From Celeribacter ethanolicus (GTDB lineage: Bacteria; Pseudomonadota; Alphaproteobacteria; Rhodobacterales; Rhodobacteraceae): a DNA stretch of 64,000 nucleotides. Of this stretch, positions 1-64,000 are shown piece after piece (within the stretch, counting starts at the first letter, position 1; each line of letters opens with the position of its first letter). The notes under the pieces are model-generated. The model saw only the letters and a program-made list of their open reading frames with translations. It was not told the origin of the DNA and searched no databases. Location of the stretch: assembly GCF_001550095.1 (NCBI RefSeq), contig NZ_LRUC01000010.1, positions 124,001 to 188,000 of the forward strand, read 5' to 3'. A program made the position numbers and the translations under genes.

Positions 1-696
1 GAGATTGCCGAAGGCATCCACGGTCTCGAAAATGCCATGATGCGTTTCACGCATGGTGCGGGCGCGGATTTCGGTGCCGAGACGCGCCGCGCGGGCCAGC
101 CACGCCTCGCGCACCGGGCCGAACCCGTAGGTGGTGAACTGGCTTTCCCAATAGGCGAAACTCGGGGCCAGATGGTCGAGGAATTCCTCTGGCGCAATCA
201 AGGCTCCGGTCTCATGCGCGAGCGACACGGGCGGTGTCGCGCCCGCGTCAACCTGATCCGCGCCGGGCGCTTCGACCAGGTTGATGCCAATGCCGATGGC
301 GAGATGCGAAGGCCCACGCTCCAACAGGATGCCCGCAACCTTGCCGCCGTTCAGCAGCACGTCATTCGGCCATTTGAGCGCAAAGGGATCGGCGCGTCCG
401 GTGACAGCGACAAAGGCGTCGTAAAGCGCCAGAGAGGCCACGAAACTGCGCAGCGCGACAAGTGCCGGCGGTTCGGTCGGGAACATCAGCAACGTGGCGG
501 CGAAATTGCCCTCCGGCATGGACCACGGGCGCCCGCGTCGGCCATGAGCACCGGTTTGAGAGAGCGCCATGATCCATTGCGGAAACGCGGAAGAGGCCGC
601 GACACGCGCGGCCTCCGACATGGTGCTGTCCACAGAGGGCAGGACGGTGCGCCCCACCCCCTCGGGCCATGTATGGCGATTACTTGACAAGCGCAT
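1..696 (-). CDS. birA: Biotin--[acetyl-CoA-carboxylase] ligase, 3' end beyond window
   Basis: Attaches biotin to the carrier protein of acetyl-CoA carboxylase and other biotin enzymes through biotinyl-AMP. About 232 codons are visible and the frame is still open at the left edge, so the C-terminus is missing. The biotin/ATP-binding loop reads GRRGRPW near residue 44, followed by the catalytic-domain motif KWPNDV and the GIGIN strand, all in the order expected for this family. There is no N-terminal helix-turn-helix, so it should be a monofunctional ligase and not an E. coli-type repressor. The chosen ATG overlaps the 3' end of nuoN by 17 bases, which implies translational coupling; a GTG about 10 codons further in is the alternative start. 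Confidence 0.88.
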
Positions 697-2116
697 CCGC
701 CGCGATCGCCGCCATACCGTCGACGCCGAACATGTTCACGATACCGACGAGCATGATCAGCGCGGAGACGGCCAGAAGCGCAAAGGCCACCGGGCTCTTC
801 GTGTTGTCGAGCGGCTCCACTTCGCTACCGAAATAGATGTAGTAGACGACACGCAGGTAGTAGAAGGCCGCAATCACCGAGGCGATCACACCAAAGATCG
901 CTAGCCAGGTGAGACCGGCGTTCCAGGCTGCCATGAGCACGGAGAACTTGGCGAAGAAGCCGAGCATCGGCGGCACACCGGCGAGCGAGAAGAACAGCAC
1001 CAGCACCGCGAGCGCCTTGGTCGGCGAAACGCGCCAGTAGAGGTTCAGCGCGGACAGATCGGTGACCGGCTTGCCGTCGCGTTCCATCGTCATGATGAAG
1101 GCGAAGGCACCGATGTTCATCGCGACATAGATCGCCATATAGACCATCGCGGATTGCACACCCTCGGCATTGGCCGCCGCCAGTCCCATGAGCGCAAAGC
1201 CCATGTGGGTGATGGAGGAATAAGCCATCAGACGTTTGATGTTGGTCTGACCGATCCCGGCAAAGGCACCCCAGAACATGGAGGCGACGGCGATCACGGC
1301 GAGCACCTGTTGCCAGTCACCCGGCACGCCGCCGAACGCATCGAACAGCACGCGGGCAAAGAGCCCCATGGCCGCAAGCTTCGGCGCGGTGGCGAAGAAA
1401 GCGGTGGTCGGCGTCGGCGCGCCTTCATAAACGTCCGGGGTCCACATGTGGAACGGAACGGCGGACACCTTGAACGCCAGACCGGTCATCACGAAGATCA
1501 GGCCGAACAGCACGCCCAGCGGCACGTTGCCCTGCACCACGGTGACGATGCCGGCGAAAGAGGTGGTGCCGGAGAAACCGTAGATCAGCGAGGAGCCATA
1601 GAGCAGCAGACCCGAAGAGAGCGAGCCGAGCACGAAATATTTGAGGCCCGCTTCGGTCGATTTCACGCTGTCGCGGCGGAAGGACGCGATGACGTAGAGC
1701 GACAGCGACATCAGTTCGAGGCCGAGGTAGAGCGACATGAGATCGCCCGCCGAAACCATGACCATCATGCCGATCGTGGAGAACAGCACGAGGATCGGAT
1801 ATTCGAACTTCGCGAAACCGCGTTTTTCGAGGAAGTCGTGCGACATCACGAGGACCGCCGCCCCCGCGAGCAACACGCCGACCTTGCCGAAGCGCGAGAA
1901 AGCGTCGTCGATGAACAGGCCGCCGAAGGCTGCGCGGCTGCCCTGCCCGCCGAGCCCGATCCACAGCGCCACGATCACGAAGACCGCCGCGGTGAGCCAG
2001 GTGACGAGGCCGGAGAGTTTGTCCTTGCCGGTGTAGACGGCGAAGACGAGCGCCGCCATGCCGTAGATGGCAAGAAGTACTTCCGGCAGGACGATGGAAA
2101 AGTCTGTAGAGGTCAT
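680..2116 (-). CDS. nuoN: NADH-quinone oxidoreductase subunit N
   Basis: Antiporter-like proton-pumping membrane subunit of complex I. The 478-residue protein is almost entirely hydrophobic helices, and contains the typical segments YVIASFRRD and [15 protein letters not shown], with the conserved Lys-Pro region in SAVPFHMW and later [11 protein letters not shown]. The length matches the family. It is the last nuo gene, 13 bases after nuoM, and is followed by birA with an overlap. Confidence 0.97.
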
Positions 2117-2129
2117 ATCTCCGTGTCCC

Positions 2130-3662
2130 TTAGTGCGTTGCGGCGTCTGCGATCATCGGCAGAGCGGCATGGTAGTTGTCAAGCAGCGCCGTAACCGACG
2201 GCCCGATGAGATCCGTCACCAGCGACGGGTAGACACCGAGGACCAGGGTCATCGCCACGAGCGGAGCGAAAATCCATTTCTCGCGCGCGTTCATGTCCTT
2301 GATGGTCTTCAGGCTTTCCTTGATCAGATCGCCCAGCACGACCCGGCGGTAGAGCCAGAGCGCATAGGAGGCGGAGAAGATCACACCGGTGGCGGCCACG
2401 AGGGCGACCCAGGTGTTGGCCTGGAACATGCCGATGATGGTCAGGAATTCGCCGACGAAGCCCGAGGTGCCCGGCAGGCCGACGTTCGCCATGGTGAAGA
2501 ACATGAACACGAGCGCATAGGCCGGCATGTTTTTCACCAGACCGCCGAAGGCGTCGATCTGACGGGTGTGCATCCGGTCGTAAATCACGCCGACGCAGAG
2601 GAAGAGCGCGCCGGAGACGAACCCGTGCGAGATCATCTGGAAGATCGCACCGTCGAGGCCTTGTTGGTTGAAGGAGAAAATCCCCGCCGTCACGTAGCCC
2701 ATGTGGGCGACCGAGCTGTAGGCGATGAGTTTCTTCATGTCTTCCTGCACCAGAGCGACGAGCGAGGCGTAGACGATAGCGATCACCGAGAGCCAGAGCA
2801 CGAAGTTCGACAGAAGTTCGGAGGCATAGGGGAACATCGGCAGCGAGAAGCGCAGGAAGCCGTAGCCGCCCATCTTCAGCAAGATCGCGGCCAGGATGAC
2901 CGAGCCCGCCGTCGGCGCCTGCACATGGGCGTCCGGCAACCAGGTGTGCACCGGCCACATCGGCATCTTCACCGCGAAGGAAGCGAAGAAGGCGAGGAAG
3001 GCCAGAGTCTGGAACCCGCCAACGATGTGGAAGCCCAGCACCGTGATCGTGTCATGCGAGAACTCGTGGCCGAGCAGCGTGACGATGTCGGTGGTGCCCG
3101 CGTCGACATACATGGCGATCATCGCGATCAGCATCAGCACGGAGCCGAGGAAAGTGTAAAGGAAGAACTTGAACGCGGCGTAAATCCGGTTCGGCCCGCC
3201 CCAGATACCGATGATCAGGAACATCGGAATGAGGCCCGCTTCGAAAAACAGGTAGAACAGCACCAGATCGAGCGCGGTGAACACGCCGAGCATGAGCGTT
3301 TCAAGAAGCAGGAAGGCGATCATGTATTCCTTCACGCGCACCTTCACGTCCCAGGCCGACCAGATGGCGAGCGGCATGAGCGCGGTGGTGAGCATGACGA
3401 ACAGAACAGAAATCCCGTCCACGCCCATCTTGTATTTCAGCCCCATGATCCAGTCGGCCTCTTCGACCATCTGGAAACCGGTGTCTTCGGGATCGAAGCC
3501 GAACAGGATGAAGAGCGAGATCACGAAGGTGATCACGGTCGCGAACAGGGCCACGACCTTGGCATTTTTCTGCGCCACCGCATCTTCGCCACGCAGGAAC
3601 AGCGCGAGCATGAGGGCGGCCAGAGCCGGAAGGAAGGTGACGATGGAAAGCACGTTATCCAT
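2130..3662 (-). CDS. nuoM: NADH-quinone oxidoreductase subunit M
   Basis: Second antiporter-like proton channel subunit of the complex I membrane arm; 510 residues, normal for the family. Family signatures visible are [18 protein letters not shown], the channel segment [18 protein letters not shown] and [13 protein letters not shown]. About 14 transmembrane segments can be recognised. Its ATG shares one base with the nuoL stop codon (TAATG), a tight translational coupling. Confidence 0.97.
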
Positions 3663-5755
3663 TACTGTGCCCCCCCGCCAATCGTCATCCAGGTAATCAA
3701 GAGTACAATCCCCAGAACCATGCTGAATGCATATGTGAAGATGAAGCCCGTCTGCGCCCGGCCCGCAAGCCGGGTGAAGAAGGGCACGATGCCCATGGCG
3801 AGACCGTTGATCGCGCCGTCGATGGTGCCTTCATCGCCGCGTTTCCAGAAGAAGCGACCGAGGGCGAGCACGGGACGCACGATGAGCGCATCGTAGATCT
3901 CGTCGAAGTACCATTTGTTGAGCAGGAAGCGGTAGGCCACCGGCTGGCTCTCGGCCAGTTTTTTCGGCAGCGACGGACTCCAGATGTAGAACCACATCGC
4001 CATCACCAGACCGATGAGCATCGCGATGAACGGCGACACTTTCACCCAGGTCGGTGCGTGGTGCGCATCGTCGAGGATGGTGTTGTCCGCGGCGACGAAG
4101 ATCGCGCCTTGGGGTGCCATGCCTTCGGCATGCGCTTCGGCGTGCATCTCTTCGCCCTCGGCGACGACGACCGCCTCACCATGACCGTCCACCATCTCGA
4201 CTTCCGCGTGATGCGGCAGGCCGAAGAACTCGGTGAATTTCGTGTGATCGCCGAAGAAGCTGTTATACCACAGCATCCCGCCGAAGATCGCGCCCAGCGA
4301 CAGCACCCCGATCGGCACCAGCATGACGAGCGGGCTTTCATGGGCATGCTCATGCGCGTGATGATCGCCACGTTCCTTGCCGAAGAAGGTCAAGAAGATG
4401 AGGCGCCAGGAGTAGAACGACGTGAACAGCGCCGCGATGACCAGCATCCAGAAGGCATAGCCGATACCGGAGGCATAGGCGCTCTCGATGATCGAGTCTT
4501 TCGACAGGAAGCCCGCGAAACCGATCGGCACACCGAACATTTCGCCCGAGAACGGGATGCCCACACCGGTGATCGCCAGCGTGCCGATGATCATCATCCA
4601 GAAGGTGAAGGGGATCTTTTTACGCAGACCACCGTAGTTCCGCATGTCCTGCTCGTGGTGCATCGCCGTGATGACGGAGCCAGCGGAGAGGAAGAGCATC
4701 GCCTTGAAGAAGGCATGGGTCAGCAGGTGGAACATCGCAGGACCGTAGGCGCCGACACCAGCGGCCACGAACATGTAGCCGAGCTGCGAACAGGTCGAAT
4801 AGGCGATGACGCGTTTGATGTCGTTCTGCACCAGGCCCACCGTGGCCGCGAAGAAGGCCGTGGTCGCACCGATGTAGACGATGAACATCTGGGCTTGCGG
4901 CGCATATTCGAAGATCGGCGACATGCGGGTGACGAGGAAGACACCGGCGGTCACCATGGTGGCGGCGTGAATGAGCGCGGACACAGGCGTCGGCCCTTCC
5001 ATCGCATCCGGCAACCAGGTGTGCAGGAAGAGCTGCGCCGATTTGCCCATCGCGCCGATGAACAGAAGGAAGGCCAGAAGGTTCGCCGCGTTCCAGTCAT
5101 TCCAGAGGAAGTGCAGCGTGGTGCCCGCAAGCGCCGGCCCCTGCGCGAAGACATCGTCGAGACGGATGCTGTCGGTCATGAAGAACAGACCGGCCATGCC
5201 GAGGATGAAACCGAAGTCACCGACACGGTTGACGATGAAGGCTTTCATCGAGGCGGCCCCGGCCGAAGGTTTCTTGATGTAGAAACCGATCAGCAGGTAG
5301 GAGGCAAGGCCCACGCCTTCCCAGCCGAAGAACATCTGCAACAGGTTGTCGGCAGTCACCAGCATCAGCATGGTGAAGGTGAAGAACGAGAGATAGGCGA
5401 AGAAGCGCGCCCGGTAGGGCTCGTCGTCGTTGAAGTTCTCGTCATGCGCCATGTAGCCCAGCGAGTAGAGGTGCACCAGCGCCGACACCGTGTTAACCAC
5501 GATCAGCATGATCGTCGTCAGACGGTCGAGGCGGATGCCCCAGTCGACCGAAAGCGAACCGCTGTCGATCCAGCGCAGGATCGTGACGTGATGGGTCTGG
5601 CCGTCATGGGTGAGAAAGAGAACCCAGGACAGGATCGCGGCGAGAAAGAGAAGGCCCGTCGTCAGATACTGCGCGCCCTTCTCCCCGATCACGCGCCAGC
5701 CGAAGCCGGCGACGATGGCACCGACCAGCGGCGCAAAGAGGACAATCGATTCCAT
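3662..5755 (-). CDS. nuoL: NADH-quinone oxidoreductase subunit L, His-rich loop near C-terminus
   Basis: Distal antiporter-like subunit whose C-terminal amphipathic helix braces the membrane arm. 697 residues, somewhat longer than E. coli NuoL (about 613). Channel motifs are present: [20 protein letters not shown] and [14 protein letters not shown]. The extra length sits between helices near residues 463-475 (HHAHEHAHE) and 500-570, a His/Glu/Ala-rich stretch between membrane helices. The last about 60 residues form the final transmembrane anchor. It starts 6 bases after nuoK. Confidence 0.97.
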
Positions 5756-5761
5756 GGTCCC

Positions 5762-6067
5762 TTATCCTTTCATCACGTTGACGTCTTCGACGTCGATCGT
5801 GCCGCGGTTGCGGAAGAAGCTCACGAGGATGGCAAGCCCGATGGCGGCCTCGGCGGCGGCCACGGTCAAGACCAGCATCGTGAAAATCTGTCCCGTCAGA
5901 TCCCCCATGAAGGAGGAGAAGGCGACAAGGTTGATATTGACCGACAGCAGGATCATCTCGATCGACATCAGGATGATGATGATGTTCTTCCGGTTCAAAA
6001 AGAGCCCGAAGATGCCGATGACAAACAGCGCCGCGGCCACTGTCAGGTAATGTTCAAGTCCGACCAT
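5762..6067 (-). CDS. nuoK: NADH-quinone oxidoreductase subunit K
   Basis: Small three-helix membrane subunit of complex I, 101 residues, the usual length. The start chosen gives [15 protein letters not shown] and is preceded by a GAGGGA ribosome binding site five bases upstream; a longer frame starting 63 bases earlier adds a polar 21-residue leader unlike the family. The buried glutamates lie in [13 protein letters not shown] and [11 protein letters not shown], as required for proton transfer. The 87-base gap to nuoJ is the largest between nuo genes here and contains a possible hairpin. Confidence 0.95.
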
Positions 6068-6116
6068 GTCGTCCCTCAGTTCTTTCTCTCTCGCCGCCGT
6101 TTGCGGCCTTACGTAC

Positions 6117-6137
6117 GGGGCGGGCAACACTCGCCCC
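6117..6137 (-). other. Possible intercistronic hairpin between nuoJ and nuoK
   Basis: In the minus-strand transcript the six bases GGGGCG pair with CGCCCC across a 9-base loop. No T-run follows, so it is not an obvious terminator. It could stabilise or process the long nuo mRNA, which is inference only. Confidence 0.3.
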
Positions 6138-6154
6138 GGTCATTCATCTGAGGC

Positions 6155-6769
6155 TTAAAGCCCCTGCCCCGGTTTCACGTCCTTCATCTCGAAGGAGTCT
6201 TCCGGTTTGCGATACATCTGGTGCAGCACGTTCTGGCGTTTCACGTCCGAGCGGTGGCGCAGCGTCAGGGTGATCGCACCGATCATCGAGACCAGAAGCA
6301 CAAGACCCGCGAGCTGGAACAGCATGAGATACTGGTCGTACATCACCATGCCGATGGCCTGGGTGTTGTGGATCTCGACCGCATCCGGCGTCACCGTGCG
6401 GCGCAGCGCCTCGGCGCCCGGCGCGCTGTGCCATTCGCCGAAGGCGAGGAACAGTTGCAGGATCAGCACCACACCGATCAACAGACCGAAGGGCAGGTAT
6501 TTCGCCGCCCCCGCCTTGAGTGCCGCGAAATCGACATCGAGCATCATGACGACGAAGAGGAAGAGCACCATCACCGCGCCGACATAGACGATGATCAGCA
6601 GCATCGCGACGAATTCCGCCCCCAGAAGGACGAACAGCCCCGCCGCGGAGAGGAAGGTGAGAATGAGCCAGAGCACAGAGTGCACCGGGTTTTTCGAGAC
6701 CACGGTAAAGGCCCCGGCCACCAGCATCAGGATGGCGAAACAATAGAATGCGAAATCCGCGACAGTCAT
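6155..6769 (-). CDS. nuoJ: NADH-quinone oxidoreductase subunit J
   Basis: Membrane subunit of complex I with five transmembrane helices; 204 residues. The signature third helix with the pi-bulge region is seen as [28 protein letters not shown] (given here only as a described span, residues about 50-78). The start ATG overlaps the stop of the upstream carboxymuconolactone-decarboxylase-like gene by four bases (ATGA), so that extra gene is translationally tied to nuoJ. Confidence 0.96.
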
Positions 6770-7173
6770 TCACTGTCCTCCTGCGTCTCGGAGAAGACGG
6801 CCTGCGCCAACTCCAGTGCTTTTGACATCGCCGGAACACCGCCCAGCATTGACATTTGATAGATCACTTCCGCGATCTCTTTTTGTGTGGCCCCCGCCTC
6901 GAGCGCGTGGCGGACGGTCAGTTTGAACGGCACCTCGGCCTGTGCCCCCTGCGCGGTCAGACCGGCGAGGATCACCAGAAGGCGCGTCTTGCTGTCGAGC
7001 CCGTCCTTGTTGAACGTGTTGCCCCAGAGCATTTCCATCTGCTCTTTCCCCATGGTCGGGAACAGCTTGTCGAAGGCCGGCACCTGGAAATTCTCCAGCG
7101 CCGGATTGAACGCAGAAGCCATTTTCTGGCTCTGCGCGATCATCTCTCCGAACATTTTGGCGAAATCGTTCAA
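6766..7173 (-). CDS. Carboxymuconolactone decarboxylase-like protein inside nuo operon
   Basis: 135-residue soluble protein whose second half has the alpha-helical CMD fold signature: [18 protein letters not shown], then [19 protein letters not shown] and [11 protein letters not shown]. The CxxC pair of peroxidase-type AhpD relatives is absent, so a disulfide redox role is unlikely. The reading frame opens with TTG, 9 bases after an AAGGA site; an ATG six codons later is the alternative. It sits between nuoI (27-base gap) and nuoJ (4-base overlap), so it is co-expressed with complex I. The family name does not fix the substrate, and its function here is unknown. Confidence 0.8.
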
Positions 7174-7200
7174 CGGGTGGCTTCCTTAGCGGGGTGGCTC

Positions 7201-7692
7201 TTAGCGGTAGGGCGCGTCCAGTTCGAGGTTGCGGGCGATCTCCGCCTCCCAGCGCGCGCCGTTCTCAAGGAGTTTTTCCTTGTCGTAGAACAGTTCCTCA
7301 CGCGTCTCGGTGGAGAATTCGAAGTTCGGGCCTTCAACGATGGCGTCCACCGGGCAGGCCTCTTGGCAGAAGCCGCAGTAGATGCATTTCGTCATGTCGA
7401 TGTCGTAGCGCGTGGTGCGACGCGAGCCATCTTCACGCGGTTCGGCATCAATCGTGATGGCCTGCGCCGGGCAGATCGCTTCGCAAAGCTTACAGGCGAT
7501 GCAGCGCTCTTCGCCGTTCGGATAGCGGCGCAGCGCGTGCTCGCCCCGGAAACGCGGAGAAAGCGGGCCTTTTTCGTGCGGGTAGTTGATCGTCGCCTTG
7601 GGCGAGAAGAAATACCGCAGACCGATTTTGAAGCCGGCCCAGATGTCCATCATCAGGAAATACTTGGCGGCGCGGGTGTAATCGAGAGCCAT
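7201..7692 (-). CDS. nuoI: NADH-quinone oxidoreductase subunit I
   Basis: Peripheral-arm subunit carrying the two tetranuclear iron-sulfur clusters N6a and N6b, passing electrons to NuoB. 163 residues, the usual alphaproteobacterial length. Both ferredoxin motifs are intact: [12 protein letters not shown] and [12 protein letters not shown]. The N-terminal amphipathic segment that lies on the membrane is present. Three bases separate it from nuoH. Confidence 0.98.
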
Positions 7693-7695
7693 GGA

Positions 7696-8733
7696 TCAGC
7701 CTCCAATCGTCCAGCGCGCCCAGAACGCGCCGAAGACTTCGTATTTGGCAAGGAACGCGACCAGAACGACCCAGCCCAGCGACAGCGGCAGGAAGACTTT
7801 CCAACCGATGCGCATCAGCTGGTCGTAGCGGTAGCGCGGCACGATGGCTTTCACCATCGAGAAGATGAAGAAGAAGAACAGCATCTTGCCGACGAGCCAC
7901 AGGATGCCGTCCGGCAGGAATTCAACCGGGGAGTTCCAGCCGCCGAAGAACAGAAGCGAGATCAGCGCGCACATCAGCACCACGGCCATCAACTCGCCCA
8001 TCATGAACAACAGGAACGGCGTGGAGGAGTATTCCACCTGATAACCGGCAACGAGTTCCGATTCCGCTTCCGGCAAATCGAACGGCGGGCGGTTGGTTTC
8101 CGCCAGAGCCGAGACGAAGAACAGGAAGACCATCGGGAAGTGCGGCAGCCAGTACCACGAGAAGATCCCTGCCCCGTCCTGAGCCGCGACGATGTCGCCG
8201 AAGTTCATCGAGCCGGTGGAGATGATCACACCGATGATGATCAGGCCGATCGAGACCTCGTAGGAGATCATCTGAGCCGCCGAGCGCAGCGAGCCCAAGA
8301 ACGGGTATTTCGAGTTCGACGCCCAGCCGCCCATGATCACGCCGTACACTTCGAGCGAAGAGATCGCGAAGATGTAGAGGATCGCGACGTTGATGTCGGA
8401 GATCACCCAGCCGTCGTTCCACGGGATCACCGCCCAGGCGATGGCCGCCGTGATGAAAGTGATCATCGGCGCAAGGTAGAAGACGAACTTGTCCGCCCCT
8501 GCCGGTACGACCACCTCTTTCACGAGGTATTTGATGAAGTCCGCAAAGGACTGCAACAGGCCGAAGATGCCCACGATGTTGGGACCTTTGCGCATCTGGA
8601 CAGCCGCCCAGATTTTCCGGTCGCCATACATCAAAAAGGCGAGCGCCACGAAGAGCGGCACGAGGACCAGCAAAATCTGCCCAAGGGTGAGCAGGAAGAT
8701 CCCCAGATTTGTTGTCGTGAAATATTCGACCAT
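7696..8733 (-). CDS. nuoH: NADH-quinone oxidoreductase subunit H
   Basis: Membrane subunit that with NuoB and NuoD forms the quinone-binding chamber. 345 residues with about eight helices. Conserved segments include [11 protein letters not shown] near residue 45 (here VQMRKGPN), [21 protein letters not shown] in the acidic loop (two overlapping parts: [12 protein letters not shown] and [12 protein letters not shown]) and [13 protein letters not shown] near the C-terminus. It follows a lipoprotein gene by 15 bases. Confidence 0.98.
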
Positions 8734-8748
8734 TGTCGTCCTAGCCTT

Positions 8749-9171
8749 TCACACCATCGGTATTCCGTTGTCCCGGCAGTTTGCGACGACGACTTCAGCG
8801 TCGATCTGGCGCAAACCGTCGGGGAGTGCCGGCGAGATGGTGTAAACAGCATCTGCCCGCCAAATTCCACCCTCATGTGCGACATTTGTGCGCACATGAC
8901 GCGCAAATCCGAAACCCCGGATCAACGCGTATTGCGCGGCGGCACAATCTGCATAGGCCACCACGCTGTCTTTTGCCCCATCTCCTTGTGCGGAGACGAT
9001 AAAATTCACCAGATCGCCGTCGAGAAGACGGGTCTCCACACCGAGAAACTCGGTCGCTTGCGCCGCGCGCGATACGTCCGGCACCGGGGCCGCGCAACAG
9101 GTCTTGTCGCACGCGGACAATCCCAGCAGCATCAGCCCGAAACCGGCCATATGTGCGGCGCGAAGCGCCAT
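8749..9171 (-). CDS. Small lipoprotein between nuoG and nuoH, function unknown
   Basis: 140 residues. The N-terminus has a hydrophobic signal segment ending in the lipobox LSAC, with the acylated cysteine at residue 21, followed by two more cysteines (CDKTCCAAP). The remainder is a mixed alpha/beta region with two further cysteines (YADCAAAQ and VVANCRDN), plausible for a periplasmic disulfide-bonded domain. The ATG shares one base with the nuoG stop and the gene ends 15 bases before nuoH, so it is made with complex I. I do not recognise a family. A membrane-anchored periplasmic partner of complex I or an assembly factor is a guess from context only. Confidence 0.75.
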   Translation of the reverse strand: MALRAAHMAGFGLMLLGLSACDKTCCAAPVPDVSRAAQATEFLGVETRLLDGDLVNFIVSAQGDGAKDSVVAYADCAAAQYALIRGFGFARHVRTNVAHEGGIWRADAVYTISPALPDGLRQIDAEVVVANCRDNGIPMV

Positions 9172-11195
9172 TACTCGGCCGCCACCGGCGTCTCGGCACG
9201 CGCTTTGGCCATGGCGGACAGCTCCGCCATCAGCACGGAGGCGCGTGCGATCGGGTTGGTGAGGTAGAAATCCTTCACCGCGTTGCGGAATGTGGCCTTC
9301 CCGAGAGATTTCTCCGGCAGGGCGACAACCGCGTTTTCCGGCACCGTGTCGATCATCGCGAGATGCGGCACGTCCTTGATCAGCGCGTTGCGCAGTTGCG
9401 CCAGCGAATCGTAGGGCAGCGTCGCACCGAGCTCGGCGGACAGAGCCCGCAGGATCGCCCAGTTCTCTTTCGCCTCACCCGGCGGGAAAGCGGCGCGCAG
9501 CGCAAGCTGCGGACGGCCTTCGAGGTTCACGAAGAGACCGTTTTCTTCGGTATAGGCGGCCCCTGGCAGAATCACATCGGCGCGGTGCGCGCCGAGATCG
9601 CCATGCGAGCCCTGATAGATCACGAACGGACCGTCAGCAATTTCGACCTCGTCGGCGCCGAGGTTGTAGATCACCTCTGCCCCGTTGGTGGCCGCGTCCA
9701 ACCCGCCTTCGGTCACGGCGTTCACATCCATCGCGCCCACGCGGGAAGCGGCGGTGTGCAGCACCATGAGTTTCGAGCCGGTGGCCTCGCAGAGTTTCTG
9801 CGCCGTGGCCAGAACCGCTTCGCCATCGGCCTCGTTGATCGCGCCTGCGCCCACGATGACGAGGGACGGCTGATCGAGCACGTCGCCATACGCATGCCCC
9901 AGAAGGCTTTCGAGCGCCGCACGGTCGGTGCCGACATGGGCGTAATCATAGGTCAGATCGACGGGCTGGCCGACGAGACCGACCTTGGCGCCTTTCGCCC
10001 AGGCCTTGCGGATACGCGCGTTCAGCACCGGCGCTTCGTCGCGCGGGTTGGTGCCGATCAACTGAATGTATTTCGCATTGTCGATATCGGCGATGGTCGC
10101 GGTCCCGGCGTAAACGCCACGGTTGCCGATCGGCAGCTTCGCGCCATCGACGCGGCATTCGATGTTGCCGCCCAGCCCTTCGACCAGACCTTTGAGCGCA
10201 TAGATCGCCTCGACCGGCGCCAGATCGCCGACGAGCGCGGCAACCTTCTTGCCTTTCATCGCAGCCGCAGCCACCGACAGAGCCTCGGCCCAGGTGGCCT
10301 TGGTCAGCTTACCGTTCTTGCGGATGTAGGGCGTGTCGATGCGCTGGCGTTTCAGACCGTCCCAGATGAAGCGGGTTTTGTCGGAAATCCACTCCTCGTT
10401 CACGTCGTCATGGTTGCGCGGCAGAATGCGCATCACTTCGCGACCCTTGGTGTCGACGCGGATGTTCGAACCAAGCGCGTCCATCACGTCGATGGTCTCG
10501 GTCTTGGTCAGCTCCCACGGACGAGCGGTGAACGCGTAGGGTTTGGAGGTCAGCGCGCCAACCGGGCACAGGTCAATGATGTTGCCCTGAAGGTTCGAGG
10601 CCAGCGTTTCGTTGAGATAGCTGGTGATCTCGCTGTCTTCGCCACGGCCGGTTTGACCCATCTGAGTGATGCCCGCGACCTCGGTCGTGAAGCGCACGCA
10701 GCGGGTGCAGGAGATGCAGCGCGTCATGGTGGTCGCGACGAGCGGACCGAGGTTCAGATCCTCGGAGGCGCGCTTCGGTTCGCGGTAGCGGGAGAAATCC
10801 ACGCCGTAAGCCATCGCCTGGTCCTGAAGATCGCATTCGCCGCCTTGGTCGCAGATCGGGCAATCGAGCGGGTGGTTGATCAGGAGGAATTCCATCACAC
10901 CCTCGCGGGCCTTCTTGACCATCGGCGAATTGGTTTTCACCACCGGCGGCGCGCCTTCCGGCCCCGGGCGCAGGTCACGCACCTGCATGGCGCAAGACGC
11001 CGCCGGTTTCGGCGGGCCGCCCACGACCTCGACCAGACACATGCGGCAGTTGCCCGCAATGGAGAGCCGTTCGTGATAGCAGAACCGCGGCACTTCGATC
11101 CCGGCCACTTCACAGGCCTGAAGGATCGTCATGGCCGGGTCAACTTCGACCTCGGTCCCGTCAATGATGATTTTGCGCGTATCTGCCATGGTCAC
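9171..11195 (-). CDS. nuoG: NADH-quinone oxidoreductase subunit G
   Basis: Largest peripheral-arm subunit, carrying clusters N1b, N4 and N5. 674 residues, the short mitochondrial-like form typical of alphaproteobacteria and without the extra domain of E. coli NuoG. N-terminal [2Fe-2S] cysteines appear in [17 protein letters not shown] with a fourth in PAASC, the His-coordinated cluster in [16 protein letters not shown], and the next in CISCTRC. The C-terminal half is the molybdopterin-oxidoreductase-like scaffold without cofactor. One base separates it from the upstream exported-protein gene. Confidence 0.98.
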
Positions 11196-11196
11196 A

Positions 11197-11595
11197 TCAC
11201 CTGTTCTTCATCAGCTTGCCGAGCGGGGTCCGCTTTGCAATCTGCGCTTTGCCGAAGGCGCACATCGCCTCCGTGTCTCGTTTCTCAATGCCCTGAGCGG
11301 CAAAGAAGCTTGTCGATTCATCCGCCAGAACCGCCAGAAAGGCCGGGTCCTGAAGGGTTTGAATGTCGTCCGCGCCATAGCCCTTGGCGACGATGGTTTC
11401 CATCATCGTCTTGGCCTGCGCGTTCACCCGCGCGGGGCGCGCGGCCAGTTTCGGACAAATGGTCGTCAGTTCCGTGACAATCATATTGTCCACCAGAGGG
11501 CCGCGAATGTCCGGGTCCTCCGTGATTGCCATCTGCGCCAGAGCCGGAACGGCCCAAAGCGCCAGAACAGCGGGATATGCCAGCCCCCGGATCAT
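11197..11595 (-). CDS. Exported DUF5333-like protein, paralogue 3
   Basis: 132 residues from the chosen ATG, which overlaps the previous stop by four bases (ATGA); a longer frame adds 22 residues that read through the neighbour's end and lack a signal peptide. A signal peptide ending ALAQ is clear. The mature part has one central cysteine (TICPKLAA) and one near the end ([17 protein letters not shown]). The central GYGADDI and C-terminal C-x-x-G pattern match the two neighbouring paralogues. I associate this with the DUF5333 family of Rhodobacterales from memory; the function is unknown. Confidence 0.75.
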
Positions 11596-12002
11596 TTCGT
11601 GCTCCTCAGGAAAGAGCCGATCAGCGTGCCCTTGGCGATCTCCGATTCGCCGAAGCCGCAAAGCCCCTGCGGCGTTTTCGGATCGAAACCGGCGTGGCGT
11701 ACATAGTCTTCGCCGAGGCGACGAATACGGGCCTCTTCGCTGTCGCTTTCGACATAGGCGCGAATCTCGTCATCCGAGTAGCCCATGGAAGAGGCCTTGT
11801 TCTTCAGCCCCCAGAGGAAGGACAGGCCCTTGATTTTCTTGACTTCGAGCGTCGGACATTCATCCGCCACCTCGACGGCCAGACCGGCCCAGAGCATGTT
11901 CTGGTCGATCTCTTTGACCTCCCGCAAAGGCGGCAGTTCCGCCGCCGCAGCAGCGCCCACTGTAAGGGCAAGAGCAAGGGTGAGATGTTTGAGCTGTGTC
12001 AT
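11592..12002 (-). CDS. Exported DUF5333-like protein, paralogue 2
   Basis: 136 residues with a signal peptide ending near AAAAAE. The central motif DECPTLEVKK and later GYSDDEI, then LCGFGESEIAKGTLIG at the C-terminus, line up with the downstream paralogue ([31 protein letters not shown]). Two conserved cysteines suggest one disulfide in the periplasm. It starts three bases after the DUF3291 gene and overlaps the next gene by four. Family assignment to DUF5333 is from memory; no function is known to me. Confidence 0.75.
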   Translation of the reverse strand: MTQLKHLTLALALTVGAAAAAELPPLREVKEIDQNMLWAGLAVEVADECPTLEVKKIKGLSFLWGLKNKASSMGYSDDEIRAYVESDSEEARIRRLGEDYVRHAGFDPKTPQGLCGFGESEIAKGTLIGSFLRSTK

Positions 12003-12005
12003 GGG

Positions 12006-12506
12006 TTACTCCGCAGCAATCGGGCGACAGCTTTTCTCGCGGAAAAGCGTGGCCTCTTTGATGTACGACCAGCCAAAGGCCTGATCGCTGTCCCCATGTT
12101 TTTGCTTGTAGGCGAGGCGTTCCATCGCCTCTGCCAGCGTGGGCTTGTGCCCCTCTCCCACAAACCACATCACGAAATGCTGGTCGGCCATCAGCTCGAA
12201 CCATTCCGCGCGGCGGTCGTAAAATTGTTTGTGCACCGTGTTGAAGACGAAATGCTCAAGGCTTTGCACGTCTTCCCAAACGGTAAGATTGGCGACGAAT
12301 TGCGGATCGTCGCCGATGTTGTTCTCGGTGTTCCCGGTGCCCGGCTCACCCGAGCCTTCCATCATCCAGACGAACCCCGGCATGCGTTTGCCCATGCCGT
12401 TGATCCGGTCCAGCGCGCCCATGAACTCGGCCACGCGCGGATCGTCCGTCGGCGCGACAAGGCGTCCGATGTTCAGCTCCGCGAGATATGTGCCGACAGG
12501 TTGCAT
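12006..12506 (-). CDS. DUF3291 domain protein between nuoF and nuoG
   Basis: 166 residues, cytoplasmic, with the DUF3291 pattern of the dimeric alpha/beta-barrel fold: YLAELNIGRLVAPTDDPRV, then FMGALDRINGMG, FVANLTVWEDVQSLEHFVF and WFELMADQHFVMWFV. The fold is that of antibiotic-biosynthesis-monooxygenase-like proteins but no cofactor residues can be identified. The ATG shares one base with the stop of the upstream lipoprotein gene; a longer frame adds 25 Arg/Gly-rich residues that are simply the shadow of that gene. Its role beside complex I is unknown. Confidence 0.78.
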   Translation of the reverse strand: MQPVGTYLAELNIGRLVAPTDDPRVAEFMGALDRINGMGKRMPGFVWMMEGSGEPGTGNTENNIGDDPQFVANLTVWEDVQSLEHFVFNTVHKQFYDRRAEWFELMADQHFVMWFVGEGHKPTLAEAMERLAYKQKHGDSDQAFGWSYIKEATLFREKSCRPIAAE

Positions 12507-12919
12507 CAGCGTGCCGGTCCTTCCACCAAAGTTGCGCCCAGAGGCGTCATCTGTTTCATTTCGTCCCGCGCCGCCGCGCAAAACGCTTTGTCATCCGCCG
12601 CACCGTGCTGCGCCACGAAGCCCGAACGGGCATTTTCAAGCCGCTGCGCGTTGAGCGCCGGATCGGAGAACGGCAAGCGTTCGACACGCGACGACAGGAG
12701 ATTGTGCACCTGTGTGCTGATCTCGATCCGGTCACAGCTCTCCGCGATGTCCTTCGACAGCAACAGCATCCCCGCCAGCTCATCCTTGCCCATATCGCGA
12801 AACGCCGCCCGGGCGACCGTCATGCGATCGAGCGACATGCCACGCATAGCCTCATTCGCCTCGTCCACCTGACAGGCGGACAAGAGCGTGATCGGCAATA
12901 TGGCGAGGGCGGGTTTCAT
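12506..12919 (-). CDS. Small lipoprotein, divergent DUF5333-like paralogue 1
   Basis: 137 residues. The N-terminus ends in the lipobox LSAC with cysteine at residue 16. The body has a central cysteine (ESCDRIEIS) and a C-terminal FCAAARDEMKQMTPLG, matching the spacing of the cysteine and the TPLG ending in the two exported paralogues downstream. It therefore looks like a membrane-anchored member of the same set. It begins 9 bases after nuoF ends. Confidence 0.7.
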   Translation of the reverse strand: MKPALAILPITLLSACQVDEANEAMRGMSLDRMTVARAAFRDMGKDELAGMLLLSKDIAESCDRIEISTQVHNLLSSRVERLPFSDPALNAQRLENARSGFVAQHGAADDKAFCAAARDEMKQMTPLGATLVEGPAR

Positions 12920-12928
12920 AAGCGCGCC

Positions 12929-14227
12929 TTACTCCGCCGCAAAGGCTGCGGTGACGCGGCCGGTTTTCTTGATCTTGATGCGCTCTTCGATGTCATCACG
13001 GAAGTGACGGATCAGGCCCTGGATCGGCCAGGCCGCCGCATCGCCAAGCGCACAGATGGTGTGGCCCTCGACCTGTTTCGTCACATCCAAAAGCATGTCG
13101 ATCTCTTCGATCTCCGCATCGCCGGTCACCAGACGGTCCATCACACGCATCATCCAGCCGGTGCCTTCGCGGCACGGCGTACACTGGCCGCAGCTTTCGT
13201 GTTTGAAAAACGCCGACAGGCGCCAAACGGCTTTCACCACATCGACGGAATTGTCCATCACGATCATACAGCCGGTGCCGAAGGAGGACTTGTTTTCGCG
13301 CATCCAGTCGAAGTCGAAAATCGCATCCTCAAGCGCCTCTTTCGGCAGCACCGGACAGGACGCGCCGCCGGGGATGATCGCTTTGAGATTGTCCCAGCCG
13401 CCGCGAATGCCGCCGCCGTGTTTCTCGATGATCTCGCGCACGGACATCGACATTTCTTCCTCGAACACGCAGGGCGTGTTGACGTGGCCGGTGAGCGCCA
13501 TGAGTTTCGTGCCCGCGTTGTTCGGACGTCCGAAAGACGAGAACCAATCCGCGCCACGCCGCAGGATCGTCGGCACGACGGCGATGGATTCGACGTTGTT
13601 CACCGTGGTCGGGCAGCCATAAAGACCCGCGCCCGCCGGGAACGGCGGTTTCATCCGGGGCATGCCTTTTTTGCCTTCGAGAGACTCGATGAGGGCGGTT
13701 TCCTCGCCACAGATATAGGCCCCTGCCCCGTGGTGCAGGTAGACGTCGAAATTGTAGCCGGATTTGCAGGCGTTCTTGCCGATCAGACCAGCGTCGTAAG
13801 CCTCGTCGATCGCGGCCTGAAGCGCCTCTTTCTCGCGGATATATTCGCCGCGAATGTAGATATAGGCCGCCACCGCGCCCATGGCGAACCCGGCAATCAG
13901 CGCGCCTTCGACCAGCGTATGCGGATCGTGGCGCATGATTTCGCGGTCCTTGCAGGTCGCGGGCTCGGATTCGTCGGCGTTGATCACCAGATAGGACGGG
14001 CGACCGTCGCTTTCCTTCGGCATGAAGGACCATTTGAGACCGGTTGGGAAACCCGCACCGCCGCGGCCACGCAGGCCAGAGGCCTTGACCTGATCAATGA
14101 TCCAGTCGCGCCCGTTGGCGAGAATGCCCGCCGTACCGTCCCAATGGCCGCGCGCCATGGCACCTTTGAGGCTACGGTCATTCATCCCGTAGAGGTTGGT
14201 AAAGATCCGATCCTGATCCTTGAGCAT
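12929..14227 (-). CDS. nuoF: NADH-quinone oxidoreductase subunit F
   Basis: NADH- and FMN-binding subunit holding cluster N3; entry point of electrons. 432 residues, as expected. The nucleotide-binding glycine loop is [17 protein letters not shown], the FMN/NADH contacts include [15 protein letters not shown] and [16 protein letters not shown], and the cluster ligands are [13 protein letters not shown] with a fourth cysteine in [13 protein letters not shown]. It is 13 bases downstream of the DUF5337-like gene. Confidence 0.98.
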
Positions 14228-14240
14228 CGCTCTTGTCCCT

Positions 14241-14462
14241 TCAGTCCTGCTGACGCGTGTCGCGCCAGATCTGATAAATCACCACGAAGACCCACACAAA
14301 GCCGGCCAGCGCCATGAGGTCGAGCAGGAACACGTAACGCACAGGCATTCCGAGTTTCCCACCCAGCCACTGGGCCCCGAGCCAGATCGACATCGTCAAA
14401 GCGATCACCAGCGCGACCGTTCGCGCCTTTTTCGCCAGATGCCGGTCCTTGTCGGGAACCAT
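14241..14462 (-). CDS. DUF5337-like two-helix membrane protein
   Basis: 73 residues with a basic N-terminus ([11 protein letters not shown]) and two transmembrane segments, about residues 14-32 and 42-63, ending in a charged tail. The ATG is preceded by GAGGAG eight bases upstream; a GTG three codons earlier is also open. A small protein of this build between nuoE and nuoF is what I recall as DUF5337 in Rhodobacterales. A stabilising accessory of complex I is plausible but unproven. Confidence 0.7.
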
Positions 14463-14474
14463 TGTCTTCACTCC

Positions 14475-15143
14475 TCAGTACACGTCGCCATCCTTGACGC
14501 GTTTCGAGAATTCCGTTTCCTCGCCCTCAGAGAGGGCTTTCGCCTGACCAACCCAGTCGTCCCGGGTCACCCGGCCTTTGAACCCTTGCAGGTTCTCATC
14601 CATCCAGGCCACTTCCGCCGCAGACCATCCGGCGATCTGACCGAAGTGGTAGACCCCCATGGAATGCAGGAGCACCTCAAGTTTCGGTCCCACGCCCTTG
14701 ATCTGTTTCAGATCGTCGGCCCCGCCTTCGAGCGGCGCCTTGAGGAGCGTCGGCTTCGCCGTCTTCTCCTCGGGCTCCTCTGCAACCGGATCGGCCTCAG
14801 GCGTCGCTGCAGCCGCAGCGGAACGCACTTCCCGCGTGTCGGCGGCATGCGGTTCCGGCGCGATTTCCCCGGCCACGGAGATCGGCTCATCGCCGATGGA
14901 GGCCGTCGCCATGAGACCGGCGGTGCTCACATCGGCCTCGGGATGCCCCTCGACCGGCGTGATCTCTTCTTCGTGCCAGCCGATCCACAACAGGATCGCC
15001 ACAAGAAAGGTCACCAGAACACCGACGATGATCGAGTCGACGGTCGCATAACCTGCGATCCACAACAGGGCTAGGAAGGCCAAGACGCCAGAGATGGCTG
15101 AAATCAGCCAGATCCTGGGTGTTTTGGTCGTCGCCTCGCTCAT
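14475..15143 (-). CDS. Membrane protein with NuoE-tail (helix-hairpin-helix-like) domain
   Basis: 222 residues in three parts. Residues 10-55 form two transmembrane helices. Residues 60-135 are a low-complexity Ala/Glu/Pro linker. Residues about 138-222 form a compact domain beginning [18 protein letters not shown], containing AGWSAAEVAWMDE and ending EGEETEFSKRVKD. This domain is closely similar to the last 80 residues of the NuoE encoded next to it. The KGVGPKLE segment is a helix-hairpin-helix-type loop usually seen in nucleic-acid-binding or protein-binding folds. The pairing with NuoE suggests a complex I accessory that holds the NADH module; this is inference. Confidence 0.75.
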   Translation of the reverse strand: MSEATTKTPRIWLISAISGVLAFLALLWIAGYATVDSIIVGVLVTFLVAILLWIGWHEEEITPVEGHPEADVSTAGLMATASIGDEPISVAGEIAPEPHAADTREVRSAAAAATPEADPVAEEPEEKTAKPTLLKAPLEGGADDLKQIKGVGPKLEVLLHSMGVYHFGQIAGWSAAEVAWMDENLQGFKGRVTRDDWVGQAKALSEGEETEFSKRVKDGDVY

Positions 15144-15193
15144 TCCTGTCTTCCTTTACCGTGTCCTGTCAGTGGCCCTTTGGCCGTCTCGTC

Positions 15194-16351
15194 TCAGTAT
15201 TTCGCCCGTTTGGAGAATTCGGTTTCTCCGCCCTCTGCGAGAATTTTAGCCTGTTCGATCCAGCCGTCACGTTCGATCCGGCCCTTGAATTTCAGTCGGC
15301 TGTCGACCCATGCGATCTCCGCCGGAGTCCAGTTCGCGACCTGATCGTAATGGTAGAAACCCAACTCGTTCAGCGTTTCTTCGAGCTTCGGCCCGACGCC
15401 CTTGAGTTTCTTCAGGTCATCCGCCCCGCCCTCGCGCGCTGCGGTGAGCAGTTCCGGCTGTTTTTCGTCCACAGCATCCGGCGTTCCGGTCGAAACCGCC
15501 TCCGCCTCCTGTTTCGTCGCACCGTTCTCGCTGACCGCCACACCGGCTGCCGGTTTCGGCTCGGCTTCCTTGGCGTCGGCTGCCTGCTGCACGGCGGATT
15601 TGGCCGCAGCCGGGGCTTTCGGCACGGAACCGTGACCGGCGCCCTTGGAAATCCACGGCGTCAGAAGCGGCACTTCGGTGCCGTCGATGCGCTTGATCGT
15701 GTCGCCGATGTCGACTGCGCGCTGCACGGAACCGTTATGCGCGGCGCCCGTACCCTTGTACTCGGCCAGAACCACCGGACCACCGGCGGGTTCGGACGAA
15801 TAACGCCCGGCTTGCGAGCCCGGCAGCGGGACATTGCCCGCTTCCATCTGATCGAGCAGCTTCTCGAAATTCTCGGCGGTCAGGTCTTCGTAATAGTCCT
15901 TGCCGATCTGGGCCATCGGCGCGTTGGCGCAGGCGCCAAGGCATTCGACCTCTTCCCAGCTGAACTTGCCGTCGGCAGACAGCGTGTGCGGCTTCGCGGC
16001 GATGCGGCGTTTGCAGACCTCGATGATGTCGCCCGAGCCGCAGATCATGCAGGTCGTGGTGCCGCAGACCTGAATATGGGCCACGGAACCAACCGGTTGC
16101 AGTTGGAACATGAAGTAGAAGGTCGCCACTTCGAGCGCACGGATATAGGGCATGCCCAGCATATCCGCGACATATTCGATCGCGGGTTTGGTGAGCCAGC
16201 CCTGCTGTTCCTGCGCCCGCCACAACAGCGGAATGATCGCGGATTGCGCGCGGCCTTCCGGGTATTTGGCGATCTGCCCCTCGGCCCAGGCGAGGTTCGC
16301 CGGGGTGTATTCGAAAGAGGCGGGTTGTTCAGAATAAAGACGGCGCAGCAT
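15194..16351 (-). CDS. nuoE: NADH-quinone oxidoreductase subunit E with long C-terminal extension
   Basis: Thioredoxin-like subunit carrying cluster N1a, partner of NuoF. Cysteines 96, 101, 137 and 141 (CGTTTC and ECLGAC) are the [2Fe-2S] ligands. The standard subunit is about 165-240 residues, whereas this one has 385. After residue about 245 comes an Ala/Glu-rich linker, then from residue 306 a domain [18 protein letters not shown] ... EFSKRAKY shared with the downstream membrane protein. The start shares a base with the nuoD stop. Function of the core is certain; that of the tail is unknown. Confidence 0.96.
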
Positions 16352-17592
16352 TAGCGGTCGACCTCCCCGAAAACGATGTCCATGGTGGCGATGATGGCGG
16401 ACACATCCGCGAGCTGGTGGCCCTTGGCCATGTGATCCATCGCCTGCAAGTGAAGGTAGCCCGGCGCGCGGAGTTTCGCGCGGTAGGGTTTGTTCGTCCC
16501 GTCGGAAACGAGGAACACGCCGAACTCGCCCTTCGGCGCCTCGACGGCGGCGTAAACCTCGCCCTGCGGCAGTTTGAACCCTTCGGTGTAAAGTTTGAAG
16601 TGATGGATGAGAGCCTCCATAGAGGTCTTCATATCACTGCGTTTCGGCGGAGTGAGCTTGCCACGGGCCAGCACATCGCCCTGGTTTTCCGGCATCCGCA
16701 GCATCGCGCAGGCCTGTTTGATGATCTTGGTCGACTCGGCCATTTCCAGCATGCGGCACATATAGCGGTCGTAGCAGTCGCCGCTGGTGCCCACCGGGAT
16801 CTGGAAGTCGAATTCGTTGTAGCATTCATAGGGCTGGCTGCGACGCAGGTCCCAGGCGAGGCCGGAACCGCGCACCATCACGCCGGAGAAGCCCCAGTCG
16901 AGCACTTCTTCTTCGTTGACCACGCCGATGTCGACGGTCCGCTGTTTGAAGATGCGGTTGTCGGACAGCAGATAGTGAATGTCGTCGAGCACTTTCGGGA
17001 AATGATCGGCCCAAGCCTCGATATCGTCGATCAACTCCGGCGGCAGGTCCTGATGGACGCCACCCGGGCGGAAATAGGCGGAGTGCAGACGCGCACCACA
17101 AGCCCGTTCGTAGAAGATCATGAGCTTTTCACGCTCTTCGAAGCCCCAGAGCGGCGGCGTCAACGCGCCGACGTCCATCGCACCCGTGGTGGTGTTCAGC
17201 AGGTGGTTCAGCACCCGGCCGATCTCGGAATAGAGCACACGGATCAGGGACGCGCGACGCGGAATCTCGACACCCGCCAGACGTTCGATGGCCAGACACC
17301 AGGCATGCTCCTGGTTCATCGGCGCCACGTAATCGAGACGGTCGAGATAGGGCAGGTTCTGGAGATAGGTCCGGTTCTCCATCAGCTTTTCGGTGCCGCG
17401 GTGCAACAGCCCGATATGCGGGTCGGCACGTTCCACGATCTCACCGTCCAGCTCCAGAACCATCCGCAACACACCGTGGGCCGCAGGGTGCTGAGGCCCG
17501 AAGTTGATGTTGAAGTTCCGGATCTTCTGTTCGGTGTCGGTCGCGTCGTGCGAACCGTCATCGTAGGTGTTTTGCCGGATATCGACGTCCAT
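16351..17592 (-). CDS. nuoD: NADH-quinone oxidoreductase subunit D
   Basis: 49-kDa-type subunit forming the quinone site with NuoB. 413 residues from the ATG giving [13 protein letters not shown]; a GTG 30 bases upstream is in frame but would overlap the sulfotransferase stop. Family motifs: [17 protein letters not shown] (quinone-site His loop), [24 protein letters not shown] and near the end [17 protein letters not shown]. It follows the sulfotransferase by 2 bases. Confidence 0.97.
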
Positions 17593-17594
17593 TC

Positions 17595-18491
17595 TCAGAT
17601 CCTCGCCATATTCGCCTGCCACCGCGCGGGCAGCGGGCCAAAGCTCTTTTCCACATAGGCATATTGCGGGGCAAGAAATTGCGCCGCCTCATGCCGCTGC
17701 TTGTCGGTTAGTTTCAGATGCACACCTTCATGCGCATGCGGTTCTTCGTCCACGGGCTTCTCGGAAATCCCGAGGAAAGCGCACAGGCTCGAAAGCCCCT
17801 CGCCCGAAAGCACATCCTCGGTGAACCCGACGAAAAGCTTGTCCTCGGGCACCGCCCGTTTGAGTTTCTCCACGATCCCGGCATAGTCGCCGCGTTCGGG
17901 GATATGGGTTTCCATGCCCTTTTTCATCGTGCGGTTCATGATCCGCCGGGCCTTGATCGCAACCTCTTCACCGGGCTGACGCTGGCGCGTCGCCTGCATC
18001 CGCACATGCGACCAAAGACGGTCCACCGGGTCGCGCATCAGGAAGACAAACCGCACGTCGGGGGCCATATGCGCCATCTCGCGCAGCCGTTCTTCGGTCA
18101 AAAGGCCGTAACCCGGCGTGATGTCGCCCGCGATCTTCTTGTCGCCGATCCCGTCCAGCAGATAGAACAGGTAATCTGATACGCCCTCTCGCCCCAGTTT
18201 GAGGATGCGCACGATCTCGTCCACATCGTCGATCTGGCGCTGAAGATTGTCGACCTTCCAGAGATTGGAATTCATGCGCGCCGTGCTCTGACGCCCGATC
18301 AGATCGGCGCGCAGACGGGCGTAAACGTCGAACTGGTGCTCGTAATCGTCGAAATCCACCGTATCGAAATAGTGGATCTCTTTGATCGACCGCATGTGGC
18401 AATCCGGATGATCGTGCAAATAGCGATAAAGCGAGCTGGTGCCCGCTTTCGTCGCGCCGACGCAGATCATGATGGCCGGATTGCCGTTCAA
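17595..18491 (-). CDS. PAPS-dependent sulfotransferase inserted between nuoC and nuoD
   Basis: 298 residues, soluble. The 5'-phosphosulfate-binding loop [14 protein letters not shown] lies at residues 13-26 and the 3'-phosphate motif [14 protein letters not shown] near residue 150, so it should transfer sulfate from PAPS to a hydroxyl group of a carbohydrate, lipid or small molecule. The acceptor cannot be deduced. The frame opens with TTG just after the nuoC stop; an ATG at codon 8 is possible but cuts close to the P-loop. It lies three bases from nuoC and two from nuoD, so it is co-transcribed with complex I, with no obvious biochemical link. Confidence 0.88.
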
Positions 18492-18494
18492 ACC

Positions 18495-19097
18495 TCAGGC
18501 CCCCTTCTCGTCGCCGGGAAGGATGTACTTCGCGCCTTCCCACGGGGAAAGGTTGTCGAACTGACGGTATTCCTGAACGAGGCTCACCGGTTCGTAAACG
18601 ACGCGTTTCAGCTCTTCGTCATAGCGCACTTCGGTGTAACCCGTGGCCGGGAAGTCCTTGCGCAGCGGGTGACCGCGGAACCCGTAATCGGTCAGCAGAC
18701 GACGCAGGTCCGGGTGGCCGGAGAAGATGATGCCGAACATGTCGAAGGTTTCACGTTCGAACCAGCCAGCGGACGGGTGCACGGAAATGATCGAGGGGAT
18801 CGTCTCTTCTTCGCGCAGCGCAGCGATCACACGGATGCGGTGGTTCTGGTACATCGACAGGAAGTGATAGACCACGTCGAACCGCTGTTCGCGCTCCGGG
18901 TGATCGACCGCCGTGATGTCCACCAGCGAGGAGAATTTGCAGGTGCCGTCGGTTTTCAGGAAATCGACGAAATCCACGATCCCGGCGGCGGTCACGGTGA
19001 CGTTCAGCTCGCCAAAGGCCACTTCCGTCTTCAGCACGTCGTCCGGACGTTTCAGCTCGATATGCGCACCGAGTTCCTTGAGGGCTTCTTCGCTCAT
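18495..19097 (-). CDS. nuoC: NADH-quinone oxidoreductase subunit C
   Basis: 30-kDa-type peripheral-arm subunit; here a separate gene, not the NuoCD fusion of E. coli. 200 residues from an ATG with a strong AAGGAGAG site. Family motif [20 protein letters not shown] and the C-terminal GHPLRKDFP are intact. The longest frame would add 45 residues that run into nuoB and do not resemble the family. Confidence 0.97.
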
Positions 19098-19108
19098 CAG
19101 ATCTCTCC

Positions 19109-19998
<890 letters not shown>

Positions 19999-20079
19999 GA
20001 GCGGCTCCTTGGTTTGCGCACTCTCGGGGAGACTCAATTGTCGAGCAACCTCGGGCGCGCTGCTTTGCTAGCTTGCTGT

Positions 20080-20108
20080 GGTTTAGCCCCCTGCGACAAT
20101 ATGGTCAA
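20080..20108 (-). promoter_or_regulatory. Candidate nuo operon promoter
   Basis: On the minus strand TTGACC (20103-20108) and TAAACC (20080-20085) are separated by 17 bases. The predicted start lies near 20073, giving a leader of about 75 bases before the nuoA GTG. The -35 is good, the -10 moderate. The leader contains GTTTGCGCAC at 20012-20021, resembling a palindrome seen elsewhere in the window. Confidence 0.4.
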
Positions 20109-20356
20109 CCAAACGCGCGGCGAGAAAGGCCAAGGTTTCAAGGGTCATGACAAGTTTTTTTGCACGCGTGATCTCGTTTTGCGGCGCTGCGGCGGATTTC
20201 ATCGAATATCGCGATTCGAGAGGCTTTTCCTTATAGTTTTTGTCAGAATTTACAAAATTGTATGCATTTGCACACCAATTCGCCGATTTCAGAACGCATA
20301 TCGAAAGACGAATATTTCCCGAACCTTATCCGAAGCGATCCGGGCAACCTGCCAGC
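20109..20356. other. Gene-free AT-rich stretch upstream of nuo
   Basis: With the promoter and leader this makes an approximately 360-base gap between nuoA and the aminotransferase gene. The part from about 20150 to 20300 is clearly AT-richer than its surroundings, with runs such as AAGTTTTTTTGC and TTTACAAAATTG. I see no coding frame with a ribosome binding site and no RNA fold that I can name. Confidence 0.5.
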
Positions 20357-21550
20357 TCATCCCACCCGCAGAACCTCCTCCCGAATGATCCGCGACACTA
20401 TTTCGCAGTCTTCGAGGCTGAAGGTCAGCGGCAAGCGCATGTCCATGATCGCACGCAGCACCCGGTCACTGTCCGGCAGGCTCTGCGCCTCGGCATAGCG
20501 CCAGCTTTCATAGCGCGAAGTGAAGGCCACCGGCTCCGGCGCTCCGAACCATTTCAACTCCACGCCGCGCTTGAGACAGGCCGCCACCAGCGCCTCGATC
20601 TTGGCGTCCGGCCAGTCCAACAGCAGGAACTGAATGGAGGAGCCGACATAATGCTCCGGCTCGGGCCGCTCGATCAGCATGAGACCCTTTGTGCCCCGCA
20701 GCCCCGCTTCAACCATACGGTAGCGCGCGTTCCAGTTTTCCACCTGAACATCGAGGCTACGCAGTTGCACCCGCAGGATCGCCGCGCGCAGATGATCCAT
20801 CCGGCCCGACACATTCGGAGTCTCATATTTGATCTTTTCAAACACATCCGGGGTCGGACCGGCGGTATGCTTGCCGTATAACATGTACGATCCCGACAAC
20901 ATGATGGCGCGCGCCGCGCTCTCCTCGTCATCAGTGATGAGGAATCCGCCCTCCCCCGAGTTGATATGTTTGTAGGTCTGGGTGGAATAGCAGCCAATCA
21001 CCCCGTGCCGCCCCGATGGCACCCCGTTCCAATGCGCCCCCATGGTATGCGCACAATCCTCAATGACTGCGACCCCTGCCCCGTTGCAGATATACATGAG
21101 CGCATCCATATCGACGAGATGCCCGCGCATATGCGACAGCATCAGAACCTTTGCACCCGTCTCAGAAATTTTCACCTGAAGATCATCAAGGTCGATCACG
21201 AGCCCCTCGGTCACCCCCACGAACACCGGCTTCGCTCCCACGGAGGCAATCGCACCGGGCACGGGCGCCAGCGTAAACGCGTTGGTCAGAACCGACTCGC
21301 CGGGCTTGACCTCAAGCGCCCGCAGAGCACAGCCAAGCGCATAGCCGCCTGAGGCCACCGCCAGACAATATTTCGCCCCGGTGTAGGCCGCGAACTCCTC
21401 TTCGAGCAGCGCCACCTCGCCTTTCTCCCCGGGAAGCGTGTTATACCGATGCAACCGCCCCGAGCGCATCACCGCCACGGCGGCCTCGATCGCCTCCTCC
21501 GGGATCGGCTCCTGCTGAGTGAAATTGCCTTTAAAGACCTCGCCCGTCAT
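20357..21550 (-). CDS. DegT/DnrJ/EryC1/StrS-family PLP aminotransferase
   Basis: 397 residues with the fold-type I layout of sugar aminotransferases: SGGYALGCALRAL near residue 68, TLAPVPGAI, the Asp in VIEDCAHTMGAHWNG and the PLP-lysine motif STQTYKHINSGEGGFL. Such enzymes usually transaminate nucleotide-linked keto-sugars for surface polysaccharides, but no other sugar-nucleotide gene is adjacent, so the substrate is open. The ATG overlaps the stop of the HAD phosphatase gene by four bases, so the two form an operon. Confidence 0.85.
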   Translation of the reverse strand: MTGEVFKGNFTQQEPIPEEAIEAAVAVMRSGRLHRYNTLPGEKGEVALLEEEFAAYTGAKYCLAVASGGYALGCALRALEVKPGESVLTNAFTLAPVPGAIASVGAKPVFVGVTEGLVIDLDDLQVKISETGAKVLMLSHMRGHLVDMDALMYICNGAGVAVIEDCAHTMGAHWNGVPSGRHGVIGCYSTQTYKHINSGEGGFLITDDEESAARAIMLSGSYMLYGKHTAGPTPDVFEKIKYETPNVSGRMDHLRAAILRVQLRSLDVQVENWNARYRMVEAGLRGTKGLMLIERPEPEHYVGSSIQFLLLDWPDAKIEALVAACLKRGVELKWFGAPEPVAFTSRYESWRYAEAQSLPDSDRVLRAIMDMRLPLTFSLEDCEIVSRIIREEVLRVG

Positions 21551-22212
21551 CCGATCAGCTCCTTCGTCAGCCGCGAGAGCTCATTATAATGGGTGAGCAA
21601 CGCCTCCGGCTCCAGCCGTTTGACCCCGTCCCCATCCGGCCCGAAGGTCACCAGGACAGAGGGCACCCCCGCCGCCTTCGCCGTGGCGCGGTCGGTTTCC
21701 GTATCGCCCACGAGGAAAGATTGCGCCAGAACGCCGCCCGCCTCTTCGACCGCCGCGACATAAGGCTTCGGATCGGGTTTCGACACGCCCACGGTCTTGG
21801 CCCCGATCATCGAGCCGAACAGATCGCGCACGCCCAGACGCGTCAGCAGCCGATCCGCCAGATCCTCGGGCTTGTTGGTGCAGACCCCCACCGCATAGCC
21901 ATCGCGACGCAGCGCCTCGACCGCCTCCGCCGCCCCGTCGTAGAGCCGTGTATGTGTGTCGATATGCTCGGCATAAACGTCCAGCAGGACGGGATATTGT
22001 TCCATCACCTCAGCGTCTCCGAACCCCGGCTTTACCCGAGAAAACCCGAGCGTCAACATCGCCCGCCCGCCGCGAAACGCCGTATGTGCATCGGCCACGG
22101 GGTCCAACACATCGCCGTAGCCTAGCCCCCGGAAACAGGCATTCGCCGCCGCGATCAGATCGGCGGAAGTGTCCGCCAGCGTGCCGTCGAGATCGAAAAT
22201 CACTGTGCGCAT
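21547..22212 (-). CDS. HAD-superfamily phosphatase (phosphoglycolate phosphatase-like)
   Basis: 221 residues. HAD motifs are all present: nucleophile FDLDGTLADT at residue 6, motif II VCTNKPEDLA, the lysine in GVSKPDPKP and motif IV VGDTETDRATAKAAG. The helical cap between motifs I and II and overall length fit the Gph/PGMB branch. The substrate may be phosphoglycolate or a sugar phosphate linked to the downstream aminotransferase; the sequence alone does not decide. Confidence 0.85.
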   Translation of the reverse strand: MRTVIFDLDGTLADTSADLIAAANACFRGLGYGDVLDPVADAHTAFRGGRAMLTLGFSRVKPGFGDAEVMEQYPVLLDVYAEHIDTHTRLYDGAAEAVEALRRDGYAVGVCTNKPEDLADRLLTRLGVRDLFGSMIGAKTVGVSKPDPKPYVAAVEEAGGVLAQSFLVGDTETDRATAKAAGVPSVLVTFGPDGDGVKRLEPEALLTHYNELSRLTKELIG

Positions 22213-22244
22213 GTCCGGTCCTTTTGCGGCTGCGGCGGTCCGTT

Positions 22245-22273
22245 TTGGGCAAACTCCCGCTGCAACCTGTAAT
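22245..22273 (+). promoter_or_regulatory. Candidate glmU-glmS promoter
   Basis: TTGGGC (22245-22250) and TGTAAT (22268-22273) are spaced by exactly 17 bases, about 110 bases before glmU. The -10 matches consensus in five of six positions; the -35 only in three. Confidence 0.4.
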
Positions 22274-22382
22274 CTGGCGTCAGAATAAGTGAAGCCCCCC
22301 TGACCTTCCGGGCCTTGCGGCGCTCCGCGTCATGGGTAAAACGGCAAGGAGACAAAGAAAAGAGCAGATCGGGACGAAAACC

Positions 22383-23735
22383 ATGGCAACAGCCCTCATT
22401 CTCTTGGCCGCCGGGCAAGGCACACGGATGAATTCCGACCTGCCCAAGGTGCTGCACCCGATCGGCAACGCCCCCATGTTCGCCCATGCGCTGGCCTCGG
22501 GCAGCGCTTTGGAACCGCAGCGCACCGTGCTCGTCGTCGGCCATGGCGGCGATCTCGTGGCGGCGGAAGCGGCCATGATCGACGAGAACATCGTCATCGC
22601 CCGCCAGGAAGAACAACTCGGCACGGCGCATGCGGTTTTACAGGCGAAAGACGCGCTTGCGGCCTTCGAAGGCGATGCCATCGTGTTGTACGGCGACACA
22701 CCGTTCATTTCCGAAGACACGATCCTGCGCATGGCCGAGGCCCGCAAATCCGCCGATGTGGTGGTTCTGGGGTTCGAAGCCGCCGATCCGGCGCGCTACG
22801 GGCGTCTGGTGATGGAGGGCGACCGGCTCACCCGCATCGTCGAATACAAAGACGCCACCGAGGCCCAGCGCGCGATCACCTTCTGCAACTCCGGTCTTAT
22901 CGCCGCCGATGCATCCGTGCTCTTTGATCTGCTGGATCAGGTCGGCAACGATAATGCCGCCGGAGAATACTACCTCCCGGACATCGTTGAAATCGCATGG
23001 AAAACCGGGCGCACGGCAACCGCCGTGGCCTGTGACGAATCCGAGACTTTGGGTGTGAATACCCGCACGGAACTCGCCCGCGCCGAAGCGATTTTTCAAT
23101 CCGCCAAGCGGGCGGAAGCGCTCGACAATGGCGTCACGCTGCTGGCCCCTGAAACCGTGTTCTTCTCGCTCGACACCTATATCGGGCGCGACACGGTGGT
23201 GGAGCCCAACGTCATCTTCGGCCCCGGCGTCACCGTCGAATCCGGCGCGCGTCTCAGGGCGTTTTCCCATTTCGAAGGCTGTCACGTCTCGATGGGCGCG
23301 ACCGTCGGCCCGTTTGCCCGTCTGCGCCCCGGAGCGGAGCTGGCGAATAACGCCCATATCGGCAATTTCGTCGAGGTGAAAAACGCCCTGATCGGCGAAG
23401 GCACCAAGGTGAACCACCTCACCTACATCGGCGATGCAGACATCGGCGACGGCACCAACGTGGGCGCGGGCACGATCACCTGCAATTATGACGGCGTGTT
23501 CAAACATCGCACCGTGGTGGGCCGCAACGCCTTCATCGGATCGAACACCATGCTCGTCGCACCGGTGACCGTGGGCGACGAGGCGATGACCGCGAGCGGG
23601 TCGGTGATCACCTCCAATGTCGAGGCAGGGGCCTTGGCCATAGGTCGCGCGAAACAGGTAAACAAACCCATGCTCGCCGTGCGGATGTTCGAAAAGTTAA
23701 AGTCTCTCAAAGCTAAGAAGCAAAAAGGGCAGTAA
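22383..23735 (+). CDS. glmU: Bifunctional GlcN-1-P acetyltransferase / GlcNAc-1-P uridyltransferase
   Basis: Makes UDP-GlcNAc from glucosamine-1-phosphate, acetyl-CoA and UTP in two steps. 450 residues. The N-terminal uridyltransferase loop is LAAGQGTRMNSDLPKVLHPI and the C-terminal left-handed beta-helix has hexapeptide repeats ending in NAFIGSNTMLVAPV. The start ATG giving MATALIL is chosen because the 17 preceding codons are basic and unlike the family. It ends one base before glmS begins. Confidence 0.96.
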   Translation: MATALILLAAGQGTRMNSDLPKVLHPIGNAPMFAHALASGSALEPQRTVLVVGHGGDLVAAEAAMIDENIVIARQEEQLGTAHAVLQAKDALAAFEGDAIVLYGDTPFISEDTILRMAEARKSADVVVLGFEAADPARYGRLVMEGDRLTRIVEYKDATEAQRAITFCNSGLIAADASVLFDLLDQVGNDNAAGEYYLPDIVEIAWKTGRTATAVACDESETLGVNTRTELARAEAIFQSAKRAEALDNGVTLLAPETVFFSLDTYIGRDTVVEPNVIFGPGVTVESGARLRAFSHFEGCHVSMGATVGPFARLRPGAELANNAHIGNFVEVKNALIGEGTKVNHLTYIGDADIGDGTNVGAGTITCNYDGVFKHRTVVGRNAFIGSNTMLVAPVTVGDEAMTASGSVITSNVEAGALAIGRAKQVNKPMLAVRMFEKLKSLKAKKQKGQ

Positions 23736-23736
23736 A

Positions 23737-25551
23737 ATGTGTGGTATTGTCGGGATTTTGGGAAATCATGAAGCGGCTCCGATCCTTGTCGAGTCGCTGA
23801 AAAAGCTGGAATACCGCGGTTATGACAGTGCCGGGATCGCCACGGTCGTGCAGGGCAAGCTCGACCGGCGCCGTGCGGTCGGCAAGCTCGTCAACCTGTC
23901 CGATCTTCTGGTGCATGAACCGCTGGCCGGCAAGACCGGGATCGGTCACATCCGCTGGGCGACCCATGGCGCGGCGACCACCGGCAATGCCCACCCGCAT
24001 CGCTCCGGCCCCGTCGCCGTGGTGCACAACGGCATCATCGAGAACTACCGCGAATTGCGCGCCGAACTGGCCGAGGCGGGCATCCATCCGGTCACCCAGA
24101 CCGATTCCGAAACCGTGGCGCTGATGACGCATATGTATATGGATCGGGGGCTCCCCCCCCGCGAAGCCGCCGTGGCGACGCTCAAAAAGCTCGACGGGGC
24201 CTTTGCCCTGTTGTGGCTCTTCGATGGTGAGGACGATCTGATCATCGCCGCGCGCAAAGGTGCGCCGCTCGCGATCGGCCATGGCAAAGGCGAAATGTTC
24301 GCGGGTTCTGACGCCATTGCGCTGGCGCCAATGACCGACCGCATCACCTATCTGGAACAAGGCGATTATGCCTTCATCACCCGCGCAGGTGCGGAGATTT
24401 TCGACGCCGAGGGACGGCGCGCGAACCGCGACGAGCAACGCATCGACCTCGGCGCTACTCAGGTGGAAAAAGGCGGCTACAAGCATTTCATGGCCAAGGA
24501 AATCGCCGAACAGCCTGTGGTTCTTGCTGATGCTTTGCGACATTATCTTACCACAGACGGGCTGAATCTGCCGTCGGAGTTGGACTTTTCGAACATTTCG
24601 CGTCTCACGCTCGTGGCCTGTGGCACGGCTTTCTACGCCTGCTCCGTGGCGAAATACTGGTTCGAGAGCCTCGCCCGCCTGCCAGTCGAAATCGACGTCG
24701 CCTCGGAGTTCCGTTACCGCGAACCGCCGCTGCCGACTGACAGCTACGCGATCTTCGTCAGCCAGTCCGGCGAGACCGCCGACACACTGGCCGCCCTGCG
24801 CTATTGCGATGAAAAGGTGGCGAAAACCATCGCCGTGGTGAACGTGCCGACCTCCTCCATCGCGCGCGAAAGCGACATTGCCCTGCCGATCCTCGCGGGC
24901 GTCGAAGTCGGCGTGGCCTCGACCAAGGCCTTCACCTGCCAGCTTCTCGTGCTCGCGACCCTTGCGCTCAAGGCGGCCCGTGATCGCGGGCACATGAGCG
25001 AAGCGGAACTTGCGAAACACATGGAAACTCTGCGCCTCCTGCCCGGGCTTCTCACCCGTGCGCTCGATCTCGACGAGGCGCTGAACATCGTCTCGAACGA
25101 CCTCTCCGAAGCCCGCGACGTGTTGTTCCTGGGGCGTGGCGCGATGTATCCTCTGGCCCTCGAAGGCGCGTTGAAACTCAAGGAAATCAGTTACATACAT
25201 GCCGAAGGCTATGCGTCCGGCGAGTTGAAACACGGCCCCATCGCCCTCATCGACAGCCACACGCCGGTGATCGTCTTCGCGCCGCATGACGCGCTGTTCG
25301 ACAAGACCGTATCGAACATGCAGGAGGTCATGGCGCGCGGCGGCAAGGTGCTTCTGGTCTCCGACCGCAAAGGGCTGGACGTCGCCTCCGAAGGCGTCTG
25401 GCAGACGGTGCAGATGCCCGAAGTCCCGGACCTGTTCGCCCCGATCCTCTACGCCGTCCCGGCCCAGCTCATCGCCTATCACACGGCGGTCGCCAAGGGC
25501 ACGGATGTGGACCAGCCGCGCAACCTGGCGAAATCCGTGACGGTGGAATGA
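23737..25551 (+). CDS. glmS: Glutamine--fructose-6-phosphate aminotransferase (isomerizing)
   Basis: First step to UDP-GlcNAc: converts fructose-6-phosphate and glutamine to glucosamine-6-phosphate. 604 residues. The catalytic N-terminal cysteine is in MCGIVGI. Glutaminase residues RWATHG and HNGIIENY follow, then two SIS sugar-isomerase domains (SQSGETADTLAAL, and SYIHAEGYASGELKHGP with Glu/His) and the C-terminal DQPRNLAKSVTVE. Its pathway partners glmU (adjacent) and glmM (57457-58803) are also in this window. Confidence 0.98.
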   Translation: MCGIVGILGNHEAAPILVESLKKLEYRGYDSAGIATVVQGKLDRRRAVGKLVNLSDLLVHEPLAGKTGIGHIRWATHGAATTGNAHPHRSGPVAVVHNGIIENYRELRAELAEAGIHPVTQTDSETVALMTHMYMDRGLPPREAAVATLKKLDGAFALLWLFDGEDDLIIAARKGAPLAIGHGKGEMFAGSDAIALAPMTDRITYLEQGDYAFITRAGAEIFDAEGRRANRDEQRIDLGATQVEKGGYKHFMAKEIAEQPVVLADALRHYLTTDGLNLPSELDFSNISRLTLVACGTAFYACSVAKYWFESLARLPVEIDVASEFRYREPPLPTDSYAIFVSQSGETADTLAALRYCDEKVAKTIAVVNVPTSSIARESDIALPILAGVEVGVASTKAFTCQLLVLATLALKAARDRGHMSEAELAKHMETLRLLPGLLTRALDLDEALNIVSNDLSEARDVLFLGRGAMYPLALEGALKLKEISYIHAEGYASGELKHGPIALIDSHTPVIVFAPHDALFDKTVSNMQEVMARGGKVLLVSDRKGLDVASEGVWQTVQMPEVPDLFAPILYAVPAQLIAYHTAVAKGTDVDQPRNLAKSVTVE

Positions 25552-25560
25552 CCCTATAAA

Positions 25561-25586
25561 GAAACCGCCCCGTTCGGGGCGGTTTC
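25561..25586. terminator. Terminator after glmS, usable in both directions
   Basis: Perfect 11-base inverted repeat GAAACCGCCCC / GGGGCGGTTTC with loop GTTC, nine bases after the glmS stop and between two convergent genes. Confidence 0.8.
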
Positions 25587-25622
25587 GACGTGGATTCCAT
25601 AGAAAGTGCCTGAGAGCGGCGA

Positions 25623-26435
25623 TCAGACGCCGAGTTTCGCCTTGGCGTAGTCGAGCATCTCGGGCGTGACGTCATCCGCGGTGATCGGAGCATTGCCCGT
25701 GGCATTGGCCGCAGACACGATCGCATCGACCAGAGCATCGTCCGAGACAGCCGCTTCGGCCTCCGCCAGATCGTCGACCGCCGCATCGAGGACGGCCTTG
25801 TCCGCCAGCGCCTGATCCAACTCGGCCTTGGCCTTTTCGACAGCCGCGAGCTGATCGAGATAGTCCTGATACCCCGGCTCGCCTTCCGCCACCGGATTCG
25901 CCGCCAGATCGGCGCTCAACTGGTCGATTTCCGACGCCCAACCAGCCGGATCGGAGGACAGGCCCAGCGCCGCCGCAGAGGCCGCCAGATCGTCATAACT
26001 GTCGGCATAGGCCGATCCAGCCGCTTCTGCGGCGCCCTGTGCGTCGTCATAGGCCGCAACCGCACCCAGGAAATCCTTGATCGGCGCCATTTTCGGATCG
26101 GAAGAATTCATGATACCATTCGGGTTGCGCCCGAGCGAATTCAACGACTTAAGCGCCGCAGCAAGCGGTTTGCCTCCCGGATTCCCGGCGTTGGCGGAAT
26201 TGCCGCGCGTGCCGGCCGCAGCCGCATTGGCCGAATTCCCCCCGGCATTGCCAGCGTTCGAGGAGTTGCCGCGATTGCCCGAATTGCCGGAGTTCCCACC
26301 GTTTCCGGAATTTCCACCATTGGCATTGGCACTGCGCGCCTCTGCGGTGTTCAGCCCCGTAAAATCGGAGGTCACGACGGGCAGTGCATAGGCGAAAGCG
26401 GAGGCGGTCAGCAGAAGCTTGACGAGGTTTTTCAT
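25623..26435 (-). CDS. Secreted Gly/Asn-repeat protein with Ala/Asp-rich helical C-terminus
   Basis: 270 residues, function unknown. A signal peptide covers residues 1-33 (cleavage near AEA). Residues 37-90 are an imperfect repeat of GNSGN/GNAGN units followed by SANAAAAG, coded at about 26168-26327. Residues 110-270 are acidic, Ala-rich and strongly helical (for example AAVEKAKAELDQALADK), with a net negative charge. There are no cysteines. It stands alone between convergent glmS and a divergent repair gene. A surface or matrix role is only a guess. Confidence 0.75.
   Translation of the reverse strand: MKNLVKLLLTASAFAYALPVVTSDFTGLNTAEARSANANGGNSGNGGNSGNSGNRGNSSNAGNAGGNSANAAAAGTRGNSANAGNPGGKPLAAALKSLNSLGRNPNGIMNSSDPKMAPIKDFLGAVAAYDDAQGAAEAAGSAYADSYDDLAASAAALGLSSDPAGWASEIDQLSADLAANPVAEGEPGYQDYLDQLAAVEKAKAELDQALADKAVLDAAVDDLAEAEAAVSDDALVDAIVSAANATGNAPITADDVTPEMLDYAKAKLGV
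26168..26327 (-). repeat. Tandem degenerate repeat coding Gly-Asn units
   Basis: Short degenerate units of about 9-12 bases (AATTCCGG/GGAAACGG-like) encode GNSGN, GNAGN and GNRGN. Such a tract can change length by slippage. Confidence 0.6.
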
Positions 26436-26498
26436 TGTTCCTGTGGCTCACTTGTGATTTTGGCTGAGGTAGCGTTACGACAACATAAGGGCAAAAAA

Positions 26499-27149
26499 AT
26501 GTCGATCACCGCAGAAATGGCCATGGAAACCCTGCGTCTGTCCGCCGACCCCGACAAGGCATCGGTCCTCAACAGCCGTTCCGGCACGTCGGACGCCTTG
26601 GGCGTCCCGCCTCAGACGCTCGAGGATTTGGCCCGGACCTGGCGGCAGGACACGCCCTTCCCCGAGCGGCTCGAACTGGCGCGCGCACTTTGGGGCCAAC
26701 CGGTCTTCGAAGCCCGCCTGATGGCCGCGAAACTGCTCACCCAGGCCCGGATTGCCGAAGATGCCGCCATCTGGGATCAGATTTGCGCCTGGATTTCAGA
26801 GGCCGAGAGCTGGGCCGAGCTGGATGCGCTTGCGGGGGCCGGCGCGCGTCGGATCGTCACCGATCTCACGCGGATGGGCACCGTCCATGATCTGGCCAAA
26901 TCAGAGCGTGCGCTCGACCGTCGCGCGGCCCTCGGCCTGTCCTTGCCCCTCGCGAAGCTGGCGCATCCGACAGAGGAAGAGCTCGGCGCCATCGACGATG
27001 TGCTATATTGGCTGACCTATGCACTTCAGGACCCGGACAAGGACGTCTCGCGCATGGCCGACAGTTGGCTCAAGAGCCTCGGCAAACATGACCGCAAACG
27101 TGCGGGCATGGTCCGGCGCGTCGTCCAGTCCCGCACGACCAGCGACTGA
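26499..27149 (+). CDS. DNA alkylation repair protein-like (AlkD/HEAT family)
   Basis: 216 residues, all helical. The motif [21 protein letters not shown] near residue 55 ([11 protein letters not shown] plus LMAAKLL) is characteristic of AlkD-type DNA glycosylases built from HEAT-like repeats, which remove alkylated bases. [21 protein letters not shown] near the end resembles the last repeat. The catalytic aspartate could not be placed with certainty. The ATG has AAGGG upstream; the longer frame from 26454 has no signal. It is five codons ahead of moaA's longest frame and probably co-transcribed. Confidence 0.65.
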
Positions 27150-27190
27150 ATCGCTTGGCAGCCCTGCCTATGCGCCCTAGATTACCCGTC

Positions 27191-28204
27191 ATGTCCAATG
27201 CACCCCGCCTCATCGACCCGTTTGCCCGTGCGATTACCTATCTTCGGGTGTCTGTGACGGATCGTTGCGATTTCCGCTGTGTCTATTGCATGGCGGAGCA
27301 CATGACATTTCTGCCGAAAAAGGAATTGCTGACGCTCGAAGAGTTGGACCGCATGTGTTCCACCTTCATCGGACTCGGCGTCGAGAAACTGCGGATCACC
27401 GGCGGCGAACCCCTCGTGCGGCGCGGGATCATGACGTTCTTTGACGCCATGTCGCGACACCTCGACAGCGGCGCTCTGAAGGAGCTGACGGTCACCACCA
27501 ACGGCTCGCAACTCGACCGTTTTGCCTCCGATCTCTATGCCGCCGGCGTGCGCCGGATCAATGTCTCGCTCGACACCCTGGATGCGGCAAAATTCCAACG
27601 CGTGACACGCTGGGGCCGCCTGGAGCAGGTGCTGAGCGGCATCAACGCCGCGCGCAATGCTGGCCTCCGGGTCAAGATCAACACGGTCGCCCTCAAGGGC
27701 TTCAACGAGGACGAGTTGTTCGCCCTGACGGAGTGGTGCGCCCGCGAGGATATGGACCTGACCTTCATCGAGGTCATGCCGATGGGCGACCTGGGCAATG
27801 AGGACCGCGTCGGGCAATATTGGTCGCTCGACGATCTGCGCGCCGATCTGGCGACCCGCTACACGCTCACCGATCTGGCCGAGCGCACCGGAGGCCCAGC
27901 GCGCTATGTGCGGCTCAACGAGACCGGACAGAAGATCGGCTTCATCACGCCGCTGACCCATAATTTCTGCGAAAGCTGCAACCGTGTGCGGATGACCTGC
28001 ACCGGCGATCTGTTCATGTGTTTAGGGCAGGAAGACAACGCCTCGCTGCGCGACATCATGCGCGCTCATCCCGAAGACGACGCGCCGCTGATCCGCGCCA
28101 TCGAGGCCGCGATTGCCCGCAAACCCGAAGGCCATGATTTCGACTATTCGCGACAAAAGCCCGACGGTCAGGTGTCGCGACATATGTCGCACACGGGCGG
28201 GTAA
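27191..28204 (+). CDS. moaA: GTP 3',8-cyclase (molybdenum cofactor biosynthesis protein A)
   Basis: Radical SAM enzyme for the first step of molybdenum cofactor synthesis. 337 residues. The SAM cluster cysteines are C26, C30 and C33 in [10 protein letters not shown]; the second cluster is in [18 protein letters not shown]. The protein ends in Gly-Gly, the conserved tail that enters the active site. The ATG giving [11 protein letters not shown] is chosen over an upstream start that adds 12 atypical residues. Confidence 0.96.
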
Positions 28205-28263
28205 GGCGCGCCCTCTCAGGCCGAATTTAAGGGGCTCTGCCCCCTCGCCTGCGGCTCACCCCC

Positions 28264-28287
28264 GGGATATTTTCAGACAAAAGAAAC
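28264..28287 (+). repeat. 3'-end repeat motif, copy 1
   Basis: GGGATATTTT followed by CAGACAAAAGAAAC, sixty bases downstream of moaA and directly before a terminator hairpin. It resembles two other copies at 28315-28339 and 40402-40425. A small hairpin GGGGCTCTGCCCC (28231-28243) precedes it. Confidence 0.5.
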
Positions 28288-28290
28288 GAA

Positions 28291-28314
28291 AGGCGCCCCC
28301 AACCGGGAGCGCCT
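28291..28314. terminator. Terminator between convergent moaA and M20 amidohydrolase
   Basis: AGGCGC ... GCGCCT with an inner CCC/GGG pairing. The minus-strand transcript continues TTTCGTTTCTTTT, a good U-tract; the plus-strand continues GTTTCCTTT. Confidence 0.65.
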
Positions 28315-28339
28315 GTTTCCTTTGCTGATCCAAATACTC
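28315..28339 (-). repeat. 3'-end repeat motif, copy 2
   Basis: On the minus strand GAGTATTTGG, ATCAG, CAAAGGAAAC, beginning three bases after the stop of the amidohydrolase gene. Nearly the same as the copy at 40402-40425. Confidence 0.55.
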
Positions 28340-28342
28340 AGA

Positions 28343-29506
28343 TCACGCCGCAGGCAGACGGCTTTCCACCATTTCCGCGTACCACGAACAACCCGCAGGC
28401 AGCGCCTCGTCGTTGAACATGTATTTCGGATGGTGCACCGGCGCGCCCGGACCGTTGCCGACGATGATATAGGCGCCCGGACGTTCCTCGAGCATATAGG
28501 CAAAATCCTCACCGCCCATCACCAGCGGATATTCCTCACAGCCGCCCGCCACCTTGGTCGCCGCCTCGATGGCATATTCGGTTTCCCGATCGTGGTTCAC
28601 CATGACCGGATAACCGAGGTGATAATCGACCACCACATCCGCCCCGTAAGTGGCACCGACACCGGCACAAATCTCTTTCAGACGATCCTCCGCCTGCTTG
28701 CGCACTTCACCGTCCAGTGTCCGCACCGTGCCTTTCAGCATAACCTGCGCGGGCAGAACGTTATGCGCCTTGGACGACGACTCGACGGTGCAGACGGAGA
28801 CCACCACCTGTTTCGTCGGGTCCACATTGCGCGAGGCGATGGTCTGGAGCGCAATCACCAGATGCGCCGCCGTCACCGTGCTGTCCACTGTCTCATGCGG
28901 TTTCGCGGCATGCCCGCCCTTGCCCTTCACATAGATCTCGAACTCGTCGGCGGCGGCAAAGAACGGCCCCGGACGGATCGCGAAGGTCCCAGCCGGCAGG
29001 TTCGGCCAGTTGTGCATGCCATAAACCTCGTCGATGCCGAACCGCTCCATCAACCCCTCTTCGCACATCACCCGGCCACCGCCGCCACCCTCTTCGGCAG
29101 GCTGGAAAATGACCACGGCCGTACCGTCGAAATTCCGGGTTTCGCAAAGGTATTTTGCCGCACCCAAAAGCATCGCCGTGTGCCCGTCATGGCCACAGGC
29201 ATGCATCACACCCGGGGTTTTCGACGCATATTCGGCCCCGGTCTCCTCGAGGATCGGCAGCGCATCCATATCGGCCCGCAGACCCACGGTTCGGCCTTTG
29301 CTGTCCGTCTTGCCCTTGATCACGCCCACGACGCCGGTTTGTGCCATGCCTTCGACCACCTCGTCACAGCCGAATTCGCGCAGCAGATCCGCCACTTTCT
29401 TCGAGGTGCGCGGCAGATCGAATTGCAGTTCGGGATTCTCGTGGATGTCTCGTCGCCATGCGGTGATTTCGGGCAGCAATTCGGCGAGGCGGTTCTTGAT
29501 CGGCAT
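28343..29506 (-). CDS. M20-family amidohydrolase (hippurate hydrolase-like)
   Basis: Zinc-dependent hydrolase of N-acyl amino acids or related amides; 387 residues. Metal-binding and catalytic motifs are RADMDALPI, MHACGHDGHTAMLLGAA, the Glu pair in PAEEGGGGGRVM, a His in GMHNWPNLP and GGEDFAYMLEERPGA near the C-terminus. A dimerisation domain covers about residues 185-300. The ATG giving MPIKNRLAELL has GGAG six bases before it; the longer frame adds 49 residues without homology. It is divergent from the peptide ABC operon and may supply hydrolysis of imported substrates. The precise substrate is unknown. Confidence 0.88.
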   Translation of the reverse strand: MPIKNRLAELLPEITAWRRDIHENPELQFDLPRTSKKVADLLREFGCDEVVEGMAQTGVVGVIKGKTDSKGRTVGLRADMDALPILEETGAEYASKTPGVMHACGHDGHTAMLLGAAKYLCETRNFDGTAVVIFQPAEEGGGGGRVMCEEGLMERFGIDEVYGMHNWPNLPAGTFAIRPGPFFAAADEFEIYVKGKGGHAAKPHETVDSTVTAAHLVIALQTIASRNVDPTKQVVVSVCTVESSSKAHNVLPAQVMLKGTVRTLDGEVRKQAEDRLKEICAGVGATYGADVVVDYHLGYPVMVNHDRETEYAIEAATKVAGGCEEYPLVMGGEDFAYMLEERPGAYIIVGNGPGAPVHHPKYMFNDEALPAGCSWYAEMVESRLPAA

Positions 29507-29786
29507 GTCGGTCTCCGGCGGAGTGGGATGAGGGTGGTCGTCATAAGTACCAGATCTCTGGCTCTCGTCACCCGACGCCTTGGGCGCAAACGAGGCAAGG
29601 TGCGTTTTGGCACACCCCCCTGATCGCGCCCCATATCGCGGGGCTGGCCCCAAGCGTGATCGCGCTTTGCACAGAGGTCAAGCAGATGTGCCTTACAATT
29701 TATCCATTGGTAAAAAAACTTGCACATTCGGGCACCTTGCCCCTTGCGCCCTCGAAAAGAGGTGATACCGTTTTGATCGTACCGAC

Positions 29787-29814
29787 TTCGGACAAACCGG
29801 GGCGGAAATATAAT
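29787..29814 (+). promoter_or_regulatory. Candidate promoter of the peptide ABC operon
   Basis: A perfect TATAAT lies at 29809-29814, 33 bases before the first ABC gene. A weak -35 (TTCGGA, 29787-29792) is 16 bases upstream. The rest of the 341-base gap 29507-29847 shows no gene; it should also hold the divergent amidohydrolase promoter, which I could not place. Confidence 0.4.
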
Positions 29815-29847
29815 AAAAAATAAAACCAACAGCTTGGGGGTCACCGC

Positions 29848-30894
29848 ATGGCCGATGGGGCCACACCCGTACTCAATGTCCGGGACCTGAAAACCGTTTT
29901 CAAAACGCGGTCAGGGTCCGTTCATGCCGTCAATTCCGTTTCCTTTTCGCTCAACCCCGGTGAATTATTGGGCGTTGTCGGCGAATCCGGCTCCGGCAAG
30001 TCCGTGACCATGATGTCGCTGATCGGCCTGATCCCCTCGCCCCCCGCTGAGGTCTCAGGGGGAGGCATAGATTTTGGCGGCATCGACCTTTTGCAAGCCT
30101 CCGAGACCGAGCTGCGCGCCATTCGCGGTGCGCGCATCGGCTTTGTGTTTCAGGACCCGATGACCTCGCTCAATCCTGTGTTCACGGTCGGCTACCAGAT
30201 CATGGAACCGCTGCGCAAACATATGAACATGTCCAAGGCGCAGGCCCGGGTTCGGGCCAAGGAGCTTCTGGAACTGGTCGGCATTCCGGACGCCGAGCGC
30301 CGCCTGAGCGATTACCCGCACCAGTTTTCCGGTGGCATGCGGCAACGGGTGATGATCGCCATCGCGCTGGCCTGTGACCCGGAAGTGCTGATCGCGGACG
30401 AACCGACCACGGCGCTCGACGTGACCATTCAGGCGCAAATTCTTGAGCTGATGCATGAGCTGCGCGCCAAGCTCGGCATGGCGGTGATCTGGATCACCCA
30501 CGATCTGGGCGTGATCGCCGGGATCGCGGATAGGGTTCTGGTGATGTATGGCGGGCAGATCGTCGAACACGCCCCCGTGCGCGAGCTGTTCAAACATCCG
30601 CGCCATCCTTACACCCGCGCGCTCCTGAAAACCGTGCCCTCGGTGCGCGGCGAGCGAGCGGAGCGGCTTGAGGTGATCGAGGGCCAACCCCCGATCCTGC
30701 GCGCGGAACCGTCGAGCTGTTCCTTTGCCGCGCGCTGCCCCTTTGCCTTCGAACGCTGTCTTGCGGAAAATCCGCCGCGCTTTGACATCAGCCCCGGCCA
30801 TGACGCCGCCTGCTTCTACGATTTCGAGAGCGGCGCGCCACGGGCCTCCGTGCAGGCCACCTCCGTCACCGAGGGAGCGATCCATGCTGGATGA
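29848..30894 (+). CDS. Peptide/nickel-type ABC transporter ATP-binding protein (DppD/OppD-like)
   Basis: 348 residues. Walker A GESGSGKS near residue 51, Q-loop [12 protein letters not shown], signature [12 protein letters not shown], Walker [13 protein letters not shown] and the switch His in [11 protein letters not shown]. The C-terminal oligopeptide-transporter domain with three cysteines ([16 protein letters not shown]) follows. First gene of a five-gene operon (two ATPases, binding protein, two permeases). The next ATPase gene overlaps its last 11 bases. Confidence 0.92.
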
Positions 30895-31897
30895 CACAAA
30901 ATCAGACAAGATTCTGGTCGAGGTCCGGGATCTGAAAATGCATTTCCCGATCCATGCCGGCGTGTTGAAAAAGCGCGTGGGCGAGGTCAAGGCCGTCGAT
31001 GGCATCGGCTTCGACATTTACGAGGGCGAGACGCTCGGGCTTGTGGGCGAGAGCGGCTGTGGCAAATCCACCGCCGGGCGCGCGATCCTGCGGCTCTACG
31101 ACATCACCGAAGGGTCGATCAAAATCGACGGCCATGAGATCGGCGCAACGCCGCAGCCCGAGTTGCGCAAGATGCGCCCGACCATGCAGATGGTGTTTCA
31201 GGACCCGCAGGCCTCGCTCAATCCGCGCATGTCGGTGGCGGCGATCATCGGCGAGCCTCTGGACGAACACACCAAACTCGGCAAGGCAGAGAAGCGCGAA
31301 AAGGTGCTGTCCCTGATGGATGCCGTGGGGCTGAACCGCGATTTCGCCAACCGCTATCCGCATGAATTCTCCGGCGGTCAGCGCCAGAGGATCGGCATCG
31401 CCCGGGCGCTGGCGCTCAATCCGAAATTCATCGTCTGCGACGAACCGATCGCGGCACTCGATGTGTCGATTCAGGCGCAGGTGGTGAACCTGCTGGAGGA
31501 TTTGCAGGAAGAATTCGGCCTGACCTACCTGTTCATCTCCCACGACCTGTCGATGGTGCGCCATATCGCGGACCGTGTGGCCGTCATGTATCTCGGGCGG
31601 ATCGTCGAACTGGCCAGCCGCGAGACGCTGTTCGCCGATCCGAAACATCCCTATACGCAGGCGCTTCTGTCCGCCGTGCCCGAGCCCGATCCCTGGCTTG
31701 AGGAAAAGGTGGAGCGCATTCTGCTTGAGGGCGACGTTCCTTCGCCGTCGAACCCGCCGAAGGGCTGCAATTTCTGCACCCGCTGCCCGCAGGTCATGGA
31801 GATCTGCCGCGAGATCGACCCGCTGGGTCAGGAGATCGCCCCCGGTCATCAGGTGGCCTGCCACCTGTACAAGGACACCGAAGAGAGCGCCGCCTAA
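30884..31897 (+). CDS. Peptide ABC transporter ATP-binding protein (DppF/OppF-like)
   Basis: 337 residues from the ATG giving MLDDTKSD, 11 bases inside the end of the previous gene. Walker [17 protein letters not shown]-loop [12 protein letters not shown], signature [15 protein letters not shown] and Walker [13 protein letters not shown] are intact; the C-terminus has the usual cysteine-rich oligopeptide motif ([15 protein letters not shown]). It forms the heterodimeric motor with the preceding ATPase. Confidence 0.92.
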
Positions 31898-31942
31898 GGC
31901 GCCGGTTTCGAGGCCAAGAGCATCCAACAAGGAGAGGTTACA

Positions 31943-33655
31943 ATGAAGATCAAGACTGCCCTGAAGGGCACCGTTCTGGGGGCCGTCACCGGGCTCGCCA
32001 TGGCCCCGGCCGCGTTCGCGGAACGTGGCGCCGACGGCCATGTGAACATCATCTACTGGCAAGCGCCCTCGACCATGAACCCCTATCTGTCGGGCGGCAC
32101 CAAGGAGCTCGAAGTCGGTTCCCTCGTGCTCGAACCGCTGGCGCGTTACGATGCCGAGGGCAATATGGTGCCCTTCCTCGCCGAAACCGTGCCGACCGTG
32201 GAAAACGGTGGTGTCTCCGAGGATCTGATGAATGTCACCTGGAAACTCAAGCCCGGCCTGCTCTGGTCCGATGGCAAGCCTCTGACCTCCGAGGATGTGC
32301 GCTTTACCTGGGAATACTGCACCTCCGAGGGCGGTGGCTGTTCCCAGTCCGAGAAATACAATGATGTCGCCGACGTGGAAATCGTCGACGATCTGACCGT
32401 GATCGTGCATTTCAGCGTGCCCAAGCCCTTCCCCTACGGGCCCTTCGTCGGCAACCAGGCCCCGATCATCCAGAAGGCGCAATTCGCCGACTGTACCGGT
32501 GAAGCCATGGCGTCCTGCACCGATCAGAACTTTGCACCGATCGGCACCGGCCCCTTCGTGGTGGACGAATTCAAGACCAACGACGTGGTTTCCATGTCCG
32601 CCAACCCGAACTACCGCGACCCGAACAAACCGGCCTTCGCGACCGCGACCGTCAAGGGCGGCGGCGATGCGGCGGCGGCGGGGCGTTCCGTGCTCGAGAC
32701 CGGCGAATTCGATTACGCCTGGAACCTGCAACTCTCCCCCGAAGTGCTGGCCGACATGGAAAGCAAGGGCAAGGGCAAGCTCGTCTCCGCCTTCGGCACC
32801 CTCGTCGAGCGCATCATGGTGAACTACACCGATCCCGATCCGGCACTCGGTGACGAGCGCGCCACCGCGGCGCATCCGCACCCGATCCTGTCGGACAAAG
32901 CCGTGCGTCAGGCGCTGTCCATGGCGATCGACCGCGAGCTTCTGGTGGAAATCGGCTACGGTGCGGCGGGCAAGGTGACCTGCAACGTGCTGCCGGCCCC
33001 CGCGATCTACGCCTCCACCGCCAATGACGCCTGCATGGTGCAGGACATCGAAGGCGCGAAGGCACTGCTCGAAGCCGATGGCTGGATCATGGGCTCCGAC
33101 GGCATCCGCGAGAAGGACGGCAAGAAACTGTCGCTGCTGTTCCAAAGCTCGACCAACGCCGTGCGTCAGGATTTCCAGGCGATCATCAAGCAATGGTGGA
33201 ACGAGATCGGCGTCGAAGTCGAACTGCGCAACATCGACAGCTCCGTGTTCTTCGGTGGCGACGCGGGTTCCCCGGACACCTTCCAGAAGTTCTTTGCGGA
33301 CGTGGAAATGTACGCCAACAACTTCGACGGCACCGACCCGGAAGCCTATATGGCCAACTGGGAATGCAAACAGGCGCCGCGCCCGGAAACCCAATGGCAG
33401 GGCAACAACATGCCGCGCTATTGCACCGAGGAATATGACGCCCTCGTGGCCGAAATGGCCAAGACCGGCGATCTGACCAAACGTGCCGAGCTGGCGAAAG
33501 CCATGAACGACATGCTGATGCAGGACTATGCGGTCATCCCGCTGGTCTATCGCGGTCGTGTCTCCGCCGCCTCCAATACGTTGGGCGGGGTCGAAATCAA
33601 CGCATGGGATTCCGAACTCTGGAATGCCGCCGACTGGTATCGCATCAAAGAGTGA
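31943..33655 (+). CDS. Peptide ABC transporter substrate-binding protein
   Basis: 570 residues, family 5 extracellular solute-binding protein. Signal peptide 1-28 ending AAFA. The conserved pattern LVLEPLARYDAEGNMVPFLAE and WKLKPGLLWSDGKPLTSEDVRFTWE identifies the family. Strong ribosome binding site AAGGAGAGG. Ligand (di/oligopeptide, or other) cannot be read from sequence. A hairpin directly downstream should raise its level relative to the permeases. Confidence 0.9.
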   Translation: MKIKTALKGTVLGAVTGLAMAPAAFAERGADGHVNIIYWQAPSTMNPYLSGGTKELEVGSLVLEPLARYDAEGNMVPFLAETVPTVENGGVSEDLMNVTWKLKPGLLWSDGKPLTSEDVRFTWEYCTSEGGGCSQSEKYNDVADVEIVDDLTVIVHFSVPKPFPYGPFVGNQAPIIQKAQFADCTGEAMASCTDQNFAPIGTGPFVVDEFKTNDVVSMSANPNYRDPNKPAFATATVKGGGDAAAAGRSVLETGEFDYAWNLQLSPEVLADMESKGKGKLVSAFGTLVERIMVNYTDPDPALGDERATAAHPHPILSDKAVRQALSMAIDRELLVEIGYGAAGKVTCNVLPAPAIYASTANDACMVQDIEGAKALLEADGWIMGSDGIREKDGKKLSLLFQSSTNAVRQDFQAIIKQWWNEIGVEVELRNIDSSVFFGGDAGSPDTFQKFFADVEMYANNFDGTDPEAYMANWECKQAPRPETQWQGNNMPRYCTEEYDALVAEMAKTGDLTKRAELAKAMNDMLMQDYAVIPLVYRGRVSAASNTLGGVEINAWDSELWNAADWYRIKE

Positions 33656-33664
33656 TCTCTCTTC

Positions 33665-33694
33665 GGGCTCCCCTCCCCGCGTGGCGGGGCGCCC
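33665..33694 (+). terminator. Intercistronic hairpin after binding-protein gene
   Basis: CCCCGC-GTG-GCGGGG with outer GGGC/GCCC pairs, ten bases after the stop and followed by TTCTTTCC. Likely a partial terminator or 3'-end stabiliser, common after binding-protein genes. Confidence 0.5.
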
Positions 33695-33735
33695 TTCTTT
33701 CCGACACGACAAAGACCTGAACCGAGGCGTCGCCC

Positions 33736-34743
33736 ATGCTCCACTACACGATCCGTCGTTTACTTCTCGCCATCCCGACGCTTCTGTTCATCTCTCTGGT
33801 GATCTTCCTGCTCTTGGATCTCGCCCCCGGCGATCCGATGGCCTCCATCCCCCTCACCGTGCCGCCTGAGGTCAAGGAGCGCATGCGCGAGGCGCTGGGG
33901 CTTGGCGAACCGGTGCATATCCGCTTCCTGAACTGGCTCTACCAGTTCTTCATCGTCGAGCCGCAGGTCGCCTGGGACCACATCTTCGGCACGGATTTTT
34001 CCGAGGGCAAACAGCGCATCATCTCCTTCCAGTCCCGCTCGCCTGTGATGAGTGTCGTCGCCGAACGCATGCCGCAGACGCTTTGGGTCGTGGGCCTCTC
34101 CTATGTCTTCGCCACGCTCATCGCCGTGCCGATCGGGATCGTCTCCGCCTATCGGCAATATTCCTGGTTCGACCAACTCGGCACCTTCGTGTCGATGATC
34201 GGCTTCTCCATCCCCACCTTCTTCTCCGGTGTGCTTCTGATCGTGATCTTCTCCGTCACGCTGGGCTGGTTCCCCTCGATCTACGACACCACCCACAAGG
34301 TCACCGACTGGCCCTCTTTCCTCTTCCAGATCAAACAGATGGCCATGCCGGTCTTCGTCCTCACGCTCTATAATGCCGCGCAGGTCAGCCGCTTCATGCG
34401 CGCCTCCATGCTCGACAACCTCAATCAGGATTACGTCCGCACCGCCCGCGCCAAGGGCATGTCAGAGAAAGTCGTCGTCCTGCTGCATGTGCTGCGCAAT
34501 TCGATGATCCCGGTGGTCACCGTGATCGCGCTCGGCGTGCCGTCCATCTTCGGCGGCGCGATCATCACCGAGCAGGTGTTTCAGGTGAACGGCCTCGGCC
34601 AGATGCTGATCACCGCGATCTACGCCTCCGACGCGCCGATGGTCCAGACACTGACCTTCATCTTCGCCGTGCTCATCGTTCTCTTCAACCTCATCGCGGA
34701 CATCCTCTACGGCATTCTCGATCCGCGCATCCGCTACGATTAA
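33736..34743 (+). CDS. Peptide ABC transporter permease (DppB/OppB-like)
   Basis: 335 residues, six predicted transmembrane helices. It opens with the family pattern MLHYTIRRLLLAIPTLLFIS, and the EAA-type coupling loop is YVRTARAKGMSEKVVVLLHVLRN (shown in part: YVRTARAKGMSEKVV). It has the longer periplasmic region after helix 1 seen in this group, and ends LYGILDPRIRYD. Confidence 0.92.
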   Translation: MLHYTIRRLLLAIPTLLFISLVIFLLLDLAPGDPMASIPLTVPPEVKERMREALGLGEPVHIRFLNWLYQFFIVEPQVAWDHIFGTDFSEGKQRIISFQSRSPVMSVVAERMPQTLWVVGLSYVFATLIAVPIGIVSAYRQYSWFDQLGTFVSMIGFSIPTFFSGVLLIVIFSVTLGWFPSIYDTTHKVTDWPSFLFQIKQMAMPVFVLTLYNAAQVSRFMRASMLDNLNQDYVRTARAKGMSEKVVVLLHVLRNSMIPVVTVIALGVPSIFGGAIITEQVFQVNGLGQMLITAIYASDAPMVQTLTFIFAVLIVLFNLIADILYGILDPRIRYD

Positions 34744-34755
34744 GGGAGGTTGATC

Positions 34756-35673
34756 ATGACCGACGCAACCGTGACCACCACCGTGAAACCCAAAGCCCCC
34801 CGCAATCAATGGTGGGACGTCTGGGACCAGTTCAAGACCCACAAGGGCGCCATGGCGGGGCTGATCTTCTTCGTCTTCATCGTCGCCGCCGTCTATCTCG
34901 GTCCGCTCGTGTGGACCGTCGACCCGACCTATATCGACTTCCGCGCCCGCAATCAGGGCCCCTCTCTGGCGCATCCTTTCGGCGCCGACCAGCTCGGGCG
35001 TGACATCCTCTCCCGGATGCTGGCGGGCGGACAGGTGTCGATCTCCGTCGGCCTCACCGCCATGATCCTGTCGCTGGTGCTCGGCACCTTCGTCGGTGTT
35101 CTGGCAGGCTACTGGAAGCGGCTCGACGGCCTTCTGATGCGTCTCACCGACCTGTTCCTCGCCCTGCCTCTGCTGCCACTTCTGATGGTGATCATCATGC
35201 TGTTCCGCGATCCGCTGCGGGCGCTACTTGGGCTTGAGGCCGGGATTTTCGCGCTGATCGTCTTCGTCATCGGCATCACAAGCTGGATGCAGACCGCGCG
35301 GATCGTGCGCGGCGATGTCTTGGCGCTCAAGGAACGCGAATATGTTCTGGCCGCCCGCTCGATCGGCACGCCCTCGCGCCGCGTGGTGCTGCGCCACATC
35401 CTACCGAACATCATGTCCCCGATCATGGTTTCCGCCACTCTGGGCATTGCCAATGCGATCATCACCGAGAGCGCGCTCTCCTTTCTGGGTCTCGGATTCC
35501 CGCCGGATTACCCAACCTGGGGGCGGCTGCTGTTCGATGCCAAGGACATGATTCAGCAATATCCCGAACGCGTCATCTGGCCGGGTCTGGCGATCTCGCT
35601 CACCGTTCTCGCCGTGAATTACATCGGCGACGGGCTACGCGACGCCTTGGACCCGCGCATTCGCGGTCGGTAA
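34756..35673 (+). CDS. Peptide ABC transporter permease (DppC/OppC-like)
   Basis: 305 residues from the ATG after GGGAGG. Family signatures are HPFGADQLGRDILSRML near residue 75, and the EAA loop REYVLAARSIGTPSRRVV. Ends DALDPRIRGR. Twelve bases after the first permease; last gene of the transporter operon. Confidence 0.92.
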   Translation: MTDATVTTTVKPKAPRNQWWDVWDQFKTHKGAMAGLIFFVFIVAAVYLGPLVWTVDPTYIDFRARNQGPSLAHPFGADQLGRDILSRMLAGGQVSISVGLTAMILSLVLGTFVGVLAGYWKRLDGLLMRLTDLFLALPLLPLLMVIIMLFRDPLRALLGLEAGIFALIVFVIGITSWMQTARIVRGDVLALKEREYVLAARSIGTPSRRVVLRHILPNIMSPIMVSATLGIANAIITESALSFLGLGFPPDYPTWGRLLFDAKDMIQQYPERVIWPGLAISLTVLAVNYIGDGLRDALDPRIRGR

Positions 35674-35711
35674 TCAACGCCGATACGCCACACCGCAAAA
35701 TAAAAACAACA

Positions 35712-35740
35712 AACGCGCCGCTCCCCCGGCGCGTTTTCCT
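35712..35740 (+). terminator. Terminator of the peptide ABC operon
   Basis: Nine-base stem AACGCGCCG / CGGCGCGTT with loop CTCCCC, followed by TTCC and TTTG. Confidence 0.75.
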
Positions 35741-35795
35741 TTGTTTGCCCATCCTGCGCCTCTCCCTCGACAGAGTTCCAAGCGCGCCCGCCATC

Positions 35796-35809
35796 GAAGA
35801 ATATTCTTC
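35796..35809. promoter_or_regulatory. 14-base perfect palindrome upstream of YeeE/YedE gene
   Basis: GAAGAATATTCTTC reads the same on both strands and lies 95 bases before the transporter gene. It could be an operator for a dimeric repressor. No binding protein can be named. Confidence 0.4.
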
Positions 35810-35904
35810 CATCAGACGGCCTATTTACCCGCCTTCAAAAGATTGCATTCTGCCTCATCTGCATCCTATTCAGAACGAAATTCCACTTCTCAGAAAGAAG
35901 CGAC

Positions 35905-36969
35905 ATGTATGAGTCCCTCGGAATTGACCTCTCCCCGCGTCAGGCCTCGGTGATCCTTGGCCTTATAATCGGTGTGCTCTTCGGCGCGCTGGCCGAGGTC
36001 TCGCGCTTCTGTTTCCGCCGCGCCGTCGCCGGTCCGCGCTCTGAGCGTGGCGCCGCCGCAGGCGTCTGGCTCGCCGCCCTCGCGACCGCCGTGATCGGCA
36101 CCCAAATCGCCGTGGCCAAGGGGCTGATCTCCTTTGCCGATCACCGCTTCCTCGCCCCCGATCTGCCCTGGCTTGCCGTCCTCACCGGCGGTCAGATGTT
36201 CGGCGCGGGCATGGTCCTGACTCGCGGCTGTGTCTCCCGCCTTACCGTGCTTTCCGGCTCCGGCAACCTCCGCGCGGCGCTCGTGCTCGTGGTCTTCGCC
36301 GTGGTGGCGCATGCGACGCTCAAAGGCGTTCTGGCCCCTCTCCGCACCGCGTTCGGCAGCGTCACGCTATCCCTTGGCAACGCCGCCCTCCCCGGCCCGG
36401 CCCTCCTCTGGACGGCCCTGATCGCCGGCACCGCCGCCCTTGTCGCATGGAAATATGCCGCCTCCGGGCGCGATCTGATCCTCGGCGCGCTGATCGGCCT
36501 TCTGGTCCCCGCCGCATGGGTCGGCACCGGCTTCGTCCTGTTCGACGATTTCGATCCAATCGCGATGGAGAGCCTGTCCTTCACCTCGCCCGCAGCCGAG
36601 ACCCTGTTCTGGTCCGTCGCGGCCTCCTCCATTCCCGCAGGGTTTGGCACCGGCCTCATCGGCGGTGTCATTCTGGGGGCTCTCGCCTCGTCGCTGTTGT
36701 CTGACCGCTTCCGCTGGCAGAGTTTCGAGAGCCCCCGTCAAACCGGGCGTTACATGGCAGGTGCCGCGCTCATGGGCGTGGGCGGTGTGCTCGCGGGCGG
36801 TTGCACCGTCGGCGCAGGTCTTGCCGGTGTACCGAGCCTGTCGCTGGCCGCAACGCTGGCCCTCGTGTCCATCGCTCTGGGCGGCACGCTCGCCGCCCGG
36901 CTCATCCGAGATGATGCTTCTTTATCCGCCGCAGGCCAAGCCAGACCGCAAGGACAACCAGCGGCGTGA
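35905..36969 (+). CDS. YeeE/YedE-family membrane protein (possible thiosulfate/sulfur transporter)
   Basis: 354 residues with about nine to ten hydrophobic helices. The two family cysteine motifs are present: TRGCVSRLTVLSGSGNL near residue 110 and AGGCTVGAGLAGVPSL near residue 297. Members with this build import thiosulfate or carry sulfur-containing groups. Its last 68 bases overlap the convergent DUF3422 gene on the other strand. Confidence 0.82.
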   Translation: MYESLGIDLSPRQASVILGLIIGVLFGALAEVSRFCFRRAVAGPRSERGAAAGVWLAALATAVIGTQIAVAKGLISFADHRFLAPDLPWLAVLTGGQMFGAGMVLTRGCVSRLTVLSGSGNLRAALVLVVFAVVAHATLKGVLAPLRTAFGSVTLSLGNAALPGPALLWTALIAGTAALVAWKYAASGRDLILGALIGLLVPAAWVGTGFVLFDDFDPIAMESLSFTSPAAETLFWSVAASSIPAGFGTGLIGGVILGALASSLLSDRFRWQSFESPRQTGRYMAGAALMGVGGVLAGGCTVGAGLAGVPSLSLAATLALVSIALGGTLAARLIRDDASLSAAGQARPQGQPAA

Positions 36970-38188
36970 GCAGCGCCAGCGCCAGCTCCTTGGACAGCCC
37001 CAGCGGTTCGAGCACCGGATAGATCAGATAGCCCGCAAGGCTCACCGCATAATAGCTGATCGCCACCACCGACAGCCCCTCCACCGTCTCTTGCAGGCGG
37101 AGCTGAAGATCGGCACGCTTGTCCATGCTTGCCAGCAATTTCTGGTTCTGCGCCTGACGGCTCACATCCACCTTGGTTCTGAGCAGGTTCGCCGCCCGCG
37201 CCGTCCGTTCGGCAAGGTTCTCAAGCTGCGTCTTCGCCGCCGCCACCGTGCGCATCGCCGGATCGTACCGCCGCATCATGAATTCGCTGAACAATTGACG
37301 CGCTTGGAAGCGGCTCTCGCGCAGCACTTCGATCCTCTGGTTGACGATCGCCTCATAGGCCCCGGTCGCGCCAAAGCGGAAATTGGTGCGCGTCACGATG
37401 CCCTCGATCCGGGTCGACAGCCCGAGAATATCCTCAAGCATCTCCTCGGCGGGCACATCGCCCTTGGAGGTCAGCGTCGCCATCAGCTCCGCAAGTTCCT
37501 TTTCGATGTCCGCCAGTTCCCGCACCACTTTGCGCGCCTGCACCAGACCCAGCATCGACATCGCCTTGTAGGTCTCGATCTCGCAAAGCCGCTGCAGCAC
37601 CCGTCCGATCCGGCGTTGTCCGCAATCCCCGACCGGGAAAATGGCAAAGCGCATATGCCCCGCCTCGTCGATGCGGAAATCCCCCGCAACCACCATCGCC
37701 CCGTCAAGGACGCGGGCGACGGCCAGGCTTTCGCGCTCGAACCACGCGTTGACCCGCTCGACAATGGCCTGATCCTCTTCCACCGTTTCGACCCGGATCA
37801 ACGCCGAGGTGATCCGCTGCCCCGGCGCGGCATCGAGCCAGTCTTCCGGGAAAAGATCGAAGGTGTTCTTGTCAAAGGCCCGCTCTGCCACCCCCTCGGC
37901 GAAAATCGTGTAGGTCACGAATTCCGTGTGGCTTTCCCATTTCAGACGATATTTGCCCAGCGGCCCGATGTAATGCGTCGCCCCCGGCGCCGGATGCGCC
38001 GCCCCGTAGCGATCCAGAAGCGCCAGCAAATGCGCCCGGTCGAGATCCCGATCCCGCCGCGCCGCATCGCCCGCAGCCCGGATCGCCAGATAGGCGGCAC
38101 GCGCATTGGTCGTCACTTCGGGGAAAGGACGGGCGTGCAGTTCATTGGCCAGTTCATAGCGGCGCGGGTGATCTTGCAAAGGGGCCAT
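36902..38188 (-). CDS. DUF3422 family membrane-anchored protein
   Basis: 428 residues. N-terminus RYELANELHARPFPEV is the family hallmark, followed by a largely helical cytoplasmic body with coiled-coil-like stretches (residues 215-390) and two transmembrane segments near the C-terminus (SVVAISYYAVSLAGYLIYP and LLTPLVVLAVWLGL), ending in a basic tail. Function unknown. The 3' end overlaps the convergent YeeE/YedE gene. Confidence 0.85.
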   Translation of the reverse strand: MAPLQDHPRRYELANELHARPFPEVTTNARAAYLAIRAAGDAARRDRDLDRAHLLALLDRYGAAHPAPGATHYIGPLGKYRLKWESHTEFVTYTIFAEGVAERAFDKNTFDLFPEDWLDAAPGQRITSALIRVETVEEDQAIVERVNAWFERESLAVARVLDGAMVVAGDFRIDEAGHMRFAIFPVGDCGQRRIGRVLQRLCEIETYKAMSMLGLVQARKVVRELADIEKELAELMATLTSKGDVPAEEMLEDILGLSTRIEGIVTRTNFRFGATGAYEAIVNQRIEVLRESRFQARQLFSEFMMRRYDPAMRTVAAAKTQLENLAERTARAANLLRTKVDVSRQAQNQKLLASMDKRADLQLRLQETVEGLSVVAISYYAVSLAGYLIYPVLEPLGLSKELALALLTPLVVLAVWLGLRRIKKHHLG

Positions 38189-38218
38189 GGCAGTCTCTGA
38201 GAAATATTATGTCTCTCG

Positions 38219-38248
38219 CCTATAGCCTGCCCGCCCCACCCGAGGCAA
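38219..38248 (-). promoter_or_regulatory. Candidate DUF3422 promoter
   Basis: Minus strand TTGCCT (38243-38248), 18 bases, TATAGG (38219-38224). The predicted start is about 24 bases before the ATG. Confidence 0.4.
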
Positions 38249-38308
38249 ATTAAAAATTCATTCCTTATCAGTCACTTATATGGATGCGATGGTATACCGC
38301 AGCCGATC

Positions 38309-39496
38309 TCATCCAAGTTCCTCGGCCACGACATTCATCCAGAAGGCCACACCGATGGGAATGAGATCGTCGTTGAAATCGAATTTCGGCGTATGGACAA
38401 AAGCCGCCCCTGGTCCGTCGCCATTGCCGATCGACACGTAAGCGCCGGGAATCTTTTCCAGATAATAGGCGAAATCCTCGCTGGCCCCGATCGCGGAGGC
38501 TTTGGTGTCGGTCAGTGCCACCCCGGCCCCCGCCGTATGGGCACGCCCGGCCACCGCCACCTCGTCCGCGCTGTTCACAAGCGGAGGATAGCCCCGGTCG
38601 ATCTCCACCTTCGCCGTCACATTATTGGCCATGGCACATCCCTCGGCCAACCGCGTGAGTTCCGTCATCAGCGCCTCACGCACCTCGGGGCGGTAGCTCC
38701 GCGCCGTGCCAGCCACAAGCACCTTCGCCGGGATGATATTCGGACTTTGCCGTTCTCCCCCCGCGACATGACCGATGGAGATCACCGCCCAATCCGTCAG
38801 GTCCACCTTGCGCGAGACAATATTGCCGACAGCAGCCATGAACTGCCCCGCCGCCACGGTCGGGTCCGTCCCTTTGTGCGGCGAAGCGCCATGCCCCCCA
38901 GTGCCCTCGAACGTCACCTCCCAATCGTCGCAGGCCGACGTGTAGGGCCCGACCCGCGTGGTCATCCGCCCCAGCGGGTCCATCGGCCCGTTGTGGCCCC
39001 CGTAGATCGCATCGGTCGGAAACAGCTCGAACAAGCCGTCCTTGATCATCTCATTGGCCCCACCGCCGCCCTCTTCGGCCGGCTGAAACACGAAGCGCAC
39101 CGTGCCCGCGAAATCCGGGTCGGCGGCGAGTTTTTCCGCAGCGGCCAAAAGCATGGTCGTATGCCCGTCATGGCCACAGGCATGCATCTTGCCCGGCACT
39201 TGCGAACTGTGAGGCACGCCCGTGTCCTCGGTGATATGGAGCGCGTCCATATCGGCCCTGAGCGCAATCGCCTTTTGCCCCGGACGCTTGCCCTTGAGCG
39301 TCCCCACGACGCCGGTCTTGCCAAGCCCCCGATGCACCTCGATCCCCAGCCCTTCGAGAAACTCCGCCACAATCGCGGAAGTCCGCACCTCTTCGAAAGA
39401 GGTCTCCGGATGGGCGTGAATATCGCGCCGGATCGCGGTCATCTTCTCGATGAACGCGGTATCCGCGGCAATCTCTTCGGGGGTCGTATGTTTCAT
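38309..39496 (-). CDS. M20-family amidohydrolase, second paralogue
   Basis: 395 residues from the ATG after AAAGGAG; the longer frame is antisense-like filler. Motifs: RADMDALHI, MHACGHDGHTTMLLAAAEKL, PAEEGGGGANEMI, GGHNGPMDPLG and SASEDFAYYLEKIPG-type (here ASEDFAYYLEK). It is a paralogue of the enzyme at 28343-29506 and has a typical dimerisation domain. It is the third gene after merR and CMD, 74 bases downstream of the latter. Likely deacylates or hydrolyses an amide, with substrate unknown. Confidence 0.87.
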   Translation of the reverse strand: MKHTTPEEIAADTAFIEKMTAIRRDIHAHPETSFEEVRTSAIVAEFLEGLGIEVHRGLGKTGVVGTLKGKRPGQKAIALRADMDALHITEDTGVPHSSQVPGKMHACGHDGHTTMLLAAAEKLAADPDFAGTVRFVFQPAEEGGGGANEMIKDGLFELFPTDAIYGGHNGPMDPLGRMTTRVGPYTSACDDWEVTFEGTGGHGASPHKGTDPTVAAGQFMAAVGNIVSRKVDLTDWAVISIGHVAGGERQSPNIIPAKVLVAGTARSYRPEVREALMTELTRLAEGCAMANNVTAKVEIDRGYPPLVNSADEVAVAGRAHTAGAGVALTDTKASAIGASEDFAYYLEKIPGAYVSIGNGDGPGAAFVHTPKFDFNDDLIPIGVAFWMNVVAEELG

Positions 39497-39570
39497 GCTG
39501 GGGGCTCCTTTGGCCCGAGCATGGCAACTTGCGGCGCGGATGAAAAGCCCCGCCGCAAGCCCTTTTAGTC

Positions 39571-39939
39571 TCAGGCGGCAAACACCTCCTGCGCCGCGTT
39601 CAGCCCGTTGATCGCGGCGGGCATCCCGGCATAAAGCGCCATTTGCCAGATCACTTCCGCGATCTCCACCTCGCTCGCCCCCGCCGCCATGGCGTGTTCG
39701 ATGTTGATCTTGAGCTGCGGCGCGGTGCCGCCGCCCAAGGCGGTCAGGGCGGCCACCGTGCACAACTGGCGGGTCTTCAAATCCACCCCTTCGCGGGCAT
39801 ATTGCCGCCCGTAAGCCCATTCGATCAGCGTTTCCGCCATGTCGGGCACGATCCCGTCGTAGCGCTCCGACAGGATGGTCTCCAGATCGGGGTTCAGTGT
39901 CTTGATGACCTCGCGGCCCTTTTGCAATGCGTCAGACAT
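39571..39939 (-). CDS. Carboxymuconolactone decarboxylase-family protein
   Basis: 122 residues with the CMD signature LKTRQLCTVAALTALGG, INIEHAMAAGASEVEIAEVI and YAGMPAAINGLNAA. Only one cysteine lies in the core, so an AhpD-type CxxC reaction is excluded. It overlaps the end of the merR gene by eight bases. It may be the enzyme induced by that regulator, possibly against a lactone or reactive compound; this is inference. Confidence 0.85.
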   Translation of the reverse strand: MSDALQKGREVIKTLNPDLETILSERYDGIVPDMAETLIEWAYGRQYAREGVDLKTRQLCTVAALTALGGGTAPQLKINIEHAMAAGASEVEIAEVIWQMALYAGMPAAINGLNAAQEVFAA

Positions 39940-40303
39940 CGGTGCTTTCCTCTGCTTCAAGCTGTTCGTAAATCGCGACCTTGCGATCCATGAGGGCAAG
40001 CGTGTCCTGCATCAGCGCCAGCTTTGCGCGGACCACCTCGCGATGCGCCGCCAACATCTCGCGCCGCGCCGTATAGGTCGCCGCCCCCTGCCGTCTGCGT
40101 TCGGCGTAACGTACCCGCTCCGCCTGCGGCATGCCGGTGGCGTTCAGTTGGCCGAGAAAGGCGATCCATCCGATCACCTCCTCCGGGTAATCGCGCCGCC
40201 CCGCCCCGTCGCGCGGCGGCGGGTCGATCAGACCGATCTTCTCATAGAACCTGAGCGTATCAATGCTCAGCCCGGTGGCCTTCGAGACCGCAGAAATCTT
40301 CAT
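39932..40303 (-). CDS. MerR-family transcriptional regulator
   Basis: 123 residues. The winged helix KISAVSKATGLSIDTLRFYEKIGLI at the N-terminus is typical (two parts: KISAVSKATGLS and DTLRFYEKIGLI), followed by RRDYPEEVIGWIAFL and a long dimerisation helix (residues 78-118). There are no metal-binding cysteines, so a drug, oxidant or small-molecule sensor is more likely than a metal sensor. The ATG is preceded by GAGGG; a start five codons upstream is also possible. It heads the merR-CMD-M20 operon and has a MerR-type promoter directly upstream. Confidence 0.87.
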   Translation of the reverse strand: MKISAVSKATGLSIDTLRFYEKIGLIDPPPRDGAGRRDYPEEVIGWIAFLGQLNATGMPQAERVRYAERRRQGAATYTARREMLAAHREVVRAKLALMQDTLALMDRKVAIYEQLEAEESTDV

Positions 40304-40333
40304 CTTGCCCTCATGCATTCAAGGTCAAAACAG

Positions 40334-40364
40334 AGCCTAGGGGCTGGAGCATACTCCAGCTCAA
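40334..40364 (-). promoter_or_regulatory. MerR-type promoter and operator
   Basis: Minus strand TTGAGC (40359-40364), a 19-base spacer, TAGGCT (40334-40339). The over-long spacer contains the inverted repeat GCTGGAG-CATA-CTCCAGC (40343-40360). A dyad in a 19-20 base spacer is the hallmark of promoters that MerR proteins untwist, so this is likely autoregulated. Confidence 0.65.
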
Positions 40365-40401
40365 GCGCTTTCCCCTACGCATTGCCGCAACCGCGCTGTG
40401 C

Positions 40402-40425
40402 GTTTCCTTTGTGCCCCAAATACTC
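40402..40425 (-). repeat. 3'-end repeat motif, copy 3
   Basis: Minus strand GAGTATTTGG, GGCA, CAAAGGAAAC, immediately after the U-tract of the pntB terminator. Confidence 0.55.
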
Positions 40426-40429
40426 AAAA

Positions 40430-40455
40430 GAAAAAGGGCGACCCTTGGGCCGCCC
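40430..40455 (-). terminator. Terminator of pntAB operon
   Basis: Minus-strand stem GGGCGGCCC with GGGTCGCCC (one G-U pair), followed by TTTTTCTTTT. It starts about 24 bases after the pntB stop. Confidence 0.8.
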
Positions 40456-40478
40456 TCTCTGTCTTCTGTCTGTCCCGA

Positions 40479-41912
40479 TCAGTCGATCTTCGGAAGCAAC
40501 TCGCCGATGGAGTGTTTCGCATCGCCGTAATACATCCGCGTGTTGTCCTTGTAGAACAGCGGGTTCTCGATGCCCGAGTAGCCGGTGCCCTGACCGCGTT
40601 TCGACACGAAAACCTGTTTCGCCTTCCACACTTCGAGAACCGGCATTCCCGCGATGGGGGAGTTCGGATCTTCCTGTGCCGCCGGGTTCACGATGTCGTT
40701 CGAGCCGATCACGATCACCACGTCGGTGTCCGGGAAGTCCTCGTTGATCTCGTCCATCTCAAGCACGATGTCGTAGGGCACTTTCGCCTCGGCCAGAAGT
40801 ACGTTCATGTGCCCCGGAAGACGACCCGCCACCGGGTGAATGGCGAAGCGGACGTTCTTGCCCTGCGCCCGCAGCTTGCGGGTCAGTTCGGCCACGTTCT
40901 GCTGCGCCTGCGCCACCGCCATGCCGTAGCCCGGCACGATGATGATGCTGTCGGCCTCGTTCAGAGCCGCCGCCACGCCGTCGACGTCGATCGCGACCTG
41001 TTCGCCCTCGACCTCCATCGCCGGACCCGTGGTGCCGCCGAAGCCGCCCAGAATGACCGAGATGAAGCTGCGGTTCATCGCCTTACACATGATGTAAGAC
41101 AGGATCGCACCCGAAGACCCGACCAGCGCGCCGACCACGATCAGAAGATCGTTGCCCAGCGAGAAACCGATCGCCGCCGCGGCCCAGCCCGAGTAGGAGT
41201 TGAGCATGGAGACCACGACCGGCATGTCCGCGCCGCCGATGCCCATGATCAGGTGGTAGCCGATGAAGAAGGCCAGAAGCGTCATCAGAACCAGCGTCCA
41301 GCCGCCCGCACCGTTCATGTAGAGAAGCAGCAGGATGACGGAGAGGATCGCAGCACCTGCGTTCAGCGCATGACCTCCCGGCAGTTTGGTGGCTTTCGAG
41401 GTCAGCTTGCCCGCAAGCTTGCCAAAGGCCACCACGGAGCCGGTGAAGGTCACCGCCCCGATGAACACGCCAAGGAACAGTTCGACCTTGAGGATGTTCA
41501 GCTCCACCGGCGTCTTATGCGCCACAACTGCGGCAAAGCCTTCGAGCAGATGCTTTTGATCGGCGGTCATCGCGGCGATGCGCGCGGCTTCGATATGGGT
41601 GTTGAACCCCACGAAGACGGCAGCGAGCCCCACAAGGGAGTGCATCGCGGCAACAAGCTGCGGCATCTCGGTCATCTCGACCTTTTTCGCCACGTACCAA
41701 CCGATGACGCCCCCCGCCGCGATCAGGATCGCGGAGAGCACCCAAAGGCCGGCACCCGGCCCGATCAGGGTCGCGAACACGGCCAGAGCCATGCCGACAA
41801 TGCCGTACCAGACGGCGCGTTTCGCACTTTCCTGTCCCGAGAGACCGCCGAGCGCGAGAATGAAGAGAACGGCAGCGACCACATAGGCCGCAGTGGTAAA
41901 TCCGTAGTCCAT
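40479..41912 (-). CDS. pntB: NAD(P) transhydrogenase subunit beta
   Basis: Proton-translocating transhydrogenase, NADP(H)-binding subunit. 477 residues: eight to nine N-terminal helices, then the NADP domain with [12 protein letters not shown], the [10 protein letters not shown] motif, and [15 protein letters not shown]. It couples the proton gradient to NADPH production, working with PntA encoded 12 bases upstream. Confidence 0.97.
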
Positions 41913-41924
41913 AATCTCTCTCCC

Positions 41925-43496
41925 TTACGATTTCTGGAACATGGCGAGCATGCGCCGCGTGACAAGGAAGCCGCCGAAGATGTTGATCCCGGCCATAAAG
42001 ACCGAAAGCGCGGCGAGAAGGATCACAAGCCAGGAGCCGGAGCCGATCTGCATCAGCGCCCCCAGAATGATGATCGAGGAGATCGCGTTGGTCACCGCCA
42101 TCAAGGGCGTGTGCAGCGAATGCGACACGTTCCAGATCACCTGGAAGCCGATGAAGACCGAGAGCACGAAGACGATGAAGTGCTGCATGAAGGAGGCAGG
42201 TGCCACAAGACCCACGCCCAGAAGCAGGATCGCCCCCACGGCGATCAGCGTCACCTGATTGCGGGTCTGTTTCTTGAACGCGGCCACTTCTGCGGCACGT
42301 TTTTCCTCCGGCGTCAGTTCCTTGACCTTTTCCTTCGGTTTCGCGGCAATCGCAGCCACTTTCGGCGGCGGCGGCGGGAAGGTGATCGCGTGATCATAGG
42401 TCACGGTCGCGCCGCGGATCACGTCGTCTTCCATGTTGTGCACGAGCTTGCCGTCTTTCTCCGGCGTCAGGTCGGTCATCATGTGACGGATGTTCGTCGC
42501 GTAAAGCGTCGAGGCCTGAGTCGCCATACGGGACGGGAAATCGGTATAGCCGATGATGGTCACGCCATTCTCGGTGACGATTTTCTCATCCTTGACTGTC
42601 AGCTTACAGTTGCCGCCTTTTTCCGCCGCAAGATCGACGATCACGGAGCCGGGCTTCATCGCGGCCACCATGTCCTCGGTCCACAATTCCGGCGCTTCGC
42701 GGTTCGGAATGAGGGCCGTGGTGATCACGATGTCCATCTCGGGGGCCAATTCGCGGAACTTGGCAAGCTGGGCTTCGCGGAACTCCGGGGAAGACACGGA
42801 GGCATAGCCACCGGTGGCCGCGCCGTCCTGCTGTTCTTCCTTGAAGTCCAGATAGACGAATTCGGCGCCCATGGATTCGACCTGTTCGGCCACTTCCGGC
42901 CGGACGTCGAACGCATAGGTGATCGCGCCCAGCGAGGTCGAGGTCCCGATGGCGGCAAGACCGGCCACACCGGCGCCGACGATCAGCACCTTGGCGGGCG
43001 GCACCTTGCCGGCGGCAGTCACCTGACCGGTGAAGAACCGGCCGAAGTTGTTGCCCGCCTCGATCACGGCGCGATAGCCCGCGATGTTCGCCATCGACGA
43101 CAGCGCGTCCATCTTCTGCGCGCGCGAAATCCGCGGCACCATTTCCATGGCGATGACGTTCGCACCCGTCTCTTTCGCCTTTTCCATGCCCTCGGCATTG
43201 CCGCCCGGGTTGAAGAACGAAATGAGCGTCTGGCCTTCGCGCAGATAGCCCATCTCGGTCTCGTCCGGCTGACGCACCTTGGCGACGATGTCACAGGCAT
43301 CCCAGAGCGCTTTCGCCCCCTCGATCACCTCGACACCGGCCTCTGCATAGACCTTGTCCGAGAACCCGGCGGCGGCACCCGCCCCGGCTTCGATTGCGCA
43401 GTCATAGCCAAGCTTTTGCAGTTGCTTGGCACTCTCAGGCGTCAACGCGACACGCGCCTCGCCCTCGAACACTTCCTTAGGAACACCGAATTTCAC
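41925..43496 (-). CDS. pntA: NAD(P) transhydrogenase subunit alpha, GTG start
   Basis: 523 residues: N-terminal NAD-binding domain like alanine dehydrogenase (KFGVPKEVFEGEARVALTP, GAGVAGLAAIGTSTSLGA, LIPNREAPELWTEDM) and four C-terminal helices. Both halves are in one polypeptide, as in E. coli PntA. The GTG start follows AGAGGATC; a TTG 30 bases upstream is less likely. A TTGCGCAAAC element lies at 43574-43583, about 80 bases before the start. Confidence 0.96.
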   Translation of the reverse strand: MKFGVPKEVFEGEARVALTPESAKQLQKLGYDCAIEAGAGAAAGFSDKVYAEAGVEVIEGAKALWDACDIVAKVRQPDETEMGYLREGQTLISFFNPGGNAEGMEKAKETGANVIAMEMVPRISRAQKMDALSSMANIAGYRAVIEAGNNFGRFFTGQVTAAGKVPPAKVLIVGAGVAGLAAIGTSTSLGAITYAFDVRPEVAEQVESMGAEFVYLDFKEEQQDGAATGGYASVSSPEFREAQLAKFRELAPEMDIVITTALIPNREAPELWTEDMVAAMKPGSVIVDLAAEKGGNCKLTVKDEKIVTENGVTIIGYTDFPSRMATQASTLYATNIRHMMTDLTPEKDGKLVHNMEDDVIRGATVTYDHAITFPPPPPKVAAIAAKPKEKVKELTPEEKRAAEVAAFKKQTRNQVTLIAVGAILLLGVGLVAPASFMQHFIVFVLSVFIGFQVIWNVSHSLHTPLMAVTNAISSIIILGALMQIGSGSWLVILLAALSVFMAGINIFGGFLVTRRMLAMFQKS

Positions 43497-43571
43497 GTGT
43501 TGATCCTCTTTTTCCCCAGTCTTCAATCGCTGGCACCTTCCTTACCCAATCGCGGCAATGCAGCGCAACAT

Positions 43572-43583
43572 TATTGCGCAAAC
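43572..43583. promoter_or_regulatory. TTTGCGCAAA-like operator upstream of pntA
   Basis: TATTGCGCAAAC matches the 12-base palindrome GTTTGCGCAAAC found twice at 52006-52036 in ten positions. A second partial copy (GCGCAACAT) is at 43563-43571. Confidence 0.35.
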
Positions 43584-43606
43584 ATTACCGAAACTGTGAC
43601 GGGAGG

Positions 43607-44050
43607 TCACAGCCAGCGCCGTGTCTTTTTCGCCCAGGTTTGAAACTCTTCCGAAAATTTCGTCCCGAGCCATGCTTCTTCCTCGGCTATGAACCGGCTC
43701 TGGATCACCGCCATGAAAACGGGAACAAAAACCACCCCTGCCGGGCTGCCGAACAGTAAAGCAAAGCCAGCAAGTGTAAAGGCATCGCCGAGGTAAATCG
43801 GGTTTCTTGTCAGGCGAAAGACCCCGTCGGTGACAATCTCGGAGGGAATGCGATGCGGCACCACGGTGGTATGATGCCGCCACATCGCGAAGGCCGCCAA
43901 CGCCATGAGCCCCAGCCCGAGGGCGATCAGAACCCCGCCCAGAGCCTTCAGCCAGAGCGGCAGCGCAATTGTCAGGCCGACCTGCGCCAAAGCCCATGTC
44001 AGCCCGATGAAGCCCAGCAACCAGATCGGCGGATAATCGAGATATTTCAT
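43607..44050 (-). CDS. Isoprenylcysteine carboxyl methyltransferase/PEMT-family membrane protein
   Basis: 147 residues with about four helices. The hallmark IVTDGVFRLTRNPIYLGD and the C-terminal EEEAWLGTKF ... W...TRRWL of integral-membrane SAM methyltransferases are visible. The substrate (phospholipid or other lipid-like molecule) is unknown. Divergent from the GNAT gene. Confidence 0.8.
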   Translation of the reverse strand: MKYLDYPPIWLLGFIGLTWALAQVGLTIALPLWLKALGGVLIALGLGLMALAAFAMWRHHTTVVPHRIPSEIVTDGVFRLTRNPIYLGDAFTLAGFALLFGSPAGVVFVPVFMAVIQSRFIAEEEAWLGTKFSEEFQTWAKKTRRWL

Positions 44051-44125
44051 CGCAAACGCATCGCCTTTTTCGCACAGCCGTGAAAAGACCTACTGAACCG
44101 AAACCGTTCAGGCGAGGAAAATGTC

Positions 44126-44620
44126 GTGAAACTGCGCGCCACAAAGCTACGTCCCGTGCAAAGAAAAGATGCCGATGCCTGCTATGCGCTGTTTCATCGC
44201 ACCATCCATGGCGGCACAGGCGCGTTCTACGCTGCGGAGCAACGCGCCGCCTGGGCCCCGCCCCGTGAGCATGCCCCTGAAAGCTGGCCCGACCGCCTGA
44301 CCGAAGGCTATGCGATCTGCGCCACCCGATGGGGTCGGATCGTCGGCTTTTTCACCATGGGGCACGATGGTCATATCGACTTCGCCTATGTCGCGCTCGA
44401 AGAAATGGGTAAGGGCACCGCGCTCAAACTCTATGAGGCCTGCGAAGCGGAGGCCCGGCGCCTTGGGCTCACGCAGATGGACACCGAGGCGTCGCACCTG
44501 GCGCGCCGTTTTTTTGAAAAACGCGGCTGGCGCGTGGTGGCGCGCCAGACCGTGATCCGCCATACCGCGACGCACCAGTCGGTCGGGATCGAAAACTTCC
44601 GAATGGAAAAACGGCTGTAA
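44126..44620 (+). CDS. GNAT-family N-acetyltransferase, GTG start
   Basis: 164 residues. Acetyl-CoA-dependent transferase fold: ATKLRPVQRKDADACYALF at the N-terminus, then FAYVALEEMGKGTALKLYEACEAEARRLG (core MGKGTALKLYEACE) and AHLARRFFEKRGWRVVAR-type (here HLARRFFEKRGWRVV). The pyrophosphate loop is MGKGTA, close to the usual Q/RxxGxG/A. The only start in frame with a site (AGGAAAA) is GTG. Confidence 0.83.
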   Translation: MKLRATKLRPVQRKDADACYALFHRTIHGGTGAFYAAEQRAAWAPPREHAPESWPDRLTEGYAICATRWGRIVGFFTMGHDGHIDFAYVALEEMGKGTALKLYEACEAEARRLGLTQMDTEASHLARRFFEKRGWRVVARQTVIRHTATHQSVGIENFRMEKRL

Positions 44621-44632
44621 ACCCGCCGCGCC

Positions 44633-45409
44633 TTAGGCCTCTTCCGCCACCTTCTTGCGCCGCGCCTCGGCAAAGGCATGCACCGCCTTGCCGAACGCTT
44701 CGAACAGCGGGCGTGACACCGGATCTTCACCGGCGCGATATTCCGGGTGCCATTGCACCGCCAAAGTGAACCCCGGCGCATCTTTCACATAGATCGCCTC
44801 CGGCGTGCCATCCGGTGCATAGCCGTCGATCACGATGCGCGCGCCGGGTTTCTTGATCCCCTGACCATGGAGTGTGTTGGTCATCACCTCGTCCGCGCCC
44901 AAAAGCGCCTCGAACACCCCGCCTTTCGAAAACTTCACCGGGTGGCGCAGAGCGAATTTCTCCTCCAAAGTCCCCTCCGGCGGCATCCGGTGGTTCATCC
45001 GCCCGGGCAATTCGCGAATCTCCGGGTAAAGCGTGCCACCCATGGCGACATTGACCTCCTGAAACCCGCGGCAGATGCCGAAGATCGGTTGGCCTTTCTC
45101 GACGCAGGCCCGGATCAGCGGCAGGGTCACCGCATCGCGGCAGCGGTCGAACGCCCCATGCGCCGCGGTTTCCTCTTCGCCATATTCCTCCGGGTGCACA
45201 TTCGGGCGCCCGCCGGTGAAGACGAACCCGTCACAGGCCGCCATCAGCTCCTCGACGGAGACAAACCCCGGATGCGGCGGGATCAGAAGCGGCATGCAGC
45301 CCGCCACATCGGACACCGCCTCGGCATTCATCCGCCCGCCGGTGAAGGCCGGGTAGCTGCCGTCCAGCAGGTTCGAATTGCCGATGATACCAACGATGGG
45401 TCTGGTCAT
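44633..45409 (-). CDS. Class I glutamine amidotransferase-like gamma-glutamyl-gamma-aminobutyrate hydrolase
   Basis: 258 residues, PuuD-like. The nucleophile cysteine is in FGICRGFQEVNVAMGG near residue 112 and the catalytic His/Glu in QWHPEY. In E. coli PuuD cleaves gamma-glutamyl-GABA during putrescine breakdown. The ATG has AGAGGC upstream and is 94 bases after a PuuR-like regulator gene, the same pairing as in the E. coli puu cluster. The other puu genes are not in the window. Confidence 0.85.
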   Translation of the reverse strand: MTRPIVGIIGNSNLLDGSYPAFTGGRMNAEAVSDVAGCMPLLIPPHPGFVSVEELMAACDGFVFTGGRPNVHPEEYGEEETAAHGAFDRCRDAVTLPLIRACVEKGQPIFGICRGFQEVNVAMGGTLYPEIRELPGRMNHRMPPEGTLEEKFALRHPVKFSKGGVFEALLGADEVMTNTLHGQGIKKPGARIVIDGYAPDGTPEAIYVKDAPGFTLAVQWHPEYRAGEDPVSRPLFEAFGKAVHAFAEARRKKVAEEA

Positions 45410-45503
45410 AACGCCTCTGCATCCTTTTTTTCTTACTCTAAGGAGAATCGAAGCAGGAGAAAAGCCGCGCACATGTGTTCCCCTGCACAGGGGCGCTGCG
45501 CAA

Positions 45504-46085
45504 TCATTTCGCCACCGCAACGATCACCCGCGCCGGGATTTCGCCCAAATTCTCATAGAAATGATCATGATCCGCCTCGAAACACATGGCGTCTTCGGGT
45601 CCGAGCGTGTGGCGTCGACCGTGAACGGTCAACCCCAGCCGACCTTCGAGCACAAACAAAAGCTCCATTCCCGGATGACGATGCGGCGCACTGGCCGGGC
45701 CGCCGGGCGGAAATTCCGCCGTGTAGGCCGAGAGCGGCGCATTGCGCACCGGGTAATCGAGGCTTTCGAACAGATGCGACAGCTTCTCGCCGATCTCGAC
45801 CCGCATCGCGATCCGGTCGCTTTTCGGAACCACCGCGCAGACCGGCGCCTGAGCGGGATCGGCAAAGAAGTGATCCAGCCCGACGCCGAACACAAGCGCA
45901 ATGCGCATGAGCGTCGGCAGGGTCGGCACCGCCTGCCCGCGCTCCAGCCGGGACAACATCCCGGCGGACAGGCCGGTATGCGCGCCGAGCTGGGTCAATC
46001 CGAGCCCCTTTTCCCGGCGCAACCGGTTGATCTTTTCCCCGATTCGATACTGTTCGAGGTTTTCCGTCAGTGTGTCGGACAGCAT
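45504..46085 (-). CDS. HTH-XRE/cupin transcriptional regulator (PuuR-like)
   Basis: 193 residues. An XRE helix-turn-helix at residues 14-68 (IGEKINRLRREKGLGLTQLG, LSAGMLSRLERGQAVPTL) is joined to a C-terminal cupin barrel (HRHPGMELLFVLEGRLGLTV near residue 137, ending PARVIVAVAK). It likely senses a small molecule such as a polyamine and controls the downstream hydrolase. A dyad TACCACAGGTA at 46145-46155 is 60 bases upstream and could be its operator. Confidence 0.83.
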   Translation of the reverse strand: MLSDTLTENLEQYRIGEKINRLRREKGLGLTQLGAHTGLSAGMLSRLERGQAVPTLPTLMRIALVFGVGLDHFFADPAQAPVCAVVPKSDRIAMRVEIGEKLSHLFESLDYPVRNAPLSAYTAEFPPGGPASAPHRHPGMELLFVLEGRLGLTVHGRRHTLGPEDAMCFEADHDHFYENLGEIPARVIVAVAK

Positions 46086-46186
46086 GCGCGCCCCCCAAAG
46101 TCGTGTTTGTTTGACCTGCGGTGTCGACCTTAGCAGATAATTTTTACCACAGGTATAAAGTTTATATCATCACGCAAATGTGCATG

Positions 46187-46215
46187 TTGTGAAAAACATT
46201 TTGCACCAAAATAAA
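46187..46215 (+). promoter_or_regulatory. Candidate promoter of fasciclin/DUF378 genes
   Basis: TTGTGA (46187-46192), 17 bases, AATAAA (46210-46215), 60 bases before the ATG in an AT-rich stretch. Both hexamers match consensus in four of six positions. Confidence 0.35.
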
Positions 46216-46275
46216 ATCATCGAAAAACACAGCCCTGCTACCGTACCCGGTGCGGGACGACTTTAGGAGGAAAAC

Positions 46276-46776
46276 ATGCCGACCCCGAAACGCACCTTTG
46301 CCGCCGCCCTGACCGCTCTGTCGCTGGGCCTGTCTCTGGGCTTCTCCGCCCCGGCCTTCGCCGATGACATCGTCGACACCGCCGTCGCCGCAGGCGATTT
46401 CACCACCCTGGCAACCGCGCTCACCGAAACGGGCCTTGTCGAGACGCTCAAAGGCGATGGCCCGTTCACCGTCTTCGCCCCGACCGATGCCGCCTTCGCC
46501 GCCCTGCCCGAGGGCACACTCGAAACGCTGCTCATGCCCGAGAATAAGGACAAGCTTGTGCAGATCCTGACCTATCATGTCGTGCCCGGCAAAGTCATGA
46601 GCGGTGATGTGGTCAAGCTCGACAGCGCCACGACGGTCGAGGGAGGCGACGTCATGATCAAGACCATGGAGGGCAAGGTGATGATCAACGACGCCACCGT
46701 GATCGCGGCGGATGTGGCCGCCGACAATGGCGTCATTCACGTGATCGACAAGGTGATCCTGCCGTCGGACATGTGA
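46276..46776 (+). CDS. Secreted fasciclin-domain protein
   Basis: 166 residues. Signal peptide 1-29 ending AFA; then one FAS1 domain: [19 protein letters not shown], the hallmark [26 protein letters not shown] and the second conserved stretch [18 protein letters not shown]1 domains usually mediate adhesion. Excellent ribosome binding site TAGGAGG. Followed by a DUF378 protein, 55 bases later. Confidence 0.9.
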
Positions 46777-46831
46777 CCCTACGGCCCGCCTTGCCGTCTC
46801 ACGCAACACCTGTTTCATAGGAAAAACCACC

Positions 46832-47038
46832 ATGACTGCACTGAATATCCTGACCCGCGTGCTGCTGATCGTCGGCGGCCTCAACTGGGGTCTCGTCGGC
46901 CTGTTCGGCTTCGACCTCGTCGCGGCCATTTTCGGCGAGATGTCCGCGCTCTCGCGCATCGTATACACCCTTGTGGGGCTGAGCGCGCTCTATCAGATCA
47001 CCACGCTTGTCAAACCGGCCCCGGCCCACGCGCACTGA
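46832..47038 (+). CDS. DUF378 small membrane protein
   Basis: 68 residues with two transmembrane helices. The DUF378 pattern LLIVGGLNWGLVGLFGFDLVA and LSRIVYTLVGLSALY is clear, and the C-terminus is His-rich. Function unknown. Confidence 0.85.
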   Translation: MTALNILTRVLLIVGGLNWGLVGLFGFDLVAAIFGEMSALSRIVYTLVGLSALYQITTLVKPAPAHAH

Positions 47039-47048
47039 TCCAAGAGTT

Positions 47049-47079
47049 GGAAAGGGCGGCTCCCCGCGCCGCCCTTTCC
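47049..47079. terminator. Bidirectional terminator between DUF378 gene and glcB
   Basis: Twelve-base stem GGAAAGGGCGGC / GCCGCCCTTTCC, loop TCCCCGC, followed by ATTTTCT on the plus strand; the minus strand continues AACTCTTG. Convergent genes share it. Confidence 0.75.
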
Positions 47080-47107
47080 ATTTTCTCAGAATTCAAGACA
47101 AAGCTTG

Positions 47108-49249
47108 TCAGGCCTTCGCTTTCAGTTCCAGACGCCGCGCATGAAGCACCGGTTCCGTGTAGCCCGAGGGCTGCACCCGGCCCTTGAATACCAGATCGCA
47201 AGCCGCCTTGAACGCGATTGTATCAAACGACGGCGCCATCGGCACATAGAGCGGATCGTCCGCGTTCTGACGGTCCACGACGGCGGCCATTTTCTGCATC
47301 GCAGCCATGACTTGCGCCTCGGAGACAACGCCATGGTGCAGCCAGTTCGCCAGCCCCTGCGACGAAATCCGGCAGGTGGCGCGGTCTTCCATCAGGCCAA
47401 TGTCGTGAATGTCCGGCACTTTCGAACAGCCGACACCCTGATCGACCCAGCGCACCACATAGCCAAGGATGCCCTGCGCGTTGTTCTCGATCTCGGCGGT
47501 GATTTCGTCGTTGGACCAGTTGACGCCTTTGGCGACCGGAATGGTCAAAAGATCCTCAAGCGTGCCACGCGCGCCGCCTTTCGCGATCTCGTCCTGCACC
47601 GCAAAGACATCGACCTTATGATAATGCGTCGCGTGCAGTGTCGCCGCCGTCGGGCTGGGCACCCAGGCCGTCGTCGCCCCCGCTTTCGGATGCGCGATCT
47701 TGGCCGCCAGCATCGCCTGCATCAGGTCCGGCATGGCCCACATGCCCTTACCGATCTGCGCGCGGCCTTTGAGGCCACAGGCCAGCCCAATATCGACGTT
47801 GCGCTCTTCATAGCTCTTGATCCACGGCTGATCTTTCATCTCGCCTTTGCGGATCATCGGACCGGCTTCCATCGAGGTGTGAATCTCGTCGCCGGTGCGA
47901 TCGAGGAACCCGGTGTTGATGAACGCCACACGATGCTTAGCGGCGCGGATGCATTCCTTGAGGTTCGCCGAGGTGCGGCGCTCTTCATCCATGATGCCGA
48001 GCTTGACGGTATTCGCCTCCAACCCGAGGATCTCCTCGACGCGAGTGAAGATCTCATCCGCAAAAGCGACCTCTTCCGGCCCGTGCATTTTCGGCTTCAC
48101 TACATAGACAGAGCCCTCGCGCGAATTGCGCGGGCCGGTGGTTTTTTGCAGGTCGTGCATGGCGATCATCGCGGTCACCAGCGCGTCCATGATCCCCTCG
48201 CCGATCTCATGCCCCTCCGGGTCGACAATCGCCGGGTTGGTCATCAGATGCCCGACATTGCGCACCAACATCATGGCACGGCCTTGCAGGGTGATCTCCG
48301 CCCCGTCGGGCGCGGTGAACACCCGGTCGCCATGCAGCGCACGGGTGAAGGTCTTGCCGCCTTTCGTAACCTCCTCGGTCAGATCGCCCTTCATCAGGCC
48401 AAGCCAGTTGCGATAGGCGCCAACCTTTTCCTCGGCGTCCACTGCAGCCACGGAATCCTCGCAATCCATGATGGCGGAGACGGCGGCCTCCAGCAAAATG
48501 TCGGAAATCCCCGCCTTGTCCTGCTCGCCCACAGGCGTCGAAGGATCAATCACGATGTCGATATAAAGCCCGTTCTTTTGCAACAGGACATGGCCCGCGC
48601 TCGATCCCGCGAATTGCGCCGGGTCGGCCAGACCCGTCTCACCCATCGCGCCCTCCACAAGCAACAGATCGCCCTTGACGGTCAGCCCCGTCACGTCCGC
48701 CCAAGAGCCCCCCGCCAGCGGCACCACCGCGTCGAGATGCGCCTTGGCCCAGGCAATCACCCGCGCCCCACGGCTCGCGTCATAGCCCTTACCAGACGGC
48801 ACATCGCCCAGCGCATCCGTGCCGTAAAGCGCATCGTACAAAGACCCCCAACGGGCGTTCGCCGCGTTCAAAGCGTAACGCGCATTGGTGATCGGCACCA
48901 CAAGCTGCGGCCCCGGTTTGGTCGCGAATTCCGGGTCGATCTTCGTGGTCTCGATCTCGAAATCCGGCCCCTCGGGCACCAGATAGCCGATCTCTTTCAG
49001 GAATGCCGTATAGGCCGCCGCGTCATGGTCCTGCCCCTTGCGGGCCAGATGCCAGTCGTCGATCTTCGCCTGAATCTCCTCGCGCTTTTCCAACAGCGCC
49101 CGGTTTTTCGGCCCCAGATCGCGCACCATCCCCGCCAGACCGTCCCAGAACGCCTCCGCCGTCACGCCCGTACCCGGCAGAGCCTCGGTCTCGATGAATT
49201 GGGCAAGCTCCTGAGTGACCTTGAGGCCAGCTTTATCGACGCGCGTCAT
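47108..49249 (-). CDS. glcB: Malate synthase G
   Basis: Condenses glyoxylate and acetyl-CoA to malate. 713 residues, the length of the G isoform. Signatures: [45 protein letters not shown] (core [16 protein letters not shown]), [13 protein letters not shown]-type ([16 protein letters not shown]), and the active-site His region [19 protein letters not shown]. Isocitrate lyase is not in the window, so the substrate may be glycolate-derived glyoxylate. It is divergent from pepN. Confidence 0.96.
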
Positions 49250-49437
49250 ATGGGAATCACCTGAATTTGTAGGATTTCATTGCGCAGACTACCCGGCTGC
49301 CCCCGGGACACAAGCCAAAGGCCGCCGTCTTGCCGCATGGACACGCGGCGCTCTGGCCGCAAATTCCCCTGTCCGGCGTTGCAGCCCCGCCCCGTGCGGC
49401 CTACCTTCTGCGGATCACAGTCAGAAAGAGTCGCCCG

Positions 49438-51987
49438 ATGAAAGACGCCGCCCCCCAAACGATTCACCTCAAAGATTACACCCCCTTCGGCTATCGGATC
49501 GACAGTGTGGAGTTGACCTTCAAGCTTCATCCGACCGCGACGCGCGTGATTTCGAAAATCGCCTTTGCGCCCAACCCGGCGGCCTCCGACACGCGCTTCT
49601 TTCTGCATGGCGAAGAGCTTGAGCTGATCTCCGCCGCGATTGACGGCGCGCCCGTCACCCCACGCAAGGTCGAGGGGGGCATCGAGGCGGACGTGCCCGA
49701 CGCGCCCTTTGTCTGGGAGGCCGAGGTGGAGATTTCCCCCGAAACCAACACCGCGCTCGAAGGGCTTTACATGTCGAACGGCATGTATTCGACCCAATGC
49801 GAAGCCGAAGGGTTTCGCAAGATCACCTTCTACCCCGACCGCCCCGATGTGATGGCGGTCTTCACGGTGCGCATCGAGGGCGACCAGCCCGTACTCTTGT
49901 CGAACGGCAACCCGGTGGAGCGCGGCGACGGGGTCGCTGTCTGGCACGATCCATGGCCGAAACCCTCCTATCTCTTCGCCCTCGTGGCGGGCGAGTTGAT
50001 CAACCATCCCGACAGTTTCACCACAAAATCCGGCAAAGAGGTCGAGCTGAACATCTGGGTTCGCCCCGGCGACGAGGACAAATGCGCCTTCGGCATGGAA
50101 GCCCTCAAAAAGTCGATGAAATGGGACGAAGACACCTACGGGCGCGAATACGATTTGGACATTTTCAACATCGTGGCCGTCGATGACTTCAACATGGGCG
50201 CGATGGAAAACAAGGGGCTGAACATTTTCAACTCCTCCTGTGTGCTGGCCTCGAAAGAGACCTCGACCGATGCCAATTTCGAACGCATCGAAGGCATCAT
50301 CGCGCATGAGTATTTCCACAACTGGACCGGCAACCGCATCACCTGTCGCGACTGGTTCCAGCTTTGCCTGAAAGAAGGTCTGACGGTCTACCGCGACCAG
50401 ATGTTCTCCGGCGACATGCGCTCTCACGCGGTGAAACGCATTGAAGAGGTTATGATTTTGCGCGCCCGCCAGTTCCGTGAAGACAACGGCCCGCTGGCCC
50501 ATCCGGTGCGCCCCGAAAGCTTTGTCGAGATCAACAATTTCTACACCGCCACCGTCTACGAGAAGGGTGCGGAAATCATCGGCATGCTGCGTCGCCTTAT
50601 TGGTGACGAGGCCTATCGCAAGGGCTGCGATCTCTATTTCGACCGCCACGACGGCGAGGCCGTGACCATCGAGGATTGGCTGGCGTCCTTCGAAGAGGTG
50701 ACGGGTCGTGATCTTGCACAATTCAAACAATGGTATTCGCAAGCGGGCACACCGCGCCTGAAAATGAGCGAGGCTTGGGACGATGGCACCTTGACGCTGA
50801 GCTTCACGCAAACCACGCCGCCGACGCCCGGTCAGACCGCCAAAAACCCGCAGGTGATTCCGATCGCCGTCGGCCTCATCGGCCCCAATGGTGACGAGGT
50901 GGTACCGACCACCGTGCTCGAGATGACCGAGGCTGAGCAAAGTTTCACCTTCGAGGGCCTGGGCGCGCGTCCAGTGGCCTCCGTGCTGCGGGATTTCTCC
51001 GCGCCGGTGATTCTGGAGCGCGAGATTGACGACGCCACCCGCGCCTTCCTTCTGGCGCATGACACCGACCCGTTCCAGACATGGGAAATGGGCCGGATGC
51101 TCGCCAAGGACACGTTGATCGCGATGATTGTCCGGGATGCGGCCCCCGCCCCGGCCTATCTCGACGCGATCCGGGCGGTGCTCACCGACGAGACGCAGGA
51201 CCCCGCGTTCCGCGCTCTGGTCTTTGGCCTGCCGTCTCAGGACGATCTGGCGCAGACCCTGTTCGACGCCGGGATCACCCCCGATCCGCAGAAAATCTAC
51301 GACGCACGCGAAAGCCTGCGCCACACCGTTGCCCGACACTTGTCCGACGCTTTGCCGACGCTGTTCCGACCGACGGAACCCGGCACGTTCACGCCGGATG
51401 CCGAGGGCTCCGGTCGCCGCTCTCTGAGCCTTGCCGCCCTGTCCTATCTGGCGCTTCTGGACGGTGGCGCCGCCGCGACATCGCTCTTTGCGCAGGCCGA
51501 CAACATGACCGAACAGGCCGGAGCCCTTCAGGCGCTCCTCTCCGCCGGGCTAGGCACGAACGAGCTGCAAACCTTTGAAACGCAATGGAAAGATGATCGT
51601 CTCGTGCTGGACAAATGGTTCACCATGCAGGTCGCTTCCGCCGCCCCCGAGAAAGCCGCCGAGGTGGCCGAGGCGCTGAGCCACCATCCGGCCTTCACCA
51701 ACAAGAACCCGAACCGCTTCCGCGCGGTGTTCGGCGCGCTGTCCGCGAACCACGCCGGGTTCCATCATGACAGCGGGAGAGCCTATAAATTGCTTGCGGA
51801 TCAATTGATTAGACTCGATTCCCTAAACCCGCAAATCACCGCCCGGATGAGTGGCGCTTTCGAGACATGGAAACGCTACGACGCCGACCGGCAAGGCATG
51901 ATCCGTACCGAACTGGAGCGCATTCTGGCCACTCCGAACCTGTCGCGCGACACCACCGAGATGGTCAGCCGGATTCTTTCCGCCTGA
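49438..51987 (+). CDS. pepN: Aminopeptidase N (M1 family)
   Basis: Zinc metallo-aminopeptidase releasing N-terminal residues from peptides; 849 residues. The substrate-recognition motif is MGAMENKGLNIFN, and the zinc site HEYFH is at residues 290-294 with the third ligand Glu at 313 (LKEGLTVYRDQ). The ATG giving MKDAAPQT is chosen; a longer frame starts 108 bases upstream without a site. The C-terminal half is the helical E. coli-type domain. Confidence 0.95.
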   Translation: MKDAAPQTIHLKDYTPFGYRIDSVELTFKLHPTATRVISKIAFAPNPAASDTRFFLHGEELELISAAIDGAPVTPRKVEGGIEADVPDAPFVWEAEVEISPETNTALEGLYMSNGMYSTQCEAEGFRKITFYPDRPDVMAVFTVRIEGDQPVLLSNGNPVERGDGVAVWHDPWPKPSYLFALVAGELINHPDSFTTKSGKEVELNIWVRPGDEDKCAFGMEALKKSMKWDEDTYGREYDLDIFNIVAVDDFNMGAMENKGLNIFNSSCVLASKETSTDANFERIEGIIAHEYFHNWTGNRITCRDWFQLCLKEGLTVYRDQMFSGDMRSHAVKRIEEVMILRARQFREDNGPLAHPVRPESFVEINNFYTATVYEKGAEIIGMLRRLIGDEAYRKGCDLYFDRHDGEAVTIEDWLASFEEVTGRDLAQFKQWYSQAGTPRLKMSEAWDDGTLTLSFTQTTPPTPGQTAKNPQVIPIAVGLIGPNGDEVVPTTVLEMTEAEQSFTFEGLGARPVASVLRDFSAPVILEREIDDATRAFLLAHDTDPFQTWEMGRMLAKDTLIAMIVRDAAPAPAYLDAIRAVLTDETQDPAFRALVFGLPSQDDLAQTLFDAGITPDPQKIYDARESLRHTVARHLSDALPTLFRPTEPGTFTPDAEGSGRRSLSLAALSYLALLDGGAAATSLFAQADNMTEQAGALQALLSAGLGTNELQTFETQWKDDRLVLDKWFTMQVASAAPEKAAEVAEALSHHPAFTNKNPNRFRAVFGALSANHAGFHHDSGRAYKLLADQLIRLDSLNPQITARMSGAFETWKRYDADRQGMIRTELERILATPNLSRDTTEMVSRILSA

Positions 51988-52005
51988 CCGTCGGCACCCC
52001 GCTTC

Positions 52006-52036
52006 GTTTGCGCAAACAGTCTGTGTTTGCGCAAAC
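52006..52036. promoter_or_regulatory. Tandem GTTTGCGCAAAC palindromes, operator or pepN terminator
   Basis: Two perfect 12-base palindromes GTTTGCGCAAAC at 52006-52017 and 52025-52036, 19 bases centre to centre. Because each is self-complementary they also fold as a 13-base stem with loop GTCTG, followed by ATTTTC, 18 bases after pepN. Either reading fits. Confidence 0.5.
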
Positions 52037-52194
52037 ATTTTCAATCATAACAAAAAGTTGACCCGCTTTTGGAGCCCCTCCCGAGAGCTAAGGATAGATT
52101 GTCACATTCAAATTACGCAATGCTGTGACATGATCTCTGCCATCGTGCGGATTGTACGCTTTTTATTTTGTGACCAGACAGGGACCCCTATCCA

Positions 52195-52653
52195 ATGCGT
52201 AAACTTCTCATTTCCACCGTGATCGCGGCCACCGCCGCAACCGGCGCCGTCGCGCAGGCCCCCTCTGACGTGGCAAAGGCCCGTCGCGCCTTCTACACGC
52301 TTGTCGGCTATGAAATGGCCACGCTCGGCGGCATGGCTCAGGGCAAGATCGATTACGACGCCGAAACCGCCAGCCAGTCCGCCAAGGACATCCTGACGCT
52401 CACCGGCTATCACACCGCCGATCTCTACGTGCCGGGCACCTCGAGCGAGGACCTGCCGGGCGAAACCCGCGCCAAGGCCGCGATCTGGTCCGACATGGCC
52501 GGCGTTCAGGAAAAAGGCATGGCCTTCTATCAGGCCGTGGTCGAACTCAATGACGTGGCCGGCACCGGTCTCGACGCGCTGCGCCCGGCGGTGGGCAAAC
52601 TTGGCGGCACCTGCAAGGCCTGCCACGACGACTATCGCGCGGCCGATTTCTGA
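52195..52653 (+). CDS. Cytochrome c-prime-like class II c-type cytochrome
   Basis: 152 residues: signal peptide 1-20 (ending VAQA), a four-helix bundle, and the C-terminal heme-binding motif C140-K-A-C143-H144. The C-terminal position of the CxxCH is the mark of class II cytochromes c, which usually bind NO or take electrons in the periplasm. It is 17 bases upstream of a cytochrome b561 gene, the two presumably forming an electron path. Confidence 0.9.
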   Translation: MRKLLISTVIAATAATGAVAQAPSDVAKARRAFYTLVGYEMATLGGMAQGKIDYDAETASQSAKDILTLTGYHTADLYVPGTSSEDLPGETRAKAAIWSDMAGVQEKGMAFYQAVVELNDVAGTGLDALRPAVGKLGGTCKACHDDYRAADF

Positions 52654-52670
52654 TCGGGGCGCGGCGGGAT

Positions 52671-53270
52671 ATGACGGAACAGCTTGAAAAAACCTATGTC
52701 TGGGACCCGGTGGTGCGTGTACTGCACTGGGCATTGGTGATCGCGTTTTTCACCGCCTTCGGGCTTGGAAAATTCGGCCCCGACCAGATGACACTGCATT
52801 TCTACGCGGGCTACGCCGTGGCCGCGATCGTGGTGCTGCGTGTGCTCTGGGGCTTTTTCGGCTTTTACACCGCACGTTTCGCTACATTCGTCAAAGGTCC
52901 GGGCAAGGTCATCGCCTATGCCCGGACACTCCCCTCCGCGACGCCCTCGCGCAGTTACGGGCACAACCCGGTCGGAGCGCTGTTCGTCGTCGGCGTGCTG
53001 ATCGTGCTGGCCATGCAGGTCCTCACCGGCATGCTGTCGGACCCGGAGGATTACATCAACGTCGGTCCTCTCGCGCAATACGTGCCGATCGAGACCGCAC
53101 GCAAAGCGCTGTCCTATCACGAGCCGCTGTCCTTCCTGCTGCTGCTCATGGTTCTGGGCCATATCGCTGCGATCTTCTGGTACAAGAAGCGCAAAAGTGA
53201 GAACCTCGTGACGCCGATGATCACCGGCTATGCCGAACTTCCACCGGAGGAAATCCAGCACCGGACATGA
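52671..53270 (+). CDS. Cytochrome b561-family membrane protein
   Basis: 199 residues with four transmembrane helices. Heme-ligand candidates are His in VVRVLHWALVI, TLHFYAGYAV, the YHEPLSF segment and VLGHIAAIF. This family carries electrons between quinone and periplasmic partners. The pairing with a class II cytochrome c suggests that partner. Followed by a terminator. Confidence 0.88.
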   Translation: MTEQLEKTYVWDPVVRVLHWALVIAFFTAFGLGKFGPDQMTLHFYAGYAVAAIVVLRVLWGFFGFYTARFATFVKGPGKVIAYARTLPSATPSRSYGHNPVGALFVVGVLIVLAMQVLTGMLSDPEDYINVGPLAQYVPIETARKALSYHEPLSFLLLLMVLGHIAAIFWYKKRKSENLVTPMITGYAELPPEEIQHRT

Positions 53271-53275
53271 TCTGC

Positions 53276-53297
53276 AAGGCACCTTCGGGTGCCTTTT
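53276..53297 (+). terminator. Terminator after cytochrome b561 gene
   Basis: AAGGCACC-TTCG-GGTGCCTT followed by TTT and TCATG. Confidence 0.75.
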
Positions 53298-53317
53298 TCA
53301 TGCGTCAAACTCATGCA

Positions 53318-53773
53318 TCAAAGCGGTCCGGGCCGGCGTTCGTCGGAAAGCACCACATTGGCCTCAACATTCCCCACCCCCGGCAGGGTCATGATCCGGC
53401 GCCGGAGCACGCGTTCGAAATCCGGCAGGTCCTGCGCCACGACCTTGAGGCGGTAATCGAAAACTCCCAAGACGTGCTGCACCGTCTGCACCTCCGGGAT
53501 CGCGCGCACGCCGCGTTCGAAATCTTCGAGGCTCACCCGTCCCTTCGTCGCCAGTTTCACCCCCAGAAACACGGTGACGCCAAAGCCCAGCGCCTCGAGA
53601 TCGAGGTCCACCCGGCGCGGCCCAAACACACCGCCCTCTCGCAACCGCCTGATCCGCCGCCAGGTCGCGGGCTGGCTGAGACCCAACTCGCGCCCCAGAG
53701 CGCCCGCCGATTGCGTCGCATCCTCACAGAGCGCCCGGATCAGCTTGCGGTCGATGTCGTCGAGCTCGATCAT
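53318..53773 (-). CDS. Lrp/AsnC-family transcriptional regulator 1
   Basis: 151 residues. N-terminal winged helix: DDIDRKLIRALCEDATQSAG (split LIRALCEDATQS) and LSQPATWRRIRRLREGGV, then the ligand-binding domain EDFERGVRAIPEVQTVQHVLG. It overlaps the start of the next regulator gene by four bases. With that gene it probably forms a heteromeric pair controlling ilvC. Confidence 0.88.
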   Translation of the reverse strand: MIELDDIDRKLIRALCEDATQSAGALGRELGLSQPATWRRIRRLREGGVFGPRRVDLDLEALGFGVTVFLGVKLATKGRVSLEDFERGVRAIPEVQTVQHVLGVFDYRLKVVAQDLPDFERVLRRRIMTLPGVGNVEANVVLSDERRPGPL

Positions 53774-54228
53774 AGCGGCACCGATTGGCTGTCCTTGATC
53801 GTCGCCACCTGCATCAGCGCCTCAATGTCGGTCATATGCGGCAGGGTCAGGATCTTGTCGCGGTAAATCCGTTGGTAATCCGCCATGGTGCGTGCGATCA
53901 CCAGAAGCCGCGCATCGACCCGACCGAGGAAAGTGCCAATGTTGATGACCTCCGGCACCTCACGCGCCGCCTGAATGAATTCGTCAAAGGCCCGTGGTTC
54001 GGTCTTGTCGAGGGTGATCCGAAGGCTCACCTCCACCGCATAGCCCAAGGCACGCCAGTCGACCTCCTCGCGGATCGCCTTGACGACGCCCGCCTCGCGC
54101 ATCCGGTCGAGGCGGCGGGCAAAGGTGGCAGGCGTCACGCCCGCGCGCTCGGCCAGATCGGAGGCCTGTGCCTCCGGTTCGGCCTGAATCTGGCGCAGAA
54201 TTCTGCGGTCGGCATCGTCAACTTGCAT
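53770..54228 (-). CDS. Lrp/AsnC-family transcriptional regulator 2
   Basis: 152 residues with the same architecture: helix-turn-helix AERAGVTPATFARRLDRM, and C-terminal ligand-sensing domain ending ALMQVATIKDS. It is 149 bases from ilvC on the opposite strand. Two adjacent Lrp/AsnC genes suggest a heterodimer or paired regulation. Confidence 0.88.
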   Translation of the reverse strand: MQVDDADRRILRQIQAEPEAQASDLAERAGVTPATFARRLDRMREAGVVKAIREEVDWRALGYAVEVSLRITLDKTEPRAFDEFIQAAREVPEVINIGTFLGRVDARLLVIARTMADYQRIYRDKILTLPHMTDIEALMQVATIKDSQSVPL

Positions 54229-55399
<1,171 letters not shown>

Positions 55400-55421
55400 G
55401 CGCTACGTCATCCGAGACGAA

Positions 55422-55450
55422 AGGCCCCGGCGCATGCGTCGGGGTCTTTT
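55422..55450 (+). terminator. Terminator after ilvC
   Basis: Stem GGCCCCGGCGC with GCGTCGGGGTC (G-U pairs) followed by TTTTGC, about 20 bases after the ilvC stop and 20 before the next gene. Confidence 0.6.
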
Positions 55451-55469
55451 GCATTTGAAAAGGCTCAGA

Positions 55470-56390
55470 ATGTCTCCGCTCCCCAATATCACCCCGGCCA
55501 GTTGGATCATGGTCGGCATCCTCGGCTTTGTCTGGGGCTCCACCTTCATGGTGATCGAGATTGCCCTCACCGGCATCTCCCCCTTCTGGCTGGCCACGTT
55601 CCGCCTCGCCATCGCGGCCATCATCATGGCGGCGTTCTGGGGCGTGGACGGGTTCAAAATGGGCACGGACCCGGAGAACCCGCCACACCCGGTTGCGCTG
55701 ATCTGGGCCGGGGCGATTTCCTCCGGCGTACCGTTTCTGCTTCTGAACTGGGGACAGCAATATGTCACCTCCGGTTTCGCAGGCACCTCCATGGCCGCCG
55801 TGCCGCTGGTGGTCCTTCCCATGGCGCATTTCATGGTGGCCGGAGAACGGCTGACAATCCGTTCCGTGATCGGCGTCGCGCTCGGCTTTCTCGGCGTCTT
55901 TCTTCTGGTCGGTCAGGATGCGCTGCACAGTTCCGGTGCCGATCTCGAATTCTGGGGGCGCATGGCCTGTCTCACGGTGGCGCTTTGCTATGCGCTCAAC
56001 TCGATCACCATTCGTCGCCTGCCTCCGATCAACTCCACCGCACTGACCACGATCATGATGGCCAGCGGCGCGCTGATCACCCTGCCCTTCTCTCTCATAG
56101 CCGAAGGCACGCCCGGTCTGCCGCCGCTCAAAGCCTTTGTCGCGCTCATTTTCCTCGGCGTGATCTCCACCGCCGCGATGAACCAGTTGCGTGTCCTGGT
56201 GATCCGCTCCGCCGGGCCGACCTTCATGACGCTGGTGAATTATCAGGTCCCGGTCTGGTCCGTCGTCCTGGGGTCGAAACTTCTGGGCGAACCGCTGCCG
56301 CCCTCTCTGATCATCGCCTTGACGCTGATCCTCGGAGGCGTGGCGATCTCGCAATGGCCGGTGGTGAAACGTCTTTTTGCGCGGCGTTGA
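55470..56390 (+). CDS. EamA/DMT-family transporter
   Basis: 306 residues with ten hydrophobic helices in two halves of five, each a DMT/EamA repeat (GFVWGSTFMVIEIALTGISP and TGL..., second half ACLTVALCYALNSITIRRL). Typically exports metabolites or amino acids. The ATG comes just after the terminator of ilvC with an AAAAGG site. Substrate unknown; nearness to ilvC is only a hint. Confidence 0.85.
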   Translation: MSPLPNITPASWIMVGILGFVWGSTFMVIEIALTGISPFWLATFRLAIAAIIMAAFWGVDGFKMGTDPENPPHPVALIWAGAISSGVPFLLLNWGQQYVTSGFAGTSMAAVPLVVLPMAHFMVAGERLTIRSVIGVALGFLGVFLLVGQDALHSSGADLEFWGRMACLTVALCYALNSITIRRLPPINSTALTTIMMASGALITLPFSLIAEGTPGLPPLKAFVALIFLGVISTAAMNQLRVLVIRSAGPTFMTLVNYQVPVWSVVLGSKLLGEPLPPSLIIALTLILGGVAISQWPVVKRLFARR

Positions 56391-56438
56391 CTTGCGGCGC
56401 GCAGGCAATCGTGACCAGATGAGCCAAAGGAGATTGCG

Positions 56439-56840
56439 ATGACCACACCCGAACACGACGACCATATCCCCGCCGATCTCACCCCTGCCAATGAGAGCGA
56501 GATCGAGGCAGAACGCGCCCGCATGTTCACGCTCGGCTTCTGGAAAAGCCTTCTGGCGGGTCGTGAGGGTCTGGGCGACACGTTCTGGGCAGGCAATTAC
56601 CTGGCCGCGCTGTTTTTCGTGCCGGTCTATGTGCTTCTGATCGCGATCCCGCCGCTTTACGGGCTGATCCCTGTGGTCTTTGCTCTGTTCGGCATCTACC
56701 TGCTGTTCGTCGCCCGCGCAGTCTGGCTCGCCAAGCCCAAAGGTGACGCGGGCAAGGGGTGGAAGATCGCAGGCGTGATCTGGACCCTGATGAACGCCGC
56801 CATGTCGCTCGCCTACACCCCCTTCACCGGCGGCTCCTGA
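56439..56840 (+). CDS. Small membrane protein, function unknown
   Basis: 133 residues. A polar Asp/Glu-rich N-terminus (1-28) is followed by FWKSLLAGREGLGDTFWAG and three hydrophobic segments near 48-68, 70-95 and 108-125. The GREGLGDTFW motif recalls other Rhodobacterales small membrane proteins of unknown role. The strong AAAGGAG site supports translation. Confidence 0.6.
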   Translation: MTTPEHDDHIPADLTPANESEIEAERARMFTLGFWKSLLAGREGLGDTFWAGNYLAALFFVPVYVLLIAIPPLYGLIPVVFALFGIYLLFVARAVWLAKPKGDAGKGWKIAGVIWTLMNAAMSLAYTPFTGGS

Positions 56841-56923
56841 CCTCGTAAAAGCCTTAACAGGGCCTTAATTCGGGTCCGGTCTTCGTACAAAAGGCCAAGA
56901 CACACATCAAATCCACGAGACCG

Positions 56924-57379
56924 ATGCAGATCAAACCGCTCCTTGCCGCCTTGTTCCTGATGACCAGCCCCGCCGTCGCAGGCGATCTGGCTCCCGATTA
57001 CGCTGTCCTCCCTCTTGCCTCGCATCATTACGGCGACTGGGGCGAGGAGGACGGTGACGATTTCAATGAATTCAACCCCGGCCTGATGTTCACTTGGGCC
57101 GAGCGTGCCTATGGGCTGAACTACACCTTCGGCGCCTACCGCGACAGCCGCTCGGACACCTCTCTGCATCTGTCCGCCGCGAAAATGTGGGACATCGGCC
57201 CGCAGGCGCAGGCCGGGATCGTCGGGGCCTATATCCACTCCTTCGGCGACGGCTACACGGGCTTCGCCCCCTCTCTACAGGTGAGCTACAAATCCGTCTT
57301 CCTCAATGCCGCGACCGGCTATGACGATGGGATCTACGGCGTGATTTCAACCGGGATCATCATCCCGCTCGGTCGCTAA
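56924..57379 (+). CDS. Secreted or outer-membrane-like small protein, function unknown
   Basis: 151 residues with a signal peptide ending AVAG. The mature part alternates short hydrophobic and polar strands with aromatic residues (MFTWAERAYGLNYTFGAY, AGIVGAYIHSFGDGY, VFLNAATGYDDGIYG) and ends in a strand, IIPLGR. A small beta barrel is plausible but unproven. A run of acidic residues (GEEDGDDFNEF) lies near residue 40. Confidence 0.6.
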   Translation: MQIKPLLAALFLMTSPAVAGDLAPDYAVLPLASHHYGDWGEEDGDDFNEFNPGLMFTWAERAYGLNYTFGAYRDSRSDTSLHLSAAKMWDIGPQAQAGIVGAYIHSFGDGYTGFAPSLQVSYKSVFLNAATGYDDGIYGVISTGIIIPLGR

Positions 57380-57407
57380 GCCAGCACGAACCCTGTCACA
57401 ACATGAA

Positions 57408-57432
57408 AAAGGCGGCCCCATAAGCCGCCTTT
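57408..57432. terminator. Terminator between the unknown exported gene and glmM
   Basis: AAAGGCGGC / GCCGCCTTT with loop CCCATAA, followed by CTTG. It is bidirectional, serving convergent genes. Confidence 0.7.
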
Positions 57433-57456
57433 CTTGTCCAATTCGAACATTGGCGC

Positions 57457-58803
57457 TTATTGTGTTGCTGCTTCGACTGCGGCCACGACACTGTCCACTG
57501 CTGCGTTCAGAACCGCCTCATCGACACTTTCCGCCATCACCCGGATCAGCGGCTCGGTTCCGGATTTGCGAATGAGCAACCGACCGTTTCCGCTGAGTTT
57601 GGCCTCTGCATCGGCAATCGCCGCCTTGACCTGCGTTTCTTCCAGGGGCAGTTGCCCGGTCGCATAGCGCACGTTCTTCAAAAGCTGCGGCACCGGTTCG
57701 AAGACCTGCGCCAATTCAGAGGCCTTGCGACCGCTCTCCACCATGGCGGCAAGGAACTGAAGCCCCGCCAGCAAGCCATCCCCCGTGGTCGCGTAATCAG
57801 TCATCACGATATGGCCGGATTGCTCTCCCCCAAGGTTGAACCCACCCGCACGCATCCGTTCGACCACATAGCGGTCGCCGACGGCAGTGCGTTCAAGCCG
57901 CAAGCCCTCGGCCTCCAGAAACCGCTCAAGCCCGAGATTCGACATCACCGTCGCGACCAGCGCCCCGCCCGCAAGCCGCCCCTGATCGGCCCAGGTTTTC
58001 GCCATCAGCCCCATGAGCTGATCGCCATCGGCCACCTGCCCGCGCTCGTCCAGGATCATCACCCGGTCCGCATCGCCATCGAGGCAGATGCCGACATCCG
58101 CCCCATGGGCCACCACGGCCTCGGCGGCGGTCTGCACATAGGTGGAACCGCAGTGATCGTTGATATTCTTGCCATTCGGTGCGGTGCCGACGGGGATCAC
58201 CTCCGCCCCCAGTTCCCAAAGCACCTCCGGCGCGGTGCGATAAGCCGCGCCATGGGCACAGTCGATCACCACTTTCAGCCCCTGAAGGCTCATGCCGCGC
58301 GGCAGGGTCGATTTCACCCGCTCGTTATAGCGGAACCGCCCGTCGTCGATGCGTTTGGCCCGCCCGATATTGTCGGCCTGCGCCGGTTCGACACCCTCTT
58401 CCATCAGCCGCTCGATCTCGCTTTCCGCCTCGTCCGAAAGCTTGAACCCGTCGGGGCCGAAAAACTTGATGCCATTGTCCTCGGCCGGGTTGTGCGAGGC
58501 GGAAATCATCACACCGACATCCGCGCGCATCGAGGTGGTCAGCATCCCGACCGCAGGCGTCGGCACCGGCCCCAGCAGGAACACGTTCATGCCCGTCGAG
58601 GTGAACCCCGCCGTCATCGCGGTTTCGAACATATAGCCCGACAGACGCGTGTCCTTGCCGATCACCACCCGGTGCTCACGCCCGCTGCCCCGGCGGAAAT
58701 ACCGCCCGGCGGCGGCCCCGAGTTTCAGCGCCATTTCGGCGGTCATCGGATGGCTGTTGGCGCGCCCGCGCACCCCATCCGTGCCAAAGAATTTACGCGT
58801 CAT
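57457..58803 (-). CDS. glmM: Phosphoglucosamine mutase
   Basis: Converts glucosamine-6-phosphate to glucosamine-1-phosphate, the step between GlmS and GlmU. 448 residues from the ATG giving [10 protein letters not shown]; the longest frame adds 90 basic residues that shadow folP. The phosphoserine loop is ISASHNP with Ser103, metal loop DGDADR and the phosphate loop [12 protein letters not shown]. The ATG overlaps the folP stop by 11 bases, so it is translated with the folate genes. Confidence 0.95.
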
Positions 58804-59821
58804 GGCGCTCCCCTGTCCCTGTCGCCGCCTGCCAAAGCGCAAGCGCCTGTTTCGTCTCTTTAAAATCATGCACCCGGTGGATCTGAACGCCCTGCCCGAG
58901 GGCCGCAAGCGACACCGCAATCGTGCCGGGCGCGCGCTCCTGGGCCACGGGAGCCTTGCCGATCTTGCCGATGAACCCCTTGCGCGACACGCCCAGAAGG
59001 ATGCCGCACCCAAGACCGTGAAACAGCGAGATTCGCTCCAGAAGCGCCAGATTATGCGCCACCGTCTTGCCAAACCCTATGCCCGGATCGACGAGAACCT
59101 GCGCGCGCGCAATGCCCGCCGCCTCGGCCAAACGGATGCGGTCTTCAAGGAAATCGTAGACGTCGAGCAGCACGTTGTCGTACTGCGGATCGTCCTGCAT
59201 CACCTCTGGATCGCCCTGCGCATGCATGAGACAGACCGGCGCGCCGGCCTCCGCGCTGACCCGCGCCAGATCGGGATCATGCGTAAAAGCGTAGACATCG
59301 TTCACGAGACTCGCGCCCGCCCTGAGCGCCGCTTCCGCCACAGGCGCCTTGCGCGTGTCGATGGAGATCGGCACCGGACTGATCTGCCGAATTGCAGAAA
59401 TCACCGGCGCAGTGCGGCTGATTTCCTCGTCAACTGGGATGTAATCCGCGCCGGGCCGCGTGCTTTCGCCGCCGATGTCGATGATCTCGACCCCTGCCGC
59501 AATCATCTCCTGCACCTGTGCCAAAGCCGCTTCGGGACGATTGAACTTGCCGCCGTCGGAGAAACTGTCGGGGGTGACGTTGAGAATACTCATCACGGAC
59601 GGGGCAGTCAGATCGAGCCCGGCCAGCACAGTGCGCGGCGCCGTCAGCCGTGCCCGGGCCTCGTCTGAAAGTTCGGACACCGGCAAAATCTCCGACGGCG
59701 CGTCCCGGCGCAGCCGTTCGACATGGCTGAACCAGCACCAGCCCCCCGCCAGCGTCAACGCCACCTCGGGCCGGGCCGGATCGCAGCTCGGGATCGGTCG
59801 GTCATAAAACGCCTGTGCCAT
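58793..59821 (-). CDS. folP: Dihydropteroate synthase with N-terminal extension
   Basis: Joins p-aminobenzoate to the pterin pyrophosphate. 342 residues; the enzyme core begins about residue 80 with [25 protein letters not shown], the GIGFGKT and GVSRKGFIG loops. The 75 preceding residues ([11 protein letters not shown]...) are not part of the usual enzyme (about 280 residues) and their role is unknown. The start is two bases past the folB stop. Confidence 0.93.
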
Positions 59822-59822
59822 C

Positions 59823-60728
59823 TCAGGACAGCTCCACCGCCGCATCGGGGTCGCGGAGCTGCGCCCCCTCGATGCCCACCGACCCGAGGCTCAGCACCTC
59901 GGTCGCGGACAATTCCTCAGCCAGCCAGGCGACCATTTCCGCGATGCCGCCCTTCGGCCCATGTACCGCATCAAGCACCAGTTTCGAGGGCGCCCAGACG
60001 GAAATCTGATCGTGTTTCATCGCCCAGTCGAGCTCCGTGCGGGTGGCCCGCACCACGCAGCGGGCATCGCGCCCGGCCAGAACCCAGGCATTCTGCTCCA
60101 TCGCCAAAAGGTCGATCCGGCGTTGCGCCGCCTTATGTGCCGCTGTCGGCCAGTCGCCCGACGGCAGCCCCACGGTCAGGATCACCGGACGCGGATCGAC
60201 CTCGAGCGCGTCGATCCATGCGGAAAGCCGTGCACTTGCCAGAGCCTCCGGCCCGAGATGCACGATCAGCGGATGCGGCACCGGGGCATCCATCGCCACG
60301 GCACGGCCGATCTGATCGACGCTGCGCACGATCTCGACGCCAAGCGCACCGGGGCCACGATCCAGTTTTTCGACCCGCACGAACACCCGGAAGGCCCGCG
60401 GCTCCGTCAGAATACGCTCGGCGATCCGCTCGGCGAGGGTTTCCAGGAGGTTGAGACGCTCGGCCTCAAGCTCGGTATGGATCGCCTCGGTCAGCCGGTC
60501 ATAGGACAGGATGCGATCCACGTCGTCGTCGATCGGCCCGGTGACCGGCGTCAGCTCGACCACGATGTTGAAGGACACCCGCTGGCGCACGCCACGCTCG
60601 GCCTGAAATGCGCCGATTTCCACCTCCACCACATGATCGCGCAGAGAGATACGGTCCAAAGGGACGGCATCGGAGGTGGCCAGGGCGCGGGCTTCGGGGT
60701 GCTCGAAAGCCTGTCGAATTTCGGACAT
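59823..60728 (-). CDS. folB: Dihydroneopterin aldolase with an extra C-terminal domain
   Basis: 301 residues, about 2.5 times the usual 120. Residues 20-130 are the aldolase: DRISLRDHVVEVEIGAFQAERG, SYDRLTEAIHTELE and FRVFVRVEKLDRGPGALGVE. Residues about 150-301 form a second domain (HLGPEALASARLSAWIDAL ... SATEVLSLGSVGIEGAQLRDPD) that I do not recognise; it is not a second aldolase copy. Start and order next to folP fit folate synthesis. Confidence 0.85.
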   Translation of the reverse strand: MSEIRQAFEHPEARALATSDAVPLDRISLRDHVVEVEIGAFQAERGVRQRVSFNIVVELTPVTGPIDDDVDRILSYDRLTEAIHTELEAERLNLLETLAERIAERILTEPRAFRVFVRVEKLDRGPGALGVEIVRSVDQIGRAVAMDAPVPHPLIVHLGPEALASARLSAWIDALEVDPRPVILTVGLPSGDWPTAAHKAAQRRIDLLAMEQNAWVLAGRDARCVVRATRTELDWAMKHDQISVWAPSKLVLDAVHGPKGGIAEMVAWLAEELSATEVLSLGSVGIEGAQLRDPDAAVELS

Positions 60729-60824
60729 TGACGGTCCCTTTTGTAAGTTCGGCCCTTGCTACCGTTTTGACGGCGGCGGGCCAAGACCGAATTGCCTTCG
60801 GCAGATGCCCCGACGTCCAACGGC

Positions 60825-60852
60825 AAAACCCCGCCGTTTTACGGGCGGGGTC
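60825..60852 (-). terminator. Terminator after cell wall hydrolase gene
   Basis: Minus-strand ACCCCGCC-CGTAAAAC-GGCGGGGT followed by TTTGCC. It lies about 30 bases beyond the stop of the hydrolase gene. Confidence 0.65.
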
Positions 60853-60884
60853 TGAAACAATTCCGTGATTTTGCGCGTTGAACG

Positions 60885-61565
60885 TTACGCTCGCGGCATC
60901 CGATAGAACATGTGGACACCGATTTGCGCGGTCTTCGCGAAGCTGCGCGCCCAACGCGGGCTCACCGCGCGCGTATGATAATGGGTCGCGCCCTGCGTCA
61001 GCGCGCGCGGCGCGCCGTCGAGCATGAGCCGGGCCACCTTGCCGACCTGCTCATAGGCGGCTTTCTCGCGGATCACGTCGGAATAGCCGTCACAGGTATA
61101 GGTGAACTGGCATTGGTATTTCTTGCCCGTGCCCTGATGCACCACGCCGCAGACCGTGTTCGGGAAGGCAGGGGAGGACACGCGGTTGAGGATAACTTCG
61201 GCCACGGCGAACTGGCCCTTAACGCTTTCGCCGCGCGCTTCGAAATACAGCGCCTCGGAGAGGCATTGCCATTCAGTGTCGCCGGTGGCGACCGGACGAC
61301 TGTCGAGGAAAGCCTTGCTATAGTCGACCGCAGGGATGGAGGATTTCGGCTTGAAGCTTTGCAGGAGCCGCTGGATCGCGTCCGTGCCTGCCGTTTCGAG
61401 ACCGTCGCGCTCCTGATCGAGAAGCGCGTTCAGTTCCATGCCGAGCACAGGGTTCGGATCGTTCGAGTGGCTCACCGTCACTTCGGCCTGCGCCGCGCCG
61501 GTCAGCGCGCAAAAACCGAGCGAGGCCAGAAGCGCGAACGCCTTGAGCCGAGCTGAGAATGTCAT
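60885..61565 (-). CDS. SleB-type cell wall hydrolase
   Basis: 226 residues with a signal peptide ending AAQA. The hydrolase_2 domain (residues about 100-226) starts WQCLSEALYFEARGESVKG, where the glutamate before ARGE is the likely catalytic acid, continues VAEVILNRVSSPAFPNTVCGVV, CQFTYTCDG and ATHYHTRAVSPRWARS. It probably cuts peptidoglycan in the periplasm. The ATG was preferred over an upstream start that adds 41 Pro-rich residues. Confidence 0.87.
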   Translation of the reverse strand: MTFSARLKAFALLASLGFCALTGAAQAEVTVSHSNDPNPVLGMELNALLDQERDGLETAGTDAIQRLLQSFKPKSSIPAVDYSKAFLDSRPVATGDTEWQCLSEALYFEARGESVKGQFAVAEVILNRVSSPAFPNTVCGVVHQGTGKKYQCQFTYTCDGYSDVIREKAAYEQVGKVARLMLDGAPRALTQGATHYHTRAVSPRWARSFAKTAQIGVHMFYRMPRA

Positions 61566-61725
61566 AAGGGCTATCCCTCCATTGCGCCCCGAAAGCGGGG
61601 CCTCACGGGTGGTTTCGAGGGGCGGACATAGGGGGAAAACGCCCAGAGGTCCACCCCAGGGCGTCCCGAGCGGTTTCCAGAGCGTCAAGCCAAAGGCAGA
61701 AACCGGCCTTCACCTCGCCAGAAAT

Positions 61726-61741
61726 AGGCGGGGCTTCGCCT
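61726..61741 (-). terminator. Weak terminator-like hairpin after pyruvate phosphate dikinase
   Basis: Minus-strand AGGCG-AAGCCC-CGCCT followed by ATTTC, 30-50 bases after the stop. The stem is only five bases, so this is tentative. Confidence 0.3.
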
Positions 61742-61772
61742 TTATTTTCAGCACTTTGTCAAAAGACTGTGA

Positions 61773-64000
61773 TTATTTTGCATCTGCGGCGACAAGCTGC
61801 GCCGCAGCAAGGCGGGCGACGGGCACCCGGAAAGGCGAACAGGACACGTAATCGAACCCCGCCGCCCGGCAAAAGGCGATTGATTCGGGGTTGCCGCCAT
61901 GTTCGCCACAGACCGCCACGGTCAGCTCCGGACGCACCTTGCGCCCCCGTTCAGCGCCGATTTTCAACAGCTCGCCGACACCTTCGAAATCGAGCGTGTG
62001 GAACGGATCCTCCGGGAACACGCCCTGTTGCACATAGGCGTTCATGAAGCGCCCGGCATCGTCGCGTGACAGGCCGTAGGCCATCTGCGTCAGGTCGTTG
62101 GTGCCGAAAGACAGGAAAGCCGCGTTCTGAGCAATGTCACCGGCCCGCAGAGCCGCACGCGGGGTCTCGACCATGACGCCGAGCCGATAGGTGAACTCCG
62201 CCCCGGTCTCGTTGCGCACGGCAGCGGCCACCCCGTCGATCTGGGTTTTCACCAGTTCGACTTCGCGTTTCGCGGAGACCAGCGGGATCATGATCTCCGG
62301 CACCACGGGCGCGCCGTGTTTCGACGCCTCGATGGTGGCCTCGAAAATCGCGCGGGCCTGCATCTCGTAAATCTCAGGGAAGGTGATGCCAAGCCGAACG
62401 CCCCGCATCCCCAGCATCGGGTTGAATTCCGACAGCCATTCGATCCGGCGGGTCACGTCGGAGAGCGGCAAGTCGAGCGCCTCGGCCAGTTCCTTGGCCC
62501 CTTCGCGGTCCGAAGGCAGGAATTCGTGCAACGGCGGATCGAACAGGCGAATGCAGACCGGCAAGCCTTCCATGATACGAAAAAGCTCAATGAAGTCAGA
62601 CCTTTGCATCGGCAAAAGCCGTGCGATCGCCTCCGCCCGATCCTCATGTTTCGCGGCAAAGATCATCTCCCGCATCACGGTCAGACGGTCGCCTTCGAAA
62701 AACATGTGCTCGGTCCGGCAGAGCCCGATGCCCTGGGCCTTGAAATTACGCGCCACCGCAGCGTCCGACGGCGTGTCGGCATTGGCGCGGACCCCGATAT
62801 CGCGGATCGCATCGGCCCAGTCCATCAGCGTCACATACCAGTGGTCCTTCACCGGCGGCAAAAGCCGCACCGCCCCCAGCAACGCCTCGCCTGCGGACCC
62901 GTCGAGCGTGATCACATCGCCCTCTTCAAGCTTGCGCCCGTCTTCGAGCGTCAGCGTGCGTTCGCGGGAATTGATCCGGATTGAGGCGCCAACCACACAG
63001 GGCATGCCAATGCCCCGCGCGATCACCGCCGCATGCGAGGTCACCCCACCGCGCTCGGTCAGGATTCCGACCGAGGAATGCATGCCGCGAATGTCTTCCG
63101 GCGTGGTTTCACGCCGCACCATGATACAGGGCTCCCCGCGCGCTTCATAGGTCTGCGCATCGGTGGAGTTGAACACGATCCGCCCGACCGCCCCGCCCGG
63201 TGAGGCGGCGATCCCTTTGGCCAGCACATCACGGCTGTCCGTGGGATCGACCTGCTGGTGCAACAATTCGGTCAGCGACCGCGCCGGCACACGCAGGATC
63301 GCCTCTTCACACGGAATGATCCCGTCCTCGGCCAGTTGCACGGCGATCCGCAACGCCGCGCGCGATGAACGCGGCACACGCACGGCGTCGAGCACGAAAA
63401 GCTTGCCCTCGGAAATGGTGAACTCGACCTGCATCTCCTCGCGCAGACGCACCCGGCAGAGCCGTGTCATCTCCACGAGCTTGGCGAACAGGTCCGGCTG
63501 CGCCTCCTCGAGAGACTCGCCCCGCTCGTCCTTCGAGAGATAGAGCACGCCGCTGGCCCCCTTGCCGAGCGCGGCGCGCCCCTGGGCCTGACGCAGGTAG
63601 CGCCCCTTGATCACCGGTGCGCCGGTCTGCTCGTCGACAAGTTGCACCACGCCCGCACCGCTCTCCCCCGGTCCAAGGCCCAGCGCCATACTTTGCACGA
63701 TCAGCCCGAGCCCGGCATCGGCGGGCGCGCCTTTCGCCTGACGCAGAAGCCGCGCGGTCGTGCCCTCCCAGGCCCGCGCCATGGAGCGCAGCACCTGGCC
63801 GAGCTGATGAGCCGGGTCTTGTGGAAACGGATCGCCGGTCTCGTCCTCATGCGCCTCGAGCGCGGATTTCAGCGCCTCATGCACCGGCACGGAGGCGTCG
63901 AATTCGAAGAGTTCCGGGTCGAGACGTTCGACATGCACGGCAAAGGCCTGCACGAACCGCAGATACAGCGCATCCGCCGCTTCCGCCCCATGGCTTTCGG
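61773..64000 (-). CDS. ppdK: Pyruvate, phosphate dikinase, N-terminus beyond window
   Basis: Interconverts pyruvate, ATP and phosphate with PEP, AMP and pyrophosphate. 742 residues are visible and the frame runs off the right edge. The phosphohistidine loop is GGVTSHAAVIARGIGMPC with the Thr and Ser before the catalytic His, the PEP barrel has RTEHMFFEGDR and FGTNDLTQMAYGLSRDD, and the C-terminal cysteine loop is CGEHGGNPESI. In the visible part all key residues are present. Length including the missing end should be about 850, near the family norm. Confidence 0.92.
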   Translation of the reverse strand, partial: ESHGAEAADALYLRFVQAFAVHVERLDPELFEFDASVPVHEALKSALEAHEDETGDPFPQDPAHQLGQVLRSMARAWEGTTARLLRQAKGAPADAGLGLIVQSMALGLGPGESGAGVVQLVDEQTGAPVIKGRYLRQAQGRAALGKGASGVLYLSKDERGESLEEAQPDLFAKLVEMTRLCRVRLREEMQVEFTISEGKLFVLDAVRVPRSSRAALRIAVQLAEDGIIPCEEAILRVPARSLTELLHQQVDPTDSRDVLAKGIAASPGGAVGRIVFNSTDAQTYEARGEPCIMVRRETTPEDIRGMHSSVGILTERGGVTSHAAVIARGIGMPCVVGASIRINSRERTLTLEDGRKLEEGDVITLDGSAGEALLGAVRLLPPVKDHWYVTLMDWADAIRDIGVRANADTPSDAAVARNFKAQGIGLCRTEHMFFEGDRLTVMREMIFAAKHEDRAEAIARLLPMQRSDFIELFRIMEGLPVCIRLFDPPLHEFLPSDREGAKELAEALDLPLSDVTRRIEWLSEFNPMLGMRGVRLGITFPEIYEMQARAIFEATIEASKHGAPVVPEIMIPLVSAKREVELVKTQIDGVAAAVRNETGAEFTYRLGVMVETPRAALRAGDIAQNAAFLSFGTNDLTQMAYGLSRDDAGRFMNAYVQQGVFPEDPFHTLDFEGVGELLKIGAERGRKVRPELTVAVCGEHGGNPESIAFCRAAGFDYVSCSPFRVPVARLAAAQLVAADAK

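Follow-up and report, generated by a model that had tools for sequence, protein, structure and literature searches.

A tail domain common to NuoE and a protein-O-like membrane protein encoded beside it in Celeribacter ethanolicus

Introduction

Protein-O was discovered in 2025 in the RC-LH1 photocomplex of Dinoroseobacter shibae and published, in the paper describing PDB entry 8yy9, as a subunit of the photosynthetic RC-LH1 complex (PMC12079452). Its gene sits between nuoE and nuoF (section 2.3 of that paper), the disulfide joining the two ends of its hairpin lies on the cytoplasmic side, and one relative bears the name 'endonuclease', as for a FEN-like nuclease (Fig. 3E there). A tail common to protein-O and NuoE of D. 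shibae was already noted in the same work, without explanation. The protein is present in PDB entries 8yy9, 8yz2, 9jpb and 9km0, and under the molecule name 'Protein LRC' in 9lts and 9ltv; the term 'protein-O' was not found in a search of PMC12654162. Searches of open-licence PMC papers for NuoE extensions, supercomplexes of complex I, extended L21 proteins and the accession names of the domain yielded nothing on the tail domain, and no paper found in them treats the module as a wider docking system.

In this study, we analysed a stretch of 64,000 nucleotides from Celeribacter ethanolicus (contig NZ_LRUC01000010.1, positions 124,001 to 188,000), called the window below. An initial annotation had proposed that the C-terminal domain of NuoE is duplicated on a membrane-anchored protein encoded next to it, and that the two copies could bind each other or the same partner, thereby docking the N-module of complex I.

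Results

Genes between nuoE and nuoF

The locus comprises the following features.

15194..16351, minus strand: NuoE, 385 aa, with a [2Fe-2S] thioredoxin-like core, a Pro/Ala-rich linker and a C-terminal tail domain
15197..15436, minus strand: tail domain of NuoE, residues 306-385 (BLASTP, profile search, AlphaFold2)
14475..15143, minus strand: protein-O-like membrane protein, 222 aa (phmmer and profile homology to 8yy9_O; Foldseek)
14976..15122, minus strand: predicted transmembrane helical hairpin of the membrane protein, residues 8-56 (AlphaFold2, Foldseek rmsd)
14490..14732, minus strand: tail domain of the membrane protein, residues 138-218 (BLASTP, profile search, AlphaFold2)
14241..14471, minus strand: DUF5337 small protein, 76 aa, membrane-like by eye (PF17272, E 2.3e-29)
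12929..14227, minus strand: nuoF, downstream in the tightly packed row (open reading frame, named by eye from sequence)

The reading frames of NuoE and the membrane protein lie where they had been placed initially, 50 nt apart; as a minor correction, the DUF5337 gene stands between the membrane protein and nuoF. No solved relative of the DUF5337 protein was found at E below 0.9. The window NuoE matches PF01257 (Pfam, E 1.1e-53) and scores 579.2 bits with NCBIfam PRK12373 (NF009040, the NuoE long form), above the cut-off of 514. The 239-residue NuoE of PDB entry 8qby, presumably from Paracoccus denitrificans, aligns over residues 1-236 only and is without the tail.

On the same strand, the nuoF-nuoG interval (11197-12919) holds two DUF5333 proteins, a third DUF5333-like one below cut-off and a DUF3291 gene, i.e. 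a run of related small proteins, secreted-looking by eye, within the nuo row. A sulfotransferase-family gene (PF13469; 17595-18491, minus strand) lies between nuoC and nuoD, the nuo genes being named by eye.

The membrane protein is a homolog of protein-O

By gene position and by structure, the membrane protein is the homolog of protein-O, and we class it as a homolog only; this kinship with a photosynthetic RC-LH1 subunit had escaped the initial annotation. A phmmer search of the PDB aligned residues 7-222 with 8yy9_O, deposited as 'Reaction center protein O chain' (E 9.7e-38), and a profile of 63 O proteins, comprising the window protein and its relatives, matched the same chain at E 9.6e-78 and also found 9lts chain A, 'Protein LRC'. 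This profile moreover matched chain a of PDB entry 9wqv over profile positions 7-226 of 240 (E 8.1e-62), a chain whose deposited name is 'NADH:ubiquinone oxidoreductase 41 kd complex i subunit'. When the window model was compared by Foldseek, the D. shibae RC-LH1 chains 9lts_A (rmsd 1.2 Å) and 8yy9_O (1.5 Å) ranked first among 52 matches, with probability 1.00, but with E-values of only 0.24 and 0.35.

Ranked by E-value, Celeribacter baekdonensis supplies the closest named relative of the window O (L180, 53%). One O protein of the genome survey described below (L104, genome G030) equals D. shibae protein-O in length (239) and in the N-terminal residues compared, and either the published protein or a very close one is therefore part of the survey. 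A second conserved motif, around [RK]-K-G-x-W-x-Y, occurs in the linker of 23 of 81 O proteins (L104, L098, L040 and L057 among the carriers), in 6 NuoE and, by eye, in several tail-less O proteins; it is absent from the window O.

The two tails have the same predicted fold

The near-gapless alignment of the two tails reported earlier was reproduced: by BLASTP, the last ~80 residues of NuoE and of the membrane protein share 54 identities over 88 positions with one gap (E 4e-35), at sequence level a likeness far beyond chance. AlphaFold2 models were made from alignments of 63 O and 59 NuoE sequences; of the proteins detected in relatives, 62 of 65 O and 58 of 74 NuoE entered these alignments. 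In the membrane protein, helices are predicted at residues 8-28 and 34-56 (pLDDT blocks of 93-94 for residues 11-50); confidence drops to blocks of 52-64 in the linker and rises to 93-98 in the tail, except for its last residues. NuoE also has a low-confidence linker, followed by a tail of 91-98, again except for the last residues. The helices predicted in the O tail (153-162, 167-171, 175-184, 191-194, 197-205 and 211-217) recur in the same order in the NuoE tail (321-330, 335-339, 343-352, 358-361, 364-372 and 378-383). Both domains are hence predicted to have one and the same fold, and the unrelated folds that had been named as refuting the proposal did not occur. The models also bear out the arrangement put forward for the two copies, in which the NADH module and a membrane anchor each bear one of them on a flexible linker.

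The first half of the tail resembles helix-hairpin-helix domains

A resemblance to helix-hairpin-helix (HHH) domains had been pointed out as well, and common ancestry is supported for the first half of the tail, both by HHH-like structures and by Pfam HHH_5. The first ~40 residues align to archaeal eL32, the RadA N-terminal domain, PolX and the NusA C-terminal repeats, with E-values from 4e-4 to 0.15, and they resemble Pol IV as well; the designed repeat protein 9zem also matches the tail, in short pieces. Eleven of the 12 tails have a match to Pfam HHH_5, the best at E 2.9e-9; the NuoE tail stayed below the Pfam cut-offs of HHH_5 (18.9 of 27 bits) and Cdd1 (21.4 of 25.5 bits) and both whole proteins scored lower.

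These relatives would fit tails that bind nucleic acid; RNA or the nucleoid would then be the tether point of ribosomes (through bL21 and uS2), of complex I and of the O anchor. Two carriers of the domain are indeed ribosomal proteins, and a further one (L280) combines DUF6456 with below-cut-off helix-turn-helix matches. The conserved hairpin K-G-V-G-P-K looks like nucleic-acid-binding HHH motifs, so a nucleic acid partner keeps some probability. On the other hand, the mean net charge is -0.97 for NuoE tails (100) and -0.63 for O tails (81), and such slightly acidic tails are mild evidence by which we judge a protein partner more likely than nucleic acid. No nuclease catalytic family was over the Pfam cut-off in 12 proteins, and none was among the Pfam matches of either window protein; in L272, another carrier, the N-terminal region of RNase Y was matched below cut-off. 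NusA-type HHH repeats bind proteins, too. Taking both sides together, we consider binding of nucleic acid by the tails unlikely.

NuoE and O tails form one pool

Mean identity was 0.628 among NuoE tails, 0.641 among O tails and 0.624 between the two groups (100 NuoE and 81 O tails), and 20 bL21 tails showed 0.623 among themselves, 0.508 to NuoE and 0.496 to O. In this comparison, which covered NuoE, O and bL21, NuoE and O tails are by sequence one interchangeable pool and bL21 tails a separate subtype. A poorly resolved tree of 191 tails needed 39 changes of label (NuoE, O or third protein), as against a mean of 69 and a minimum of 61 for shuffled labels, where cleanly separated paralogs would need only a few; ten third-protein tails are intermixed there with NuoE and O tails. 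The simplest reading of a single pool is that both tails are under the same demand, i.e. that they have the same partner.

NuoE and O tails of one genome are more alike than those of different genomes (0.677 versus 0.636; 72 pairs, permutation p 5e-5). Codon identity of the tails in the survey sample was 0.558 within genomes, 0.480 across genomes and 0.481 for the own codon pool, and the raised within-genome sharing indicates that gene conversion contributes to the likeness of tails in the sample. In the window pair, 24 of 47 codons are the same, at a sample-wide expectation of 0.48, and the longest identical DNA measures 10 nt. Since codons are not unusually shared in this pair, constraint at the protein level, rather than recent copying, appears to keep its tails alike; these values do not support the view that recent duplication or gene conversion alone explains the likeness in the window.

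Among 120 genomes, both tails are present at the locus in 71, the NuoE tail only in 28, the O tail only in 9 and neither in 12 (p 0.020). Such co-occurrence above expectation, the adjacency of the genes and the greater likeness of tails within a genome would all agree with NuoE and O tails binding each other, or self-associating. In this case O would tether the NADH module of complex I to the membrane and, in phototrophs, the binding would join complex I to RC-LH1. Hetero-pairing of HHH domains has a precedent in XPF-ERCC1. However, one tail only is found in 37 of the 120 genomes, which disfavours an obligate NuoE-O pair, the domain occurs also on bL21, uS2 and other proteins, and the tails, belonging to one pool, show no sign of becoming complementary. 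Mutual binding is in our opinion improbable. The part of the original proposal in which the two tails dock the N-module by binding each other is thus weakened by the genomes with a single tail, and its other part, a partner common to both, fits the data better. Ten O hairpins (by eye) and 21 of 120 NuoE are without a tail, which indicates that the tail is dispensable.

O-type hairpins with and without a reaction centre

No match to Photo_RC (PF00124) was obtained at E 0.001 in the window's genome (completeness 100). Across 246 genomes of the window's family, the tail was found in 229 and not found in 17 (profile A1, E 1e-4), and Photo_RC in 92. We surveyed the nuoE-nuoF region in 60 genomes with and 60 without a reaction centre, taken in listing order from 79 NuoE matches in each class, the window nuoF serving as the probe for nuoF in the relatives' loci. 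In the reaction-centre class 80 of 92 genomes were queried; G028 gave no NuoE match, and G130, whose contig ends soon after NuoE, was replaced by G160. In the other class 80 of 154 were queried; G120 gave no NuoE match, and the window's own genome (G000) was counted apart and replaced by G091. Any gene that adjoins nuoE and bears a tail was taken as O, a simple rule set the start codons in relatives, and some surveyed regions end at contig ends. Two hydrophobic segments (script threshold) were present in 80 of 81 tail-bearing O, the window protein included, and one segment in L066.

Between nuoE and nuoF, 48 of 60 reaction-centre genomes and 42 of 60 of the other class have an O-type hairpin (Fisher p 0.29), 10 of these 90 being recognised by eye; another small two-helix-looking frame in L110 was left out of the count. 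Protein-O is thus not only photosynthetic, a dedicated photosynthesis role for the hairpin as a whole is rejected, and the membrane protein probably serves respiration too. The share of genomes with a tail-bearing O is somewhat higher in the reaction-centre class (46/60 versus 34/60, p 0.033), and this counts against our reading. The NuoE tail was present in 45 of 60 genomes with and 54 of 60 without a reaction centre (p 0.053), and the tail-less O-like hairpins, recognised by eye, belong to ten genomes, eight without and two with a reaction centre. What is new here is that the window's genome is without a detected reaction-centre gene and that O-type hairpins are common in relatives without one.

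Two further candidate relationships were rejected. A Cys pair at the disulfide places does not mark phototrophs (24 of 46 tail-bearing O with and 25 of 34 without a reaction centre, p 0.065). As to O being a stand-in for PufX, the latter was over cut-off in 33 of 60 reaction-centre genomes and occurs with and without O, with no replacement pattern by eye.

Other carriers of the domain

The search for other proteins with this domain, suggested at the outset, led to bL21, uS2 and further carriers. Searches with profile A5 (E 1e-6) covered three taxonomic levels. At class level, the domain was detected in 20 of 192 genomes. Of the 61 genomes drawn at order level, each labelled as belonging to the window's family, 59 have it. 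At phylum level the count is 54 of 199; 50 of these belong to the window's class, and the 4 from elsewhere gave weaker matches (30-43 bits). Overall, the module occurs chiefly in Alphaproteobacteria.

In a census covering 36 family genomes, 29 non-nuo loci were examined, and 20 of them encode bL21; one match (G018:C119) was left out, and the bL21 of the window's own genome, taken earlier, bears a weaker copy of the tail (E 1.5e-17, profile A5). Other census carriers are single-pass membrane proteins (L260 and L272, by eye), a DUF2189 membrane protein (L255), the DUF6456 protein (L280) and three proteins with an N-terminus without assignment (L263, L273 and L283, the first without any Pfam match). 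Among 20 hand-picked regions, uS2 with the tail was confirmed in L302 and seen by eye in L305 and L307. Two further census proteins (L268, 376-2991, plus strand; L275, 1-3297, plus strand) contain four copies of the tail domain each. A single-pass membrane protein (by eye) with the tail is encoded outside the nuo row in L024 (1486-2076, minus strand), L191, L197 and L217; in L024 it adjoins an OmpA-like gene (by eye).

In another alphaproteobacterial family (f133, at a guess rhizobia), the order nuoE(tail)-nuoF-X(tail), where the N-terminus of X is without assignment, was found in all nine genomes with a match (L292-L300, two genera), and f133 genome G502 had none; these loci were picked because the phylum search showed two matches about 2 kb apart, and unlisted f133 genomes may exist. 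In the window's family, 10 of 120 loci have a second tail protein between O and nuoF. The nuo rows of two families hence hold NuoE together with another tail protein. A phasin identity is not established for the third carriers: in those scanned (L292, L263, L151 and L084), the N-terminal parts are without a Pfam family, and the phasin model PhaH (NF045508) was matched below its cut-off, by stretches ending in the tail. With the two window proteins, this model gave 86.6 and 71 bits, below its cut-off of 250, its best stretches covering linker and tail.

Occurrence on unrelated proteins, in up to four copies, would be expected of a stable, mobile C-terminal cap that spreads by duplication and gene conversion and has a general role, e.g. 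in stability or solubility. The signs of gene conversion and the family genomes and NuoE proteins without a tail point the same way. Such a cap is nevertheless difficult to reconcile with tail residues, charged ones among them, that are near-invariant over many genera, and with second tail-bearing genes in the nuo rows of two families; we find it decidedly unlikely.

Discussion

The explanation that we prefer, at somewhat less than an even chance, is that both tails dock to the same cytoplasmic partner, a protein. It builds on what was demonstrated, namely homology, predicted fold, predicted anchor, genome distribution and sequence equivalence of the tails. Points against it are the share of gene conversion in the likeness of the tails, the dispensability of the tail, the higher frequency of tail-bearing O in the reaction-centre class and a conserved hairpin resembling nucleic-acid-binding HHH motifs. 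The tail would be a folded alphaproteobacterial docking module of ~80 residues, consisting of an HHH_5-like first half and a conserved F-K-G-R..R-D-x-W..Q-A second half, and O would anchor a copy of it by the predicted two-helix membrane hairpin. The NuoE and O copies may then recruit one common partner on the cytoplasmic side, which is the side of the NADH module; complex I, through this module, and the O anchor would thereby stay close to one and the same machinery at the membrane. Phototrophs would in addition have accommodated the O hairpin between reaction centre and LH1, as observed in D. shibae; the hairpin may predate its place in RC-LH1 or be independent of it.

A much broader proposal would see the O hairpin as a general linker between energy-converting complexes, with shared tails gathering complex I, RC-LH1 and ribosomes (through bL21 and uS2) at one membrane site. 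In non-phototrophs, the hairpin would have its seat within or next to complex I or a different quinone enzyme; in phototrophs, it would sit between reaction centre and LH1. If so, light-driven quinol production, NADH chemistry and membrane protein synthesis would be physically coupled, but we regard this as very improbable.

Protein-O is encoded in the complex I row, it occurs in relatives where no reaction centre was detected, and its tail belongs to one sequence pool with the NuoE tail. Together, these facts raise a testable question: is the membrane hairpin a respiratory component borrowed by RC-LH1, and are complex I and other complexes linked through the tails? That two ribosomal proteins carry the module as well suggests a docking system of wider extent in Alphaproteobacteria.

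Comparison with known systems

The window protein and D. shibae protein-O have in common the two-helix hairpin, the long linker, the C-terminal domain ending in GDVY and the position between nuoE and nuoF. They differ in that the window protein has no cysteine at all, neither before helix 1 nor after helix 2, and thus cannot form a disulfide like Cys10-Cys59 of protein-O; residence in RC-LH1, the other feature of protein-O, has no counterpart in a genome without a PF00124 match. As for the NuoE long form (NF009040, PRK12373), the tail belongs to the model, and no differences from it were seen in the window NuoE. The bL21 and uS2 proteins with a C-terminal HHH extension (NCBIfam PRK12278 and PRK12311) carry a homologous tail, which in the 20 bL21 examined stands apart from the NuoE and O type. 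Compared with HHH domains (HHH_5, eL32, RadA N-terminal domain, PolX, NusA C-terminal domain), the tail is distinguished by its C-terminal half, FKGR..RDxW..QA, which in these searches was matched by tail carriers only.
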